From NCBI RefSeq assembly GCF_024218795.1, contig NZ_CP100400.1, forward strand, positions 2,418,001 through 2,482,000: DNA of 64,000 nt, read 5' to 3'. The translations under genes and the position numbers were made by a program. This DNA is from Halorussus aquaticus. Lineage in GTDB: Archaea; Halobacteriota; Halobacteria; Halobacteriales; Haladaptataceae. Under the pieces are notes generated by a model that did no database searches, was not told the origin of the DNA, and saw nothing but the letters and a program-made list of their open reading frames with translations. Shown here one piece after another: positions 1 to 64,000 of this stretch (within the stretch, counting starts at the first letter, position 1; every line of letters starts with the position of its first letter).

Positions 1-40
1 CCGACGTGGCCATCAGCTTTCGTCGAGTGAACTCGACCAT
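1..40 (-). CDS. 5' end of a Tat-exported protein (runs off left edge)
   Basis: An ATG at 40-38 on the minus strand opens a frame reading MVEFTRRKLMATS before the window ends. The TRRKLM stretch fits the start of a twin-arginine signal, so the product is probably exported folded. AT-rich sequence at about 68-80 lies at a plausible distance for its promoter. Only 13 codons are visible, so the function is unknown and even the gene call is tentative. Confidence 0.5.
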   Translation of the reverse strand, partial: MVEFTRRKLMATS

Positions 41-262
41 GCGGCGTCAACTCTCGACGTGCCGTTGAAAATAATTTTCTAGTAGCAACCAATACGTCTC
101 CGGAGAAAATGAACTGCGACGGCGCTTCGGTAGAGGCTCCCGACTCCCGGTTCGCTCGGTGCCGGACCTCGTTGCCGATACAGAACAGATTCCTCACTGA
201 CGTGTCTGCGATTTGCGAGCTATCAGTACCCGTCGGCCCGGGGAGGCAGGCGACGCCGGGCG

Positions 263-691
263 TCACTCCATGTCGCGCTCCGCGACGCCCTCGCGTATCT
301 CCTCGGCCCGGTCGCGGACCCACGAGACGTACCGGTCTATCTTCGTGGGTTTGACGCCGTAGAACGACGCCATCCAGTTGCGGTCGATGCCGGGTCGCGT
401 GAGGAAGTACGCCGCCATGGTGTCCTTCCCGGCTTGGATGACCTCCGGCGGAACGCCGCGCTCGCCGGTCCCCTCCTCCTGAAACCCGTTGGTATCGAAG
501 TAGACGTCGGCGTAGAGTTCGGCGGTGTCCGGGTCGTCGAACTCCGCGCCGACGTGTTCGGGGGCCTCGAATCGGTATCGAGCGCCGGGGTCGCCCGGTC
601 GTTCCACCGCGACGATGCGCACGTCCAGAACGTAGTCCCTGTACACCGACCGTTCGCCGTCACTGGCGTCTGGTTGCTCTGATTCTGCCAT
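263..691 (-). CDS. Hypothetical protein, 142 aa
   Basis: Not recognised. The frame stays open far upstream, but codon use and composition become typical and acidic only from the ATG at 691 (MAESEQPDASDGE), so this start was chosen. The product is soluble and acidic, with a tryptophan- and tyrosine-containing C-terminal half (RNWMASFYGVKPTKIDRYVSWVRDR in two pieces) that looks like a small helical DNA- or protein-binding region. No signal peptide, membrane segment or cysteine is visible. It lies downstream of the GNAT gene on the same strand, about 150 bases away. Confidence 0.7.
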   Translation of the reverse strand: MAESEQPDASDGERSVYRDYVLDVRIVAVERPGDPGARYRFEAPEHVGAEFDDPDTAELYADVYFDTNGFQEEGTGERGVPPEVIQAGKDTMAAYFLTRPGIDRNWMASFYGVKPTKIDRYVSWVRDRAEEIREGVAERDME

Positions 692-843
692 GGTTCGGCT
701 ATCGTTGGCTCCCCCATCGCGGAGGTGACTGCCGACGATTCGCGCCGTCGGTCGGGAACCACGTACGACGGCCCGGATGTTGAGCGTATCGGTTGTCCGA
801 GTAGAAACGGACGTAGAAGTGCGGCACGAGGCTCTCCGACCGG

Positions 844-1575
844 TTACAGTTCCACGGCCATCATCACTTCGTCCACGTAGTCGTCGTCTATCTTGTAGTG
901 GTTCTCGCGGACCGCCTCGGTCTCCCAGCCGTGTTCCTCGAGGAAGGCGATGGCGTCGTCGTTCGCGGAGGGGACGCTCTGGTAGACCTTCTCGTACCCA
1001 TTCGACGCCGCCCACTCCAGACCGCGTTCGAGCAGGTGGCTCCCGACGCCGTGGCCGCGGTAGTCGGCCAGCACGCCGACGGTCAGTTCGGCGGTGTGGG
1101 CCAACTTGTCGAGTTCCGGCGCGTAGAGGTGGACCCAGCCCACGACTTCGTCTCCGACCGTAGCGACGAAGAACATCCGGGACTCTATCTCGTTGTGTCT
1201 GAGCAGGGCCTCGTCGTGGTCTATCTCGTCGGCGACGCTCTCGGCGACGATGTAGCTCCCCTGCTCGGCGACCCGGCGTATCGCGCCGACGATGCCCGAG
1301 AGGTCCTCCTGTCGCGCGGGTCGGATGACGAACTCGAAGTCGTCCACGTCGTACTCCTCGGCGGCACCCTCGTCGAACGAGGCCCGCAACTTCCCGTCGC
1401 GCTCCTCCAGATAGCCGTCGCGTTTCAGGATGGCGACGTGGTGGCGGAAGCCGCCGGGGTCTATGTGGAGTCGGTCGCGCACGTCCGCGGCGTCCACCGC
1501 GCCGTGGCTCTCGACGTACTCGTAGACGCGTTTGCGGTCCTCGTGTTCGAACTCGATGGCCTCCGAAAACTCCAT
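844..1575 (-). CDS. GNAT acetyltransferase with N-terminal winged-helix domain
   Basis: Residues 1-70 read as a winged helix (DRKRVYEYVESHGAVDAADVRDRLHID, then HHVAILKRDGYLEE), the type used for DNA binding or dimerisation. Residues 85-240 are a GNAT fold with the acetyl-CoA loop YRGHGVGSHLLERGLEWA (Q/R-x-x-G-x-G/A type) and a late ANDDAIAFLEEHGW segment. The product probably transfers an acetyl group to an unknown amine and may be regulated through the N-terminal domain. Start at 1575 (MEFSEAIEF) is preferred; an in-frame ATG five codons upstream is possible. The DNA target and acyl acceptor are unknown. Confidence 0.85.
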   Translation of the reverse strand: MEFSEAIEFEHEDRKRVYEYVESHGAVDAADVRDRLHIDPGGFRHHVAILKRDGYLEERDGKLRASFDEGAAEEYDVDDFEFVIRPARQEDLSGIVGAIRRVAEQGSYIVAESVADEIDHDEALLRHNEIESRMFFVATVGDEVVGWVHLYAPELDKLAHTAELTVGVLADYRGHGVGSHLLERGLEWAASNGYEKVYQSVPSANDDAIAFLEEHGWETEAVRENHYKIDDDYVDEVMMAVEL

Positions 1576-1684
1576 GGTTAATGATAACACACTCCGAGGT
1601 CACTTAATTGTTTCTCGCTGTTGACCCGCGTATCGGGCGTCTGTCCGGTCGTTCACCGCGGTGCGACCCGGCCGATCCGGCGAT

Positions 1685-2074
1685 CTACTCGCGCGTTCTC
1701 CAGTGGACCGTCCGGTCGCGCTCCGGCACGCCCGTCAGGAGTCGAGCGCTCTCGACCACGTCCCGGGTCTCGACGACTGCCTCGGCCACCTCGCGCATCG
1801 TGAACTCGGCATCTATCTCGCGGCCGTGACACCGGGCGTAGAGTTCGAGCCAATCGTTGGCGGCCCGCTCCAGACTGTCCATCTCCTCGGCGTCGAGGGG
1901 GGCGAACTCGCCGGTCCGGGCCTCGACGTACACCGACACCGCGTCGCCGACGCCGTCGCGGAGGTAGCGCAGTGCGCGCTCTCCGTCGGGCGGGTCAGCG
2001 GGCAGGTCGAAGCCCCGGCGGTCGGCGCGGGCGCGCTCGGCCAGCGCCTCGATTCGGTCGCGGTAATCGCTCAT
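1685..2074 (-). CDS. Hypothetical protein, 129 aa
   Basis: Not recognised. It is a highly charged, alpha-helical soluble protein (MSDYRDRIEALAERARADRRGFDLPADPPDG) with one cysteine and no signal or membrane segment. It starts 39 bases after the stop of fixC on the same strand and could be the last gene of the fix operon. Co-transcription is inferred only from spacing. Confidence 0.7.
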   Translation of the reverse strand: MSDYRDRIEALAERARADRRGFDLPADPPDGERALRYLRDGVGDAVSVYVEARTGEFAPLDAEEMDSLERAANDWLELYARCHGREIDAEFTMREVAEAVVETRDVVESARLLTGVPERDRTVHWRTRE

Positions 2075-2113
2075 GACCGAGACACGGGCGCAGGAGCGGG
2101 CGAGGTCATCCGA

Positions 2114-3781
2114 CTACCCCTCCCTGAACTCGACGCCCTTGCCGCCGCGGGGGTGTTCCCAGTCGGTGTCGGCGACCACCGCGCAAGTGCCGCACTCGAC
2201 GCAGGGTTGGGTGTCGAGGCTGACGCGTTTCTCCTCGGTCCCGTTGGTCTTGACCGTCTCCTCGCGATAGCACCCGCCGCCGAAGTCCTCCGCGCTGACC
2301 GGACAGGCGTACACCGCCGCACCGCTGGCCGCCATCGAGTCGTCCCGGAGTTCGATGTGGGGGTTGCCCACGTCGGTGTCGTAGGTCAGGTCGCCGATGC
2401 GCGCGGCGAGGTCCTTCGGTTCGTAGTCGGCCTCGCCGGAGACGCGCTCGCCGAGTTCCTCGGCGATGACGGTCGGGAGGGTTACGTACGGCGTCCGGGT
2501 GTCGGGCACGATTTGGGAGAGCGTCGGCGACGAGTAGAGTTTCTCCAGCGTCCCGCCGAACAGCGAGACGGCGGTCCGGCCGACCGACGAGGTGAGTATC
2601 GAGTCGGTCAGGTCCGTCACCGGTTCGCGTTCGCCGAGGGCGCTGGCGACCCGGTACCCCCTCGGTCGGAGTTTGCCCATCACGCCCTCCTCGCGGAGTT
2701 TTCGCTCGTAGAGGTCGCCCGCCTTCCCCGGACTCCCTCGTAACTTGGCCTCGGCGAAGGCCTCGCCCGCGAGCGCCCCGGCGGTGACCGCGTGGTTCAT
2801 TCCCTTGATGATGGGACCTTGGGCCTGCATCTGCCCGGCGGCGTCGCCGACGACGAGGAGGCGACCGCGGTGGGGCGCGGGGTGGGCGGCCTTCTTCGAG
2901 TCGGGGACCAGTTTCGCGCTGTACTCCACCTCGTCGTAGTGGCCCTCCAACCAGTCGGCCATCAGGGGATGGGTGAGCAGGTTGTCGAGCAGTCGGTGGG
3001 GGTCGGCCTCCTCCGCGACGATGCTGTCGAGGTGGAACACCGACCCGACCGACAGCGAGTCCTCGTTGGTGTAGACGAACCCGCCGCCGCGGACGTCCTC
3101 GAACAGGTCACCCGAGAAGAGGTGGGCCTCGCCTTCGTCGTCGTTCACGCCGAACCGCTCGGCGATGACGTCCTCGGGCACGTCCACGACCGCCTTGACT
3201 CCTTGGAACCACTCCTCGGGGTCCTCCCAGTCCATCAGGCCCGCGTCGCGGGCGAGTTCGGAGTTCACGCCGTCGGCCGCGACCACGACGTCGGCCCGGA
3301 TGGGGTCGAGTTCGTCGCAGGTCACGCCTGCAATCTCGCCCTCTTCGCGGAGGAGACCGTTGACCCGCACGTCGGTCAGGAGACCGCCGCCGGTCTCGCT
3401 CGCCATCTCGTGGACCCGGTCGGCCACCCACGAGTCCATCTTCCGGCGAAGCACCGCGTCGGACCACTCGGTGTCGTGTTCGTGGAGGTCGGTGATGTCG
3501 AAAGTCTTGACCTTCTCGCCCGCGACGTTGTGGAGGTAGTAGTCGGTGACCGGACGCTCCGTGGCTTCTTTCCGGAAGTCCGGGAACAGTCCGTCTATCG
3601 TGTAGGGCGCGGACTCCTCGGCGTAGACGAGGCCGCCGGTCACGTTCTTCGACCCGGCTTCGACCCCGCGTTCGAGCACGAGGGTCTCCACGTCGTTGCG
3701 CGCCAGTACCGCCGCCGCCGCGGCCCCGCCGGGTCCGGCCCCGACGACGACCGCCTCGTAGTGTTCGTAGTCGTCAGTCAT
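2114..3781 (-). CDS. fixC: FixC-type FAD oxidoreductase fused to FixX ferredoxin
   Basis: The 555-residue product begins with a Rossmann FAD site (VVVGAGPGGAAAAAVLARN, residues 9-27), carries GDAAGQMQ near residue 300, and belongs to the ETF-quinone oxidoreductase/FixC family. About 80 C-terminal residues are a FixX-like ferredoxin with ACPVSAEDFGGGC and CVECGTC, enough cysteines for a [4Fe-4S] cluster. In the FixABCX complex this part takes electrons from the FixAB flavins to membrane quinone. The first codons overlap the end of fixB by eight bases, so the genes are translationally linked. A separate fixX gene is not needed here. Confidence 0.95.
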   Translation of the reverse strand: MTDDYEHYEAVVVGAGPGGAAAAAVLARNDVETLVLERGVEAGSKNVTGGLVYAEESAPYTIDGLFPDFRKEATERPVTDYYLHNVAGEKVKTFDITDLHEHDTEWSDAVLRRKMDSWVADRVHEMASETGGGLLTDVRVNGLLREEGEIAGVTCDELDPIRADVVVAADGVNSELARDAGLMDWEDPEEWFQGVKAVVDVPEDVIAERFGVNDDEGEAHLFSGDLFEDVRGGGFVYTNEDSLSVGSVFHLDSIVAEEADPHRLLDNLLTHPLMADWLEGHYDEVEYSAKLVPDSKKAAHPAPHRGRLLVVGDAAGQMQAQGPIIKGMNHAVTAGALAGEAFAEAKLRGSPGKAGDLYERKLREEGVMGKLRPRGYRVASALGEREPVTDLTDSILTSSVGRTAVSLFGGTLEKLYSSPTLSQIVPDTRTPYVTLPTVIAEELGERVSGEADYEPKDLAARIGDLTYDTDVGNPHIELRDDSMAASGAAVYACPVSAEDFGGGCYREETVKTNGTEEKRVSLDTQPCVECGTCAVVADTDWEHPRGGKGVEFREG

Positions 3782-5399
3782 CGCTGGCCTCCGCTTTCGT
3801 CGTCAGTTCGCCCGCCTCGACGGATTCGGTGAGGCGGGGAAGCACCTCGAACAGGTCGCCCTCGACGAAGTAGTCGCTGAAGTCCCGGATGCGCGCGTCG
3901 GGGTCGGTGTTGACGGCCACGATGGTGTCGGACTCGTCCATCCCGACCTTATGCTGGACCGCCCCGGAGATGCCCGCGGCGACGTAGAGGGTCGGTTCGA
4001 CCATCTGCCCGGTTTCGCCGATCTGGCGTTCCTCGGCCACGTAGTTCGCGACGTGCCCGTCCACGTCGTAGGAGGCCGTGACCACTCCCCGCGAGAGTCC
4101 GAGTGCGGCGTCCTCGAAGGCGTCAACGAGGTCCAGTCCCAACTCGATACCCCTCGTCGGGTCGTCGCCGATGCCGCGGCCGAGCGCCACGACGACCTCG
4201 TGGCCGGTCAAGTCGACGCCCTCGTCGAGGCGGTCGAACTCGGTCACGTCCACCCGGAACCAGTCGTCGGGCAGGCCGAGGTCGTGTTCGATCACCTCGC
4301 CCTCGCGCTCGTAGTCGGGGTCGATGGGGTCGAAGCTCCCGGGAATCACCGAACAGCCCTGCGGGTGGAACTCCCGGCCGGGGTTGTCCAGACAGAGGAT
4401 GGTCGAGTACTCGAAGCCCGAGAAGTCCGGGCGCTTCATGTGGAGGACGCGCTCGAACTCCACCTTCTCGCCGGGTTCGCCCGTCTTCACGGGGTTCGAA
4501 ATCAGTTCCTCCTCGATGAACAGCCCCGAGCAGTCGCTGGCCAGTCCGGAGTCGAGTTCGGCCTGCACCTGCGCCGAGAGGTCCCGGCCGTTGTTCGTCG
4601 CCGGAAAGAGGAAGTACCGTGGCTTGTCGTAGTCGCGCCAATCGGCGGTGGGTTCGCTTCCGGGGTCGCCGGTCTCCCAGTTCGGGGGGTCCGCGCTGCC
4701 CCTCGCCATGTCGGCGACGATTTCGGTGTAGGGCTTGTGGCGGAACCGCTCCAGTCGGTCGTCCTCGTGGTAGACTGCCACGTCCGCGCCGTAGGCGACG
4801 ACTTCCTCGATGAGGTCGGTCGTCGCGCCCTCGTCGCCCACGAGGACGCCGACGACGCGCTCCGACTCGTCGTAGTCGGCGTTGTAGGTGTCCATCAGGT
4901 CGCGGGCCTTGCCGAGCATCTCCTTGGACACGTCGAGCAGTTCGCCGCCCTGCGTCTCGCAGTAGACCCACATGTCGCGGTAGTCGCCGCCCTTCAGCGC
5001 CCGGACGTGCTTCTTGTCGCGGGTCCGGTCCTCGACCTCGTAACTGACTTCCGCCTCGCTCTCACCTTCCGGTTCCTCGCTACCCGTCGCTTCTTCGGGG
5101 GCGTCCGTGCCGCCCTCGTCCGCGTCCTGCGACTGCGTCGCAGGGCTCGATGAGCTTTGCTCATCGGCGTACTCCTCCTCGTGGTCGGTGTCGGCCGGTT
5201 CGACCTCCGTCTCTTCCTCCAGTCGGTCGATGCGGCGCTGGATGGCCTCTCTGGCGGTCTTGCGGTCCTTTCCCTCCTGTTCGGCCGCCAGCACGGCGTC
5301 GAGTTCCGAGGGGTTCTCGACCGCCGCGAGTTTGTCCTTCAGTTCGTCCACGGTGTACTCGGTCGGGTCGAGGTCCGCGTCGGCGTTCTCGTCGGCCAC
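3774..5399 (-). CDS. fixB: Electron transfer flavoprotein alpha subunit (FixB) with long N-terminal extension
   Basis: Residues from about 145 to the end form a normal ETF alpha subunit: a MWVYCETQGGELLDVSKEML start and a C-terminal FAD domain with GISGAVQHKVGM and TIVAVNTDPDARIRDFSDYFVEGD. With FixA it makes the bifurcating flavin dimer of FixABCX. Unusually, about 145 residues precede it: a helical block (residues 10-65, TVDELKDKLAAVENPSELDAVL) and an acidic, serine-rich linker (about 66-145). Total length is 541 residues against about 320 for an ordinary ETF alpha. The linker DNA holds two perfect hairpins at 5126-5166. FixA ends two bases upstream. Confidence 0.94.
   Translation of the reverse strand: MADENADADLDPTEYTVDELKDKLAAVENPSELDAVLAAEQEGKDRKTAREAIQRRIDRLEEETEVEPADTDHEEEYADEQSSSSPATQSQDADEGGTDAPEEATGSEEPEGESEAEVSYEVEDRTRDKKHVRALKGGDYRDMWVYCETQGGELLDVSKEMLGKARDLMDTYNADYDESERVVGVLVGDEGATTDLIEEVVAYGADVAVYHEDDRLERFRHKPYTEIVADMARGSADPPNWETGDPGSEPTADWRDYDKPRYFLFPATNNGRDLSAQVQAELDSGLASDCSGLFIEEELISNPVKTGEPGEKVEFERVLHMKRPDFSGFEYSTILCLDNPGREFHPQGCSVIPGSFDPIDPDYEREGEVIEHDLGLPDDWFRVDVTEFDRLDEGVDLTGHEVVVALGRGIGDDPTRGIELGLDLVDAFEDAALGLSRGVVTASYDVDGHVANYVAEERQIGETGQMVEPTLYVAAGISGAVQHKVGMDESDTIVAVNTDPDARIRDFSDYFVEGDLFEVLPRLTESVEAGELTTKAEASDD
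5126..5166. repeat. Two adjacent perfect hairpins inside fixB linker
   Basis: CCTGCGAC-TGC-GTCGCAGG occupies 5126-5144 and CGATGAGC-TTT-GCTCATCG occupies 5148-5166. Each has an eight-base perfect stem and a three-base loop, and only three bases separate them. Read in frame on the minus strand they encode the flexible DEQSSSSPATQSQ part of the FixB linker. The arrangement looks like a small palindromic element tolerated in a disordered protein region; this is inference. Confidence 0.7.
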
Positions 5400-5401
5400 G
5401 G

Positions 5402-6253
5402 TCAGTCACCTCCCGCGAGGGGCCGCATCGTCTCGACGACCTCCTCCATGGCCGCCTCGTCGTCGGGTTCGACCACCGTCGCCTCGCGCTCGGAGGGAGC
5501 CTTCGGAATCGGGTCCACGCCCGAGACGATGGTCGGCGACCCGTCGAGACCGATGAAGTCCGGGTCGAGGTCGAGGTCCTCGGCGCTCCACGTCGTGAGG
5601 TGGTCCTCGTAGTTCGCCACGCGCTCCTTGGTCTCGGCCTTCAGTCGCTTGTGCCGGAGTCGATGCTCGGCCCGCCGGTAGGACGGTTCGAACTCGGGGT
5701 CGGTCACGACGAACGCGGGCAGGGGAGCCTCGACGGTCTCTATCTCGTCCACGTCGCCCTCCACGAGTCGCTTCGCGCGGAGGCGGCCCGCCTCCTCGTC
5801 TATATCCACGGAGATGACGTGAGTCACGATGGGCCGGTCGAGACACCAACTCGTCTGTGGGCCGGTCTGACCGGTCTCGCCGTCCGCGGTCTTGAACCCC
5901 GCGAACACGAGGTCCGGTTCGGTCTCCATCTTCTCGATGCCCGCCGAGAGCGTGATGGAGGTGGACCACGTGTCGGCCGCGGCCATCTCGCGGTCCGAGA
6001 GCAAGTAGAGGTCGTCGGCGTACACGCTCATCGCTTCCTCCAGTACGCTCTCGTAACCCGGTGGTCCCATGCTCATCACGCTCACGGTCCCGCCGCGCTT
6101 GACCTTGGTCTGGAGCGCGGCCTGCAGCGCGAACTCGTCGTTGGGGTTCATCACCGTGGGGGTCGCGCCGCGTTCGAGGTGGCCGTCTTCGTCGAACGAC
6201 ACCTGTCCCTCTCGGAAGTCGGGGACGCCCTTCGTCAACACTACCGAGTGCAT
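5402..6253 (-). CDS. fixA: Electron transfer flavoprotein beta subunit (FixA)
   Basis: The 283-residue product starts at the ATG at 6253 (MHSVVLTKGVPDFREGQVSF). It has the ETF beta pattern: the central ALQTKVKRGGTVSVMSMGPPGYESVLEEAMS region in two parts, followed by TADGETGQTGPQTSWCLDRP where NADH and the AMP or FAD moiety bind in the family. It pairs with FixB to split electrons from NADH between ferredoxin and quinone. It is the first gene of the fixA-fixB-fixC operon. An upstream in-frame ATG at 6313 lies in the promoter region and was rejected. Confidence 0.94.
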   Translation of the reverse strand: MHSVVLTKGVPDFREGQVSFDEDGHLERGATPTVMNPNDEFALQAALQTKVKRGGTVSVMSMGPPGYESVLEEAMSVYADDLYLLSDREMAAADTWSTSITLSAGIEKMETEPDLVFAGFKTADGETGQTGPQTSWCLDRPIVTHVISVDIDEEAGRLRAKRLVEGDVDEIETVEAPLPAFVVTDPEFEPSYRRAEHRLRHKRLKAETKERVANYEDHLTTWSAEDLDLDPDFIGLDGSPTIVSGVDPIPKAPSEREATVVEPDDEAAMEEVVETMRPLAGGD

Positions 6254-6286
6254 TGACACCACCTGACGCGAGTGAGTCTCTCTCCC

Positions 6287-6320
6287 ATGTTCCGTGGGAC
6301 ATTTCACCCTCAATGTTTAT
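6287..6320 (-). promoter_or_regulatory. fix operon promoter with imperfect inverted repeat
   Basis: On the minus strand a TATA-like AATAAACA (about 6313-6320) precedes fixA. An inverted repeat, ATGTTCC-GT-GGGACAT with one mismatch, lies at 6287-6302 near the expected transcription start. This would leave a leader of about 35 bases before the ATG. A regulator site is inferred only from position. Confidence 0.4.
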
Positions 6321-6504
6321 TACATTATCCCCGACACTGCGAATGGCGGTTCGAGCGCGAGAACGAGGACACGAACGACCAGTAGCACTACCCGGAATTC
6401 GTCTCGGTAATAGAACTGTGTCCTCGACAGACTATGCCGTCGGCGTCTAATTTTCCACGACCGACCGGAACTCACTGGGAGTCCATCCCGGTTCGGACGG
6501 AGGA

Positions 6505-7755
6505 TTACTCGTCGGTCTCGAAGTCGAACTCGCCGCCGTCTGCGCTCTCGCTGTCGGAATCAGTGTCGCTCTCGGCATCGACCGCTCCCGCAGAGTCGAT
6601 ATCCTCGGAGATGCTCTCTCCTTCGGGGTCGTCTCCGCGTTCGTCGGTTTCAGAATTGGTCTCGGTTTCGGCGGAGTCTTCGGGTTCGGTAGGCTCTTCG
6701 GGTCTCTCGGAGTCGTCGGTCTCGGCGTTCTCGCCCGTTTCGGTCGTGTCCGTTTCGTCGGTCTCGACCGTATCTTCTCCGTCGATATCTTCGTTCGCGT
6801 CGGAACTCCCGGTCTCGTCGTCACCGTCGCCGTCGTCCGACGTATCGTCGGTACCCGGACGGTCGCCGTGGAATCGCTTCCGGCCGCCGTCGCCGTCGGC
6901 GGCGATTCGCTCGTGGGTTCCGCCCTGCACCATCGACATCTGCCCGCTGGCGCGCATCGTCCCGTCCACGACCGCGCCGTCGTGGAAGTGGAGGTCCTCG
7001 CAGGAGACGTCGCCGCGAATCTCCACGTCGTCGGCGAGTTCGACCGTTCCGTTTCGAGTGGTCACGTCGCCGTGGATGACGGTCTCTTCGGCGACCGAGA
7101 TGTCGCCTCGCGCTCGCAGACTGCCGAACACGTCGTTGCGCCTGCCGACCTCGATGGACTCGGCGCGGATGTTGCCGTGGAGACGGCAGTCGTCGCCGAT
7201 GGTCGCGGGCGTCGAGACGCGCCACGAGTCGTCGCTGACGTGGCCGTTTCGCGGGACGACGACGGGTTCTGCCTCTACTTCCTCGTTCTCGAGTAGTTCG
7301 GACATGACCTCCTCGGCGGCCTCCTCCTCGCCGATTCGGAGGAGTTGCTGGAGGTAGACGAAGACGAAGACGATTGTCGGCATGGGGTTACGGATGACTA
7401 TCCATCCGTTCGCCTCGAACCCCTCCTCGATGTCCACGTCGTCGCCGATATCGAGGTCGCCACTCACCATCAGGCGACCGCCGATGTGGACGCGTTCGCC
7501 GAGGTAGGCGTCGCGTCCGACGAGGACGTTGTCTTCGATGTCCGACCACATGTCGAGGCGGCAGTCGGCCTCGGCCTCGATGTGGCCGCCGAACTGCACG
7601 CGCTCGCCCGCGATGACGTTGTGACCGCGGACGCCGAACTCGACCGTACTCTGCCCGCCGACGATGATGTCGCCGTCGGTCACGAGGTCGTGTTCCTCGA
7701 CGGTGGTTCCGTCTGGAATCGAGAGTTCGTCCAACGGGTCCGAACCAAGCGGCAC
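6505..7755 (-). CDS. Bactofilin-like polymer-forming cytoskeletal protein with acidic tail
   Basis: Residues 25-120 and 180-280 are two runs of short right-handed beta-helix repeats of the bactofilin type (DGDIIVGG, GHIEAEAD, GDVTTRNG, RGDVSCEDLHF). Between them lies a hydrophobic helix, PMPTIVFVFVYLQQLLR (about 124-140), that could sit in or on the membrane. From about 300 to 416 the protein is a low-complexity Asp/Glu/Ser/Thr tail. The likely role is a membrane-associated scaffold for cell shape, as for the haloarchaeal bactofilin homologues called halofilins. Start is GTG at 7755, at leaderless spacing from TAATAAA at 7779-7785. Confidence 0.85.
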   Translation of the reverse strand: MPLGSDPLDELSIPDGTTVEEHDLVTDGDIIVGGQSTVEFGVRGHNVIAGERVQFGGHIEAEADCRLDMWSDIEDNVLVGRDAYLGERVHIGGRLMVSGDLDIGDDVDIEEGFEANGWIVIRNPMPTIVFVFVYLQQLLRIGEEEAAEEVMSELLENEEVEAEPVVVPRNGHVSDDSWRVSTPATIGDDCRLHGNIRAESIEVGRRNDVFGSLRARGDISVAEETVIHGDVTTRNGTVELADDVEIRGDVSCEDLHFHDGAVVDGTMRASGQMSMVQGGTHERIAADGDGGRKRFHGDRPGTDDTSDDGDGDDETGSSDANEDIDGEDTVETDETDTTETGENAETDDSERPEEPTEPEDSAETETNSETDERGDDPEGESISEDIDSAGAVDAESDTDSDSESADGGEFDFETDE

Positions 7756-7778
7756 ATCGGGGCGTACCGATTCAACCC

Positions 7779-7785
7779 TAATAAA
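7779..7785 (-). promoter_or_regulatory. TATA box of bactofilin-like gene
   Basis: TTTATTA on the minus strand lies 24-30 bases before the GTG start at 7755, the spacing expected of a leaderless haloarchaeal promoter. This supports the GTG start. Confidence 0.5.
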
Positions 7786-7839
7786 CGTCCGTCAGACAAC
7801 TGACTGTGAGCCGACAGTATCCGGGGCAGTTCTGATGGG

Positions 7840-7848
7840 TTTTTAAAT
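7840..7848 (+). promoter_or_regulatory. TATA box of the 65-aa gene
   Basis: TTTTTAAAT sits 22-30 bases before the ATG at 7870, which fits a leaderless transcript. Confidence 0.55.
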
Positions 7849-7869
7849 GGCGCGGTCAAACGCGGGGGT

Positions 7870-8067
7870 ATGACGACGCTCGCGTTCGACGAGGACGGCG
7901 TGGACGTGGTGTACGAGGGGACGGAGTTCCGACTCTCGAAGGACCTCATCGAGGGGGCGACCGGAAAGTCCTACTTCGACGTGACCGACCACGAAGTCCT
8001 CAAAATCGTAGAGAAGAACCCGGACTTGTCCGGTCAAGCGCGCCGCATCGGCGATATCATCAGGTGA
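7870..8067 (+). CDS. Small conserved haloarchaeal protein, 65 aa
   Basis: The acidic product MTTLAFDEDGVDVVYEGTE... followed by KSYFDVTDHEVLKIVEKNP looks like a small conserved haloarchaeal family, probably the one filed as DUF5800; that label is from memory. No cysteines, signal or membrane segment are present. It is transcribed divergently from the bactofilin-like gene. Function is unknown. Confidence 0.85.
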   Translation: MTTLAFDEDGVDVVYEGTEFRLSKDLIEGATGKSYFDVTDHEVLKIVEKNPDLSGQARRIGDIIR

Positions 8068-8124
8068 AGTGGTCTTCCCGGTCGGGATACGGTAGCCCCG
8101 GCATCTCGAATCAGGTAGTTTCGC

Positions 8125-8154
8125 CGCCGCGAATCGGAGTGCTTCGCTGCGGCG
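8125..8154. repeat. Intergenic hairpin
   Basis: CGCCGC at 8125-8130 pairs with GCGGCG at 8149-8154, and GAA at 8131-8133 can pair with the TTC at 8143-8145 with a small bulge. It lies between the 65-aa gene and the 45-aa membrane gene and may end the first transcript. Confidence 0.35.
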
Positions 8155-8214
8155 AGTGGGTCGCCCGTAACGCTATCAGGTAGCATTAAGGCGCAGGCGT
8201 CCCTCGAACCGACC

Positions 8215-8352
8215 ATGAACCTGCCCGCCGACTTCGACCACCCCTCGTGGCTGACCGCGTTCGGAACGCTCGCCGGATACGGCGCGATTCTGCTGGCGAT
8301 GTTCGTCGTCCTGTTCCTGTTGCCTTACGCCGTGTTCGTGGCGCTCGGGTGA
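8215..8352 (+). CDS. Small single-span membrane protein, 45 aa
   Basis: An ATG at 8215 opens MNLPADFDHPSWLTAFGTLAGYG followed by a long hydrophobic stretch ILLAMFVVLFLLPYAVFVAL and a TGA. GCATTAAGG at about 8183-8191 is at TATA distance, which supports expression. The protein is essentially one transmembrane helix with a short polar N-terminus. Its role is unknown. Confidence 0.6.
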   Translation: MNLPADFDHPSWLTAFGTLAGYGAILLAMFVVLFLLPYAVFVALG

Positions 8353-8655
8353 GGGGTCTGACGCGACTGCCGACGGAACCGGTCTGACCGAACGCGTCGT
8401 GCGGACGGTTCTCCGTGCGGGGGTGGAACTCGTCGTTATCCTGCCGGTGGGCGAGCGGCGTTTTTCTCGTGACGAGGAGGACGTGACTAGTCCGGCTCCC
8501 TCTCTGCGATCGACCGGACGGCCGTTCGACACCGAACTCCGACGTGTAAGTCATATTTGCCGGGGCCTGTTCGACCGACAGACATAACATCGGAAACTAG
8601 AAGCTTGGAGTAGGATGTCACGACGGCACACGACACGCTCGGGGAGGGGACTCCC
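8353..8655. other. Intergenic region without a clear gene
   Basis: No convincing protein-coding frame was found. CATAACAT at 8583-8590 is at leaderless TATA spacing from an ATG at 8615. That ATG opens only 14 codons, and its TGA overlaps the GTG start of the broken symporter gene (GTGA at 8656-8659). It could be a leader peptide or a damaged original N-terminus. Confidence 0.4.
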
Positions 8656-9645
8656 GTGAGCGCTCTCGATACCGTTCGCCGCGTCAGCGAGGTCGCGAAT
8701 CGGTACTTCGTGGTCTGGGTGTTGGCGGCCTCCGGAGTCGCGCTGGCGGTGCCGTCGGCTTTCACGTGGATAGAACCGTACATCACACCGCTTCTGGGCG
8801 TCATCATGCTCGGGATGGGGTTGACGCTCTAACCCGACGACTTCCGGCGGTTGGTCGAGCAACCGCGGGACGTCGCTATCGGGGCGGTCACGCAGTGGGT
8901 CGTCATGCCCGTGGCGGCGTACGCCCTCACCGTCGCGCTGTCGCTGCCGACCGAACTCGCTATCGGCGTCGTCCTCGTCGGGGCCGCGCCGGGCGGCACC
9001 GCCTCGAACGTGATGACGTATCTCGGGAAAGGCGACGTTGCTCTCTCGGTCGCCATCACCACCGTGACCACGCTCGCCGCGCCCATCGTCATGCCAGCGT
9101 GGGTCGTCTTCCTCGCGGGCGAACAGTTGAACGTCACCTTCGCGCAGATGTTCTCCAGCATCGTGCAAGTGGTGTTCCTGCCGGTCGTCGCCGGGTTCGC
9201 GCTCCGGTACGTCCTCGACCGGAAGGCACCCGACGTCGCCGAGGCGGGTCTCGACGTGTTTCCGGCGGTCAGCGTCGTCGCCATCGTGGCTATCGTCGCG
9301 GCGGTCGTGGGTCTGAGCAAGGCGACCATCCTCACCGCGGGCGCGGCGGTCGCGGTGGCGGTGGTCGCGCACAACGCTATCGGTCTCGGCACCGGCTACG
9401 GCGTGGGACGCCTAACCGGAATGTCGGAAGACCGCACGCGGACCTGCGCGTTCGAGGTCGGTCTCCAGAACAGCGGTCTCGCAGTGGCGCTGGCGACGTC
9501 GTTCTTCTCGCCAGTCGCGGCGCTCCCGCCCGCGCTGTTCAGCGTCTGGCACAACGTGACCGGTCCCGCGCTGGCATCGTACTTCTCGCGCAACGAACCG
9601 GCGGCGTCCGGCGGGTCGGTCGCCCCTGTCTCGGGCGACGACTAG
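8656..9645 (+). pseudogene. Bile acid:sodium symporter family protein, interrupted by TAA
   Basis: From GTG at 8656 the frame gives an amphipathic N-terminus and two hydrophobic stretches ending in LGVIMLGMGLTL, then a TAA at 8830-8832 (codon 59). The same frame then continues with PDDFRRLVEQPRDVAIGAVTQWVVMP and six or seven further membrane segments to 9645. GMGLTL-x-PDDF is the family motif, so the stop replaces one residue, for example Ser TCA to TAA. No frameshift is present. The gene is either a recent pseudogene, a sequencing error, or translated from the internal ATG at 8851 (264 residues), which would lack the first helices. Confidence 0.8.
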
Positions 9646-9756
9646 CGCCCGCGGTCGAGACGCCTCTCGTCGGTTGCGGTCGCGTAAAAGTCGGCTCCGT
9701 CGCCGATAATCGAACGGAAAACGACGAGGAGAAACGTCGTCAGCAGGAGCGCAGAA

Positions 9757-10971
9757 TCAGGCGAACGTCTTCGAGATTTCTTCGTCCTCGTCCTCGGCGT
9801 CGATCTTCGCCTTGGCGTTCTCGAAGTCCTCCATCCGGATTTCGGTCCGGTCGTCGCGGATGGCGAACATCCCGGCCTCGGTACAGATTGCCTTGATGTC
9901 CGCGCCCGAGGCGTCCTCGGCGTCCTTGGCCAACTTGTCGAAGTCCACGTCGTCGCTGACGTTCATGTTGCGAGTGTGGATGCGGAATATCTTCTCGCGG
10001 CCTTCGAGGTTGGGCTTGGGCACTTCGATGAGGCGGTCGAACCGGCCGGGCCGGAGGATGGCGCGGTCGAGCATGTCGAAGCGGTTGGTCGCGGCGATGA
10101 TGCGGATGTCACCGCGCTCCTCGAAGCCGTCCATCTCCGAGAGGAGTTGCATCATCGTACGCTGGACCTCGGCGTCGCCAGAGGTCTTCGAGTCGGTGCG
10201 CTTGGCCGCGATGGCGTCGATTTCGTCGATGAACAGCACGGCGGGTTCGTGCTGACGGGCGACCTCGAAGAGGTCGCGGACGAGTTTCGCGCCCTCGCCG
10301 ATGAACTTGTGGACGAGTTCCGACCCGGCCATCTTGATGAAGGTGGCGTCGGTCTGGTTGGCGACGGCCTTCGCCAGCATCGTCTTGCCGGTCCCCGGCG
10401 GGCCGTAGAGCAGGACGCCGCTCGGCGGGTCGATACCGACCTCGCCGAACATCTCGGGACTCTCGAGGGGCATCTCGACCGTCTCGCGAACCTCCTTCAT
10501 CTGCTCTTCGAGACCCCCGATGTCCTCGTAGGTGACCTCGGGACTCTCCTCGACCTGCATGACGCGAGCGCGGACGTCGGTCTCGTTCTCCAGCGTCTTC
10601 ACGATGGACAGCGAGTTGTTGACCGCGACTCGGTCGTCGGGTTCGAGGTCGTCGCGCATCTCGTCGGTCACTTCGGTGACCGCCTCTTGGTTGTTGCCGT
10701 GCTGTTTGATAATGACGCCGTCGTCGGTGAGTTCCTGTACCGTGGCGACGAACAGCGGCGACTGCTTGAGTTTCTTGTTCTCGTGCGTCAGCCGTTCGAG
10801 CTTCTGCTGGTACTTGTTGTTCTCGGCGTTCGCATCCAGAAGCTTGTCACGCATCTCTTCGTTTTGCGACTCCAGAACCTCCAACCGCTCTTGGAGGGCT
10901 TCGATTTTGTCCTGCTGGGACGCGCTCTCCTCGTCGTAGGGGAGGTCGACGTCTTCCACGGTGTCAGTCAT
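9757..10971 (-). CDS. pan: Proteasome-activating nucleotidase (PAN)
   Basis: This AAA+ ATPase unfolds proteins and feeds them to the 20S proteasome. An N-terminal coiled coil spans about residues 18-70, followed by an OB-type domain (72-130). Walker A is GPPGTGKT (190-197) and Walker B LFIDEID (246-252). The second region of homology ends in RPGRFDR. The frame extends one codon to a GTG at 10974, but the ATG at 10971 is preferred (404 residues). The last residues are KTFA, so the C-terminal docking motif (hydrophobic-Tyr-any) carries Phe instead of Tyr. It is divergent from a small winged-helix regulator. Confidence 0.97.
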
Positions 10972-11055
10972 CACGACGCTCTAGGTCCCACCCTCATAAG
11001 AGGCTTCGGGTGATCGTGAGAACTGCCAACTATTGACGTGATTTATGGGGGACGA

Positions 11056-11118
11056 GGTGCCACGTGTCGGCACCGAATCATGCTTCAAAGTAATATACTG
11101 GAATGGGAAATATTATTA
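11056..11118 (+). promoter_or_regulatory. Divergent control region between pan and regulator
   Basis: An inverted repeat GGTGCC-acgtgtc-GGCACC lies at 11056-11074. An AT-rich TATA element (AAATATTATTA, about 11108-11118) lies 28-38 bases before the regulator ATG at 11146. The repeat sits between the two divergent promoters and could be the regulator's own site; that is inference. Confidence 0.45.
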
Positions 11119-11145
11119 CCCTGTATCCAAAAGTGGGGGTATAGC

Positions 11146-11421
11146 ATGAGTGCGTCAGAAACTGCTCGACCCGAGGAGGGTCGCCTGACGGGGGAGAACG
11201 TGACCGAGGAGATACGCGACCTGCCGCCGAGCGCCAAACTCGTCGCGAAGGTCTTGGAGTACAACGACACGATGACTCAGAGCCAGATCGCCGAGGAGTC
11301 GCTGCTGCCCGACCGGACGGTCCGGTACGCGCTGAACCGATTGGACGACGAGGGAATCGTCACCTCCCGGTTCTCCTTCTCGGACGCCCGGAAACGTCTC
11401 TACACGCTAGACCTCGAATAA
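11146..11421 (+). CDS. Small winged-helix transcriptional regulator, 91 aa
   Basis: After an acidic N-terminus the product has a MarR-like winged helix: LPPSAKLVAKVLEYND, TMTQSQIAEESLLPDRTVRYALNRLDDEGIV, and a wing in FSFSDARKRLYTLDLE. Start at 11146 was chosen because the upstream extension covers the promoter and a TATA element sits at leaderless spacing. It lies divergent from pan. Its targets are unknown; control of pan or itself is possible. Confidence 0.88.
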   Translation: MSASETARPEEGRLTGENVTEEIRDLPPSAKLVAKVLEYNDTMTQSQIAEESLLPDRTVRYALNRLDDEGIVTSRFSFSDARKRLYTLDLE

Positions 11422-11640
11422 ACCGCGCTGAGGAGCCTGACATTTGGGAGCTTCGGAGATACCGTCCGTCGTTTCGTCGAGCGAACGTCCGATATTTCGC
11501 GGTCCGTGTTACTCGATTTCGTCTCTCTCGTCTTCTACCGAGAGACATCCCCATCTGACTATCCGTCGAGGGGTTGCGTCTCCCGACGATGTTCGGCCGC
11601 CATCCACACGCATTTCACTTCCCCACACCTACGCGACCGT

Positions 11641-11895
11641 ATGGACGCCGAAGACGTAGCCCGACTCATCGAACGGAACCTCGAAGACGCCGACGCGACG
11701 GTCAGCCATCCGCGCGGCCCCGAGGACGAGGACCACCTCGCGGCCACCGTCGTCTCGCCCGCGTTCGAGGGCGAGCGACTCGTTCAGCAACACGAGATGG
11801 TCTACGACGCGCTCGGCGACCACATGACCGAGGAAATTCACGCGCTCGAACTGACGACTCTCACGCCCGAGGAGTACGCCGAGCGCGAGGAGTAA
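11641..11895 (+). CDS. bolA: BolA family protein
   Basis: The 84-residue product MDAEDVARLIERNLEDADATVSH has the BolA layout: a helix, a variable loop, a strand (HLAATVVSPAFEGERLVQQHEMVYDAL) with the FxGxxxVxxHxxVY signature, and a final helix then HALELTTLTPEEY. BolA proteins act with monothiol glutaredoxins in iron-sulfur handling or as regulators. No glutaredoxin gene is adjacent. The ATG at 11641 gives the usual short family length, so upstream in-frame starts were rejected. Confidence 0.9.
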   Translation: MDAEDVARLIERNLEDADATVSHPRGPEDEDHLAATVVSPAFEGERLVQQHEMVYDALGDHMTEEIHALELTTLTPEEYAEREE

Positions 11896-12118
11896 CGCGT
11901 CGGACGCGGCCCGACCCCCGCCTGCGACGAGGTCCGTTCGCCGACCCGAGAGACCAAGGGTCCGGGCGGACGTAACGGAAGTATGGCACAGCGAACGACC
12001 GAACCCCTCCGCCGCGGCCGCGACCGATTGCACGGTGCTAAACCGTCCTGCGCCGCGTTCGACACCAGCGCCGCCGGTACAGCGACGCTCCGATCATCTC
12101 CGCCTCTCACGACAGTTC

Positions 12119-12664
12119 ATGCCGACGTTCGTTGAGCGGATTCAGACGGTCGAGGACGGCAACGTCGCCGAGTTCGGCCGACAGTTGGCCGACCGCATCG
12201 AGACGCTCGGCGACGCGCTCGAACTGCTCGAAGAGTGGACCGAGGCGAGTCGGGAGACCCGCGCCGAACTCTCCTCGAAGTACGACACGGCCAAGACGCT
12301 CGCGAGAGACGAGATTCGTGACGCGACCGACGAGGACGCCGATAGCCTCCCGGCCGAGGACCTGCTCGACCATCCCGCGGTGAACGACCAGACGAAACAG
12401 CGACTCCGCGAGTACAGCACGAAGCTCTTCGTCTACGTGAACGAGGAGCAGTCCTACGGCGAAGCGCGAACGGAAGTCGTGCGGTCGCTCGACGCCGAAC
12501 TCGACCTCTACAAGCATCTACTGCCGGAACTCCAGAGCGGAGCGACTAGCGTCGCGGACGCCCAGCAGAAGATAGCGCGGTTCGCGCTTGAGGAGACGCT
12601 CGGCCCGCCGAACCGGACCGCCGCGGACGTGCTCCTCGAATCGGCAGTCGAAACCGACGAGTGA
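12119..12664 (+). CDS. Hypothetical helical protein, 181 aa
   Basis: Not recognised. From the ATG at 12119 (MPTFVERIQTVEDGNVAEFGRQ) the product is acidic and almost entirely helical, with long amphipathic segments and no cysteine, signal or membrane helix. The upstream extension to 12035 is arginine- and proline-rich and was judged non-coding. It converges with the sugar ABC operon, whose last gene ends 22 bases away. Confidence 0.75.
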   Translation: MPTFVERIQTVEDGNVAEFGRQLADRIETLGDALELLEEWTEASRETRAELSSKYDTAKTLARDEIRDATDEDADSLPAEDLLDHPAVNDQTKQRLREYSTKLFVYVNEEQSYGEARTEVVRSLDAELDLYKHLLPELQSGATSVADAQQKIARFALEETLGPPNRTAADVLLESAVETDE

Positions 12665-12686
12665 AAAAGGGCCGAGTGAACCGCGG

Positions 12687-13850
12687 TTAGAAGTTCGCCT
12701 GTGCGACTTCGGTCCGCTCTAGCTCGCGGTTGTGCAACGCCTCGCCCGTGTCGCGGTCGAAGACGTGAATCGCCTCCTCGGGTATTCGCGCGACGACTTC
12801 CTGTCCGCTCTCGACGTTTCGCATCCCGGAGACGGTGGCGATGAACGTCTCGACGTCGTCGTCCGGCGACTCAGCGCCGACTGCGCTAGAGAACGACAAG
12901 TAGACGTTGTTCTCGTTACCCATCGGTTCGACGACGTCCACCTGCGTCCGGAAGTCGTGGGGACCGTCGCCCTCGCCGACGAGTTCGATGTCCTCGGGTC
13001 GGATGCCGAGGACGAGTCGGTCGTGGCCCTCCACGTCGGCGAGAAGGTCGTCCGAGAGGGCGTACTCGAACTCCTCGGCGACGAGGGTGCCGTTCTCCAA
13101 GTCCGCGTCGAAGAAGTTCATCGACGGTTCGCCGATGAATCCCGCGACGAAGACGTTCCGCGGTTCGTGGTAACACTCCAGCGGCGTGCCGACCTGCTGG
13201 AGTTCCCCGTCGTTGAGGATGGCGATGCGGTCGCCCATGGTCATCGCCTCTGTCTGGTCGTGAGTGACGTACATCGTCGTCACGTCCAGTTCCTCCTGTA
13301 ACCGCTGGAGTTCCGTCCGCATCTGTGAGCGGAGTTTCGCGTCCAGATTCGAGAGCGGTTCGTCCATCAGGAACACTTCGGGGTCGCGCACGATGGCGCG
13401 TCCGAGGGCGACACGCTGTTGCTGACCGCCGGACAACTCGCCGGGCTTGCGGTCGAGGAGGTCGGCGATGCCCATCATCGCGGCGGTCTGTTCGACCTGC
13501 GCCGCGATTTCGTCGTCGGGCATGTCGGTGGACTCCTCCAGCCCGAAGCTCATGTTCTCTCGCACGGTCATGTGGGGGTAGAGCGCGTACGACTGGAACA
13601 CCATGGCGATGTCCCTCGCCGTCGGCGGTTCGTTCGTAATCGAGTGACCGCCGAGTCGGATGTCGCCCTGCGAGACCGTCTCCAGTCCGGCGACCATCCT
13701 GAGCGTCGTGGACTTGCCACATCCCGAGGGACCGACCAGCACGAGGAACTCGCCGTCCTCGATTTCGACGGTGGCGTCGTTGACCGCGACGATACGGTCG
13801 CCGCCGTCGTCGAACCACTTCGTTACCCCGTCTAAGGTCAGTTCCGCCAT
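12687..13850 (-). CDS. Sugar ABC transporter ATP-binding protein (MalK/UgpC type)
   Basis: This 387-residue ATPase powers the importer encoded upstream. Walker A is GPSGCGKST, the ABC signature LSGGQQQRVALGRA, Walker B VFLMDEPLSNLDAKLR, and the switch VTHD. About 140 C-terminal residues form the MalK/UgpC regulatory domain (LGIRPEDIEL, then VVEPMGNENNVY). Start at 13850 (MAELTLDGVTKWF) matches the family; the longer frame to 13937 runs into the intergenic region. It is the last of four co-directed genes and begins 49 bases after the second permease gene. Confidence 0.93.
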   Translation of the reverse strand: MAELTLDGVTKWFDDGGDRIVAVNDATVEIEDGEFLVLVGPSGCGKSTTLRMVAGLETVSQGDIRLGGHSITNEPPTARDIAMVFQSYALYPHMTVRENMSFGLEESTDMPDDEIAAQVEQTAAMMGIADLLDRKPGELSGGQQQRVALGRAIVRDPEVFLMDEPLSNLDAKLRSQMRTELQRLQEELDVTTMYVTHDQTEAMTMGDRIAILNDGELQQVGTPLECYHEPRNVFVAGFIGEPSMNFFDADLENGTLVAEEFEYALSDDLLADVEGHDRLVLGIRPEDIELVGEGDGPHDFRTQVDVVEPMGNENNVYLSFSSAVGAESPDDDVETFIATVSGMRNVESGQEVVARIPEEAIHVFDRDTGEALHNRELERTEVAQANF

Positions 13851-13899
13851 CGTTCCGTCCTCCGTCGTAGAGTAGTGTAAATCTTTGTTACGTGCATTG

Positions 13900-14841
13900 C
13901 TACGTTTCTCCCGCGACTCCTTTCGCGAACTGTTCACCGAACAAGACGTACACGAGCAGCGTCGGCAGGGCCGCGACGAACGCGCCCGCCATCTGGGTGT
14001 TGAACGACTCCACGATGCCGCCCGTGAGACTGTTGAGTGCGATGGTCACCGGGGCGGCCGCGCCGCCGCCGGACGGCAGGATGACCAGCGCGAACAGCAG
14101 GTCGTTCCAGATCTGGGTGAACTGGTAGATGAGCGTCACCGCGAACATCGGCTTCGAGAGCGGCAGGACGATGTTGCGGTAGATGCTGAACACGCTCGCG
14201 CCGTCGAGTCTCGCCGCCTCTATCATGTCGTCCGAGAGCGACCGGTAGTACCCCCGGAACAGCAGGAACGTGATGGGAATCCCGTACGCGACGTGGGTCA
14301 CGATGAGGTTGATGATGCTCGCGTAGTGGTCGTGCATCAGCGGGAGTCCCCAGAGGAACGACAGCAGTTCCTGCGTGTTCACGATGGCGTAGAGCCTCGA
14401 CAGCGGCACCAGCACCGCCTGATACGGGATGAAGATGCCCGCGACGAACAGCGCGACCAGCGGCATCTGGTACTTCCAGTCGATGGTCGTCAGTCCGTAC
14501 GCCGCGATGCTCCCGAGACCCGCCGACAGGACGCTCCCCGGAATCGCCAGCAGGAGGCTGTTTATCAGCGCGCCGGACATCGCGTCGAACGCTATCTGCC
14601 ACGGTTCGAACGTGAACCCGCCGAAGATGGGCGGGAGGAACGGGACCGTCTGGTTGAACGCCTCGGTCGTCTTGAAAGCGGTCATCAGCCCCGCTTCCAG
14701 CGGCGCGAGGTAGAACCCGACGAGACCGGCGAGAACGGCGTAGAGCGCCACTCTGGTCCTGTCGGCCTCTCGCATCGCACGCTCGATTCGCTCCCTTCGC
14801 GTGTGGTCCTCCGGATTCGGATTGGCTGGCGGACTACTCAT
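13900..14841 (-). CDS. Sugar ABC transporter permease (MalG type)
   Basis: The 313-residue product has a cytoplasmic N-terminus and six predicted membrane helices. It carries the permease EAA loop (EAARLDGASVFSIYRNIVLPLSKP), which contacts the ATPase. It forms the channel with the preceding MalF-type permease. Its ATG overlaps the stop of that gene (ATGA at 14838-14841), indicating coupled translation. Confidence 0.93.
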   Translation of the reverse strand: MSSPPANPNPEDHTRRERIERAMREADRTRVALYAVLAGLVGFYLAPLEAGLMTAFKTTEAFNQTVPFLPPIFGGFTFEPWQIAFDAMSGALINSLLLAIPGSVLSAGLGSIAAYGLTTIDWKYQMPLVALFVAGIFIPYQAVLVPLSRLYAIVNTQELLSFLWGLPLMHDHYASIINLIVTHVAYGIPITFLLFRGYYRSLSDDMIEAARLDGASVFSIYRNIVLPLSKPMFAVTLIYQFTQIWNDLLFALVILPSGGGAAAPVTIALNSLTGGIVESFNTQMAGAFVAALPTLLVYVLFGEQFAKGVAGET

Positions 14842-15905
14842 AGCTCACCTCGTCGGTATTCGCTGTAGAGGTACGGCGTCACAACGGCCAGCGCCATGCC
14901 GAACAGCACGATGGCGATGGCGGACCCGTACGCCCAGTTGTTCGACCCGAACGCCTCCCGGAACATCAGCGTCGCGAGGATGTCCGCGGCCGGGCCGGGG
15001 TTGTTGCCGAACATCACGTAGAGGAAGTCGAACGCCTTGAGTGCGAACACCATCAGCACCACCGCGGCGCTCATGGTGGACGCGCGAAGTTGCGGCAGGA
15101 TGACCCGCCAGTACATCTTGACGGTACTCGCACCGTCCACCTTCGCGGCCTCGTAGTGAGCGGTCGGAATCGCGCGGAGTCCCGCGAGGTACACGACCAT
15201 CGCGTACCCCGAGAACTGCCAGATGAGCGCGAAGATGACCGCCGCCAGTTTGGTGTCGGGGTTCGAAATCCACTGCATCGTCAGGAAGTCGAGTCCGACC
15301 TGGCGGAGCGTGACGTTTATCATCCCGATCTCCGGGTTGTACATCCACGCCCAGAACTTCGCGGTCACGACGAACGACAGGCTCATCGGCAACAGATAGA
15401 TCGTTCTGAAGGTGTTCTCGAACCGGATTTCCTGGTCCACCAAGATGGCCAGCAGCAGGCCGACGAGCAGGCAGACTGCGGTGAACGCCACCAACAGGAC
15501 CAGCGTGTTCTGGGCCGCGGTCCAGAACCCCGGGTCCGAGAACGCCTGACGGTACATCTCGAGGTCGAACTCCGAAACCTTGTACTCCGGCAGCAGTAGC
15601 CCCTCGAAGTCGGTCAGCGAGATGATGAGGTTCCACCCGATAGCTCCGTAGACGAAGAAACCCATCAACAGGAACGGCGGTAACCAGAACGGTGACGACT
15701 GGACGAAGTCGCTCGACAGGATCGACCGCCCAGTTCGTGACTCGGACTCGGTGGGTTCGCCGCTGACGGTCGCCCCGCCGTCGGTACGAAGCGCCGACGA
15801 ACCGCCGGAATCTGCGGTCCGCTCACCGCCGTCCGTCCGAGGCTCCCCGCTCGTATCGCTTTCTCCGGGGGTTGTCCGTCGGAGTACGTCTCTGAGTCGT
15901 TGCAT
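14838..15905 (-). CDS. Sugar ABC transporter permease (MalF type)
   Basis: The 355-residue product has an unusual hydrophilic N-terminus of about 70 residues (Ser, Gly, Thr, Asp-rich), then six or so membrane helices. The EAA loop reads YEAAKVDGASTVKMYWRVILPQLR. It pairs with the MalG-type permease. The gene starts 27 bases after the binding-protein gene. A five-T run lies just before its ATG and may reduce read-through from the binding-protein gene. Confidence 0.92.
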   Translation of the reverse strand: MQRLRDVLRRTTPGESDTSGEPRTDGGERTADSGGSSALRTDGGATVSGEPTESESRTGRSILSSDFVQSSPFWLPPFLLMGFFVYGAIGWNLIISLTDFEGLLLPEYKVSEFDLEMYRQAFSDPGFWTAAQNTLVLLVAFTAVCLLVGLLLAILVDQEIRFENTFRTIYLLPMSLSFVVTAKFWAWMYNPEIGMINVTLRQVGLDFLTMQWISNPDTKLAAVIFALIWQFSGYAMVVYLAGLRAIPTAHYEAAKVDGASTVKMYWRVILPQLRASTMSAAVVLMVFALKAFDFLYVMFGNNPGPAADILATLMFREAFGSNNWAYGSAIAIVLFGMALAVVTPYLYSEYRRGEL

Positions 15906-15908
15906 GTG

Positions 15909-15913
15909 AAAAA
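15909..15913 (-). terminator. Possible partial terminator inside sugar operon
   Basis: The minus strand shows CCCTTTTTC between the binding-protein gene and the first permease gene. T-runs end transcripts in archaea, so this may give more binding-protein than permease mRNA. There is no direct proof. Confidence 0.35.
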
Positions 15914-15932
15914 GGGACAGTTGGGACGTCCT

Positions 15933-17309
15933 TCAGTTAAACGCCTGCTTCAGCTGCTTGTAGGTCTTGTCGACGTTCCAGCTCGACGTGAACGTGGACA
16001 TCGCGTCGCCGAAGTTGCTCTTGATCTCCGGCGGCAGTGCGAGACCGTGTTGGATGGACTTGACCTGCGCTTCGGAGTTGGCGAAGTCGTCCATCTGTCG
16101 GCTGAGGAACGGCCCGAACTTGTCCTTGGGGACGTCGGTCCGCGGCGGGATGGACCCCTTCTTGGGGTTGAACCGCTCCTGAGCGTCTACCGAGCCACAG
16201 TACTGCAGGAACTTCTCCGTGGCCTTCGGCGAGGGGTTGTTCTTCGGGAACGGGAACGAGTCCATGTTGAGCGCGTAGATGCCCTTCGTACCGGGGAACG
16301 GCACCTGACCCCACTCGGACTCGAACTCGAAGCCGTCTTGGCCGCGGTACATGCCCGCCGCCCAGTCGCCCTGGTGGAAGAAGGCTGCCTCGCCGTTGAT
16401 GATCTTCTTGTTCGCTTCGGTCCACGAGATGGAACCGGCGTCGTCGTTGAAGTAGTTCTTGTACTTCTTGACGATGCTGAGCGAGTCCTTGATGGCCTCC
16501 TTGTTCTCCTCGACCTTGCCCTCGGTGAAGGCGACGTAGGTGTCCTTCCCGTACTCGCCGAGGAGGACCTGCGCCCAGAGCTGGGAGGTGGACCACGCGG
16601 ACTTGGTCTGGTGGGCCATCCCGACCGCGTCGGTGTTGTTCTCGACCTTCTTCATCGCCGCCACGACGTCGCTGGGTTTCGAGATGGACGACGGGTCCAC
16701 ACCCGCGTCTTCGACGACGCTCTTGTTGTAGAAGAGGTTGTTGAGGCGGTGGATGTTGATGGGGACGGTGACGAACTTTCCGCCGGGCTTGGCGGCGTCC
16801 TTCGGTCCCTGCTTGTAGGCGCTCTTCATGCTGTTCTTCGACCAGACCGAGTCACCGATGTCCTTGAGCTTGTCTGCGTCGACGAACGGCTGGAGGTGTG
16901 CGCCGGGCCACGCCTGCCACGAACTCGGGGGGTCGTTGTTCAGCACGCGCTTCTTGATGACCGTCTTGAGGTTCTGGCCCGCACCGCCGGGGACGGGGTT
17001 CTGGTTGACCTCGATGTCGGGGTACTTCTCCTTGAAGCCCTCGAACAGCGCGGTCACGGCCTTGTTACCGTCGCCGCCGGTCCACCAGTGCTGGACCTCG
17101 AGCTTGTTGTAGTCGGTCGCCTGCTCGGTCGTCGTTTCCTCGCCGGACCCGTCCGACTCGGTCGTCGATTCGTCCTCCGTGGTCGTCGCTTCGCCGTCGC
17201 CGCCGCCACCCATGCAACCGGCCAGTCCGGTGACGCCGATGGTACCAGCACCGGCTACTTTGAGATAGTCGCGTCGAGAAACGTCGGAACCTTCGTTGGC
17301 ATCTGTCAT
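15933..17309 (-). CDS. Sugar ABC transporter substrate-binding lipoprotein
   Basis: The 458-residue product begins with a Tat signal (SRRDYLKVAG, residues 11-20) and a lipobox LAGC with Cys32, followed by an acidic Thr/Ser-rich spacer. The mature part resembles family-1 (carbohydrate) binding proteins: LEVQHWWTGGDGNKAVTALFEGFKEKYPDIEV split by a linker, and TKGIYALNMDSFPFPKN. It is anchored outside the membrane and delivers sugar to the permeases encoded downstream. The exact sugar cannot be told from sequence. Confidence 0.92.
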   Translation of the reverse strand: MTDANEGSDVSRRDYLKVAGAGTIGVTGLAGCMGGGGDGEATTTEDESTTESDGSGEETTTEQATDYNKLEVQHWWTGGDGNKAVTALFEGFKEKYPDIEVNQNPVPGGAGQNLKTVIKKRVLNNDPPSSWQAWPGAHLQPFVDADKLKDIGDSVWSKNSMKSAYKQGPKDAAKPGGKFVTVPINIHRLNNLFYNKSVVEDAGVDPSSISKPSDVVAAMKKVENNTDAVGMAHQTKSAWSTSQLWAQVLLGEYGKDTYVAFTEGKVEENKEAIKDSLSIVKKYKNYFNDDAGSISWTEANKKIINGEAAFFHQGDWAAGMYRGQDGFEFESEWGQVPFPGTKGIYALNMDSFPFPKNNPSPKATEKFLQYCGSVDAQERFNPKKGSIPPRTDVPKDKFGPFLSRQMDDFANSEAQVKSIQHGLALPPEIKSNFGDAMSTFTSSWNVDKTYKQLKQAFN

Positions 17310-17342
17310 ACTGTAGGCCTAGGTGTGTGCATCTGCTAGAAG

Positions 17343-17386
17343 CTACTTAAAGGTTGTTAAAATTAATGCAGTACCGAGTAAACTGC
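17343..17386 (-). promoter_or_regulatory. Sugar operon promoter with inverted repeat
   Basis: Minus-strand AT-rich TATA candidates (CTTTAAG at about 17346-17352 and TTAATTTTAA near 17357-17366) precede the binding-protein gene. GCAGT at 17368-17372 and ACTGC at 17382-17386 form an inverted repeat with nine bases between, directly upstream of the AT-rich box. It is a candidate regulator site. Confidence 0.4.
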
Positions 17387-17426
17387 GAGCTGATAACAGT
17401 TAGCACTCTGCCCTCCGTCGATTCTC

Positions 17427-17440
17427 GAAAAGAAAAGGGG
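17427..17440 (-). terminator. T-rich terminator after cysteine-rich precursor
   Basis: On the minus strand CCCCTTTTCTTTTCG follows the stop codon by about nine bases, the form of an archaeal oligo-T terminator. Confidence 0.5.
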
Positions 17441-17448
17441 CCGTTCGG

Positions 17449-18069
17449 TCAGCAGACGTCGTCCGAACAGGCGCAGTCCGTGGAGTACACGTAGCAATTT
17501 CTGCAGTTTTGGTCGCAGTTGTACGTGTTCTGCTTCTTGTAGTTCTCCGCACAACACTCTTCGACGCAGCCAGTGTAACTACACCCCTGTGGGGTCACCT
17601 CCGAGTCGGTGACGATGAACCGCCGGTCGCCGTCCTTCGGCTCGACGAGGGCGTAGGCTTCGTCGCGCTCCGGTTGAACGTACAGGCCGATTTCGTGGGT
17701 ATCGCTACTCGTGGAGGCCATACCGAGCGCAGTCACCGTCTCTTTCTCGACGGTTCCGGTGACGCCAGCGAGACGGTCCTCTGCGGTCGGTTCCAACCCG
17801 GTCACGTCCGGGTCGATGTCGAAGTTCACGTCACCGAAGTCGAACTCTTCGCTGACGAACCCCGCGTCCACCAACTGTTGTCGGAGTCCTGCACCGTGTT
17901 GTTCGAACGCGACCCGTAGTCTGCGCTCGTTGCGGTAGTTACGAGCGAGACGGTCGGATTCGGCGACCACGGTTCCGGTCGTCGTGGTCAGTCCGGTGCC
18001 GACGACGGCAGCCGCACCGATAGTCTTGAGGACGCTTCGCCGGTCGAGCCGCTTGTTATCACCGTGCAT
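17449..18069 (-). CDS. Tat-exported precursor with C-terminal ten-cysteine domain (halocin-like)
   Basis: The 206-residue product has a Tat signal (DRRSVLKTIG, Arg10-Arg11) and a hydrophobic stretch to a likely cleavage near VVAES (residue 38). Residues 39-160 are a cysteine-free acidic domain. The last 46 residues hold ten cysteines (163, 168, 172, 173, 185, 189, 192, 199, 201, 206), the final one being the last residue. This matches the layout of the halocin C8 precursor (Tat signal, immunity-type domain, ten-cysteine peptide), but I see no clear sequence match. A secreted peptide antibiotic or other disulfide-rich secreted domain are both possible. No dedicated transporter or protease gene is adjacent. 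Confidence 0.8.
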   Translation of the reverse strand: MHGDNKRLDRRSVLKTIGAAAVVGTGLTTTTGTVVAESDRLARNYRNERRLRVAFEQHGAGLRQQLVDAGFVSEEFDFGDVNFDIDPDVTGLEPTAEDRLAGVTGTVEKETVTALGMASTSSDTHEIGLYVQPERDEAYALVEPKDGDRRFIVTDSEVTPQGCSYTGCVEECCAENYKKQNTYNCDQNCRNCYVYSTDCACSDDVC

Positions 18070-18093
18070 GCATACGTCGTTATGACCCCCATA

Positions 18094-18121
18094 ATTTTAA
18101 ATCTATTCTAGTATACTAGAA
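18094..18121 (-). promoter_or_regulatory. Promoter and 16-bp palindrome of cysteine-rich precursor gene
   Basis: A TATA box (ATTTAAAAT on the minus strand, 18094-18102) lies about 29 bases before the ATG. Immediately upstream, 18106-18121 reads TTCTAGTATACTAGAA, a perfect 16-bp palindrome occupying the BRE/activator position. This suggests regulated expression by a dimeric protein. Confidence 0.6.
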
Positions 18122-18321
18122 ATAAAGTTCAGAAGGCCCTACAGAGACTCTGTATCGCGAAGTGGTCGGTTTACCGTAGTCGGCATCGGTACGCGGGATT
18201 CAACTGCCACGGTCTCCGTCAGTACGGTAACGACGTCGTCCACAGTCGTCGAACGAAGACACTCTCCGCCTTTCGAGGGGTCTCCGCACTGCCGACGTGC
18301 TCCCGAGTGCGTTCCGGAGGG

Positions 18322-18327
18322 TTTTAC
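18322..18327 (+). promoter_or_regulatory. TATA box of fumC
   Basis: TTTTAC lies 28-33 bases before the fumC ATG at 18355, consistent with a leaderless transcript. Confidence 0.5.
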
Positions 18328-18354
18328 GCCCGGAGGGGACCAACTTCGACGCGT

Positions 18355-19770
18355 ATGACTGACGACGAGGACTACCGGATAGAGGAGGACAGTCTCGGAG
18401 AGATGCAGGTCCCGGCGGACGCCTACTGGGGCGCACAGACCCAGCGCGCGCTCCAGAACTTCCCCATCTCGGGCATCACGTTCGGTCGCCGGTTCGTCCG
18501 GGCGCTCGGCGTCGTGAAGAAAGCCGCCGCGGAGGCCAACCGCGACCTCGAACTGATTCCCGAGGACAAGGCCGACGCCATCGTGGCGGCAGCCGACGAG
18601 GTCATCGACGGCCGCCACGACGACCAGTTCCCCGTGGACGTGTTCCAGACCGGGTCGGGCACCTCCACGAACATGAACGCCAACGAGGTCATCGCCAACC
18701 GCGCGACCGAAATCTACGGCGGGGAAGTCGGGACCCGCGAGATTCACCCCAACGACCACGTCAACTTCGGTCAGTCCAGCAACGACGTGATTCCCACCGC
18801 GATGCACGTCGCGTCGCTGGAAGCCGTCGAGAAGGACCTGCTCCCGGCGCTCGACGCGCTCCGCGAGGCGCTCGAAGCCAAGGAGGAGGAGTTCGACGGC
18901 GTCGTCAAGACCGGCCGCACCCACCTGCAGGACGCCACGCCGGTCCGCCTCGGACAGGAGTTCGGCGGCTACCGTACGCAGGTCGAGAAGGGCCTCTCCC
19001 GAATCGACTACGTGCGCGACCACCTCTCGGAACTCGCGCTCGGCGGCACCGCGGTCGGCACGGGCCTCAACACCCATCCCGACTTCCCGGAGAAGGCCGC
19101 CGAGTACATCTCCGAGGAGACCGGCGTCGACTTCCGCGAGGCCGACAACCACTTCGAGGCGCAGGCCGCCCACGACGCGATGTCCGAGGCCCACGGCGCG
19201 CTCCGGACCATCGCGGGGTCGCTCAACAAGATAGCCAACGACCTCCGCCTGCTGGCCTCCGGCCCGCGGAACGGTCTCGGCGAACTCGAGCAACCCGAGA
19301 ACCAGCCCGGTAGTTCCATCATGCCCGGCAAAATCAACCCCGTCGTGGCCGAGGCGGTCAATCAGGTTCACAAGCAGGTCGTGGGCAACGACGCCGCCGT
19401 GAGCGCCGGGGCCGCCGAAGGTCAGATAGACCTCAATCTCTACAAGCCCGTCCTCGCCCACAACTTCCTCCAGTCCGCGGAGATGCTCGCCAACGCCTCG
19501 GAGGTGTTCGGCGAGAAGTTCGTCCGGAAACTGGAGGCCAACGAGGAACACTGCGAGGAGCAGGTCGAACAGAGCATGGCGCTGGCCACCTCGCTCAACC
19601 CCCACATCGGCTACGACAAGGCCAGCGACGCCGCCAAGACCGCCCTGAAGGAGGGCAAGACGGTCAAGCAGGTCGTCGTCGAGAAGGGCTACCTCAGCGA
19701 AGAGGAGGCCGAGGAGGTCATCGACCCCGAGGCCATGACCCACCGCGGTATCCTCGGTAGCGACGACTGA
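18355..19770 (+). CDS. fumC: Fumarate hydratase, class II
   Basis: The enzyme interconverts fumarate and malate in the citric acid cycle. The 471-residue product carries the superfamily signature GSSIMPGKINPV, the substrate-binding TGSGTSTNMNANEV region, HPNDHVNFGQSSNDVIPTAMH and the TGRTHLQDA motif. Length is normal for the class II enzyme. The start at 18355 (MTDDEDYRIEEDSLGEMQVP) matches the family and has a TATA element at leaderless spacing. It stands alone. Confidence 0.97.
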   Translation: MTDDEDYRIEEDSLGEMQVPADAYWGAQTQRALQNFPISGITFGRRFVRALGVVKKAAAEANRDLELIPEDKADAIVAAADEVIDGRHDDQFPVDVFQTGSGTSTNMNANEVIANRATEIYGGEVGTREIHPNDHVNFGQSSNDVIPTAMHVASLEAVEKDLLPALDALREALEAKEEEFDGVVKTGRTHLQDATPVRLGQEFGGYRTQVEKGLSRIDYVRDHLSELALGGTAVGTGLNTHPDFPEKAAEYISEETGVDFREADNHFEAQAAHDAMSEAHGALRTIAGSLNKIANDLRLLASGPRNGLGELEQPENQPGSSIMPGKINPVVAEAVNQVHKQVVGNDAAVSAGAAEGQIDLNLYKPVLAHNFLQSAEMLANASEVFGEKFVRKLEANEEHCEEQVEQSMALATSLNPHIGYDKASDAAKTALKEGKTVKQVVVEKGYLSEEEAEEVIDPEAMTHRGILGSDD

Positions 19771-19797
19771 GGACGCCACGTCACTTCGATTGCCTCG

Positions 19798-19802
19798 TTT
19801 TT
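19798..19802 (+). terminator. Oligo-T terminator after fumC
   Basis: A CGTTTTTCTG run about 28 bases after the fumC stop is a likely archaeal T-run terminator. Confidence 0.4.
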
Positions 19803-19943
19803 CTGCCCGAAGTCGAGTTCGAAGACGCCGGAGTGAGGAGTTCGACGGCGACACCGTCGACTCCGACTCGGCGGACGACGACCGAGAGCCACGCCTCCGG
19901 AACGCCCGCCACTCGTTTCAGTCAGGCGACCGTGTTTCCGCGT

Positions 19944-20339
19944 ATGACCGACCGGGATACCGCTTCCTTCAGAATGACGCGGAACGAGGCACGTGTGGTC
20001 ATCGCCGCGCTGTCCGACGAGGAGATGACCGCATCCGGTGACCGGGGCATGCGAATCCAGAACGTGCAGGACCACCTCGCCGCCGAGTTCGACTTCGACG
20101 AACACCGCGGCGTCGAGAAGGGCGAGATGGCGGCGGGAGACGACACGGGATGGCTCGACAACGACGCCATCTTCGGCGGCAACGACCCCGACGACACCGA
20201 GCGGGTAGAACTGTCGCGCGCGGAGGCCACCGCGGTGACCGACGCGCTCGCGGCCTTCGAGTTGGACGAGGGACACGAGAACGCCGGGACCGCCGAGAAC
20301 GTGCGCGAGCGAATCGAGGACGCGTTCGAGGGGAGATAG
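19944..20339 (+). CDS. Hypothetical acidic protein, 131 aa
   Basis: Not recognised. The product (MTDRDTASFRMTRNEARVVIAALSDEEM) is helical and acidic with no cysteines or membrane segment. Two similar modules are visible, MTRNEARVVIAAL near residue 11 and LSRAEATAVTDALAAFEL near residue 90, suggesting an internal duplication. It converges with the GDT1 gene, and only one base separates the two stop codons. Confidence 0.75.
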   Translation: MTDRDTASFRMTRNEARVVIAALSDEEMTASGDRGMRIQNVQDHLAAEFDFDEHRGVEKGEMAAGDDTGWLDNDAIFGGNDPDDTERVELSRAEATAVTDALAAFELDEGHENAGTAENVRERIEDAFEGR

Positions 20340-20340
20340 C

Positions 20341-21042
20341 TCAGACCGGGAGCGCGGCCGTAATCGCACCGGCGACCGTCCCGACCGCGGTCTCCCAGAC
20401 CGAGAACCCGGTGAGGACGGCCAGCACGGTGTCGAGACCGAAGAAGAGGAACAGCAACGCGCCGCCGTAGTGGGCCTTCCGCACGTCGAACTTGCCGGAG
20501 AACTTGTGGAAGAAGAACGCGTTGGCGATGCTGACCGGGATGATGGCCAACATCTCGCCCGCCCAAATCGCGGGTTCGGCCCCGAACCGGACCGCCAGTC
20601 CGATGGTGACGAGTTGGGTCTTGTCGCCGAACTCCCCGGCCGCCATCATGGCGAAGATGGGGAGGTAGCCGCCGACGACGTTGGGGACGTCGCGGCCCAA
20701 CACCGACACGTCGAGTTCGTTCGCGGCCGCGACGCCGCCGTCGGTCTCCGCGACGGACTCGCCCGGTTCCGGGGCGGACCGAACGAGGAGGACGGCGAAC
20801 GTGAGGAACAGGACGGCGGTGAACACGTCGAGGTAGACGGTCGGAAGTGCGCCCTTCAGCGCGCCCCCCAACCAGATTTCGAGCGCGGTCCATCCGGCGA
20901 ACGCGCTCCCGGCCGCGGCGACGACGCCCCACGGGTTGTAGCGCGTGGAGAGTCCCGCGATGATGAACTGGACCTTCTCGCCGGGGAGGACGGCCAACTG
21001 CGCGGTGAACGCCACTACGAGGATTTCGAGCCATCCGGTCAT
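20341..21042 (-). CDS. TMEM165/GDT1 family cation exporter
   Basis: The 233-residue product has six to seven membrane helices arranged as two repeats. The family motif E-x-G-D-K/R-T/S is present as GEFGDKTQ in the second repeat; the first repeat has a diverged PGEKVQ. Members move manganese or calcium out of the cytoplasm in exchange for protons. An acidic loop of about 40 residues separates the repeats. Substrate is inferred from the family only. Confidence 0.88.
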   Translation of the reverse strand: MTGWLEILVVAFTAQLAVLPGEKVQFIIAGLSTRYNPWGVVAAAGSAFAGWTALEIWLGGALKGALPTVYLDVFTAVLFLTFAVLLVRSAPEPGESVAETDGGVAAANELDVSVLGRDVPNVVGGYLPIFAMMAAGEFGDKTQLVTIGLAVRFGAEPAIWAGEMLAIIPVSIANAFFFHKFSGKFDVRKAHYGGALLFLFFGLDTVLAVLTGFSVWETAVGTVAGAITAALPV

Positions 21043-21218
21043 CGAGTGCGCACCTCCGCTGGAGGGACGGGCGGTCGGCGGTGAGAGGGAACCGCAGTTC
21101 CAGAGACCATGGTCGGAAGGAATTAGACGAGTCTAAAGTAAAAGTCCTTCCCTTCTAAATAGTATCTTGGCCACGAAACGGTGCGGAAGCCGGGCGAACG
21201 AAACCGCACGTGGACGAA

Positions 21219-21986
21219 CTACCAGTTCCGACTGCTTTCGAGGTAGAGGTGGCCGAACGCGAGACCGAACAGCGGAATTGCGCCCGCGGCGAGTCCGGCG
21301 GAGACGACCCCGCTCGCCAGCGTCCCTCGGCCCAACACGCCCGACAGCACGTTCGACGCGCCCACGAGCGCGAGGTAGCTGAACGCGACCGCGAACAGTT
21401 TCCCCACGTTCCCGCGACTCGCGCGCCAACTCGCCCTGAGGCTGGCGAGCGGTCCCTTTCGGTCGATGACGCAGGCCGGGTACGCCAGTACGAGCCGGTG
21501 AAAGAGGTAGACGCCGGGCAGGACCAGCAGCAGGAGACCGACCGCCGTGAGCAGCCACATCAGGACCGCCGTGACGATTAACGCCGGGAGGCGGGTCGCA
21601 GTGTCGGTGATACTATCGGTCAGCGACGCCGGGCGCTCCTCGACGGCGGCGTCGGCGCTGGCGTAGGCGACGCCCCAGACGAGCGCGACCGCGAGACAGA
21701 GCGCGAAGTACACCGGCCACGCCCAGTCGGCGATCTGAGGGGGTTCGCCGACCGCAGTTCGGGAGACGCCGTCCGGCGTGACGACCGTGATGACCGAGAC
21801 GACGAACACGAGACCGACGAGTTCGGGCCTGTCGGTCAGCACGTCCCACGACCACCGGAGCGTATCGACCGCGTCGAGTTTCCGGACGTGGACCCGGCGT
21901 GACGAGGCGCTCCGCTCGGTGGAAGCGCCGCGGTCCGGCGAGACACTCCGGTCGGTCGAGAGGCTATCCTCGCGCTCGCTTCCCAT
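21219..21986 (-). CDS. Multi-span membrane protein, 255 aa
   Basis: A charged, serine-rich N-terminus of about 35 residues is followed by five or six membrane helices. The pattern (LRWSWDVLTDRPELVGLVF, then LPGVYLFHRLVLAYPACVIDRKGPLASLRASWRASRGN in parts) resembles integral proteins of the glycerophosphodiester phosphodiesterase-membrane-domain type that are common in haloarchaea. No catalytic residues are evident, so a structural or transport role is possible. Confidence 0.75.
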   Translation of the reverse strand: MGSEREDSLSTDRSVSPDRGASTERSASSRRVHVRKLDAVDTLRWSWDVLTDRPELVGLVFVVSVITVVTPDGVSRTAVGEPPQIADWAWPVYFALCLAVALVWGVAYASADAAVEERPASLTDSITDTATRLPALIVTAVLMWLLTAVGLLLLVLPGVYLFHRLVLAYPACVIDRKGPLASLRASWRASRGNVGKLFAVAFSYLALVGASNVLSGVLGRGTLASGVVSAGLAAGAIPLFGLAFGHLYLESSRNW

Positions 21987-22027
21987 ACGTTGCGCTTCAC
22001 GAACGGCCGATATAAATCTCCGGGAGG

Positions 22028-23959
<1,932 letters not shown>

Positions 23960-24088
23960 CGGAGTCGGTAATCCCTGAGTGATATTGCCAGCCAATTGAA
24001 AAGGCTTGGCGAATCAGCAGCAGTGTCCGGGAGTGTTCTGCGACAACGCGAGTTGCTTTCTTCCGACTGGCCGCCGTCCTGACAGGTG

Positions 24089-24613
24089 ATGCTGTCCGGT
24101 GGACTGTTCGGCCTCCTCAAATTCGCCCTGCTCCTGATAGCCGCTGTCCTCGTCGTCGTCGCAGTCACGCTCGTCGGTGGTGGCGTCGTCGCGGCCGTCT
24201 CGCTGCCGGCGCTGGTCGCGCTTCCCACGGTTCGGCGACACCTCGTCACCCTCGCCGAGAACCTGACCGACGAGCGCCCCGAATCGGTCGCCGACTGGCG
24301 CTTCGTCGGCGCGTACTTCCTCTTCGTCTACACCTACGGGATGACGTTGCTCCTCGGGTCCCCGATGGTCGCCGAGTCGGTTTCGACGGTCGAACGGGGC
24401 GTCCCCGGCGGACGCGTCCAACTGCTCTCGATACTCGCCGTCTTCGCGCTCGTCGCATTACTGTTCGGCGTCCGCCGAGCGGCGACGGCGGGCCACCTCC
24501 GGGCCGTCGCCGAGTGGGCGGTCTTCCTGTTGCTCGTCGCCGGACTCGAACTCGTGGCCGCCTTCGTCGTTCCCGCGCTACTCTTCGCCGTCGTCGAGTC
24601 GCTTCTCTGGTGA
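24089..24613 (+). CDS. Multi-span membrane protein, 174 aa
   Basis: Not recognised. The product is mostly hydrophobic with about five predicted helices: one at residues 5-40, then FVGAYFLFVYTYGMTLLLGSP, LSILAVFALVALLFGV, and VFLLLVAGLELVAAFVVPALLFAVVE. A conserved-looking ERPESVADWRF loop follows the first helix pair. A GTG directly precedes the ATG and could also serve as start. It is divergent from the ABC exporter. Confidence 0.75.
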   Translation: MLSGGLFGLLKFALLLIAAVLVVVAVTLVGGGVVAAVSLPALVALPTVRRHLVTLAENLTDERPESVADWRFVGAYFLFVYTYGMTLLLGSPMVAESVSTVERGVPGGRVQLLSILAVFALVALLFGVRRAATAGHLRAVAEWAVFLLLVAGLELVAAFVVPALLFAVVESLLW

Positions 24614-24718
24614 AGTCGGGTCGTGACCTGAACCGGGGACGAGACTGCTCGGAGCGTACCCGCCGCCGGTGCGAGCGCAGACGGGGAACTTATCGGACGC
24701 GAGGGAGTTTCTCTACGC

Positions 24719-25183
24719 ATGGAAGTGTTGAATCCGCGCGTCCGCCTCGCTTGGGGCGTCGGCGCAGTCGTGACCGCAGTCGTCGTGGGCGTCGTCGCGA
24801 CACTGATAGACAGATTCGCGCTCGGCGTCGGCGTCTGGGTCGGACTGGCCGTCGCGGCCGTGGCGCTCGCGCTCGGTGCCGTCTTCGCGGTCCTCCGGTA
24901 TCGCGTCTGGCGCTTCGAGGTGCGCGAGGACGACCTCTACCTCGAACGGGGCGTCCTGACGCGAGTGAACACGGTCGTTCCCTTCGTCCGCGTCCAGCAC
25001 GTCGATACGCAGCGCGGTCCGGTCGAGCGCACGCTCGGACTGGCGAGCGTCGTGGTCTACACCGCCGGGTCCCGCGGCGCGGACGTGACGATTCCGGGGC
25101 TGACGCCAGAGCGCGCCGACGACCTGCAGGAGCAACTCCGTCGCCTCGCCATCGAGAGCGAGCGCGAGTCCGACGCGGTATGA
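24719..25183 (+). CDS. PH-domain membrane protein (YdbS-like)
   Basis: Two membrane helices (about 10-32 and 36-60) are followed by one bacterial-type PH domain (YRVWRFEVREDDLYLERGVLTRVNTVVPFVRVQHVDT). The 154-residue length and layout match YdbS. The next gene, a YdbT-like protein with repeated copies of this domain, overlaps it by four bases (ATGA at 25180-25183). In bacteria the pair has been linked to membrane stress or antimicrobial resistance; in archaea the role is unknown. Confidence 0.88.
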   Translation: MEVLNPRVRLAWGVGAVVTAVVVGVVATLIDRFALGVGVWVGLAVAAVALALGAVFAVLRYRVWRFEVREDDLYLERGVLTRVNTVVPFVRVQHVDTQRGPVERTLGLASVVVYTAGSRGADVTIPGLTPERADDLQEQLRRLAIESERESDAV

Positions 25184-26688
25184 AACTCCACCCGATATCT
25201 ATTCCGTACCGGGCGCTCTCGCGGGGCACGAGCGTCGGCATCATGCTGTTCTTCGTCGGCCAGTCGCTGACGGGGACCGACGTGCTCCCGTTCCCGCTCG
25301 CGGGACCGGCGCTGGTCGGTCTCGCGGCCCTCGGCGTCGTCGCCGCCGCGCTCTGGCAGGTCGCCTACTACCGCCGGTTCGAGTACGAACTCACCGACGA
25401 CGGTCTCGAAATCGCGTCGGGAGTCGTCTCGCGGCGCAACCGCGAGATTCCGCTCGGCCGCATCCAGAACGTGGACATCTCGCGCAACGTGGTCCAGCGC
25501 GCGCTCGGCGTCTCGGTCCTCGACCTCGAAACGGCGGGCGGCGGCGGGACCGAGGCCAGCCTCCGGTACGTCGGCTACGACGAGGCCAAGCGCCTCCAGC
25601 GCGAGATTCAGCGCCTCAAACGGGGCGAGGAAGCCGAAGACGGAACCGACACCGCGACCGCCGAGGCGCGCGACGAGACCGAGGAACTCTTCGAACTCCG
25701 GACAGAGGAACTCGCCCTGCTGAGCGCGCTCTCGTTCGACTTCCGGTACGTCTCGCTGCTCGCGTTCGGTCCGGCCGCGCTCCCGTTCGTGCCCGGCGTG
25801 GCGGAACTGGCCGTGTTCGGGGGTTTCGTGCTGGCGGCGTTCCTCACCGTCGCGCTCTGGGCGGTCAGCGCCGCGGTCACGTTCGCTCGCTACTACGGCT
25901 TCCGACTGACGCGCGTCGGCGACGAACTCCGGTACGAGCGCGGCCTGCTCCAGCGATACGACGGGTCGATTCCGCTGTCGAAGGTCCAGACGCTCACGCT
26001 CGACGCCAACGTCCTGATGCGGCGGTTCGGCTACGCCACGCTCGCGGTCGAGACGGCGGGCTACGGGCCGGGACAGTCGCCCTCGCAGGGGTCGGAGGCC
26101 GCGATTCCGCTGGCGACCCGCGAGCGAGTGCTTCGACTCGCCCGCGAGGTGGAGACGTTCGACCTGCCCGAGTTCGAGCGCCCGCCCCGGCGAGCGCGGA
26201 CCCGGTACGCGATTCGGTTCGCGCTGGGCGTCGCCGCGCTGGTCGGCGCGCTGGCGGTCCTCTGGCGAGTTACCGGGCAACCGGTCGCGTGGTACGTCCC
26301 GTTCACTCCCCTCGCGCTCGTCCTCCTCGCCCCCGTGACGGCCCACCTCAAGTGGCGCAACCGCGGCTACGCGACGGGCGAAGACCACGTCTTCACGCGA
26401 AACGGGTTCTGGACGCGGACGACGAAGGTGGTGCCGTACTACCGGGTCCAGACCGTCATCCAGACCCAGACGCTCTTCCAGCGACGGGAACGGTGGCAGT
26501 TGGCCGACGTCGTAATCGACACCGCGAGTTCGGCGGGCGGCGCGGCAGCGGCGGTGGACCTCGCCGCCGCGGACGCGGTGGAGTTACGGGAGTTCGTCGG
26601 AGAGAAGTTACAGGAGCGTCTATCAGAGAGGCGAGTCGAGGCGGACCGGCGTTCGGATTCGGACCCGGACGCCTCGCGCCGAGACTGA
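25180..26688 (+). CDS. Multi-PH-domain membrane protein (YdbT-like)
   Basis: The 502-residue product contains three PH-type repeats, each after a pair of membrane helices: FEYELTDDGLEIASGVVSRRNREIPLGRIQNVDISR (about 67-102), YGFRLTRVGDELRYERGLLQRYDGSIPLSKVQTLTL (about 236-271) and a third near the end (GEDHVFTRNGFWTRTTKVVPYYRVQTVIQTQTLF). The shared core is a start strand, then P-x-x-R/K-V/I-Q. Translation starts within the stop of the YdbS-like gene, so the two products probably form one membrane complex. Confidence 0.9.
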   Translation: MKLHPISIPYRALSRGTSVGIMLFFVGQSLTGTDVLPFPLAGPALVGLAALGVVAAALWQVAYYRRFEYELTDDGLEIASGVVSRRNREIPLGRIQNVDISRNVVQRALGVSVLDLETAGGGGTEASLRYVGYDEAKRLQREIQRLKRGEEAEDGTDTATAEARDETEELFELRTEELALLSALSFDFRYVSLLAFGPAALPFVPGVAELAVFGGFVLAAFLTVALWAVSAAVTFARYYGFRLTRVGDELRYERGLLQRYDGSIPLSKVQTLTLDANVLMRRFGYATLAVETAGYGPGQSPSQGSEAAIPLATRERVLRLAREVETFDLPEFERPPRRARTRYAIRFALGVAALVGALAVLWRVTGQPVAWYVPFTPLALVLLAPVTAHLKWRNRGYATGEDHVFTRNGFWTRTTKVVPYYRVQTVIQTQTLFQRRERWQLADVVIDTASSAGGAAAAVDLAAADAVELREFVGEKLQERLSERRVEADRRSDSDPDASRRD

Positions 26689-26692
26689 ACGG

Positions 26693-26698
26693 TTTTTT
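26693..26698 (+). promoter_or_regulatory. TATA box of gatE
   Basis: TTTTTTA at 26693-26699 is about 28 bases before the ATG at 26725. The same T-run could also end the preceding transcript. Confidence 0.5.
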
Positions 26699-26724
26699 AC
26701 CCTTCGCGGTCCCAGTGGCGAGTA

Positions 26725-28596
26725 ATGACCGAACACGACTACGAGGAACTCGGCCTCGTCGCGGGACTGGAGATTCACCAGCAACTCGACACCGAGACCA
26801 AACTGTTCTGCAACTGTCCGACCGAACTCCGGGAACCCGAGGCGGCCGACCACCGATTCACGCGCTTCCTGCACCCGACCAAGAGCGAACTGGGCGAGAT
26901 CGACGAGGCGGCGCTCGAAGAGAGTCGCGTAGACCGCGAGTTCGAGTACCTCTCGTACGACACCACCTGTCTGGTCGAGGAGGACGACGAACCGCCACAC
27001 CGATTGGACGACGAAGCGCAGGAGGTCGTCCTCGAAATCGCGCAACTGCTCGACATGGACGTGGTGGACCAAGCCCACGTCATGCGCAAAATCGTCGTGG
27101 ACGGGTCGAACACGTCGGGGTTCCAGCGCTCGACGCTGATGGCCTCCGACGGCGAGATTTCGACCAGCGACGGCGCGGTCGGCGTCGAGGACCTGATGCT
27201 CGAAGAGGAGAGCGCCCAGCGCGTCGAGGAGCGCGAGGACGGCGTCCTCTACAGCCTCGACCGACTCGGCATCCCGCTGGTCGAAATCGGCACCAAGCCC
27301 GACATCCGGTCGCCCGCGCAGGCCCGCGAGGCCGCCGAGACCATCGGGATGCTCCTGCGCTCGACCGGCAAGGTCAAGCGCGGTCTGGGCACCATCCGGC
27401 AGGACGTGAACATCTCCATCGAGGAGGGCGCTCGCGTCGAGGTCAAGGGCGTCCAGAGCCTCGACGACATCGACGACCTCGTCGAGAACGAGGTCCACCG
27501 GCAGGTCCGCCTGCTGGAGATTCGCGACGAACTCCGCGAGCGCGACGCCGAAATCGGCGACGTGCAGGACGTGACCGACACCTTCGCCGACACCGACTCG
27601 GGCGTCATCCGCGGCGCGCTGGACTCTGGCGGGAAGGTCACGGCGGTCCCGCTCTACGGCTTCGACGGTCTCGTGGGCGCGGAGATTCAGACCGACCGCC
27701 GCCTCGGCACGGAACTCTCCGACCACGCCAAGCGCCACGGCGCGGGCGGCATCTTCCACACCGACGAACTCCCCGCTTACGGCGTGGCCGACGAGGAAGT
27801 CGCCGCCCTCCGCGAGGCGGTCGGTGCGGGCGAACAGGACGCGGTGGCCATCGTCGCCGCCGACCCCGAGACCGCCGACCTCGCCATCGAGGCCGCCGCC
27901 GAACGGGCCGAGACCGCCCTCGACGGCGTCCCCGAGGAGACCCGCGGCGCGAACGAGGACGGCACCACGCGCTACCTCCGCCCGCTCCCCGGCGCGGCCC
28001 GGATGTACCCCGAGACCGACGTGCCGCCGGTCGAACCCGACCCGAGCGAGGTCGAGACGCCCGAACTCCTGACCGAGAAGGTCGAGCGCTATCAGGACGA
28101 GTACGGTCTCGACGCCGGACTCGCCGAGCAGGTCGCGTACGGTCAGCGCATGCCCCTCTTCGAACGCGCCGTCGAGGAGTTGGGCGCGGACGCCACGCTC
28201 GCCGCCCAGACCGTCGAGAGCACGGTGACGGAACTCCGGCGCGACGACGTGCCGGTCGAGAACCTGACCGACGACCACTTCCTCGGGACGCTGGAACTAG
28301 TCGCCGAGGGAGAGACGGCCAAGGGGAACGTCGGCGAGGTGCTGACCGCGCTCGCAGCGAATCCGGACCTGACTGCCGCGGAAGCCGTCGAGCAGGAGGG
28401 TCTCGGCAGCGCGGCCGAGGACGAGGTCCGCGAGTCCGTGGTCGAAGTCGTAGAGCGCAACGAGGGACAGGTCGAGGAGCAGGGCATGCAGGCGTTCTCC
28501 GGACTGATGGGCGAGGCGATGGGAGCGCTCGGCGGCAAGGCCGACGGCGACCTCGTGAGCGAGATTCTCCGCGAGGAGATTCAGAAGCGGGCCTGA
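26725..28596 (+). CDS. gatE: Glutamyl-tRNA(Gln) amidotransferase subunit E
   Basis: GatE with GatD turns Glu-tRNA(Gln) into Gln-tRNA(Gln), the archaeal route to glutaminyl-tRNA. The 623-residue product has the GatB/E core: GLVAGLEIHQQLDTETKLFC, then RKIVVDGSNTSGFQRS, and GTIRQDVNISI. The AspRS-like insertion that sets GatE apart from GatB follows (about residues 290-410), and the C-terminal helical YqeY-type domain binds tRNA. gatD is not in this window. Confidence 0.96.
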   Translation: MTEHDYEELGLVAGLEIHQQLDTETKLFCNCPTELREPEAADHRFTRFLHPTKSELGEIDEAALEESRVDREFEYLSYDTTCLVEEDDEPPHRLDDEAQEVVLEIAQLLDMDVVDQAHVMRKIVVDGSNTSGFQRSTLMASDGEISTSDGAVGVEDLMLEEESAQRVEEREDGVLYSLDRLGIPLVEIGTKPDIRSPAQAREAAETIGMLLRSTGKVKRGLGTIRQDVNISIEEGARVEVKGVQSLDDIDDLVENEVHRQVRLLEIRDELRERDAEIGDVQDVTDTFADTDSGVIRGALDSGGKVTAVPLYGFDGLVGAEIQTDRRLGTELSDHAKRHGAGGIFHTDELPAYGVADEEVAALREAVGAGEQDAVAIVAADPETADLAIEAAAERAETALDGVPEETRGANEDGTTRYLRPLPGAARMYPETDVPPVEPDPSEVETPELLTEKVERYQDEYGLDAGLAEQVAYGQRMPLFERAVEELGADATLAAQTVESTVTELRRDDVPVENLTDDHFLGTLELVAEGETAKGNVGEVLTALAANPDLTAAEAVEQEGLGSAAEDEVRESVVEVVERNEGQVEEQGMQAFSGLMGEAMGALGGKADGDLVSEILREEIQKRA

Positions 28597-28796
28597 GCCT
28601 CTATCGACGGCTTTTACTCCGGTCTTCCCGTGAGATAGTACTCGAATCGACACTTTCTGCCGACTACTCTCTCGTACCCGCGTCCCTGAGACGAACCGAT
28701 GCGAGTTGAGGAGTCTCGCCGTCGGTCGGACTGTTCACCCAGGCCGACCGGTTCTACGGAGTTGACCCAGGATACCGAAGTTAACTCGTGGTACGG

Positions 28797-28997
28797 TTAT
28801 CCGTTCTCAGCGTTCGTAAGGTACGACTGCAACGGTTCCCACCACCACCGCCACCGCACGACGAACAGGACTCCACCGAAGACCGACCCGTAGATAACGT
28901 AGGCCACTCGGTCCGTCGCCAACCCGTAGATCGGCAGGAAGAACCCTACGAAACCCAGCAGTAGGAGACGAACGGGAACGAACTCACCACGGGACAT
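28797..28997 (-). CDS. Small two-span membrane protein, 66 aa
   Basis: From the ATG at 28997 the product is MSRGEFVPVRLLLLGFVGFFLPIYGL, a short polar turn, a second hydrophobic segment (VAYVIYGSVFGGVLFVV) and a Trp-rich end (RWRWWWEPL). It is not recognised. An upstream ATG at 29030 would add 11 polar residues. The cluster of tryptophans at the membrane edge is its only striking trait. Confidence 0.6.
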   Translation of the reverse strand: MSRGEFVPVRLLLLGFVGFFLPIYGLATDRVAYVIYGSVFGGVLFVVRWRWWWEPLQSYLTNAENG

Positions 28998-29120
28998 ACT
29001 CCATATTTCATCGTGGTCGGTCAAGAACATTATGACCGGGCAAACACGGGGAAGAGGTCAGGCAGAGACGCGGCCGAGTTCTGGACAGGGACGACTTCGT
29101 ACGCGAGTGATGTCCGGGAA

Positions 29121-29942
29121 CTACAGCGGCGCGTACCGCCGGACGCCCGAGAGGAACTCGCGGGAGACGACCGACCATCGGGGGTCGCTGACGCGGCGCG
29201 AGAGCTTGTAGGCCACCCAGACCAGCAGGACCGCGAAGACGGCGTCGGTCACCCAGTGGACGCCGAGGTAGAGCGTCGAGAACACGATGGCGACCGCGAG
29301 CACCGTCGCGGTGTAGGCGTACCGGGTGTCGGCCTTCTGGGCGTAGAGGGCGGCCAGCACCGACAGGCCGGTGTGGAGGCTCGGGAACGCCTTCACGAGC
29401 GTGTCCGTCGAGAAGATGCCGTACTGGATGGCGGGGTTGAGTTCGTACATCAGCGGTTCGACCGTCGAGAGGTACAGCGACGACACCTTCACCGGGAACA
29501 GCAGGAAGAACGGCACCGCCGTCACGACGACGATGATGTACGCCAGCGCGTAGCGGTGGGCCTCCTCCTCGTCGTGCGCCTTCAGTTTGAAGTACGTGAA
29601 CAGCACGATGAACGGGAATCCGACGAGGTACACCCCGGTCGCCAGCACCGTGAGCGGGACGACCGCGAAGGCTTGGAACGCCGCGACGGTCGCGCCCTCG
29701 ACGGCGTAGATGGCTCCGGTGAACGTCCGGGCGACGTGGAAGTGCATCGCCAGCGTGTTCACGATTTCCGTGACGACCCACGCCACGCCGAGGTACTTCC
29801 AGTCGGTCTTTAGGAAGTCCACGAGGAGTGTGCGAAAGCGCTCCTCCGGGAGGAAGAGTCGCTTGCCCACGAGCATGGCGGCGATGCTCGGGACCGCGAC
29901 GAGGAGGGTGAACTGCGTACCGAGCGGCAGGGAGGCAAACAT
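29121..29942 (-). CDS. PAP2-superfamily lipid phosphatase/IPC-synthase-like membrane enzyme
   Basis: The 273-residue protein has about six membrane helices and the PAP2 catalytic motifs KAFPSLHTGLSVL and LYLGVHWVTDAVFAVL (phosphatase motifs PSxH and H-x3-D). The spacing and the preceding VSSLYLSTVEPLMYELNPAIQYG region resemble inositol-phosphorylceramide synthase-like members rather than soluble phosphatases. It probably removes or transfers a lipid headgroup at the outer membrane face. The substrate is unknown. Confidence 0.87.
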   Translation of the reverse strand: MFASLPLGTQFTLLVAVPSIAAMLVGKRLFLPEERFRTLLVDFLKTDWKYLGVAWVVTEIVNTLAMHFHVARTFTGAIYAVEGATVAAFQAFAVVPLTVLATGVYLVGFPFIVLFTYFKLKAHDEEEAHRYALAYIIVVVTAVPFFLLFPVKVSSLYLSTVEPLMYELNPAIQYGIFSTDTLVKAFPSLHTGLSVLAALYAQKADTRYAYTATVLAVAIVFSTLYLGVHWVTDAVFAVLLVWVAYKLSRRVSDPRWSVVSREFLSGVRRYAPL

Positions 29943-29970
29943 AGTCGTGGATAGGTTACGAACCGATAGG

Positions 29971-29978
29971 ATAAAAGA
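29971..29978 (-). promoter_or_regulatory. TATA box of PAP2 gene
   Basis: TCTTTTAT on the minus strand lies 29-36 bases before the start at 29942. Confidence 0.5.
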
Positions 29979-30104
29979 TTTGACTTTCTACGCGCGAACG
30001 CGACGTAGACCGTGTCGTGTGATGGTTTAGCACTACTCGAACCCCCACTGTTCTCACTGCAAAGAGTATCGTGAGCGAGAGGGAAAACCGTTCGGGCGAA
30101 ACGC

Positions 30105-30866
30105 TTACTCGTGGTCCGGAGTCGTCCGATTCGCGTCTGATTTCTCACCGTCGTCGGCGTGGTAGATGGCTCGCCGGAGGACGCCCCGAAGCGTCCGGAC
30201 CTCTCGACCCGTCGGATGGGCGCGGCCGAGGAGTCGCCGGACGAGTCGGAGCGTCTTCGCACGCTTCTCCTCGGGGTGGTCGATTGCGGCGAGGAACTCG
30301 CCGAAGTGGTCGTAGAACCCCTCGATTTCGGACTCGTCGGCGCGCTCGCGCTCCACGTCCGGGAGTTGCGTCTCCTCGACGGTGAGGTCCCGGAGTTCGT
30401 AGAGCGTGACGGTCGCGGCCTGCCCCAGATTCAGCGACGAGTAGTCGGAACTGGCGGGTATCGAACACACTTCGTCCACGAAGGCCATCTCGTCGTTGGT
30501 CAGGCCGTTGTCCTCGCGGCCGAAGACGAGGCAGGTGTCTGCCTCCACGTCCCGGAGACTGTCGGCCAACTCGTCCACCGTCTTGAACGGGAACCGGCGG
30601 TGCTTGCGGGCGTCCTCGTTGGTCGTCGCGGTCAGAGCCACAGTGTGGTAGTTCTCCACGAGGTGGTCGAACGTCACGTCGTCGTAGTTCGGGAGGACGT
30701 CCTCGCGGGCCTGCCCGGCGAAGCCGTAGGCCTCGCTGTCGCGGCCGAACTCCGGCGGGTTCACGAGTTTGAGGTCGTGCATGCCGAAGTTCTTCATGGC
30801 CCGCGCGATGGTCCCGATGTTGCCGGGCGTCTTCGGTTCCACGACGGCGACTGCGGGCGGCTTCAT
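30105..30866 (-). CDS. trmJ: SPOUT tRNA/rRNA methyltransferase, TrmJ-type
   Basis: The first 160 residues form a SPOUT (trefoil knot) methyltransferase: [21 protein letters not shown] at the start, [15 protein letters not shown] and [16 protein letters not shown] near the knot. Archaeal TrmJ methylates the 2'-OH at position 32 of tRNA. A helical C-terminal extension of about 90 residues is typical of this family. Its ATG overlaps the stop of the 200-residue gene upstream (30863-30866). Exact tRNA position is inferred from family. Confidence 0.88.
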
Positions 30867-31465
30867 GAGGGGTAGTCCCGACCCAAGTCGAGGTCGTCGA
30901 TGTCCTCGTCGCCGCCTTCGGCGCTTTCGTCGGCGGTTTCGCTTCCGTCCCCGTTCTCGTCCTCGTCCATGTTGCGGAGGTCGATGCGTTTCTGCTCGTC
31001 TTCAGGGACGTCGACGTTCAGTTCCTCCTGGTCGGGTTCGGGCGGTTCCGGAACGTCCTCGGGGTCGGTCTCGACGTGTTCGACGCCGCCGTACCCATCC
31101 GGCGCGCGGCCCCCGTCGAGGAACCACTCGTGGAACTCGTCCTGTAGCTCCTGTTCGCCCTTGAACTGACTGCCGCCCGCTTCGCTGAACCAGTAGAGGA
31201 AGTCGGGTTCGTGGTCCGCACAGAGGACCACCTCACCGAGCGCCTCGCCGTAGACGACCTCCGCGACGTTGCACTCGTGAACGTTCTCGTCGCCGTGGAT
31301 GAGCCAACAGGCGTCGCACGGCGCGTTGACCAGCGCCTGCAACCGAATCAGTCGCTTGCGCGGCCCCTTCGGAATCTCGTCCATCGGCCGGAACTCGCCG
31401 TCCTCGGTGAACACCTCGTCCTCGTCGAACCGCCAGCCGCGAAGCCCGATGCTGACTTTGCCCAT
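30863..31465 (-). CDS. Hypothetical protein with CxxC region and acidic tail, 200 aa
   Basis: Not recognised. The first 120 residues form a compact domain with [16 protein letters not shown] and a later [13 protein letters not shown], a Cys/His set that could bind zinc. From about residue 125 on it is a disordered Asp/Glu/Pro tail. Translational overlap with trmJ suggests a linked role in RNA modification or translation; this is inference. Confidence 0.78.
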
Positions 31466-31801
31466 TTGCTCGGTAGGTTCGGGTTCGGAGGTGAAAAAGA
31501 GCGCGTTCTACGCGCGTCTCGTCAGTCTCGGAGTGCGGTCGTCGCGTGTCCGAGCAGCAGCTATCTACTTCTTGAGCCGAGGAGGTACCGCACAGCGCCG
31601 CGACCGCACCGCGACACCCTCGCACCTCCCCAACCGCTTGCGCTTCTCAGTCGCTCCGCTCCTTGCTACGGTCACCCTCGCGTGGTAGGCGCGACCACCT
31701 CGGGTCGCGACAGCACACGCCGACGTAGAGGACGGTCTGTCAGCCTCTAAGCAACTCGCCAATACGATGGAAACCAAATATTTCGTAGAGAACGGAAGCC
31801 C
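31466..31801. other. Intergenic region with no clear gene
   Basis: No convincing coding frame. GCGACC-acctcg-GGTCGC at 31691-31708 can form a hairpin. A pyrimidine-rich stretch near 31610-31680 is unlike the coding DNA around it. An AT-rich patch at about 31768-31795 lies next to the helicase stop codon. No tRNA or other RNA was recognised. Confidence 0.4.
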
Positions 31802-33946
31802 TCAGTCGGCGAACTGGTCGATGGTCGTCGCCTGCGACCCGTCGTCCATCTCGCGTTCGAGGTCGTCGGGGTGCGGTGCGGGGAACGTCAGGGCCGGGTC
31901 GAACCACGAGACCTGTCGGGTGATGTCCTCGATTTCGTGGAAGACGGGTTCGTCGTCGCCCGTCCCTGTGACGGTACACCACGCCTCCGTCCGGGTGATG
32001 GCCACGAACGCCTCGTTGCGGCGCTGGACGAGGTCCGCGCGCCGCGAGTCGTCCTCGACGTGTTCGACGCCGAGGACGTACACCATCGCGGCCTGATTCC
32101 CCTTCGTGCGGTTGACCCGCGAGACGGTCACTTCGCCCTCCTCGGCGAACACGTCCTTGCTCCCCTCCCAGACGAGGTTCGGGGTCACGCCGCGGGCGTC
32201 GAGTTCCTCGGCCAGACGCTCGCCGGTCTGCTTGGAGGTCCAGTACTCGCCGAGCGGGACCGCCATGATTCGCTCGGGAGCGAGAGCGTGGTCGGTCACG
32301 TCCTCGGCGATGCGGTCGGCGACCCACTCGATCTCGTCGTCGCGGTCGGCGAACGACTGGAACGTGGCGAACGGACTGGCCGCCGTCTCGTCCGCGAGGG
32401 GATGGGGCGAGTGTTCCGACGGCCGGACCAGTTCGACCGACTCGCCGTACTTCCGGAAGTCGCCGGACTCGACCTCGTAGCCGACGTTCTCCCAGCCCTC
32501 CTGGGTCGTGATGGCTTGCACAGCGCCGCCGTCACGGAGGAGACCCATTCCGAGCGCGTGGGCCAGCATCAGGACCGACCGCGGGGTCCGGTAGGCCTTC
32601 CGCATGATCTGGCTCTTCTGGACGCCGCCCTCGTAGGACCCCCGCAGGTCAACGAGCGGGTCGCCAGCCTCGTCGGTGCCGAAGACGTTCGTCGGACTCG
32701 GCGCGGAGAGCGTCTGGAGATTTTGGGCCTCGTCGTACGCCCAGACGAGTCGCTTGGGCGGGCGGAGCGCGGCCCGACAGAGTTTGTAGAAGCCGGGGTC
32801 GAAGTCCTGGGCCTCGTCGATGAGGATGGCGTCGTAGGACTCCTGCACGACGCCCTCCTCCAACACTTCGAGACAGCACGAGTGGAGCAGGTTGCCGTCC
32901 TCCTCGCCGAACTCGTCCTGCGCGTCGCCGTAGGTCCGGGGCGTGACGCCCGCCTCCTGCGCGATGCGGTAGTAGAGACCGTGGCGCTTCCGGCCGCCCC
33001 ACCCGTGGAGGACGTGGAACTTCTCCCAGTTCGGGTCGGCGTCGCCGGACGTGAAGAAGGCGTAGTAGCGCTCTACCTTCTCGGTGATGGTCTCGTAGAG
33101 GCTCCGGGTCTGGAACGTGAGCGCGATGTCCCACTCGGGGTGGGCGGCGTGCATCCGGGCGGCCTTCTTCGCCATCAGCACCGTCTTGCCCGACCCCGCG
33201 ATGCCCCGAATCTGCTGGGGACCGTCGGGAATCTGGAGACCGACCGCCTCCTGCTTCTCGTCGAGTCGGTTCAGTCCCTTCTCGACGCGCTCGTACAGGC
33301 CGCCCTTGGTCGCCTCGTCCTTGAGGTTCGGGCGTCGCTCACCGCTTATCGGCTGGCCGCCGCTCAGGACGGCGCGGGCCGCCTCGTACTCGTCGTCGGT
33401 GAGTCCGTCGCCCGGGAGCGACCGGATTCGCTCGCGGAGCGCGGTCGGCGTGAGGTCGTCGGCGGTCAGGACCGGCGGCGCGCTCGGCCCCTCGTGGAAG
33501 CCGCGGGCCTCCCACTCCTCCCGGGTGATGTTCGGGAGCGCGACGAGGGGGTTCATCGACACCTCGTGGTTGTGGCGCTCGTCCATCAGTTCCGGTTCCT
33601 TCGTGAAGTGCGAGAGCAGTTTGAACCCCTGGTCGCGGGCCTGCGAGTACGGCGCGGCGCTCGACTGGGCGGTCCCCCGGAGAATCCACTTGTCGCCCTC
33701 GATGGCCCGAACGTGGTCCATCTGGTAGCCCTTGCACTCGATTACCACCGCGCCCGCGTCCCGCAGAAAGAGGAGGAAGTCCATCTCCCGGTCGTACTCT
33801 CCGGCGGTCCGGTCCACGATGGGGTACCGGTGGTAGGCGACGCCGACGTCGGACGGACCGAACGCCGACTTGAGCCGATTCCAGACCTCGCGCTCGGCGT
33901 CGGTCCCGGAGTGGTCGGCCCGATAGCCCGACGAGACGAAGTTCAT
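31802..33946 (-). CDS. NERD-domain nuclease fused to superfamily 1 helicase
   Basis: Residues 1-110 contain a nuclease-related (NERD) domain with Glu20, REMDFLLFL (Asp56) and the VVIECKGY motif (about 68-74), a PD-(D/E)xK-like set. A UvrD-like SF1 helicase follows: Walker A GIAGSGKT (248-255), Walker B ILIDEAQDFD, a QIMRKAYRTPRSVLMLAHAL motif and a late VSRVNRTKGNQAAMVYVLGVE with REAFVAITR-like NEAFVAITRTE. It may act in DNA repair or in defence against foreign DNA. It stands alone, with no partner gene of a known defence system beside it. Confidence 0.88.
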   Translation of the reverse strand: MNFVSSGYRADHSGTDAEREVWNRLKSAFGPSDVGVAYHRYPIVDRTAGEYDREMDFLLFLRDAGAVVIECKGYQMDHVRAIEGDKWILRGTAQSSAAPYSQARDQGFKLLSHFTKEPELMDERHNHEVSMNPLVALPNITREEWEARGFHEGPSAPPVLTADDLTPTALRERIRSLPGDGLTDDEYEAARAVLSGGQPISGERRPNLKDEATKGGLYERVEKGLNRLDEKQEAVGLQIPDGPQQIRGIAGSGKTVLMAKKAARMHAAHPEWDIALTFQTRSLYETITEKVERYYAFFTSGDADPNWEKFHVLHGWGGRKRHGLYYRIAQEAGVTPRTYGDAQDEFGEEDGNLLHSCCLEVLEEGVVQESYDAILIDEAQDFDPGFYKLCRAALRPPKRLVWAYDEAQNLQTLSAPSPTNVFGTDEAGDPLVDLRGSYEGGVQKSQIMRKAYRTPRSVLMLAHALGMGLLRDGGAVQAITTQEGWENVGYEVESGDFRKYGESVELVRPSEHSPHPLADETAASPFATFQSFADRDDEIEWVADRIAEDVTDHALAPERIMAVPLGEYWTSKQTGERLAEELDARGVTPNLVWEGSKDVFAEEGEVTVSRVNRTKGNQAAMVYVLGVEHVEDDSRRADLVQRRNEAFVAITRTEAWCTVTGTGDDEPVFHEIEDITRQVSWFDPALTFPAPHPDDLEREMDDGSQATTIDQFAD

Positions 33947-34048
33947 GTGACATTCGCTGTGGAAGCGGGAGTTAAACGTTAGGTTTCCGCCTGCTGGTAA
34001 TTTCTGTGGAGAGCGAGGGTCGGAATGATTGTTTCCCCATCCTCGCCC

Positions 34049-34079
34049 GGCCGCGACCTTCGGCCGCCCGCTCGCGGCC
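34049..34079. repeat. GC-rich intergenic inverted repeat
   Basis: GGCCGCGA at 34049-34056 and TCGCGGCC at 34072-34079 are perfect eight-base arms around a 15-base centre that itself contains CGGCCG. It lies between the divergently transcribed helicase and 165-residue genes. Confidence 0.5.
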
Positions 34080-34157
34080 CCTTCCTCGCATCTAGAGTTT
34101 GGAATTGTGTCCGAGCGCGTCCGAACGCTTAGGCGGCCATCGGTCGTAGCGGTTCAC

Positions 34158-34655
34158 ATGACGGACCGCGGACGCGCCGACCCGGTCTCGGTCGAGGGCG
34201 AGGTCGAACGCGACGCTGTCGAGTACCTGCCCGAGAACGACGCGGTTCGCTACGTCAGCGCATGGGTTCACTCGGACCACGAAGCGTTCGTCGCAGGGGA
34301 GAACACTGAGCGCGAACCCCGGTACGCGACGACACCGTTCGATGAATGGGCACCGACTGAGTGCGCCCACGTCGGTGCGAGACACGTCCTCGAAGTCGTC
34401 CGGACGAGACTGGAACGAGGGAGTGACGACGTGTCGTACACGGTCGGGACCGAAAACGGCTCGAAGGTAATCTACATGACGTACTCGACCACGTACGGAC
34501 GGAACGGGAGCGTCTTCTCCGAACCGTCGGTGGACCACGATGGACTGGTCGAGGCCACGCCGCAGTCGGTGACTGCGACGATTTCGATTGACGGCCGAAA
34601 CCACACCGAGACGGTCCCAGTGATTGTCAAGCACTCCGTCGAGCGGTTGGAGTGA
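34158..34655 (+). CDS. Hypothetical protein, 165 aa
   Basis: Not recognised. From the ATG at 34158 (MTDRGRADPVSVEGEVERDAVEY) it is a soluble, acidic protein. The second half is beta-rich (VSYTVGTENGSKVIYMTYSTTYG, TATISIDGRNHTETVPVIVKHSV). No signal peptide precedes it. GC content looks slightly lower than for its neighbours, so recent acquisition is possible but unproven. Confidence 0.65.
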   Translation: MTDRGRADPVSVEGEVERDAVEYLPENDAVRYVSAWVHSDHEAFVAGENTEREPRYATTPFDEWAPTECAHVGARHVLEVVRTRLERGSDDVSYTVGTENGSKVIYMTYSTTYGRNGSVFSEPSVDHDGLVEATPQSVTATISIDGRNHTETVPVIVKHSVERLE

Positions 34656-34703
34656 TACGCGAGTCGAGGGCCAGTACCTGTAATCGCCGCCGAAACGACC
34701 TCC

Positions 34704-34710
34704 TTTTTAT
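34704..34710 (+). promoter_or_regulatory. TATA box of folP-like gene
   Basis: TTTTTAT is centred 27 bases before the ATG at 34734, a typical leaderless arrangement. Confidence 0.55.
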
Positions 34711-34733
34711 CCCTCGCTCCCCGCCTACCCGAC

Positions 34734-35885
34734 ATGCAGAACGTCATCGCCGCGGGGCTGGGCATCGGCGACGACTACCCGCCGCGGATAATGGGCGTGC
34801 TGAACGTCAGCGAGGAGTCGCCCTACGACCCGAGCGTCTACGACGACCCGGGCGAGGCCGCCGAGTACGTCGATTCGGAACTCATCTCGGAGGGCGCGGA
34901 CATCGTTGACGTGGGGCTGGAGTCGGCCAACAAGCGCTTCGAGGTCCTCTCGGCCGAACAGGAACTCGACCGACTCGACACCGCGGTCGAAGCCATCGAG
35001 AGCGTCTCCGGCGACGCCGTCTTCTCTATCGAGACCCGGTACGCCGAGGTCGCCGACGAGGCGCTCTCGCGGGGGTTCGACATGGTCAACGACATCTGCG
35101 GCTTCGCCGACCCGCGGATGCCGGACGTCTGCCGGGACCACGACGCCGCGGTCGTCAAGATGGCGAGTCCGCCGGACCTCGAACGTCCCGGTGCGATAGA
35201 GAAGCCCGACGACATCTACGAGGCGCTGAAGCGCGAGGGGCTGACCGACAAGACCATCGTGGACCCCGCGTTCGGCGGGTGGTCGGAGGCCAAGACGCTG
35301 GACGACGACCGCGAGACGTTCCGCCGCCTCAGGGAGTTCCGCGGTCTCGGCCAGCCGATTCTGGTCTCCATCAACCGCAAGAACTTCCTCCGGGACCTCG
35401 CGGGCCGGTCCACCGAGGAGGCGCTGCCGGTCTCGCTGGCCGCGACTTCGATGGCGGTCGAGCGCGGCGCGCACGTCGTCCGGACCCACGACGTGGCCGA
35501 GACCAGAGACGCCGCCCGAATCGGCGCGGCGTTCGCCCGCGACCGTCTTGCCGACGAGACCGACGGCGTCGGCGTGGAGGAACTGGACGTGTCCACCGCC
35601 CGCGAAGCGTCGCGCCACCTCGAACGAGTCGGGGCGGACGCCGAGTTCGCCGACGAGACGACGACCCGTCTCTTCGAACTCTCGGGGCTCTCCGACGCCG
35701 AGCGCGAGACCCTCGCGTCGGTCGCGGCCGACGCCGGAGTCGTCTTCGCCTCCGGTGCCGCGGGCAGTCTGCTCGCGGGGACGCCCGCCGCGCTCGCTCA
35801 CCTCCGGTCGTACGCGGGCGAGACCGGCGAGGTCACCGACCGCCTCGCGGCGGTCCTCGATGCCGTCAGTGAGCCGGAACGTTAA
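34734..35885 (+). CDS. folP: Dihydropteroate synthase-like protein
   Basis: The first 270 residues form a DHPS-type TIM barrel: RIMGVLNVSEESPYD, GADIVDVGLES, MVNDICGFADP, and the R-x-H motif in VVRTHDVAET. The usual GGESTRPG loop is altered to VGLESANKRF, and SRK appears as INRKNF. A C-terminal region of about 110 residues (from DVSTAREASRHLERV on) is not part of ordinary DHPS. It should join a pterin to an aromatic amine for folate-like cofactor synthesis, supported by mptE 100 bases downstream. Confidence 0.85.
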   Translation: MQNVIAAGLGIGDDYPPRIMGVLNVSEESPYDPSVYDDPGEAAEYVDSELISEGADIVDVGLESANKRFEVLSAEQELDRLDTAVEAIESVSGDAVFSIETRYAEVADEALSRGFDMVNDICGFADPRMPDVCRDHDAAVVKMASPPDLERPGAIEKPDDIYEALKREGLTDKTIVDPAFGGWSEAKTLDDDRETFRRLREFRGLGQPILVSINRKNFLRDLAGRSTEEALPVSLAATSMAVERGAHVVRTHDVAETRDAARIGAAFARDRLADETDGVGVEELDVSTAREASRHLERVGADAEFADETTTRLFELSGLSDAERETLASVAADAGVVFASGAAGSLLAGTPAALAHLRSYAGETGEVTDRLAAVLDAVSEPER

Positions 35886-35987
35886 GAGAAAACTTATGCC
35901 GGGGGAGAGAGAATTCGCGATTGGGAAGCCGGAAGGGCGCTCGCGGGTAGGGGTACTTGCAAGCGAACTTCCGGCTCAGACGGTTCT

Positions 35988-36701
35988 ATGATGAACTACG
36001 AAACGTGGAGACCCGTCTACGAGTCGATACTGGACGACTTCGGATTCGACCGCGAGGCCGACGAGCGCGCCCGCGACGCGCTGGCCGACCTGACTCGCGA
36101 GTTCGACTGCTCGCGCCTCGACGTGTCGGGCCAGACGGTCGCCGTCGCGGGGGCCGGTCCCTCGCTGACCGACCCGGACGACCCCCGTCGCCCGGACGAA
36201 CTCGACCGCGCCCGCGAGGCGGACGCCGTGTTCGCGGCCTCGACCGCCGCCGACGTCCTCCGGGAAGCGGGCGTCCGAGTGGACTGCATGGTCACGGACC
36301 TCGACAAGAACCCCGAGACCGCCCGCGAGTTGACCGAGGCTGGCACGCCCGTCGCGGCCCACGCCCACGGCGACAACGTCCGGGCGGTCCGCGAGTGGGT
36401 CCCTGCGTTCGACGCCGAGAGCGTCCTGCCGACCACGCAGGCCCGACCGGTCGCCCACGTCCGGAACGTCGGCGGGTTCACCGACGGCGACCGGGCGGCG
36501 TTCCTCGCGGACGCGCTCGGCGCGGGCCGACTCGTCTTCGTCGGGTGGGACTTCGAGGACCCGGACGTGGACGAGATGAAGGCGAAAAAGTTGGCGTGGG
36601 CCGAGCGCCTGCTCCGCTGGCTCGAACGCAGGCGCGGCGAGCGGTTCGACGTGCTGGACGGTCGCCGCGAGGGAATCGACGCGAGCGAGTTCCCGACGTG
36701 A
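35988..36701 (+). CDS. mptE: 6-hydroxymethyl-7,8-dihydropterin pyrophosphokinase (MptE-like)
   Basis: MptE activates hydroxymethyldihydropterin for coupling by DHPS, replacing bacterial FolK in archaea. The 237-residue protein has the DUF115 core: VAVAGAGPSLTDPD, a VDCMVTDLDKNPET motif (acidic metal and substrate site), and VFVGWDFEDPD. Two consecutive ATG codons open the frame at 35988. Its position after the folP-like gene makes a pterin cofactor cluster. Confidence 0.92.
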   Translation: MMNYETWRPVYESILDDFGFDREADERARDALADLTREFDCSRLDVSGQTVAVAGAGPSLTDPDDPRRPDELDRAREADAVFAASTAADVLREAGVRVDCMVTDLDKNPETARELTEAGTPVAAHAHGDNVRAVREWVPAFDAESVLPTTQARPVAHVRNVGGFTDGDRAAFLADALGAGRLVFVGWDFEDPDVDEMKAKKLAWAERLLRWLERRRGERFDVLDGRREGIDASEFPT

Positions 36702-36845
36702 GGTCGCGCAGGGGTCCGACGCGAGACGGTCTGCGGGCCTCCGACGCGAGAGGAACGGAGTTCCGACGCGGCCCGTTCTCCGACGCCGAATCGGCGCGGA
36801 CAGTTTTGTCGCTGCGTCCCGTTCCCCGAGTAGAGCTGACCCGAA

Positions 36846-37496
36846 ATGAGCGTCTTGGCGGAGCTAACCGTTCCAGCGAGCGAGTTCGTACTGGCCGACA
36901 CCCTCACGAACGTGCCGGGTATGCGAATCGAAATCAAGCGAGTCGTCGCGGGGACCGAGCGCATCACCCCGTACTTCTGGGCGACCGGCGGGGAGTTCGA
37001 GACGTTCGAGCGGGGTCTCCGCGAAGACCCGACGATTCAGGACATCCTGACGCTCGAAGAGCAGGACGGTGACGAGCGGTTCTACCGCGTCACGTGGCAG
37101 GCGAAGACCGCGAATCTCCTGACGGCCACCTCCGACGCCAAAGCGACGATTCTGGAGGCGGTGAGCGACGGCAAGTCGTGGCAACTCAAAGTCCTTTTTC
37201 CGAATCGGGACGCGCTCTCGGAGTTCCACGACTACTGCGTCTCCAACGACTTCTCGTTCCAACTCGAACGCGTGTACCGCGCGGAGAACCCGCAGGAGAG
37301 AGCCGAGTACGACGTTACGGACGAACAGCAGGAGGCCCTCACGGCGGCGTACGACGCCGGTTACTTCGAGGTGCCGCGACGGACGACGCTGACCGAACTG
37401 GCCGACGGACTCGACATCTCCCGAAACGCTCTGTCCGCCCGCCTCCGCCGCGGCCACCGGAATCTGGTCGCCAACACGTTGGTTCACGACGAGTGA
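36846..37496 (+). CDS. Bacterio-opsin activator (Bat)-type HTH regulator
   Basis: The first 150 residues form the haloarchaeal sensor domain of Bat-like proteins (LAELTVPASEFVLADTLTNVPGMRIEI and a WQAKTANLLTA strand). The C-terminus is the HTH_10 domain: TDEQQEALTAAYDAGYFEVPRRTTLTELADGLDISRNALSARLRRGHRNLV, split here by the loop. It lacks PAS or GAF domains. Hairpins follow its stop codon, then a HalOD1 gene in the same direction. The signal is unknown. Confidence 0.92.
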   Translation: MSVLAELTVPASEFVLADTLTNVPGMRIEIKRVVAGTERITPYFWATGGEFETFERGLREDPTIQDILTLEEQDGDERFYRVTWQAKTANLLTATSDAKATILEAVSDGKSWQLKVLFPNRDALSEFHDYCVSNDFSFQLERVYRAENPQERAEYDVTDEQQEALTAAYDAGYFEVPRRTTLTELADGLDISRNALSARLRRGHRNLVANTLVHDE

Positions 37497-37500
37497 CCCA

Positions 37501-37546
37501 TCGGCGACCATCGCCGACCACATAAAACGGTGGTACTGCTACCACC
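37501..37546 (+). promoter_or_regulatory. Two hairpins and TATA between Bat-like and HalOD1 genes
   Basis: TCGGCGA-cca-TCGCCGA (37501-37517) directly follows the Bat-like stop. A TATA-like CATAAAAC (37521-37528) comes next, and GGTGGTA-ctgc-TACCACC (37529-37546) follows it. The first may end the Bat-like transcript; the second sits near the start of the HalOD1 transcript and could be an operator or leader hairpin. Confidence 0.5.
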
Positions 37547-37598
37547 TCGGACCTTTCGGTGAGACGGAACAAGTACCGAGGGCGGTTTCAGTGGTACC

Positions 37599-37913
37599 AT
37601 GAATCTCAACGACGAACGAACGACTAGCGACGCCGCAGAGTCAGCCAACGACCCCGCGGGCGTTTACCGGCAGCGCGACGGCGAGACGACGACCGAAGCC
37701 GTCGTGCGGGCGATGAGTTCGGTCGTTGGGAGTCCGGAGACCGAATTAGACCCGATTTACGCGGCGGTAGACCCCGACGCGCTGGACGCGCTCTTCGACG
37801 GGAGGTGGTGCGGGACGTCGGACGACGGTGGAGGGTACATCGTCTTCGACTACGAAGGGCATCGCGTCTGTGTCGAGAAGGACGGAACAGTGGCCGTTTA
37901 CGAACCGGAGTGA
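37599..37913 (+). CDS. HalOD1 output-domain protein, 104 aa
   Basis: The C-terminal 75 residues match the HalOD1 domain of haloarchaea: VVRAMSSVVGSPETELDPIYAAVDPDALDALFDG and YIVFDYEGHRVCVEKDGTVAVYE, each quoted in part. It is preceded by a flexible N-terminus. HalOD1 is an output domain of signal systems with unknown target. The Bat-like regulator upstream may control it. Confidence 0.88.
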   Translation: MNLNDERTTSDAAESANDPAGVYRQRDGETTTEAVVRAMSSVVGSPETELDPIYAAVDPDALDALFDGRWCGTSDDGGGYIVFDYEGHRVCVEKDGTVAVYEPE

Positions 37914-38037
37914 TGCCGAACAGGTAGCGTTGTGATTCGACTGCGGAGTCCGCGACGCGACTGTTCAGGCCGTCACCGAGGCGACGATTAAAACGAGGTG
38001 GCGTATCGGTGAGACGGCGGAGTAGCCGCGTCCGGAC

Positions 38038-39009
38038 TCAGGGTTCCAAGACGACTTTGCCGACCGTCTGGCGGTTCTCGATGGCGGTGTGGGCCTCGGC
38101 GGCGTCTTCGAGCGGGAACGTCTCGCCGACCACGACCTCTAACTGCCCGCTAGCGAGCATCTGCTGGAGTTCGGGGACCGACTGCAGGATGCGCTTGGGG
38201 TCGCGCTGGAGCGAGTTACCGAGGTGGAAGCCCACGACGGACTTGTTCTCGAAGAGGAGTCGGGTCGTATCGACCTCGCCGGGTTCGCCGCTGGCCGCGC
38301 CGTAGGCCACGACTCGTCCGAAGTGCGAGAGCGCGTCGATGCTCCGCGCGAACGTCTCGCCGCCCACGCCGTCGAGGACGAGGTCCACGCCCTCGCCGTC
38401 GGTCTCTGCCTCGACGACCTCCCGGAAGCCCTCCTCCTCGTAGTTGATGGGGTGGTCGCAACCGAGTCGCTCGGCGAGTTCGAGTTTCTCGTCGGTGCTG
38501 GCGGTGCCGAACACCTCCGCGCCCGCCGCGCTAGCGAGTTGGACCGCCGCGGTGCCGACTCCGCCCGCCGCGGCGTGGACGAGGACGCGTTCGCCCTCCT
38601 CCAGTTCGCCCCACTCGTGGAGGACCGCGTGGGCGGTCAGGAACTGAACCGGGAACCCGGCGGCCTCCGCGAACGACATCGACTCGGGCACCTCGAACAG
38701 CGAGTCGGCGTCGGCGAGCGCGTAGTCCGCGTAGGCTCCTCGGCCGGTCATGGCGACGACTCGGTCGCCCTCCTCGCGCTGGACCCCTTCGCCCACCGCG
38801 TCGATGGTCCCCGCGGCCTCCATGCCGGGGACGTAGGTCGGTTCCGGGCCGCCGACGTAGTGGCCTCGTCGCTGCATGATGTCGGCGAAGTTGACGCCCG
38901 CGGCCTCGACTTCGATTCGGACCTCGCCCGGTCCGGGGTCGGGCGTCTCCGCGTCCGCGAGTTCCAGTACGTCGCTGTCGCCGAACTCGGTCACTTCGAC
39001 TGTACGCAT
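38038..39009 (-). CDS. Quinone oxidoreductase/zinc-independent MDR alcohol dehydrogenase
   Basis: The 323-residue MDR protein has GroES-like N-terminal sequence (MRTVEVTEFGDSDVLEL, GVNFADIMQRRGHY), and an NADPH-binding domain with VHAAAGGVGTAAVQLA and ASTDEKLELAERLGCDH. The structural zinc cysteines are missing and the FADIMQRRG motif is of quinone reductase type. It probably reduces quinones or unsaturated carbonyls with NADPH. Standing alone, its substrate is not evident. Confidence 0.92.
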   Translation of the reverse strand: MRTVEVTEFGDSDVLELADAETPDPGPGEVRIEVEAAGVNFADIMQRRGHYVGGPEPTYVPGMEAAGTIDAVGEGVQREEGDRVVAMTGRGAYADYALADADSLFEVPESMSFAEAAGFPVQFLTAHAVLHEWGELEEGERVLVHAAAGGVGTAAVQLASAAGAEVFGTASTDEKLELAERLGCDHPINYEEEGFREVVEAETDGEGVDLVLDGVGGETFARSIDALSHFGRVVAYGAASGEPGEVDTTRLLFENKSVVGFHLGNSLQRDPKRILQSVPELQQMLASGQLEVVVGETFPLEDAAEAHTAIENRQTVGKVVLEP

Positions 39010-39194
39010 GGGTCCTGCTTCGAGCGCGAGCCGGATAAACTCTCACATCGTGGTCTGTTTTTTCCGGTTCGGTTTCGGTCCTCGACGAAGCGGGTGGCGC
39101 GACAGAGACGGCCTATCGAGTGCGATTCGAGTCGCCGGAGTTATCGCTGGTCCGGCGACGAAAGTGTTACCGGACTGGTCTGTGAGGGTCACGT

Positions 39195-39500
39195 ATGCGC
39201 GGCCTCAAGACGATGCTGTTCGGAATCGCGGTTATCTGCGCCAGCGGTTTCTTCGTCGTGGCGGAAGCCGTCCGTGACGTCTCGGATAATCCGTTCACTT
39301 TGGGACTCTTCGCGGGTCTGCTTCTCAGTTTCCTCGGACTGCTAATGAGCGACGGGAGCGGTGCCAGTACCGGAGACGGGACGGACGAGGCGCGCGGCGG
39401 GACCGGCGTGGACGATGCAGGAGGCGACGAAAACGACGTAGACGACGCGGACGACGCCGACCCTGACCGCTACTCCGCCAGTCGCTTCCCGCCGATGTAG
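39195..39500 (+). CDS. Small membrane protein with acidic tail, 101 aa
   Basis: Two membrane helices (about 8-26 and 32-52: TMLFGIAVICASGFFVVAEA, LGLFAGLLLSFLGLLM) are followed by a disordered Gly/Asp tail (ADDADPDRYSASRFPPM). The 3' end overlaps the convergent VOC gene by 31 bases. It is not recognised, and the tail could be shorter if translation ends earlier in relatives. Confidence 0.6.
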   Translation: MRGLKTMLFGIAVICASGFFVVAEAVRDVSDNPFTLGLFAGLLLSFLGLLMSDGSGASTGDGTDEARGGTGVDDAGGDENDVDDADDADPDRYSASRFPPM

Positions 39501-40003
39501 AGTCGCTCGGGGTCTGGTCGTCCCTCGGTGAAGGGGCCGCGGTACTCCATCAATTGGAGGAGGACGCCGGTCGGATTCCGCGGCGAGACGAACGCCTCGC
39601 CCCACTCCTCGTAGTCGGTCCGGTCCACGACGCGGACTCCCTCGGCTTCGAGCGCGGCTACCGCGGCGTTCAGGTCGGCGACTTCGAGCGTGACGTGGTG
39701 CATCCCCGGCCCGTTCTCCGCGAGGAAGTCGGTCAGGAACGACTCCTCGCCGGAGACTGGTTCGACGAGTTCGACCCGGGAGGCGTCGCCCAGCAGGTAG
39801 TAGGCCCACCGGAACGCGCCGGTCGGGTCCGTCTCGTGGACGAGTTTCTCGGCCCCGAGCAGTTCCAGCAGGGGTTCGGCGTCGGCCACCGAGTGGACCG
39901 CGATGCCGACGTGGTCTACACGTACTTCCGGCATCTCGGTCTCGACCGGGTCGGCCTCGTCGGAGTCGGTTCCGGCGGAGCCGGTCTCGGCGGAATCGGT
40001 CAC
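39470..40003 (-). CDS. VOC-family protein, methylmalonyl-CoA epimerase-like
   Basis: After an acidic N-terminal tail of about 25 residues, two VOC beta-alpha-beta modules are seen: VDHVGIAVHSVADAEPLLEL and MHHVTLEVADLNAAVAALEAEGVRV. Metal ligands of the epimerase type are present (His in VDHVGI, His in MHHVTL, Glu in LLQLMEY). Family members epimerise methylmalonyl-CoA in the propionate and 3-hydroxypropionate pathways. No mutase gene is beside it, so the exact reaction is inferred. Confidence 0.82.
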   Translation of the reverse strand: MTDSAETGSAGTDSDEADPVETEMPEVRVDHVGIAVHSVADAEPLLELLGAEKLVHETDPTGAFRWAYYLLGDASRVELVEPVSGEESFLTDFLAENGPGMHHVTLEVADLNAAVAALEAEGVRVVDRTDYEEWGEAFVSPRNPTGVLLQLMEYRGPFTEGRPDPERLYIGGKRLAE

Positions 40004-40126
40004 GGTTCCCCTCTGCGACCGCGACCGGAATAGGCTTTACGCGGCATCTCCGGTCTTCTCGGCGGCGAAAATCGTAGAAACGTAGCGACAGGTGGACGGG
40101 CAACTCTGACTGCGCAAGCGGCCGAA

Positions 40127-41131
40127 CTACTCCTCGGGGGCGAGCGCGTCGATGGTCGCCTCCAATTCTTCCTGCTCCGCGCCGCGGGGGAACGACACCG
40201 CGACCCGGTCCAGCCCGTCGATGTCCTCGAACTTCCGGAGTTGCGCGCGGGCCTCCTCGGGGGTCCCGACCGCGCCGAGGTCGGAGAGCAGGTCGTCGTC
40301 GATGGCCGCGCTCGCGGCCGCTTGGTCGCCGTTGCCCCACGCCGTGGCGACCGCCTCGGCGGTCTCCTCGTAGCCCTGTCGCGACAGGGTCTCCCGGTAG
40401 AAGGTGCCCATCGCGCCGACGTAGAACGCGAGGTGCTGGCGCGCGAGTTCGCGGGCGCGCTCGCCGTCCTCGGAGACCGCGCAGGTCATCGAGAGCGTCG
40501 CGCGCACGTCGTCGGGGTCCCTGTCGCCGAGTTCGGCCCCGCGGCGGAGGTCTTCGAGGCGGTCCCGAATCCCGTCGGGCGTGAGCATCAGGGCGTGCCA
40601 CCCGTCGGCGAAGCGCCCGGCGAGTTCGACCGACTTGGGACCCATCCCGGCCGCGTCGATAGAGACGGGGGTCTCCGGCGGGTCGCACCGGAGGCGGAAC
40701 CCGCCGACCGTGAACTCCTCGCCCGCGTAGTCGACGGTCTCGCCCGAGAGGACTTGCCGGACGATGTCGATGTACTCGCGGGTCCGCCGGAGAGGCCGCT
40801 CGAAGCTCTGGCCGTGCCACCCCTCGATGACGGCGGGACCGGAGGGACCGATGCCAAGGCGCATCCGACCGTCGGAGAGTTCCTGCAGGGTCGCGGCGGT
40901 CTGGCCCACGAGCGCAGGGGACCGCGAGTAGACGTTCAGAATCGACGGCCCGATGCCGATGTCGTCGGTGCGCTCGGCCATGGCCGAGAGGACTGTCGCG
41001 GCGTCCCGGCCCCACGTCTCGGGGAGCCACGCCCGGCGGTAGCCGCGGTCTTCGGCCCGCTGGGTCAGCGAGACGATGTCGTCGATACTCGGTTGCGCAG
41101 CGACGGGCAGGTGGACGGTTCGGTCGGTCAT
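40127..41131 (-). CDS. LLM-class flavin-dependent oxidoreductase
   Basis: The 334-residue protein has the luciferase-like/F420-dependent barrel: HLPVAAQPSIDDIVSLTQRAEDRGYRRAWLPETWGRDA in parts, IGIGPSILNVYSRSPALVGQTAATL, RMRLGIGPSGPAV. These fit F420-using enzymes such as mer-type or N5,N10-methylene-H4MPT reductase-like proteins of haloarchaea. Start at 41131 (MTDRTVHLPVAAQ) was chosen because an upstream extension falls in the promoter region. The substrate is unknown. Confidence 0.88.
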   Translation of the reverse strand: MTDRTVHLPVAAQPSIDDIVSLTQRAEDRGYRRAWLPETWGRDAATVLSAMAERTDDIGIGPSILNVYSRSPALVGQTAATLQELSDGRMRLGIGPSGPAVIEGWHGQSFERPLRRTREYIDIVRQVLSGETVDYAGEEFTVGGFRLRCDPPETPVSIDAAGMGPKSVELAGRFADGWHALMLTPDGIRDRLEDLRRGAELGDRDPDDVRATLSMTCAVSEDGERARELARQHLAFYVGAMGTFYRETLSRQGYEETAEAVATAWGNGDQAAASAAIDDDLLSDLGAVGTPEEARAQLRKFEDIDGLDRVAVSFPRGAEQEELEATIDALAPEE

Positions 41132-41296
41132 GGGCGAGACCACGGAACCGGACCCCATAGTTCCCATGCCAACTGTCGGGACCGGGAACGAGGTTTATCG
41201 AGCGACCGGTTTGGCTCGTCGGGACCGCCGCGACTCCCGCCACCCGGAAACTCTGGACAGAAGATTGATACGACTGCTGTCGATAGTTCCGAGTCG

Positions 41297-41929
41297 ATGA
41301 GCGACGACACACCCGCTGGATTGGGCGAGTGGCTGACGTGGCTCCGAGAGACCGACCACGTCGCCGTCGAACTGCTCCGCGAAGCCGCGAGCAGCGCGGC
41401 TATCGTCCTCGTAATCGGTCTCCTCCTGTTCGGCGCGAGCGGTGTCTGGCCGCCGATGGTCGCCGTCGAGAGCGGGAGCATGGAACCGCACATGCAGCGC
41501 GGCGACCTCGTATTTCTGATGGAGGAACACAGATTCGCGCCGGATGTCGCTACCCGAGAGACGGGCGTCGTCACCTATCGGACCGGCGAGATCGAGGGCT
41601 ACCGGCAGTCGGGTGACTACGGCGACGTCGTCGTCTTCCAGCGAAACGGCAGGGAGCGGACCACCCCCATCATCCACCGGGCGCGGTTCTGGGTGAACGA
41701 GTCGGAGAACTGGTACGACGAAGCGAATCCGAACTACGTGCCCGGTGACAGTTGCGCCGACGTTACCAACTGTCCGGCACCGAACGCCGGGTTCGTCACC
41801 CTGGGCGACGCTAATCGGTACTACGACCAAGCGGTCGGACGGAGTCGCCCGGTCCGACCGTCGTGGATTCGCGGGACAGCGGAGGTCCGGATTCCGTACC
41901 TCGGTCACGTCCGTCTCGCACTTCAGTAA
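41297..41929 (+). CDS. Archaeal signal peptidase I (S26B)
   Basis: This membrane protease removes signal peptides from Sec-exported proteins. A single membrane helix (about 32-48) precedes the active site. VESGSMEP gives Ser61, IIHR gives His127 in place of the bacterial lysine, and LGDAN gives Asp171, the Ser-His-Asp set of archaeal and ER peptidases. The insert before GDAN carries two cysteines (CADVTNCP) that could form a disulfide outside the cell. Start at 41297 is right after the intergenic gap. Confidence 0.93.
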   Translation: MSDDTPAGLGEWLTWLRETDHVAVELLREAASSAAIVLVIGLLLFGASGVWPPMVAVESGSMEPHMQRGDLVFLMEEHRFAPDVATRETGVVTYRTGEIEGYRQSGDYGDVVVFQRNGRERTTPIIHRARFWVNESENWYDEANPNYVPGDSCADVTNCPAPNAGFVTLGDANRYYDQAVGRSRPVRPSWIRGTAEVRIPYLGHVRLALQ

Positions 41930-41998
41930 CCGTAATCGGTTACGAAACTCGCGTTCGAACCGAAATTCGGTTTCTCAGTAAACCTAAGTCGGTTACTG
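41926..41998 (+). promoter_or_regulatory. Three inverted repeats upstream of MOT1-type gene
   Basis: AACCGTAATCGGTT (41928-41941, extended to GTAACCG/CGGTTAC at 41926-41943), AACCGAAATTCGGTT (41958-41972) and AACCTAAGTCGGTT (41981-41994, within CAGTAAACC/GGTTACTG at 41976-41998) share one AACC-N(6-7)-GGTT core. Their centres are about 30 and 22 bases apart, close to three and two DNA turns. The third lies at the TATA position of the next gene. The first overlaps the signal peptidase stop codon. Confidence 0.7.
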
Positions 41999-42013
41999 CA
42001 CTGTGTGTCACGC

Positions 42014-43156
42014 ATGGAGCGTCCGGTCGCCGAGATACGGGGGAGAGCGGTCGAACTCTCGACCGGCGAGGTGACCGGCGAGGTGACCGGCGCGGTCGGC
42101 GACTCCGTGACGGTCCTGCCGGTCGTGGTCGCGGTGTCGTCGCTGACCGACCTCCGACTTCCCGTCCTCCTGCTGTGGTTCGGCGCGTTTCAGGTCGTCT
42201 GGGGCGTCCGCTACGGCGCGCCCGTCTCGGTCGAACCGATGAAGGCGCTCGCGGCGCTGGTAATCGCCGGGTCGCTGACGGTGCCCGAACTCGCGGCGGC
42301 CGGGACGCTCGCTGGCGGAGTTCTACTCGTACTCGGAACGGCGGGCGCGCTCGGCGCGCTCGCCGAGCGCATCGACGCCGCGGTGATTCGGGGCGTCCAG
42401 TTTGCCGTCGCGCTGGTCCTCCTCCGGACGGGTTTCGAACTCGGTGCGGGCGCACCGAAGACTGCGCTCGCGGCCGCGGTCGTCGGGGTGGCGGTCGTCG
42501 CGCTGGGTCGGCCGCGGGCCAGCGCGCTGGTCGTCCTCGCGTTCGGGGTCGCGCTCGCCGCCGCGGAGACGGGCGCGCCGAGTTTCGCGGTGCCGGAGTT
42601 CGGCGGGAGCGTCGGTGCGTTCGCACCGCCACTGGCCGAGTTCGACCCGACGACGAACGCCCTCGCCGCGACCGGCGCGCAACTGGCGATGACGGTGGGC
42701 AACGCGGCGGTGGCCACCTCGCTCCTGCTGAGCGACCTCTACGACGCCGACGCGTCGCCCGACGAACTGGCGACGAGCATGGGCGCGATGAACCTGCTCG
42801 CGGTTCCGCTCGGCGCGCTCCCGATGTGCCACGGGAGCGGCGGCGTCGCGGGCAAGCACGCGTTCGGTGCCAGAACCGCGGGCGCGAATCTAGTCCTCGG
42901 CGGACTCTACGCGACGGCCGCGCTGGTCGCAGTCGAGTTGGTCGCCGCCTTCCCGATGGCCGCGCTCGGCGTCGTCCTCGCGCTGGTCGCCGTCGAGTTG
43001 GGCAAGGCGAGTCTCGACACCGACTCGCTCGCGCTGACCGCCGGGGTCGGCGTCCTCGGCGCGGCGACGAACGTCGGACTCGCGTTCGGTGTCGGTATCG
43101 CGGCGTCGGTGGTGATGGAACGAATTCAGTTCCGGCACCTCTTCGATAAGCTATAA
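42014..43156 (+). CDS. MOT1-type molybdate/sulfate transporter
   Basis: The 380-residue protein has about ten membrane helices. It shows the MOT1 repeats: SVTVLPVVVAVSSLTDLRLPVLLLWFGAFQVVWGVRYGAPVSVEPMKA, quoted in parts, and AMTVGNAAVATSLLLSDLYD with PMCHGSGGVAGKHAFGARTAG. Family members carry molybdate (or sulfate) across the membrane. Start is ATG at 42014; a GTG three codons earlier is possible. The upstream triple operator suggests tight control, perhaps by oxyanion supply. Confidence 0.87.
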   Translation: MERPVAEIRGRAVELSTGEVTGEVTGAVGDSVTVLPVVVAVSSLTDLRLPVLLLWFGAFQVVWGVRYGAPVSVEPMKALAALVIAGSLTVPELAAAGTLAGGVLLVLGTAGALGALAERIDAAVIRGVQFAVALVLLRTGFELGAGAPKTALAAAVVGVAVVALGRPRASALVVLAFGVALAAAETGAPSFAVPEFGGSVGAFAPPLAEFDPTTNALAATGAQLAMTVGNAAVATSLLLSDLYDADASPDELATSMGAMNLLAVPLGALPMCHGSGGVAGKHAFGARTAGANLVLGGLYATAALVAVELVAAFPMAALGVVLALVAVELGKASLDTDSLALTAGVGVLGAATNVGLAFGVGIAASVVMERIQFRHLFDKL

Positions 43157-43181
43157 CAACCCACACTCCGACCATCCCACC

Positions 43182-44411
43182 ATGGACGACCCCTCAGAAG
43201 CCTTCGGTCCGAATCGCCAGCGCGAGGTGTACGCCGGAGGGATGCTCGCCGACCGGCGACCCGAGATGCCCGTCTCGCCCGAGGAACTCGAGGAAGCCGC
43301 GATGGCCGCCCTCTCGGACGAAGCTCGCGCCTACGTCGTCGGGAGCGCGGGCGGCGAGGACACGGCCGACCGGAACCGCGAGGCGTTCCGGCGGTGGCGC
43401 ATCGTCCCCCGGATGCTACAGGACGTGGCCGAACGCGACCTCTCGGTGGACGTTCTCGACCAGCGACTCCCCGTGCCGGTCCTGCTCGCGCCGGTCGGCG
43501 TCCAGTCCATCATCCACGAGGGCGGCGAACTCGCCAGCGCGCGGGCCGCCAGCGACGTCGGCGTCCCGTTCGTCTCCAGTTCCGCGGCCTCGGCCACGAT
43601 GGAGGACGTGGCCGCGGAGTTGGGCGACGCGACCGGGTGGTTCCAACTCTACCCGAGCGCCGACCCGGACGTGACCGAGAGCTTCGTGAACCGCGCGGAG
43701 GACGCGGGCTACGAGGCCATCGTAATCACCCTCGACACGCCGACGATGGGGTGGCGCGAGCGCGACGTGGCCAACGCCTACCTGCCGTTCCTCGACGGCG
43801 AGGGCGTGGCGAACTACCTCTCGGACCCGGCGTTCCGGGACTCGCTCGACGCTCCGCCCGAGGAGGACGAACAGGGCGCGCTCTGGCAGTTCGTCGAGCA
43901 GTTCGGCGACCTCTCGATGGACTGGGAGACCGTCGAGCGCGTCCGGGCGGCGACCGACCTCCCGGTCGTCCTGAAGGGTATCCTCCACCCCGAGGACGCC
44001 CGCGAGGCCGTTCGCCGGGGCGTGGACGGCGTGGTCGTCTCGAATCACGGCGGCCGACAGGTGGACGGCGCGCTCTCGGCCATCGAGGCGCTACCCCGGG
44101 TCGTGTCCGCAGTCGAAGACGCGCGGGCCGCGAGCGACGCCGCCGCGGACGAACGGCCGGACGGCGACGAGTTCGCAGTCCTCTTCGACAGCGGAATCCG
44201 ACGCGGTGCGGACGCCATCAAGGCCATCGCACTGGGCGCGGACGCGGTCCTGCTCGGGCGGCCGTACGTCTACGGACTGGCAATCGACGGGGAGGACGGC
44301 GTTCGGGAGGTAGTCCGGAACTTCCTCGCCGACTTCGACCTGACGCTGGCGCTCTCCGGGCAGGATTCGGTCGCGGAACTGGACGAGTCGGTACTAGTCG
44401 AGCGAGACTGA
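43182..44411 (+). CDS. FMN-dependent alpha-hydroxy-acid oxidase (lactate monooxygenase-like)
   Basis: The 409-residue barrel has the active-site motif VVVSNHGGRQVDGA (catalytic His) and LLAPVGVQSIIHEGGE, VVLKGILHPEDA, VLFDSGIRRGADAIKAIALGADAVLLGRPYVYGL. A long acidic N-terminal segment and a lactate-2-monooxygenase-like loop (MGWRERDVANAYLPFL) are present. It should oxidise lactate or another 2-hydroxy acid using FMN. The start is 25 bases after the MOT1 stop, in the same direction. Confidence 0.92.
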   Translation: MDDPSEAFGPNRQREVYAGGMLADRRPEMPVSPEELEEAAMAALSDEARAYVVGSAGGEDTADRNREAFRRWRIVPRMLQDVAERDLSVDVLDQRLPVPVLLAPVGVQSIIHEGGELASARAASDVGVPFVSSSAASATMEDVAAELGDATGWFQLYPSADPDVTESFVNRAEDAGYEAIVITLDTPTMGWRERDVANAYLPFLDGEGVANYLSDPAFRDSLDAPPEEDEQGALWQFVEQFGDLSMDWETVERVRAATDLPVVLKGILHPEDAREAVRRGVDGVVVSNHGGRQVDGALSAIEALPRVVSAVEDARAASDAAADERPDGDEFAVLFDSGIRRGADAIKAIALGADAVLLGRPYVYGLAIDGEDGVREVVRNFLADFDLTLALSGQDSVAELDESVLVERD

Positions 44412-44485
44412 CCGACTGCGAACCACGTCTCGGATACCGACCACAGACCCGTCGTTTGACGGTCGGCCGGTCCTTCGTCCCGAGT

Positions 44486-45925
44486 ATGAACCTTCACTGG
44501 CACCGACGGGACCTCCGGGTCGCGGACAACCGCGCGCTGGCCGAGTCAGTCGCCGATGGCGAGTCCGTACTGCCGGTGTTCGTCTTCGACCCCCAGATTC
44601 TCGACCACGCGAGTCCGCCGCGCGTGGCGGTCATGCTCGACGCGCTCGAAGCGCTCCGGTCCGACTACCGCGAGTTGGGCGGCGACCTGCTCGTGACCCG
44701 CGGCGACCCGCGCGAGGAACTGCCCCGACTCGCCGACGAGTACGACGCCGACGCCGTCTTCTGGAACCGTGACTACTCCGGACTGGCGGCCGAGCGCGAC
44801 AGCGAGGTCCGTCTCGCGCTCGACGACGCCGGGGTCTCGCGGGCGGCCTACCACGACGAACTCCTCCACGAACCCGGCACGATTCGGACGAACGAGGGCG
44901 AACACTACTCGGTGTTCACCTACTTCTGGAAGAAGTGGCGCGACCGGGAGAAGGACGCGCCGTTCGACGCGCCCGAGGCGGGACGGGTGGTCGGGTCCGA
45001 GCGAATCGCCGCGTCGGACGGAGCGACCGACCTCCCGACGCTGGCGGACCTCGGCTTCGAGGAACCGGAGGCCGACGTGCCGCCAGCGGGAACCGAGGCC
45101 GCCTGCGACCGACTCCGGGAGTTCTGCGAGGAGACCATCTTCGAGTACGCCGAGGACCGCGACTACCCCGCGAAGGACGCGACTTCGCGGCTCTCGGTCC
45201 ACCTCAAGTGGGGAACTATCGGCGTCCGGGAGGTCTGGGAAGCGACCGCGGAAGCCGCCGAGCGCGCCGACGGCGACCCCGACGAGGAAGGGAGCGAGGC
45301 CGAGTCGGTCGAGGAGTACCAGAGCCAACTCGCGTGGCGGGAGTTCTACGCGCACGTCCTCTCGGCCCGCCCCGACGTGGTGACTCGAAACTACAGGGAG
45401 TACGAGAACGACATTGACTGGCGGGACGACGACGAGGCCCTGCGAGCGTGGAAGGAGGGCCGCACGGGCTACCCCATCGTGGACGCCGCGATGCGCCAGC
45501 TCCGCGAGGAAGCGTGGATGCACAACCGCCTCCGGATGGTCGTCGCCTCGTTCCTCACGAAGGACCTGCTGCTCGACTGGCGGGAGGGGTACGACTGGTT
45601 CCGCGAGAGACTCGCGGACCACGACACCGCAAACGACACCGGCGGGTGGCAGTGGGCCGCCTCGACCGGCACCGACGCCCAACCGTACTTCCGCGTGTTC
45701 AACCCGATGACGCAGGGCGAGCGGTACGACCCAGACGCAGAGTTCATCAGGGAGTACGTCCCGGAACTCGCCGACGCGAGTGCCGAGGAGGTTCACGGCT
45801 GGCACGAACTCGACCCGGACGAACGCGAGGCGATAGCGCCCGACTACCCCGCGCCGGTCGTGGACCACGCCGAGCGACGCGAGGCGGCCATCGCGATGTT
45901 CGAGGACGCGCGCGGCGACGACTGA
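44486..45925 (+). CDS. phr: Deoxyribodipyrimidine photolyase
   Basis: The 479-residue flavoprotein repairs UV-made cyclobutane dimers using light. It begins MNLHWHRRDLRVADNRALAE, and shows the FAD-domain signatures TGYPIVDAAMRQLREEAWMHNRLRMVVASFLTKDLL and GGWQWAASTGTDAQPYFRVFNP, each quoted in part. An acidic insert (DGDPDEEGSEAESVEEYQ) is typical of haloarchaeal proteins. Photolyase helps survive strong sunlight. The ATG at 44486 is chosen over longer in-frame extensions. Confidence 0.95.
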   Translation: MNLHWHRRDLRVADNRALAESVADGESVLPVFVFDPQILDHASPPRVAVMLDALEALRSDYRELGGDLLVTRGDPREELPRLADEYDADAVFWNRDYSGLAAERDSEVRLALDDAGVSRAAYHDELLHEPGTIRTNEGEHYSVFTYFWKKWRDREKDAPFDAPEAGRVVGSERIAASDGATDLPTLADLGFEEPEADVPPAGTEAACDRLREFCEETIFEYAEDRDYPAKDATSRLSVHLKWGTIGVREVWEATAEAAERADGDPDEEGSEAESVEEYQSQLAWREFYAHVLSARPDVVTRNYREYENDIDWRDDDEALRAWKEGRTGYPIVDAAMRQLREEAWMHNRLRMVVASFLTKDLLLDWREGYDWFRERLADHDTANDTGGWQWAASTGTDAQPYFRVFNPMTQGERYDPDAEFIREYVPELADASAEEVHGWHELDPDEREAIAPDYPAPVVDHAERREAAIAMFEDARGDD

Positions 45926-45949
45926 GCGTCCCGACTCGCCGGAGGGACC

Positions 45950-46432
45950 TCACTCGCCGAAGGGGTCCTCGAAGTCGTTCCGGATGAAGTACCGAGTCCA
46001 GTTCCCGTAGGTCCGGTCGCTCACGTCGCCTGCCACCTGCTCGTACCGGACCTGCCCGTCGGTGTCCACGACGTAGGTACCCGCGACGCCGGTCAGACCG
46101 TGACTGGTCTGCTCGGTACCGCTGTACTGCTCGGCGACGTCGCCGTCCGGGTCGGCGAGCAACTGGAAGTTATAGTCGAAGCGGTCGCGCATCTCGACCA
46201 GTTTCGGCAACTCGCTCGTCACCACGGGGAGGACGTCCACGCCCTCGTTGAACCGGAGGTCCTCGTACACTCTGCTGAAGGTCGCCAACTGCTCGGCGCA
46301 GAAGCTACACCAGTAACCGCGGTTTATCAGGACTATCGTCGGGCCGGTTTCGAGGGTCTCTTCGAGCGATACCTCGCCGCCGGACGTGCTTTCGAGCGTG
46401 AACTCGGGTGCTCCGGAGCCTTCGAGTGACAT
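45950..46432 (-). CDS. Peroxiredoxin/thioredoxin-fold redox protein
   Basis: The 160-residue protein has the AhpC/TSA-like fold. The active site RGYWCSFCAEQLATFSRVYEDL has a CxxC pair instead of the usual TxxC of peroxiredoxins, so it may act as a thiol oxidoreductase of the bacterioferritin-comigratory-protein-like or redoxin type. No signal peptide is seen. It is close to the superoxide dismutase genes, which fits an oxidative-stress role. Confidence 0.87.
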   Translation of the reverse strand: MSLEGSGAPEFTLESTSGGEVSLEETLETGPTIVLINRGYWCSFCAEQLATFSRVYEDLRFNEGVDVLPVVTSELPKLVEMRDRFDYNFQLLADPDGDVAEQYSGTEQTSHGLTGVAGTYVVDTDGQVRYEQVAGDVSDRTYGNWTRYFIRNDFEDPFGE

Positions 46433-46556
46433 GGGTGACGGTAGGAGACTGGATTCAAAGCGACTTGTGGCCGCGGCCGAACTGACCGAAAGCAGAGGGT
46501 GGCAGTGAGGCTCTCTCGGAGGCGCGGACCAGAAGCGACTCGTCGCTTCGACGCCC

Positions 46557-46787
46557 TCAGTCTCCGAGCGACAGAACGAATCGGAGTCCGATAGCGACGG
46601 CGACCACGGCGGCCTTGAGCAAGAGGAGGGCGGTCAGCACCCCCGCGACGGGGAGCAGGAGGGTCTCGACTCGTTGCCAGCCGCGACCGAGCGCGACGGA
46701 CGCGAACGCGAGACCGAGGAGACAGACCGCGAGAGTCGCCAACGCGAGACGGACGAAGCCGGGGTTGTTGCGGAGATATCGTCTCAT
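46557..46787 (-). CDS. Small two-span membrane protein, 76 aa
   Basis: From the ATG at 46787 (MRRYLRNNPGFVRLALATLAVCLLGLAFASVALG) there are two hydrophobic helices with a short loop (RGWQRVETLLLPVAGVLTALLLLKAAVVAVAIGL). It is not recognised. An ATG 16 codons upstream is less likely since it lies in the promoter region. Confidence 0.6.
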   Translation of the reverse strand: MRRYLRNNPGFVRLALATLAVCLLGLAFASVALGRGWQRVETLLLPVAGVLTALLLLKAAVVAVAIGLRFVLSLGD

Positions 46788-46975
46788 AGTCGTCCGCTCT
46801 CGGCCGAAGCGTAAAAATGCTGTCTGGTTTACCATTCCGGCCGACGAACCGGTGCCGCATGCCGGGGTTCTACCGGCGTCCGAGGTGCCTGTCCGCGAAC
46901 CCGCATATCGCCGATTCGACCACTCGCTTAAAGCTTAACCCCGTGGCCGTTGCCGCGAGAGACGGGGGAAAGCAG

Positions 46976-47608
46976 ATGGCTACTTACGAACTACCGGAAC
47001 TACCGTACGACTACGACGCGCTCGAACCGGCGATAGACCAGCGCATCATGGAACTCCACCACGACAAGCACCATCAGGGGTACGTGGACGGCGCGAACGC
47101 CGCCCTCGACCAACTCGAAGAGATGCGTAGCGGCGGCGACTTCGGCGACGTGCGCGCGGTCAAGCGGAGCCTCGCGTTCAACCTCTCGGGGCACGTCAAC
47201 CACACCGTCTTCTGGCAGAACATGCATCCTGACGGCGGCGGCGAACCCGGCGGGGAGTTGGCCGACGCGTTCGACGAGCACTTCGGCGGCTACGACCAGT
47301 TCAAACAGGACTTCTCGCAGGCCGCGAAGGGCGTCGAAGGCTCCGGGTGGGGCATGCTGGTCTACGACCACATCGCCGACAAGCCGATCGTCGCGGCGGC
47401 CGAGAACCACCAGAACCAGCACCCGCAGGGCGCGACGCCGCTCCTCGTCTGCGACGTGTGGGAACACGCCTACTACCTCCAGTACGAGAACAACCGCGGA
47501 GAGTACGTGGACAACTTCTGGGACGTGGTGAACTGGAACGACGTGGAACAGCGGTACCAGCAGGCCCAACAGGCCGACACGATTCCCAAGCAGACCGGGA
47601 GTCAGTAG
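46976..47608 (+). CDS. sod: Superoxide dismutase (Mn/Fe type), first copy
   Basis: The enzyme turns superoxide into oxygen and hydrogen peroxide. Metal ligands are in MELHHDKHHQGYV (first His), HVNHTVFW (second His) and CDVWEHAYYLQY (Asp and His), as in the Mn/Fe SOD family. The 210-residue length is normal. The start (MATYELPELPYDYDALEP) has AT-rich promoter sequence CTTAAAGCTTAA at 46926-46937. A second copy lies about 190 bases downstream. Confidence 0.96.
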   Translation: MATYELPELPYDYDALEPAIDQRIMELHHDKHHQGYVDGANAALDQLEEMRSGGDFGDVRAVKRSLAFNLSGHVNHTVFWQNMHPDGGGEPGGELADAFDEHFGGYDQFKQDFSQAAKGVEGSGWGMLVYDHIADKPIVAAAENHQNQHPQGATPLLVCDVWEHAYYLQYENNRGEYVDNFWDVVNWNDVEQRYQQAQQADTIPKQTGSQ

Positions 47609-47645
47609 CCGCCGGTCACCGCGGCCCGGAACTGACCGAGAAGTG

Positions 47646-47661
47646 ACAGTGTATATACTGT
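47646..47661 (+). promoter_or_regulatory. Inverted repeat between the two sod genes
   Basis: ACAGT-gtatat-ACTGT lies 38 bases after the first sod stop and 140 bases before the second start. It is a possible regulator site or end-of-transcript structure. TATA candidates for the second gene are GTTTAAGA near 47758-47765 and ACATATAC near 47777-47784. Confidence 0.4.
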
Positions 47662-47801
47662 AATTGTTTTCATCGACCACCCCCGAAATCCGGGCGAGAA
47701 GGCTCGGTAGCGACGTTCGAGTCGTCGCTAGAGTATTGTTATCAATCGACTTCTCAAGGTTTAAGACCGAAAAGAGACATATACCTGTACGAGGTTCAAT
47801 T

Positions 47802-48413
47802 ATGTCTGAGCGATCCAACCCCGAACTACCACCGCTTCCGTACGACTACGACGCACTCGAACCGCACATCAGCGAACAGGTCCTCACGTGGCATCACGAC
47901 ACCCACCATCAGGGCTACGTCAACGGACTCGACAGCGCCGAGGAGACGCTGGCCGAGAACCGCGAGAGCGGTGACTTCGGCGGCACCGCGGGCGCGCTCG
48001 GCGACGTGACCCACAACGGCTCGGGTCACTACCTGCACACGCTGTTCTGGGAGAACATGTCCCCGAACGGCGGCGGCGAACCCGAGGGCGACCTGCTCGA
48101 CCGCATCGAGGAGGACTTCGGCTCTTACGAGGGCTGGAAGGGCGAGTTCGAGACCGCAGCGAGCGCCGCCGGTGGCTGGGCGCTCCTCGTCTACGACCCG
48201 GTCGCCAAGCAGCTCCGCAACGTTGCCGTAGACAAGCACGACCAGGGCGCGCTCTGGGGCGCACACCCCATCCTCGCGCTCGACGTGTGGGAGCACTCCT
48301 ACTACTACGACTACGGTCCGGACCGCGGCGACTTCGTGGAGAACTTCTTCGAGGTCGTCGACTGGGACCACGTCGCCGAGCAGTACGAGAAGACCGTCGG
48401 CAACCACGAGTAA
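47802..48413 (+). CDS. sod: Superoxide dismutase (Mn/Fe type), second copy
   Basis: The 203-residue paralogue keeps the metal ligands (LTWHHDTHHQGYV, HYLHTLFW, LDVWEHSYYYDYG) but differs in many surface residues, such as the GSYEGWKGEFETAASAAGGW region. Tandem sod genes are reminiscent of the sod/slg pair of Halobacterium. It has its own AT-rich promoter region. The two copies may be expressed under different conditions. Confidence 0.95.
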   Translation: MSERSNPELPPLPYDYDALEPHISEQVLTWHHDTHHQGYVNGLDSAEETLAENRESGDFGGTAGALGDVTHNGSGHYLHTLFWENMSPNGGGEPEGDLLDRIEEDFGSYEGWKGEFETAASAAGGWALLVYDPVAKQLRNVAVDKHDQGALWGAHPILALDVWEHSYYYDYGPDRGDFVENFFEVVDWDHVAEQYEKTVGNHE

Positions 48414-48429
48414 GCTCCCGAGCTACCGC

Positions 48430-48438
48430 TTTTCTTTC
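48430..48438 (+). terminator. T-rich terminator after second sod
   Basis: TTTTCTTTC follows the stop codon by about 17 bases. Confidence 0.45.
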
Positions 48439-48645
48439 GGTCGATTCGCCCAGTAGCCGCGGCTATCGTGTGCGTCCCGTGCAGTCTTCCAGTGTCGCGC
48501 GTCCGATAACGCCGTGTGTCCGATAGCGATCCGACAACGACGTTTCCTCTTCGCCCGACCGTCGATAGTGCCATCTCTCGACGGCTACGGCCGTGAACCG
48601 TTCGCAAACCCGACCGTATCATTGAGAAACAGGGTCAATGGAGAG

Positions 48646-48677
48646 CAATATATAGTTATCGAGAAAATATATATTTT
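48646..48677 (+). promoter_or_regulatory. AT-rich promoter of pstS
   Basis: AATATATAG (about 48647-48655) and a 14-base perfect AT palindrome AAAATATATATTTT (48664-48677) precede the start at 48719. Phosphate-dependent control is likely for a PstS gene, but no regulator motif is known to me here. Confidence 0.5.
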
Positions 48678-48718
48678 ATTCGGTGGGTTTATGTGGTAGA
48701 CGAGGCTTTCACCACGTG

Positions 48719-49822
48719 ATGACAGAGAAACCGACTCGTCGGACGTTCCTGACCGCGGCCGGAGCAAGCGCGACCCTCGGACTCGCCGGATGCATCGGCG
48801 GGACCGGCGGCAGTGGAACGAGCGAAGGTGGAGCGCAGGGCGGTTCCGGTGCGCAGACGAAGGAGTCCGGGCAGTCTGTCGAAAAACTGAAAGCTGGCGG
48901 TTCCTCGACGGTGTACCCCATTACGAGTACGGCGGGGGCGGTCTGGTCTTCGAACCCGAAGGCCAGCGACGAGGAGTACTGGGGTCCGGGCCAGTACGAC
49001 ATCGACACCGAGAAGCGCCTCGCCGACTACTGGGCGGGTCTGTACGGGTTCGAGGCCACCGGGACCGCCGCACCGCCGTTCGACGTGTCGGTCGGACTGA
49101 GTCACTCCGGAACCGGACTGGAGAAACTCAAGAACGGTCTCGTGGACATCGGCGACGCCAGCGCACCCGTGAAGGCCGAACTCCCCGACGCCAGCGAGTC
49201 GGAACTGGAGAAGTACACCGACCACGTCGTGGGCGTGGACGCTCAACCCCTCGTGGTCAGCAAGGAGATTCGGGAGGCGGGCGTGGACAAACTGACCGCC
49301 GAGCAGGTCCGGAAAATCTACACGGGCGAGATAGAGAACTGGTCGGAGATAGACGCGTACAGCGGTGAGGACCGCGAGATTCAGGTAGTCGGTCGATCGG
49401 AAGGGTCGGGGACCGACACCGCGTTCCGGGTGAACATGCTCGGCGGCCCCAACGCGAAGATGGCAGGTGTGGACGTGCGGAAGGGGCAGAACCAGCAGGT
49501 CAAGACCCTCGTCTCGAAGTCCGACAACGCCATCGCGTACATGGCGCTGGCGTTCGTCACCAGCGAGGTTCCCGCCATCAAACTGGAGTTCGACGGCAAG
49601 GTGTACGAACCCGGGAAGAACCTCGCCGACGAGAACTACCCCCTCTCTCGCGACCTCCACTGCTACACCTACGAGGGCACCTCGAAGAAGGAGGCCGCGT
49701 ACCTCCGGATGATAATCAGCGACTTCGGTCAGGAGAACTACGTGAAGACGCAGGGCTACGCCACGCTCACCGACGAGCGCCAGAAGAAACAGCTCGGAAA
49801 CCTTCCCGAAACGGAACAGTAA
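48719..49822 (+). CDS. pstS: Phosphate ABC transporter substrate-binding lipoprotein
   Basis: The 367-residue product has a Tat signal (TRRTFLTAAG) and lipobox LAGC at Cys25, then a Gly/Ser-rich spacer. The mature part shows PstS features: AGGSSTVYPITS, DVSVGLSHSGTGLEKLKNGLVDIGDAS, TAEQVRKIYTGEIENWSEI, GRSEGSGTDTAFRVNML. It captures phosphate outside the cell. No pstC, pstA or pstB follows; the next gene is on the other strand, so this copy is an orphan and must use permeases encoded elsewhere. Confidence 0.92.
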   Translation: MTEKPTRRTFLTAAGASATLGLAGCIGGTGGSGTSEGGAQGGSGAQTKESGQSVEKLKAGGSSTVYPITSTAGAVWSSNPKASDEEYWGPGQYDIDTEKRLADYWAGLYGFEATGTAAPPFDVSVGLSHSGTGLEKLKNGLVDIGDASAPVKAELPDASESELEKYTDHVVGVDAQPLVVSKEIREAGVDKLTAEQVRKIYTGEIENWSEIDAYSGEDREIQVVGRSEGSGTDTAFRVNMLGGPNAKMAGVDVRKGQNQQVKTLVSKSDNAIAYMALAFVTSEVPAIKLEFDGKVYEPGKNLADENYPLSRDLHCYTYEGTSKKEAAYLRMIISDFGQENYVKTQGYATLTDERQKKQLGNLPETEQ

Positions 49823-49978
49823 CTCGGTCGGGCTACCTGCCCGAAGACTCGTCGGCCGAGCGCACGTCACCGCTCCCGTATTTCGGTACCTTCCGCGTTT
49901 CTCGGCCCTCGTTGTCGGCCGTGACCCTCGGTCCTCGCCGTCGCCCGCAGTTCTCTATCTCGACCTCGACCGCGCTAC

Positions 49979-50410
49979 TCACTCCGGCGAGAACGACTCG
50001 ATGGGGCGGTCGGCGACGACGGCCGTAATCTCGTCGTGCAACGCGCCGAAGTCGTAACCGCCCTCGCGGCGGTCGAAACTGGCGAACACGCCCACCCGTT
50101 CGTCGCCGTCGCCGAGGAAGGTCCGGAACTGCTCGAACTCGTCGAACCCCCGTACCGTGTACGCGTAGGAGGCGTAGTAGAGGTCACTGTAGGTGTCGCG
50201 GGTGACGTAGCCGTACCGCTCGTTGTCCACGAACCGCGGAACGTCGAGGTCGGTTATCTTGCGCTCCACGTCTTCGCGGACGTACAGTCCCTCGTGGGCG
50301 GTCTGGTCGAACAACCACACGTCGCGGAGACCGTTGCTCCCGAACGTCGAGAACGCCTCGACGAGTGCGGACTTGGCGTCTCGACTCTGGCCATCGTTCT
50401 CGTCTCCCAT
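49979..50410 (-). CDS. Hypothetical protein, 143 aa
   Basis: Not recognised by name, though the compact acidic product (MGDENDGQSRDAKSALVEAFSTFGSNGLRDVWLFDQ) looks like a conserved haloarchaeal family. Features include an aromatic-rich centre (YGYVTRDTYSDLYYASYAYTVRGF). Start at 50410 is favoured because the TATA-like AATTTTTAT on the minus strand (about 50440-50449) is at leaderless spacing; it overlaps the alternative ATG at 50440. Confidence 0.75.
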   Translation of the reverse strand: MGDENDGQSRDAKSALVEAFSTFGSNGLRDVWLFDQTAHEGLYVREDVERKITDLDVPRFVDNERYGYVTRDTYSDLYYASYAYTVRGFDEFEQFRTFLGDGDERVGVFASFDRREGGYDFGALHDEITAVVADRPIESFSPE

Positions 50411-50594
50411 CGTCGGTGAATCTGCGTCGTGGGGCGACATAAAAATTAGGACGGTCGCCGCGTTGGTACTTCGAGTCGGCGACGGCGCAGTCGAGAACGA
50501 AGGGCTGTCCTTGCGGGCGCGCCGCCCCGGTCGCCGACGCCGACCGCGTCCGAAAGACGAACGATTTACCCCGGTCTCGGCCGTACGCCCGGTC

Positions 50595-50873
50595 ATGCCC
50601 CGACCAAAGTCGGACTTCGAACAGCTACACCCCTGTGACTTCTACACCCCCGAGGAACTGCTCGACGCGGACCGGATGTACACCGTCTACGAGATAGCCC
50701 GTCTCCTGCAGGAACTCGACCCCGACGCCGAACTGGAGGCCGGAACCGAGGACATCCTGCTCGACTGGGCCATCCCGTGGGTGATGAACAACGCCGAGGA
50801 CCTCGTCGTCGCCGAACCGACCGCCGAGGACGAACCGGGCTACTACGGCCTGAAGACTGACGAAGAGCGATGA
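50595..50873 (+). CDS. Hypothetical acidic protein, 92 aa
   Basis: The product MPRPKSDFEQLHPCDFYTPEELLDADRMYTVYEIARLLQEL is small, helical and acidic, ending YYGLKTDEER. It is not recognised. Its stop overlaps the ATG of the P-loop protein gene (ATGA at 50870-50873), which suggests that the two products work together. Confidence 0.78.
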   Translation: MPRPKSDFEQLHPCDFYTPEELLDADRMYTVYEIARLLQELDPDAELEAGTEDILLDWAIPWVMNNAEDLVVAEPTAEDEPGYYGLKTDEER

Positions 50874-51685
50874 GGTTCCTCGTCGCGGGCGGCGACCGCG
50901 TGGACGCCGGGAAGACGACGTTCACCACCGGCCTGCTCTCGCGCCTCGACGGGGTCGGCTTCAAGCCCCGGGCCGGTAACGACTACTGGTTCGACCACGA
51001 CGACTACCGCCGGGCGGTAGACGAGGGTCGACTCTACGGCAAGGACGCCAAGCGACTCGCCCACGCCAGTTCCGGCGACTTCGCGCCCGAGGACCTGAAC
51101 CCGGTCCACCGTCTCTGGCGTCCCTCGCCCGGCCCGGACACCGGTCTCGTCGGACAGGCCCACCGGGAGTACGTCCTCGACAGGGTCGGCGAGTCGTTCG
51201 TGGTGAACGACCGCGCCGAGGTCCCGGAGTCGGCCCGCCGCAACCTTCCGCTGGCCGACGCGCCGAGCGTCGGGACCGTCGAGCGACTCGACGAGATTAC
51301 CCGGCAGTTACACCTGCCGATGTTCGAGGGGTTCGCCGACCGCATCCGGAGCGTTCAGACCGAGACGGGCGGTCCGGCGGTCGTGGAGTCGTACGGCGAC
51401 GTGGCGGTCCCGATTCGCGGCCTCTCGTTCGACGCGGTGGCCGTGGTCGAACCCGGCCGAATGCGGGCCTACGACGGCGACCGGTTCCTGAGGGCGTGCG
51501 AGGTCGCGGGCGGGAGTCCGCGCGATGGACGACTGGAGGTCCACACGCCCGACGTGACCGAACTCGCCGACCCGAAGGCGACCGCCGCGCTTCCTGCGCT
51601 TCCCGACGACGACCGGCGCGACCCCGCCACAGTCGCGCGGGCGTACGGCGAGGCGTACGACGAACTGCTCGCCGTCGCCGAGTAG
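50870..51685 (+). CDS. P-loop ATPase/GTPase of unknown role, 271 aa
   Basis: It begins MRFLVAGGDRVDAGKTTFTTGLL, a P-loop of the G-x4-GK-T type close to the dethiobiotin synthetase and cobyrinate ligase style (GTDTGVGKT). Further motifs include VGFKPRAGNDYWFDHDDYR and PAVVESYGDVAVPIRGL, with VAVVEPGRM near the end. It may be a predicted archaeal ATPase with a biosynthetic or ligase role, but no substrate can be named. Translation overlaps the 92-residue gene upstream. Confidence 0.8.
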   Translation: MRFLVAGGDRVDAGKTTFTTGLLSRLDGVGFKPRAGNDYWFDHDDYRRAVDEGRLYGKDAKRLAHASSGDFAPEDLNPVHRLWRPSPGPDTGLVGQAHREYVLDRVGESFVVNDRAEVPESARRNLPLADAPSVGTVERLDEITRQLHLPMFEGFADRIRSVQTETGGPAVVESYGDVAVPIRGLSFDAVAVVEPGRMRAYDGDRFLRACEVAGGSPRDGRLEVHTPDVTELADPKATAALPALPDDDRRDPATVARAYGEAYDELLAVAE

Positions 51686-51853
51686 CGCCGGTCAAAAACG
51701 GCGAGTCCGTCAGACGTCGCGGTCCTCCAATCTTCGGCGTGGTCTTCTGCCTCGTCGCCCATCCCGTGTTCGCTGACGACGATGTTCGCGAACGCGTGGC
51801 CCGACGCCTCGTTTCCCTGAGTCGGGCCACGTGAGTGCCCGCCGACCCCGCCG

Positions 51854-52363
51854 TCAGAACCCGATGTGCGAAGTCGAACTCGGCATGTCGTCGCTGCCGT
51901 CATCGTCGTCCGTATCGCTCCCACCGTCTTCTTCGCCGGGTTCGTCGCCGTCTTCGATTGACCCTTCGTGGGAGAAGTCGTAATCGTCGTCGGTGAGGTA
52001 GACCGCGTCGTCCTCGACGGCGACTTCGACCGAGACGAGCGTCGTGTCCGCGGCCTCGCCGTTGTCGCAGTACCCCGAGCAGGTGTCGAACATCGACCCG
52101 TGCTTCGGACAGATTATCTGGCCGTCACGCATCGCCGCGCCGAACCCGCGGTCGAGTCGCTGGGCCTCGTGGGTACAGCGGTTGACCCACGCCTCGACGC
52201 TCCGCTCGGCCTCGTCTCCGTCCGCGTCGGCGTCGGTCTGACCGTCCTCGCAGGGGACGAGGACGACCTCGTCGGGTTCGTCGTACTGGTCTCGTACCGT
52301 GAACAGCCACGACCGCTGGTCGTAGACCGTCTCGACGGTCGTCAGTCTCGTGCGCTCGGTCAC
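51854..52363 (-). CDS. Rieske [2Fe-2S] protein with acidic tail
   Basis: The Rieske cluster site is split as CTHEAQRL (Cys and His) and CPKHGSMFDTCSG (Cys and His), spaced 18 residues. The cluster domain is soluble and has no membrane anchor, so it resembles ferredoxin-like Rieske components of oxygenases rather than the bc1 complex. A disordered acidic tail of about 40 residues ends the protein (IEDGDEPGEEDGGSDTDDDDG). No oxygenase gene is adjacent. Confidence 0.88.
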   Translation of the reverse strand: MTERTRLTTVETVYDQRSWLFTVRDQYDEPDEVVLVPCEDGQTDADADGDEAERSVEAWVNRCTHEAQRLDRGFGAAMRDGQIICPKHGSMFDTCSGYCDNGEAADTTLVSVEVAVEDDAVYLTDDDYDFSHEGSIEDGDEPGEEDGGSDTDDDDGSDDMPSSTSHIGF

Positions 52364-52406
52364 GGCGCGAGGAACGGACCGGCGGCGGATAAAACTGGCT
52401 GCCCGG

Positions 52407-52985
52407 TCACCCCATCCGGGCCGCGCGCCCCGCCAGTTCCACGTCCTGATACGGGTCCGTGGTGACGCTCGGGCCGTGGCCGACGTGCATCTCCGCGAGG
52501 TGTTCGTCCACGGTGTCGCGCACCCGGTCGATGCTCTCGACGAGTCGCCGACGGTCGCCCTCTTCGAGGTCGGTCCGGCCGAAGCTTCCGTTCTGGAATA
52601 TCAGGTCGCCCGCGAACAGGACGCTCGCGGCCGACGAGTAGAAGCAGAGGTGGTCGTTCTTGTGGCCGGGCGTGTGGAGCGCCGTGTACGCGTGGTCGCC
52701 GAGTCGGACCGTCTCCTCGTCGGCGATGGCGTTGTCCACCCCGGGTTGGTCCGTGTCGAAGCCCCACGTCTCGACCCCGAAGGCGTCTTCGACCGACTGG
52801 AGGTTACCGACGTGGTCGTGGTGAGTGTGCGTGAGGACGACGGCGTCGAGTTCGGCGTCGCGCTCGCGGATTCGGCCCACCGCGTCGAAGTTCGACCCGG
52901 TGTCCACCAGTACGGTCCGCTCGCCCTCCACGAGGAAGGCGTTGCTCGTGAACGCCTGCACGCCGCGCGCGATGTTCGTAATCAT
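52407..52985 (-). CDS. Metallo-beta-lactamase-fold hydrolase (glyoxalase II-like)
   Basis: The 192-residue protein has the metal-binding motif VVLTHTHHDHVGNL and later ligands in LHTPGHKNDH and LFAGDLIFQNGS. These fit the glyoxalase II subset, which hydrolyses thioesters. Start at 52985 (MITNIARGVQAFTSNAFLVEG) is chosen because the longer frame runs through the thyX promoter. It is divergent from thyX. Confidence 0.9.
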   Translation of the reverse strand: MITNIARGVQAFTSNAFLVEGERTVLVDTGSNFDAVGRIRERDAELDAVVLTHTHHDHVGNLQSVEDAFGVETWGFDTDQPGVDNAIADEETVRLGDHAYTALHTPGHKNDHLCFYSSAASVLFAGDLIFQNGSFGRTDLEEGDRRRLVESIDRVRDTVDEHLAEMHVGHGPSVTTDPYQDVELAGRAARMG

Positions 52986-53054
52986 GTAGAACAGTTGGAG
53001 CGGCGGGGGTTTGTGCGTATCGTTGTCAGTTGCGAGGCCGAACCGAAGGGGTCG

Positions 53055-53077
53055 TATTTTAGTACCCCCGCGGTACT
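53055..53077 (+). promoter_or_regulatory. thyX promoter with inverted repeat
   Basis: TATTTTAG (53055-53062) lies 26-33 bases before the thyX ATG. AGTACC-cccgc-GGTACT (53061-53077) overlaps its end and covers the region between TATA and start, a typical repressor position. Confidence 0.55.
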
Positions 53078-53087
53078 CGTCACACGC

Positions 53088-53831
53088 ATGGAGGTCAAAC
53101 TGCTGGAGGCCACGGACGACCCGGAGGAGGTCATCTGTTCGGCGGCGCGAAACGACTACATGGCGGAGTTCGTCGGCGAGAAGTCGTTCGAGGAAATCAT
53201 GGAGTCCATCGAGGGCGAGGGCATCGAGGAGAAGAAAGAGACCCTCATCGGACAACTTCTCAACCACGGCCACTTCGGTCCCTTCGAACACGCGCAGGCC
53301 ACCTTCGCGGTGAAGGGTATCAGTCGGTCCTGCATGGCGCAGATAACGCGTCACCGCCACGTCAGTTTCGACGTCCAGAGTATGCGCTACGTCGCGTTCG
53401 ACGACGTGGACCCCGAGAACGTCGCCGAGGGCGAGATGGTCGTCACCCCGCCCTCCGCGAACGACCCCGACTGGATCGGTCGGAATCAGAAGGGCGGCGC
53501 GGTGGACGACGAGACCGTCGAGAAGCGCGAGGAAATCTTCCGGGAGTCCGTCAAGCAATCGGTCGAGGACTATCAGGACCTGCTCGACCTCGGGATGCCG
53601 CCGGAAGACGCCCGGTTCGTCCTCCCCATCGGGACCGAGGTCAACATGGTGATGTCGATGAACGCCCGGATGCTCATGCACGTCGCCGACATGCGTGCCG
53701 CGGCGGACAGTCAGTGGGAAATCCGAGACATGACCGAGCGGGTCCTCGACCTCGCAAAAGAGTGGTGTCCAATCACCTTCGAATACTACGAGGAGAACAT
53801 GAAGAACCGGAAGAACCGGCTCGCACCATAG
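53088..53831 (+). CDS. thyX: Flavin-dependent thymidylate synthase ThyX
   Basis: ThyX makes dTMP from dUMP using methylenetetrahydrofolate and FAD. The ThyX motif R-H-R-x7-S is seen as RHRHVSFDVQS (88-98). Catalytic serine and substrate residues near PFEHAQATFAV and FVLPIGTEVNMVMSMNARMLMHVADMR are also present. The 247-residue length is normal and the gene looks intact. A LAGLIDADG gene begins 43 bases after its stop. Confidence 0.96.
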   Translation: MEVKLLEATDDPEEVICSAARNDYMAEFVGEKSFEEIMESIEGEGIEEKKETLIGQLLNHGHFGPFEHAQATFAVKGISRSCMAQITRHRHVSFDVQSMRYVAFDDVDPENVAEGEMVVTPPSANDPDWIGRNQKGGAVDDETVEKREEIFRESVKQSVEDYQDLLDLGMPPEDARFVLPIGTEVNMVMSMNARMLMHVADMRAAADSQWEIRDMTERVLDLAKEWCPITFEYYEENMKNRKNRLAP

Positions 53832-53844
53832 ATTTTCCGATAGC

Positions 53845-53868
53845 TATTTTAGTCAAATTTGACTAAAA
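53845..53868 (+). promoter_or_regulatory. TATA box within a 22-bp perfect palindrome
   Basis: TATTTTAG (53845-53852) is centred 27 bases before the GTG start at 53875. It overlaps a perfect 22-bp palindrome at 53847-53868, whose half is TTTTAGTCAAA. The palindrome could be an operator, a thyX terminator hairpin (nine-base stem with AATT loop), or a site linked to the endonuclease downstream. Confidence 0.65.
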
Positions 53869-53874
53869 CATGAT

Positions 53875-54558
53875 GTGACAGCGACGTGTCCATCGTGTGG
53901 CTGCGATTTCGAGCGGTTCGGTTCTCACTGGGCAAGGTCGGAATGCACGAGACCACCGTTTACAGAACATCAAATCGACCTTCTGGTCGGTGTTCTAATG
54001 GGGGATGGTGACATACACGGTCAGTCTAATAAAAATCCGCACTTTCGCGTCCGAATGACCAATCCCGAATTTCTCAACTATTTGGATGAGTGTTTGGGTA
54101 TTCTGTCTACAGGTGTCTTTCTGGACCGAGACGCGGAGTATCAGTACAGGCAGGCAGCGGATTCAGATCACGAAAAATTCACGGTCAGTAATAGAGAGAA
54201 GTACAATGACCTCTACGGCTTACGAACACGCTCACACCCGCAACTTCACGAGTTCAGACAATGGTATAAAACGGGAGAGAAACGATTTCCGAGCGAACTC
54301 ACGCTTACTCCAACGATAGCGAAGATGTGGTACGTCTGTGACGGATGGCTGGCACAGGAGAAAGATCATCAACCCAGAGTGATGATAAAAGCCACGAACG
54401 AAGCAGATCGGGCCGAGTACCTGCAAGAACTGTTCACCGAAAACGGATTTAATCCACATTTCACCCGTACTGAACTCCAGTTTACAACCGGCGAGACACA
54501 GCAATTGCTCGAATGGATAGGGTCGCCGCCACCCGGGTTCAAATACAAGTGGCCGTAG
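53875..54558 (+). CDS. Free-standing LAGLIDADG homing endonuclease-like protein
   Basis: The 227-residue product starts at a GTG (53875). An N-terminal zinc-finger-like region (CPSCGCDFERFGSHWARSEC) is followed by two LAGLIDADG-like helices: IDLLVGVLMGDGDI (34-47, acidic Asp in GDG) and IAKMWYVCDGWL (148-159, CDG). Such proteins cut long specific DNA sites. There is no intein or intron around it. The DNA is clearly more AT-rich than neighbours, a sign of transfer. Activity cannot be told from sequence. Confidence 0.82.
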   Translation: MTATCPSCGCDFERFGSHWARSECTRPPFTEHQIDLLVGVLMGDGDIHGQSNKNPHFRVRMTNPEFLNYLDECLGILSTGVFLDRDAEYQYRQAADSDHEKFTVSNREKYNDLYGLRTRSHPQLHEFRQWYKTGEKRFPSELTLTPTIAKMWYVCDGWLAQEKDHQPRVMIKATNEADRAEYLQELFTENGFNPHFTRTELQFTTGETQQLLEWIGSPPPGFKYKWP

Positions 54559-54589
54559 TTCTCGAAGTACCAATTCCGTCTCCGCGCTC

Positions 54590-55075
54590 CTACTCGTCGG
54601 CCAGTTGTTCGACCAGCGTCTCCAGACTGTAACTCTCCAGCGGGTTGTCCGTGTCGCGGAGCGACGAGATGACGAACGTCGAGTTCGTGCGCTCGACGCC
54701 CTCGACGGCCTCGAAGTCGCTGATGAGGCGTTCGACCGCGTCGCTGTCGGGGAGGCGCGCCACGACGATGAAGTCGGTCTCGCCCATGGCGAAGTACGCC
54801 TGCGTGACGCCCTCGACCTGTAGCAGTTTCTCGCCGAACTCCTCGTAGGAGTCGCTGTAGTCGGCCAGCACCTCCACGACGACGGTCACGCCGAGACCCG
54901 CCTCCTCCAAATCGATGTCGTAGAGGTCGTTCTCGATGATGCCCTCCTCGCGCAGGTTGTTGAGGCGGTAGTGGATGGTCGAGACCGGGATGTCCGTCTC
55001 GTCGCTCAGTTTCTCGGGGCTTCCGGTCCCGAGGTCGGCGATGGCCTTCAGGATGGTCACGTCGCGCTCGTCCAT
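54590..55075 (-). CDS. Lrp/AsnC family transcriptional regulator
   Basis: The 161-residue protein has an N-terminal HTH (DERDVTILKAIADLGTGSPEKLSDETDIPVSTIHYRLNNLREEGII, quoted in two parts) and a C-terminal RAM-type ligand-binding domain (VVVEVLADYSDSYEEFGEKLLQVEGV, FIVVARLPDSDAVERLISDFEAVEGVERT). It is divergent from a DMT transporter gene, which is a likely target. An inverted repeat sits upstream of its TATA box. Confidence 0.92.
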   Translation of the reverse strand: MDERDVTILKAIADLGTGSPEKLSDETDIPVSTIHYRLNNLREEGIIENDLYDIDLEEAGLGVTVVVEVLADYSDSYEEFGEKLLQVEGVTQAYFAMGETDFIVVARLPDSDAVERLISDFEAVEGVERTNSTFVISSLRDTDNPLESYSLETLVEQLADE

Positions 55076-55097
55076 TGTCGGTGACGTTGCGTCCCCG

Positions 55098-55129
55098 TCT
55101 ACTTAACCTCGGTTCTGTCGGTAAGACAG
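55098..55129 (-). promoter_or_regulatory. Lrp gene promoter with inverted repeat
   Basis: The minus strand carries a TATA-like GTTAAGTAG (about 55099-55107) before the Lrp ATG. CTGTC-ggtaa-GACAG at 55115-55129 lies just upstream of it. Self-binding by the Lrp protein is a reasonable guess. Confidence 0.45.
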
Positions 55130-55253
55130 CGTCAGAAACGTGTCGGGAATCGACCACTGCAGGTCGGCGTGAGGAAGAATAATTAACGATTGGACCGACT
55201 CGACGGAAGATATTCGACTTTGTTTCGAGTAATCGGCGTGTCCTTGTAGAAGG

Positions 55254-55260
55254 ATTTAAG
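55254..55260 (+). promoter_or_regulatory. TATA box of DMT transporter gene
   Basis: ATTTAAG lies 32-38 bases before the ATG at 55292, leaving a short leader or a downstream transcription start. Confidence 0.4.
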
Positions 55261-55291
55261 AGTCCGAGACGCCGACGATTGAATCAGAATC

Positions 55292-56329
55292 ATGATTTCG
55301 CGTTATCTTGGAAGCAGAATTTCACTGCCGTCCGTGATGTTCGTGCTACTTGCAATACTCTGGGGCGGGTCGTTCGTCGCTATCGAAGTCGGTCTTCACT
55401 ACTTTCCGCCGCTGGTGTTCGCCGGTATCCGATACGCCGTCGCTGGCGCGGTTATCTTGGGCTACGCCGTCGTGGCGACCGACCGCTGGCGGCCCCGGGC
55501 ACGCGGTGAGTACCTCGCAGTGACCATCGTCGGCGCGTTCGTCATCGCGGGGTACCACGGTCTGCTCTACCTCGGCGAACGCCACGTTTCAGGTGCGATA
55601 GCGGCGGTCGTGGTCAGTCTCTCGCCGGTTCTGACGGCCGGGTTCGCCGCCATCGTGCTGGACGAGCGACTCTCTCTCACCAAAGGGTTCGGCTTCGCGC
55701 TCGGCATCGGTGGCGTGGCCGTCGTCGCGGGCCTGAACCCCGCGAACGCGCTCTCGGCGAACGTGTACGGCATCGGTCTCGTGTTCCTCGGCACGGCCTG
55801 TTTCGCGGTCAGCGCGGTGCTGACCCGACCGCTCCGGAACGAACTGCCCGCTGCCTCGTTGCAGGCGTGGGCGATGCTCGGCGGGTCTGGCCTGCTCCTC
55901 GCGGCGGGCGCGGCGCGAGGCGAGTCGCTGTCGGCGATTCACCTGACGCCCACCGCACTGGCGTCGTTCGCCTACCTGACGCTCCTGTCGGGCGTCGTGG
56001 CGTTCTTGCTGTACTTCCGACTCCTCGAACGAATCGGCCCGACGAAACTCCACCTCGTCGGCTACCTCGAACCCGTCGTGGCGACGCTCGCGAGTTGGGC
56101 CGTGCTGGGCGAGTTGGTGTCGTCCACGACGCTGGTCGGCTTCGCCGCCATCTTCGCCGGGTTCGCGGTCCTCCACCGCAACGCGTTCCGGTCGCTCGCG
56201 GTGTCGATTCAGGAGTCGGGCGCTGCGGCGTCGATTCGGTCGTCGCTCGGGCGCGGCCCGGATTCGACCGGCGACGCCGACGCGAGCGAGGACGCGTGGT
56301 CGGGAACGGCGGGTCCCGCGGACGACTGA
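55292..56329 (+). CDS. EamA/DMT family transporter
   Basis: The 345-residue protein has ten membrane helices in two EamA repeats. The first starts MFVLLAILWGGSFVAIEVG and ends with LSPVLTAGFAAIVLDE; the second has LVFLGTACFAVSAVLTRPL and IGPTKLHLVGYLEPVVATLASWAVLGE. A hydrophilic Ser/Asp-rich C-terminus follows. Family members export amino acids, metabolites or drugs. The Lrp regulator encoded divergently may control it. Confidence 0.9.
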   Translation: MISRYLGSRISLPSVMFVLLAILWGGSFVAIEVGLHYFPPLVFAGIRYAVAGAVILGYAVVATDRWRPRARGEYLAVTIVGAFVIAGYHGLLYLGERHVSGAIAAVVVSLSPVLTAGFAAIVLDERLSLTKGFGFALGIGGVAVVAGLNPANALSANVYGIGLVFLGTACFAVSAVLTRPLRNELPAASLQAWAMLGGSGLLLAAGAARGESLSAIHLTPTALASFAYLTLLSGVVAFLLYFRLLERIGPTKLHLVGYLEPVVATLASWAVLGELVSSTTLVGFAAIFAGFAVLHRNAFRSLAVSIQESGAAASIRSSLGRGPDSTGDADASEDAWSGTAGPADD

Positions 56330-56430
56330 TTTCGCCGCGAGGCCGGTGCGCCGAGAGTCGAATCGTTGTCACGCCCTGAACCATCCGAACGAGCGTACCA
56401 CTTTTCGGCCCCCCGTGCGTATGCCGCGGT

Positions 56431-59400
56431 ATGGCTACACACGACGCGGGAGATCCGGCCCGCGACGCCCGCGCGGACTACGACTACCAGTCCGACGAGG
56501 TGTCGCGAACGGGGTTGGTCTCGGACCTCCAGCAGGTCGTCGACGGCGACGTACGCTTCGACAGTTACTCTCGACAGCTCTACGCGACCGACGCCAGCGC
56601 ATACGAGATGACGCCCATCGGTGTCGTCTTCCCGACCGACACCGACGACGTGGCGGCGGTGATGTCCTACTGCGCCGACCGAGAGATTCCGGTCCTCCCC
56701 CGCGGCGGCGGGACGAGTCTGGCGGGACAGGCCGTCAACGAGGCGGTCGTGTTGGACTTCACCCGGTACATGGACGAGGTGCTGTCGGTGGCCCCCGACG
56801 CGGAGACCCCGACTGCGCGCGCCCAACCCGGCGCGGTGCTGGGCGAACTCAACGCGGAACTCGCGCCCCACGACCTGAAGTTCGCGCCCGACCCCGCGTG
56901 GGGCGACAAGTCCGCGCTCGGCGGCGCTATCGGCAACAACTCGACCGGTTCGCACTCGCTGAAGTACGGCAAGACCGACGCCTACGTCGAGGAGTGCGAA
57001 GTCGTCCTCGCCGACGGCACCGTGACGACCTTCGGCGAGGTAGGGGTCGCCGAACTCCGCGAGGCGGCCGACCCGGACGGCGACATCGAAGCCCGAATCT
57101 ACGCCGAAGTCGTCCTGATTATCGACGAGAAGCGCGACGCCATCGACGAGGCGTATCCGCAGCTCAAGCGCAACGTCTCGGGGTACAACCTCGACAGACT
57201 GGTGGACGAGGCCGAGGACGGGACCGTCAATCTCGCCCGACTGCTCGCGGGGAGCGAGGGGACTCTCGCCATCGTGACCGAGGCCGAGGTCGGACTGGAA
57301 CCAGTCCCGGAGACGAAGTCGATGGCGCTGTTCGCCTACGAGGACCTGCTCGACGCGATGGAGGACGTGGCTCCCATCCTCGAACACGACCCGTCCGCGG
57401 TCGAGGTGCTGGACGACGTGCTCATCGACCTCGCGCGCGACACCGAGGAGTTCGCCGACGTGGTGGGGATGCTCCCCGAGGGGACTAACTCGGTCCTGCT
57501 CGTGGAGTTCTACGCCGAGGACGACGAGGACGGCCGGAAGAAGGTCGAAGCGCTGCGCGACGACCGGGAGGGAGAAATCTCGTTCGGCGCGATGGAGGCC
57601 CACGACGAGGCCGAGCGCGCCCGGTTCTGGAAGCTCAGGAAGTCCGGGCTTCCCATTCTGCTCTCCAGAACGTCGGACGCCAAGCACATCTCGTTCATCG
57701 AGGACGCCGCGGTCCCGCCGGAGAACCTCGCCGACTACGTGGCCGACTTCCAGCAGGTACTCGAAGACAACGACACCTTCGCCAGTTTCTACGCTCACGC
57801 CGGACCCGGATGCCTCCACATCCGGCCGCTGGTGGACACCAAGAGCCCCGCCGGAGTCAACCAGATGGAGCAGATAGCGGACGAGGCCACCGACCTCGTG
57901 GTGAAGTACGGCGGGTCGGTGTCGGGCGAACACGGCGACGGACACGCACGGACCCAGTGGAACCGGAAACTCTACGGCGACGAGGTCTGGCAGGTGTTCC
58001 GGGACCTCAAGACGGCGTTCGACCCCGACTGGCTCCTGAACCCGGGCAACGTCTGCGGCGACCACGACATGACCGAGAACCTGCGGTTCGACCCCGACTA
58101 CAAGTTCTCTGCGGGGTTCGCGCCCGAACTGAACTGGGAGAACGAGAACGGGTTTCAGGGGATGGTCGAACTCTGTCACGGCTGTGGCGGCTGTCGCGGC
58201 GGACAGGACACCACCGGCGGCGTGATGTGCCCGACCTACCGCGCCGCCGACGAGGAGGTCACGGCCACCCGCGGCCGGGCGAACATGCTCCGACAGGCGA
58301 TGAGCGGCGAGTTGCCGGAGGGCGAGCAGACCGACACCGAGTTCATGGCCGAGGTGATGGACCTCTGTATCGGGTGCAAGGGCTGTGCCCGCGACTGTCC
58401 GAGCGAGGTGGACATGGCCAAACTGAAGGCCGAAGTCGAACACGCCCACCACGAGGAACACGGCGCGAGCCTCCGCGAACGTCTCTTCGCCAACGTCGGC
58501 ACGCTCTCGAAGGTCGGGAGCGCGCTCGCGCCCCTCTCGAACGTCGCCAGCGAAGTGCCGGGCGCGCGAATCCTGATGGAGAAGACCCTCGGCATCGCCA
58601 GCGAGCGGAGCCTCCCGACGTTCCACGGCGAGAGTCTCGAAGACTGGTTCGAGGCGCGGGGCGGTCCGCGGGTCCCGGCCGACGAAGCGGTTCGGAAGGT
58701 GGCGCTCTTCCCCGACGCGTACACCAACTACAACCACCCAGAGGCGGGCAAGGCCGCGGTCCGCGTCCTCGAAGCCGCGGGCGTCCACGTTCGAGTCGTC
58801 GACGACGTGACCGACAGCGGACGCCCCGCTCACTCGAAGGGCTTTCTCGACGTCTCTCGGGAGCGCGCCCGGACGAACGTGGAGGCGCTCGCGCCCCGCG
58901 CGCGAGACGGGTGGGACGTGGTGGTCGTCGAACCGAGCGACGCCGTGATGATTCAGTCGGACTACCTCGACCTGCTCGGCGGCGAGAAGGGTCCCGAGGC
59001 CAGTCGGTCGGGCGAGCAGTACGCCGAACCGCGGACCGCCGACCCGGAAGCGGGCCTGCGCGCGAACGGTTCCGACTCGCTGGCCACCGCCGCCGAGCGC
59101 GTGGCCGCCAACACCTACGCCGTCTGCGAGTATCTGGACACCTTCGACTTCGACCTGTCGTACGACGCCCCCGACGAGACGCTGACCTACCACGGCCACT
59201 GCCACCAGAAGGCCACCAAGAAGGAGGGCCACGCCGCCAGCGTCCTCCGCGACGCGGGCTACGAGGTGGACGCGCTCGATTCGGGCTGTTGCGGCATGGC
59301 CGGGAGCTTCGGGTACGAGGCCGAACACTACTCGATGAGTCGGAAGATAGGCGAGATTCTCTTCGACCAAGTCGCCGACAGCGACGGCGAGACGGTGGTC

Positions 59401-59499
59401 GCGCCCGGCGCGTCCTGTCGGGCGCAACTCGGCGACTGGGAGGGGCTTCGGAGCGAACCGCCCCATCCCATCGAGAAGGTGGCCGAGTCACTCGACTGA
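56431..59499 (+). CDS. FAD-linked oxidase fused to Fe-S (GlpC/CCG-type) subunit, D-lactate/glycolate dehydrogenase-like
   Basis: The 1022-residue protein joins a GlcD-type FAD domain (VLPRGGGTSLAGQAVNEAVVLD at about 88-110, and GAIGNNSTGSHSL), an FAD-linked oxidase C-terminal domain with VSGEHGDGHART, and two Fe-S motifs CHGCGGCRGG and CIGCKGCARDCPSE. A CCG-type heterodisulfide-reductase-like domain ends it (HCHQKATKKEGH, SGCCGMAG). It should oxidise D-lactate or glycolate and pass electrons through clusters to the respiratory chain. Confidence 0.92.
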   Translation: MATHDAGDPARDARADYDYQSDEVSRTGLVSDLQQVVDGDVRFDSYSRQLYATDASAYEMTPIGVVFPTDTDDVAAVMSYCADREIPVLPRGGGTSLAGQAVNEAVVLDFTRYMDEVLSVAPDAETPTARAQPGAVLGELNAELAPHDLKFAPDPAWGDKSALGGAIGNNSTGSHSLKYGKTDAYVEECEVVLADGTVTTFGEVGVAELREAADPDGDIEARIYAEVVLIIDEKRDAIDEAYPQLKRNVSGYNLDRLVDEAEDGTVNLARLLAGSEGTLAIVTEAEVGLEPVPETKSMALFAYEDLLDAMEDVAPILEHDPSAVEVLDDVLIDLARDTEEFADVVGMLPEGTNSVLLVEFYAEDDEDGRKKVEALRDDREGEISFGAMEAHDEAERARFWKLRKSGLPILLSRTSDAKHISFIEDAAVPPENLADYVADFQQVLEDNDTFASFYAHAGPGCLHIRPLVDTKSPAGVNQMEQIADEATDLVVKYGGSVSGEHGDGHARTQWNRKLYGDEVWQVFRDLKTAFDPDWLLNPGNVCGDHDMTENLRFDPDYKFSAGFAPELNWENENGFQGMVELCHGCGGCRGGQDTTGGVMCPTYRAADEEVTATRGRANMLRQAMSGELPEGEQTDTEFMAEVMDLCIGCKGCARDCPSEVDMAKLKAEVEHAHHEEHGASLRERLFANVGTLSKVGSALAPLSNVASEVPGARILMEKTLGIASERSLPTFHGESLEDWFEARGGPRVPADEAVRKVALFPDAYTNYNHPEAGKAAVRVLEAAGVHVRVVDDVTDSGRPAHSKGFLDVSRERARTNVEALAPRARDGWDVVVVEPSDAVMIQSDYLDLLGGEKGPEASRSGEQYAEPRTADPEAGLRANGSDSLATAAERVAANTYAVCEYLDTFDFDLSYDAPDETLTYHGHCHQKATKKEGHAASVLRDAGYEVDALDSGCCGMAGSFGYEAEHYSMSRKIGEILFDQVADSDGETVVAPGASCRAQLGDWEGLRSEPPHPIEKVAESLD

Positions 59500-59537
59500 A
59501 TCCCCGACTACGACTGTCGGCCCTTCGCGGGCGACAG

Positions 59538-60278
59538 TCAGAACCCGCTGAACTTGTCGCGCCGGTAGATGTCGAGTTCGCTGACGGTGGACTTCTCCTG
59601 CTTCGCGGCGAACGCGATGGCCTCGGCGACCTCTTCGGGTTCGGTCACTTCACCCTCGTCGAAACGCTCGGCGAATGACTCGCCGTAGGCCGCGCCGAAC
59701 TCGGTCCGGACCTCGGAGGGGTTGACCACCGTCACGGCCACGCCGTCCGCGCCGACGTTGCCCTCGACGCTGTGGGCGAACCCGCGGACCCACCACTTGC
59801 TCGCGGCGTAGATGGGGTTGAACGGTCGGGGGTACTGCCCGGCGAAACTCCCGACGAACACGAGGTTGCCCTCGGTCTCGCGGAGGTGGGGAATCGCCGC
59901 GCGCGTCGCGTAGAACACCCCGTCCACGTTGGTCTCCATCATCGTCTCGTGCGGTTCGGTCCGCATGTCTTCGACCGACTCCCCCCGGGCGAGCCCCGCG
60001 TTGTTCACCAGCACGTCCAGCTGTCCGAACTCCGAGACCACCGTCTCGACGGTCCCCTCGACCGAGTCCTCGTCGCGGACGTTGGTCTGGACGACCAGCG
60101 TCTCGGCGTCTCACTCGCGCTCTAGCTTGCTCGCCACGTCGTTCAGAACCTTCTCGCGGCGGGCGGCCAGCGCGACTCGCGCGCCGTCGCGCGCCAGCGC
60201 GTGGGCAGTCGCTTCGCCGATGCCGGAACTCGCGCCCGTTACCAGTGCCGTCTTCCCGTCGAGTGGGTCGTCTGCCAT
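59538..60278 (-). pseudogene. SDR-family oxidoreductase, interrupted by TGA
   Basis: From ATG at 60278 the frame reads [32 protein letters not shown] (classic SDR NAD(P) site) and stops at TGA (60111-60113, codon 56). The same frame continues without shift as DAETLVVQTNVRDEDSVEGTV, LVNNAGLARGES and the YAASKWW catalytic motif to 59538. A single GGA-to-TGA change would explain it. It may be a recent pseudogene or a sequencing error. Confidence 0.82.
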
Positions 60279-60384
60279 GCCGAGACCTGAAACCGCGACC
60301 GAGTTGGGTCTTTCGCCGGGCGCACCCATTCGAGGTCGGGGAGCCGTTCCGCCGCACCGAGAGCCGTTCCTCGACTGACGCTCT

Positions 60385-61236
60385 TCAGGCCGACTCCCCG
60401 TCGAGCAGGAACGACCGGAGTTCCTCGACGTAGCGTTCGGGCCGGTCTTGGATTACCCAGTGGTTGGCGTCGTCCAATCCGACGACTTCGGCCGACTCGA
60501 TGTCGCCTTCGAGTCGCTCCGCGGAGTCGATGGGTTGGAACTCGTCGTCGGCACCCCACAGCAACAGGGTGTCGGCCGTAATGTCGCTCGGGTCGATTTC
60601 GGTCGTGTGGTTGGTGTTCGTCGCGGCCGCGTCCCGGACGAGCGAGACCATCCCCCGCTCGGAGTTCCACGGGGCTTTCATCCCCTCGACGAACTCGTCG
60701 CTCGGGTCGTCGGACGCCAGACTCTGGCGGAACATCCCGTCGAGGGTCTCCTGAATCTCCTCGACGCTCTTGTCCTTCGCGGTGGACGGCAGGCCGATGT
60801 TCACGATGGGTTCGACGGGCCACGCGTCGTAGGCGACAGCGTTCGACAGCACGAGTCGGTCCACGGCGTCCGGCCGGTGGACCGCGTACCGGAGTCCGAC
60901 CCCGCCGCCCAAGTCGTGACCGACGAACGAGACGGTGTCGAGACCGAGACCGTCGAGCAGGTCGGCGACCGCCAGTTCTTGGACGCGTATCGAGCGGTCG
61001 AACTCGTCGCGCATCGCCGAGTTGCCGTACCCCACCATGTCGGGGACGACGACGCGCCGGTCGTCGGTCAGCGCCTCGGCGACGTCGCGCCAGAGGTACG
61101 ACCACGTCGGGATACCGTGGAGGAGGACCACGGGGTCGCCCTCGCCCTCGTCGTAGTAGGCCATATCGAGGTCTTTCCCGTCGACCGTGACTTCCTGATG
61201 CTGTTGGGCGTTCGTCCACTCCTCGTGACTCGCCAT
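60385..61236 (-). CDS. Alpha/beta hydrolase, haloalkane dehalogenase or epoxide hydrolase-like
   Basis: The 283-residue protein starts the fold with [19 protein letters not shown] (oxyanion HG-x-P). The nucleophile elbow is [10 protein letters not shown], with aspartate rather than serine, as in haloalkane dehalogenases, haloacetate dehalogenases and epoxide hydrolases. The acid and base are in [12 protein letters not shown] and [12 protein letters not shown]. Tryptophan of HxPxW type is present. The true substrate cannot be told. It is divergent from an amidohydrolase gene. Confidence 0.88.
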
Positions 61237-61370
61237 AGACCAGACAGACTTCCCACGTCAATAGGTCCTGTCGCCCGTGCTTGACAGGAGTTCTCACCGG
61301 CACTCGGACCGACTACCAACTGGTTCGCCGCGACCCCGAGATTTACGGCGTCGGGGCCGAAGAGCCAGAT

Positions 61371-62528
61371 ATGTTCGTATTGCGAGGCGGAACGGTCGTG
61401 GACGCGGATGGTGTCAGGGACGCCGACGTCGCGGTCGAAGACGGGGAAATCGTCGCAGTCGGCGAGGTACCCGACGACCCCGACGAGGAAATCGACGCGA
61501 CCGAACAGTTCGTCGCGCCGGGACTCGTAGACGCGCACGTCCACCTCATGATGGACGGTCGGCCCGACCCGGGCGAGGCCAACGGCGACAGCGAGACCAC
61601 GCTGGCCTACCGCGCGACGGCCAACCTCCGGGACGCGCTCTCCGCGGGCGTGACGACCGTCCGGGACCTCGGTGCGGCCGGTACGCTGGCGCTCGACGCG
61701 AGGGACGCAGTCGAGGAGGGCGTTCTCGAGGGGCCGCGCGTCCTCGCCTGCGGTCAGAACGTCGTGATGACCGGGGGTCACGGTCACTGGTTTGGTCGGG
61801 AGGCCGACGGCGTTCCCGAGGTGAAGAAGGCGGTCCGCGAACAACTCAAGCGGGGCGCCGACGTGGTGAAGTGCATGGCGACCGGCGGCGTCCTCACCGA
61901 GGGCGCGCTCACCGGCGCACCCGAGTTGGACGAAACCGAACTCGAAGCGCTCGTCGCCACCGCCGACGCCAAGCGGGTACCGACGGCGGCCCACGCCCAC
62001 GGCACTGCGGGCATCAAGAACGCCGTCAGGGCTGGCGTGTCGAGCGTGGAACACGGCACGTTCATGGACCGCGAGGCGGCCGAACTGATGGCCGACCGGG
62101 GAACCTACTGGGTGCCGACCGCGAAGGCACTCTACGGCATCGTGGACGCGGGGACCGAGGCCGGAATTCCGGAGTTCGCGGTCGAGAAGGCCGAGGAGGC
62201 CAAGGAGGCGTGGGCCGAGGCCTTCGAACACGCGCTCGACGCTGGCGTCCCGATCGCGATGGGGACCGACGCCGGAACGCCGTTCAACTACCACGCCGAC
62301 ATCCCCGAGGAGTTGGAACTGATGGTCGAACACGGTCTCTCCGAGGAGGCGGCACTGGAGGCCGCGACGGTCAACGCCGCCGACCTGCTCGGCCTCGACG
62401 ATGCGGTCGGACGGGTCGCCGAAGGCACGTGTGCCGACCTCGTGGTCCTCGACGACGACCCGCTGGAGGACGTGACGTCGTGGCAATCGCCAACGCGCGT
62501 CGTGAGGCGTGGAACCGTGGTTCGGTGA
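61371..62528 (+). CDS. Amidohydrolase/prolidase-like metal enzyme
   Basis: The 385-residue protein has the amidohydrolase barrel with metal motifs: FVAPGLVDAHVHLMMDG, AGVTTVRDLGAAG, VKCMATGGVLTEG (candidate carbamylated-lysine position), AHAHGTAGIKNAV, VEHGTFMD, and MGTDAGTPFNYHADIPEEL. It resembles imidazolonepropionase- or Xaa-Pro-dipeptidase-like members of COG1228. The start at 61371 (MFVLRGGTVVDADG) is well supported by the family. Confidence 0.9.
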   Translation: MFVLRGGTVVDADGVRDADVAVEDGEIVAVGEVPDDPDEEIDATEQFVAPGLVDAHVHLMMDGRPDPGEANGDSETTLAYRATANLRDALSAGVTTVRDLGAAGTLALDARDAVEEGVLEGPRVLACGQNVVMTGGHGHWFGREADGVPEVKKAVREQLKRGADVVKCMATGGVLTEGALTGAPELDETELEALVATADAKRVPTAAHAHGTAGIKNAVRAGVSSVEHGTFMDREAAELMADRGTYWVPTAKALYGIVDAGTEAGIPEFAVEKAEEAKEAWAEAFEHALDAGVPIAMGTDAGTPFNYHADIPEELELMVEHGLSEEAALEAATVNAADLLGLDDAVGRVAEGTCADLVVLDDDPLEDVTSWQSPTRVVRRGTVVR

Positions 62529-62548
62529 CAACCCCACGTCAAAAGGTC

Positions 62549-62555
62549 TTTTATA
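62549..62555 (+). promoter_or_regulatory. TATA box of the membrane-anchored winged-helix gene
   Basis: TTTTATA is centred about 28 bases before the ATG at 62580. Confidence 0.55.
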
Positions 62556-62579
62556 CCGGGCAATGGAGGATTAAGGTAC

Positions 62580-63809
62580 ATGAGACGGCTGCTGGCTGTC
62601 GCCCTCGTAGTCCTGTTACTCGTCGGGACGGCCCCCGTAGCGACGGTATCGGGCACTCACTCCGCCCGCGAGATGTCTCCCCGAGCGCAGACGCTCGCGG
62701 CGACCGACAACTTCGACAGCGTCGAATTCCACATCACCGTCTACGAGAACGGGACCGCGGAGTGGACGTTCACGTACCAGCGAACGCTCAACAACGACAC
62801 CGAACGCCAGCAGTTCGAGCGGTTCGCCGACGAGTTCAACAACAACTCGACGGCGCTGTACACCAACTTCAAGCAACAGGCCCGACAGTTGACCAGCGCA
62901 GGCCACAACGCGACCAACCGCGTCATGAAAGCCGAGAGCTTCTCGAAGAAGGCCTACGTGGGCGGACTCGTCAACAACAATCGGGGTATCGTGAAGATGT
63001 CCTTCCAGTGGACCGGTTTCGGCTACTCCGAGGACGATAGCGGGAACATCATGATCGGCGACGTGTTCGAGGGGGGTCTCTACATCGGGCCGAACCAGTC
63101 GCTAGTCGTCCACTCCGGGCCGGGACTCGCGTTCGAGTCGGTCCGGCCGAAGGAGTCCGCTCAACCGTCGGGCGAGACGCTCGCTTCAAGCGAGTCGGTG
63201 ACGTGGCAAGGCGAACAGGACTTCATCGACCAGCGACCCCGAGTGAAGTTCAACCCGGTCAAGGGAACGACCACGACGACGACCACGACGACGAACGGGT
63301 CCGGCGACGGCGGTCCGGGGGCGACGACCGGCACGCCCGTCAACGGTACCGAACCCCCGGCAGGCGGTGGTGACGACTGGTCGCCCCTGATGATATTCAT
63401 TCTCGCGGTGGTGGTCCTACTCGGTCTCTCCGCCGCGTTCGCGTGGCGGCAGGGCGACTTCGGGTCGTTCACCAGCGACACCGACGACCACGGCGGCGAC
63501 GGCGGCGATGCGGGTAACGCACCGGCGGCGAACGGAAACGGACCGACGACGACCGAACCGTCCGTCAGTGACGAGGAACTGCTCACCGACGAGGCGCGAG
63601 TGAAGAAACTGCTGGACGAGAACGGCGGTCGGATGAAACAGGTCAACATCGTGGAGGAGACCGGGTGGTCGAAGTCGAAGGTGAGCATGCTGCTCTCGGA
63701 GATGGAGGAGGACGGCGACATCAGCAAACTCCGGGTCGGTAGGGAGAACATCATCAGCCTCGAAGGCCACGAACCCGACGCCGCCGGGTCGCCGCTGGAA
63801 GGCGAGTAA
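62580..63809 (+). CDS. Membrane-anchored protein with extracellular domain and cytoplasmic winged helix
   Basis: The 409-residue product has a Sec-type signal (MRRLLAVALVVLLLVGTAPVATVSG). An outside domain with several N-glycosylation sequons (such as NGT at 57 and NAT at 110) covers about 45-225 and resembles the haloarchaeal domain DUF7345. A Thr-rich linker follows, then one membrane helix (about 268-288) and an acidic linker. It ends with a winged helix at about 335-398 (DEARVKKLLDENGGRMKQVNIVEETGWSKSKVSMLLSEMEEDGDI, in two parts). It could pass a surface signal to DNA directly, or be released by proteolysis; this is inference. Confidence 0.87.
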   Translation: MRRLLAVALVVLLLVGTAPVATVSGTHSAREMSPRAQTLAATDNFDSVEFHITVYENGTAEWTFTYQRTLNNDTERQQFERFADEFNNNSTALYTNFKQQARQLTSAGHNATNRVMKAESFSKKAYVGGLVNNNRGIVKMSFQWTGFGYSEDDSGNIMIGDVFEGGLYIGPNQSLVVHSGPGLAFESVRPKESAQPSGETLASSESVTWQGEQDFIDQRPRVKFNPVKGTTTTTTTTTNGSGDGGPGATTGTPVNGTEPPAGGGDDWSPLMIFILAVVVLLGLSAAFAWRQGDFGSFTSDTDDHGGDGGDAGNAPAANGNGPTTTEPSVSDEELLTDEARVKKLLDENGGRMKQVNIVEETGWSKSKVSMLLSEMEEDGDISKLRVGRENIISLEGHEPDAAGSPLEGE

Positions 63810-64000
63810 CGTCCGTCGGTCGGTTCCCGCGATTCGGTAGGCGACTCCGCCATGCGTGTTTCTGCCTGTGGTTCCGACCTGATTTCTCTCCGGCGAGCGG
63901 CGGGGACGGTGTATCGTTCATCTTCGTTCACGTGGACTGGTAATTCGGAGTGTCCGAAGTTCGACGGATGGAAAGCCGTGATTTCGTTCGGGTGAACGGT

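Follow-up and report, generated by a model that had tools for sequence, protein, structure and literature searches.

A putative Tat-exported precursor with a ten-cysteine tail in Halorussus aquaticus belongs to an unannotated haloarchaeal family and resembles the halocin C8 precursor in outline

Conotoxin- and defensin-type precursors combine a conserved leader with a variable cysteine-rich core, and occur with many cysteine frameworks and as sets of paralogues in one genome. In haloarchaea, the closest described arrangement is that of the halocin C8 precursor, ProC8, given in a review (PMC11509114) as a Tat-exported protein of 283 aa with a mature halocin of 76 aa; according to the same review, most described halocins are without a full sequence. 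A second secreted haloarchaeal precursor, HFX_0892 (HmHapP) of Haloferax mediterranei, can be activated by haloarchaeal extracellular serine proteases, and its processing by such a protease yields an antagonist (PMC12893001). As described in that report, whose main text leaves cysteine unmentioned, the active part of HFX_0892 is the N-terminus with alpha helices, and this description sets it apart from the protein analyzed here.

We analyzed a gene in a stretch of 64,000 nucleotides of the H. aquaticus genome (the window), to which all positions below refer. The gene encodes a protein of 206 aa (P0001), and its features are as follows.

17449..18069, minus strand: precursor gene, 206 aa plus stop codon (open reading frame; 31 homologues)
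17962..18069, minus strand: Tat-type signal, residues 1-36 (DRRSVLK, hydrophobic stretch, GTVVA; homologue alignment)
17599..17961, minus strand: cysteine-free middle (pro-)domain, residues 37-157 (AlphaFold model; a Tat-free HMM recovers the family)
17587..17598, minus strand: linker VTPQ, residues 158-161, putative processing site (V[ST]P in homologues; similar boundary in halocin C8)
17452..17586, minus strand: cysteine-rich C-terminal domain, residues 162-206, 45 aa with ten cysteines, putative mature peptide (sequence, alignment)
18106..18121, no strand: palindrome TTCTAGTATACTAGAA, putative regulator site (sequence, genome scan, orthologue in genome G014)
18096..18101, minus strand: TATA-like box TTTAAA (sequence; kept in the G014 orthologue)
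17428..17436, minus strand: T-rich stretch, TTTTCTTTT on the coding strand, terminator-like (sequence)

The Tat signal, the cysteine-free middle and the ten-cysteine tail ending in cysteine, on which the preliminary description was built, are all present on the minus strand at these positions. The cysteines of P0001 lie at residues 163, 168, 172, 173, 185, 189, 192, 199, 201 and 206, with none elsewhere. In the signal, DRRSVLK and a hydrophobic stretch are followed by the end GTVVA-ES. Since the Tat profiles of Pfam and NCBIfam match P0001 weakly, below their curated cut-offs, the Tat assignment is based on the motif and its conservation, R10 and R11 being almost invariant in the alignment of 32 rows. 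The tail is acidic and hydrophilic (GRAVY -0.71); it starts with GCSYTGC and has a calculated mass of 5070.5, which would be about 5.06 kDa with five disulfides formed.

ProC8 likewise has a Tat signal, a cysteine-free first part and a ten-cysteine tail encoded in one gene, and the boundary linkers are of similar type (VTPA, VTTQ, VTPQ). The two tails differ in size and character: that of P0001 has 45 aa, is hydrophilic and is predicted to form beta structure, whereas that of halocin C8 has 76 aa, is hydrophobic (GRAVY +0.89) and is helical in a model whose confidence there is very low (pLDDT < 50). Both hold ten cysteines, with different spacing, and the number ranges from 6 to 20 in the family of P0001. 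The best reading is that the window precursor works on the same general lines as the halocin C8 precursor and stands outside that family; the earlier proposal of a halocin-like precursor is partly supported, its layout being that of ProC8. Like conotoxin- and defensin-type precursors, the present family joins a conserved carrier to many cysteine frameworks and has paralogues in one genome; unlike them, it is archaeal and has Tat-type export, and its carrier is a folded domain some 120 residues long.

When 5.8 billion proteins were searched, 31 homologues with 46-87% identity to P0001 were obtained, all of which keep this architecture, so it is not a product of chance. Among 99 relative genomes, 22 had a match at E 0.001, two of them (G034 and G079) in the signal region only. 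A profile built from 30 diverse members matched 76 of the 391 genomes of the class at E 1e-5, a figure in which several rows cover the signal only and seven candidates were scored per genome; matches at E 1e-11 or better that span the middle domain occur in 37 of the 391 (hand count). Across the phylum, four of 294 sampled genomes have a match at E 1e-8, namely the own genome and three others of its order. Of the 14 rows in the own genome, seven are strong members (E 1.1e-14 or better), one of them P0001, and the other seven are weak and fall within the first 85 profile positions. The preliminary description had proposed an undescribed secreted system; the precursor is no one-off, being part of a diverse family with seven strong copies in its own genome.

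When an HMM of the middle domain, with neither signal nor tail, was run on the fetched DNA, 99 rows corresponding to 63 distinct ORFs were obtained. Tandem copies are found in three loci (L129, with three copies, L130 and L132), and in a further locus (L131) two divergent copies flank a small gene. In the metagenome-assembled genome SW_6_65_15, two family copies (L051 94-920 and 5823-6491) flank an ABC operon, the first being split over two overlapping frames. Against Pfam and NCBIfam, P0001 has weak matches only, mostly to Tat models, and the 30 diverse members match Tat models plus one marginal other model (TafE, one member, E 0.0094). The tail matches no domain in these libraries, non-toxic ones included, which agrees with the earlier expectation. 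For the four proteins submitted, PADLOC returned nothing and PHROGs nothing useful. Judged from sequence conservation, the window gene is real and belongs to a haloarchaeal family that is unannotated. None of the titles listed in the literature searches concerns the family; some members may appear in the archaeal antimicrobial peptide census of Makarova and others (mBio 2019).

The tails vary strongly in their cysteines. The 59 tails of the genome set contain 6 to 20 cysteines in 49 different adjacency layouts: 10 cysteines in 23 tails, 12 in 13, 8 in nine, 14 in seven, 6 in three, 16 in two and 20 in two. The number is even in 59/59 tails of this set and in 32/32 of the homologue set, the two sets having a few sequences in common. 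Four of the 63 ORFs were left out of the parity count: L006:2906-3499 and L070:3072-3599, which run off the end of their loci; L023:94-756, the other frame of a copy that carries a frameshift; and L017, which is without a cysteine-rich tail and possibly damaged. The last is the one odd ORF, with three cysteines after the domain start, and parity with it included is 59/60.

Loss of the cysteines in close relatives had been named beforehand as an outcome that would speak against the proposed precursor; most are kept. Among the ten cysteine columns of P0001, five hold cysteine in 32/32 rows of the alignment and the other five in 28-31/32, and the losses are mostly in pairs. Cysteines 172 and 206 are jointly absent in P0018 and P0020, as are 163 and 189 in P0025, and the extra cysteine columns 221 and 231 co-occur in 14 of 32 rows. 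P0024 and P0028 have 221 without 231, but there 206 is absent and 173 has moved elsewhere; P0027, P0030 and P0032 each have one shifted cysteine, not simple pairs; in all five proteins the totals are even. Even parity, together with this mostly paired loss and gain, indicates that the tail is very probably disulfide-bonded, and the joint absences predict the bonds C163-C189 and C172-C206. An identity clustering of the tails (15 clusters, the largest with 37) was set aside, as it was chained by short overlaps.

On this basis we tentatively favor, at a little under an even chance, a Tat-exported two-part precursor whose tail, cut at the linker and closed by five disulfides, acts outside the cell, as a halocin-like antagonist in the first place and as a signal in the second. 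The precursor would leave the cell by Tat export in two parts, the middle domain and the tail. The middle domain, shared by the family, would be a folding scaffold and carrier and, at a guess, possibly a means of self-protection. The last 45 residues would form a small five-disulfide domain that is active outside the cell, and an extracellular or surface protease would probably free it by cutting the linker after VTPQ, as in the halocin C8 analogy. Use against or towards neighboring cells appears most likely because the sets of paralogues join the same carrier to different tails; the function, with its ranking of antagonist before signal, is a guess. We infer strongly that the tail is secreted and disulfide-bonded and moderately, by analogy, that a protease releases it at the linker. 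Antagonism would fit the varied tails and the resemblance to halocin C8, and the data also agree with a signal, an inhibitor or a binding domain that stays uncleaved. The acidic, hydrophilic character of the tail makes membrane disruption of the halocin C8 kind unlikely.

Possible, with rather more doubt attached, is the wider proposition that one shared folded carrier delivers dozens of disulfide-locked peptides, which would amount to a large unannotated haloarchaeal arsenal, a counterpart of the conotoxins and defensins and a second, unrelated halocin-like lineage using the export and cutting route of halocin C8. If the tails are released peptides, the family yields candidate peptides from many haloarchaea, for some of which a cut site is predicted, and it also tests whether unrelated haloarchaeal peptide precursors use one export and processing route. 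The tails might also be of use as salt-stable disulfide scaffolds.

The boundary in ProC8 can be placed from a protein of 283 aa (L031) that is 98% identical to a protein named halocin C8 in UniRef. Its last 76 residues contain ten cysteines and start with DIDITGC, so that, with ProC8 of 283 aa and a mature peptide of 76 aa, the cut falls after PTPA. The same place is occupied in relatives of ProC8 by VTPA, LTPA, LTPS, ITTQ and VTTQ, and in others by IAPT, PAPA, PSPA and IEPQ. Among the homologues of P0001, 25/32 have V[ST]P at the linker (counted on the alignment). A stricter motif, [VIFA][ST][TP]Q within 20 residues before the tail, is found in 9/58 family members and 11/37 halocin-C8-like proteins, and is missing from the other 49/58 and 26/37; PTPA of halocin C8 itself does not fit it. 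Here the 58 members exclude L023:372-920 as well, and the 37 halocin-C8-like proteins are those of 41 loci minus L033 (frame misread), with three repeats merged. Genes of these loci, among them the family genes, give a chance frequency for the strict motif of 0.0023 per protein, and elsewhere in the first part the motif is rare or missing. By analogy, we infer that the linker motif may be a processing site shared with halocin C8. Beside one paralogue in the own genome, a small ORF (L124 8187-8396; G000:C1:1965186-1965395) encodes a signal-like stretch, VTTQSDVGTQGC and a short cysteine-rich end, and is perhaps, judging from these elements, another kind of secreted peptide with the same linker motif.

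In a somewhat unlikely competing explanation, the tail is never cut off and carrier and tail act together as a single secreted binder with two domains, such as an extracellular protease inhibitor or a receptor-type binder, with paralogues that differ in target. The AlphaFold model of P0001 (mean pLDDT 84.7, pTM 0.79) has block means of 88-98 from residue 41 on, so that residues 41-206 are predicted confidently, and values below 50 for residues 1-33. In the middle domain, helices are predicted at 37-43, 48-58 and 60-68, followed by beta strands; in the tail, strands are confidently predicted at 158-174, 177-186 and 192-202. The first of these runs across the putative cut and joins linker and tail in a single fold predicted with confidence, and the compact precursor that follows from it is the main argument that the protein stays whole. 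A fold search with this model gave no significant match. Against an uncleaved binder stand the likeness of the linker to the halocin C8 boundary, the wide variation of linker length among paralogues and the finding that no known inhibitor family was matched in the libraries searched.

The evolution of the tails also bears on this explanation, as they are under purifying selection in the pairs that can be evaluated: dN is below dS in 6 of 10 pairs, those in which dS is estimable. Positive selection on the tails was considered and is not supported. In the clade of P0001 with its 31 homologues, mean identity is 62% in the middle domain vs 31% at non-cysteine tail positions. In the tandem copies of L132 and L130, the tail is likewise the least conserved part (37% and 32% vs 62% and 60% in the middle domain), whereas those of L129 behave in the opposite way (58% vs 46%). 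Between genomes, the tail is 80% identical vs 54% for the middle domain in the pair L006/L008, and 74% vs 54% in L083/L069. This conservation between genomes, with dN below dS, is unlike an arms race; from these comparisons, the tails look specialized and then kept, not constantly changing.

By its layout, the precursor gene stands alone, flanked upstream by a divergently oriented class II fumarase gene and downstream by an ABC transporter operon. The first gene of this operon, for the solute-binding protein, lies on the same strand and begins 139 bp downstream of the precursor gene, whose stop codon is closely followed by the T-rich stretch. The transported substrate is, at a guess, a sugar. 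In several relatives (L126, L128 and L051; by eye), an ABC operon of this kind adjoins a P0001-type gene, an arrangement that may simply reflect shared gene order. A conserved neighborhood was considered and rejected; other paralogues have other neighbors (by eye). Inspection of 23 wider loci by eye revealed no dedicated protease, transporter or immunity gene that recurs beside family genes. In one locus, a subtilase gene (L127 8226-9647; Peptidase_S8, E 1.1e-43) with a Tat-like start directly adjoins a P0001-type gene; from this adjacency its product is a candidate processing enzyme, and one case proves nothing.

The palindromic promoter noted earlier is also there: TTCTAGTATACTAGAA occupies 18106-18121, four bases upstream, on the coding strand, of the TTTAAA box. 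When up to three mismatches are allowed, the 4.74-Mb genome has one further occurrence, and the G014 orthologue retains most of the palindrome. In the upstream tests, which used the 57 family genes with a recognizable start, CTAG begins at -60 to -41 in 14/57 family genes vs 6/187 neighbor genes (9/187 if any early ATG is taken as start), and in 1/33 halocin-C8-like genes; odds derived for this comparison, as for cysteine parity and the linker motif, treat related sequences as independent and are thus overstated. CTAG anywhere upstream is found in 19/57 family genes vs 18/186 controls. However, the upstream regions of family genes have a higher AT content, and 10-12 with CTAG are expected from composition alone; among AT-rich control upstreams, 4/20 have it. 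The positional excess is the better argument, with 18 CTAG sites at -60 to -41 in the family vs 2.8 expected from composition. The spaced form CTAG-N4-CTAG occurs five times in the own genome, twice just upstream of family genes (the P0001 gene and the paralogue at C1:3248455), and its reversed control is commoner there (11 vs 5). The remaining three sites (L140, L141 and L144) have no family gene at such a distance downstream; the one in L141 is located where a small, regulator-like ORF begins. The positional counts and the two CTAG-N4-CTAG sites suggest, from sequence, that a common regulator acts on part of the family through a CTAG element.

These promoter findings, together with the hydrophilic tail, speak for a further explanation, which we consider improbable: the tail would be a released, pheromone-like signaling peptide under the CTAG promoter element and not a toxin. 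A promoter element, however, indicates regulation and not function, the diversity of tails within one genome exceeds the usual need of a signal, and the 23 wider loci show, by eye, no receptor or sensor gene that recurs beside family genes.

That the tail binds metal, as a zinc ribbon or a metallothionein would, for storage or redox, is very improbable: its richness in cysteine and its CxC and CC pairs would suit this, but parity is even, distant cysteines are lost in pairs, and no metal-binding domain was found in Pfam or NCBIfam for 30 members. In particular, P0001 has ten cysteines, and 33/59 cysteine counts are not multiples of four, which argues against Zn(Cys)4 as the general cause. Clusters of the metallothionein type have no fixed cysteine number, and even parity argues against them only indirectly.

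We regard it as equally far-fetched that P0001 is a divergent form of halocin C8 with homology in both parts, despite the same layout, the same kind of linker motif and a similar order in the modeled first parts, with helices and then strands; the tails differ in hydropathy, and domain models and profile comparisons confirm the earlier impression of no sequence relation. TIGR04449 (halocin_C8_dom) is absent for P0001 at an E limit of 10 (HMMER filters on) and from all 30 members at E 0.01. PF22862 (Hac8_like_N), which matches halocin C8 (P0040) at E 4.5e-48, is likewise absent for P0001 at the E limit of 10 and from the 30 diverse members at E 0.01. HHalign comparisons of the first part with HalI gave probabilities of 0.6% and 1.1%, vs 99.4% in a control within the family, and earlier profile-profile comparisons with the halocin immunity part gave at most 1.15%. 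The family profile does match ProC8-type proteins in some genomes (for example in G034:C4 and G239:C3, where TIGR04449 matches the same frames); these matches begin at the Tat signal and were rejected. None of the 99 rows of the Tat-free HMM (E 0.01) lies in loci brought by the TIGR04449 searches, and at full sensitivity its best match among 12 ProC8 sequences (E 0.012) is under the inclusion threshold. Homology to halocin C8 is thus rejected at the sequence level.

Proteins with the halocin C8 domain are present in the same genus. The own genome encodes a halocin-C8-like protein (L047; G000:C1:3103163-3103363) with the linker GEVTTQ, which scores 20.5 bits vs a cut-off of 24. In four other loci (L032, L035, L043 and L045), proteins with this domain have a first part that is unlike HalI by eye, and the halocin C8 tail, too, may be borne on several carriers.
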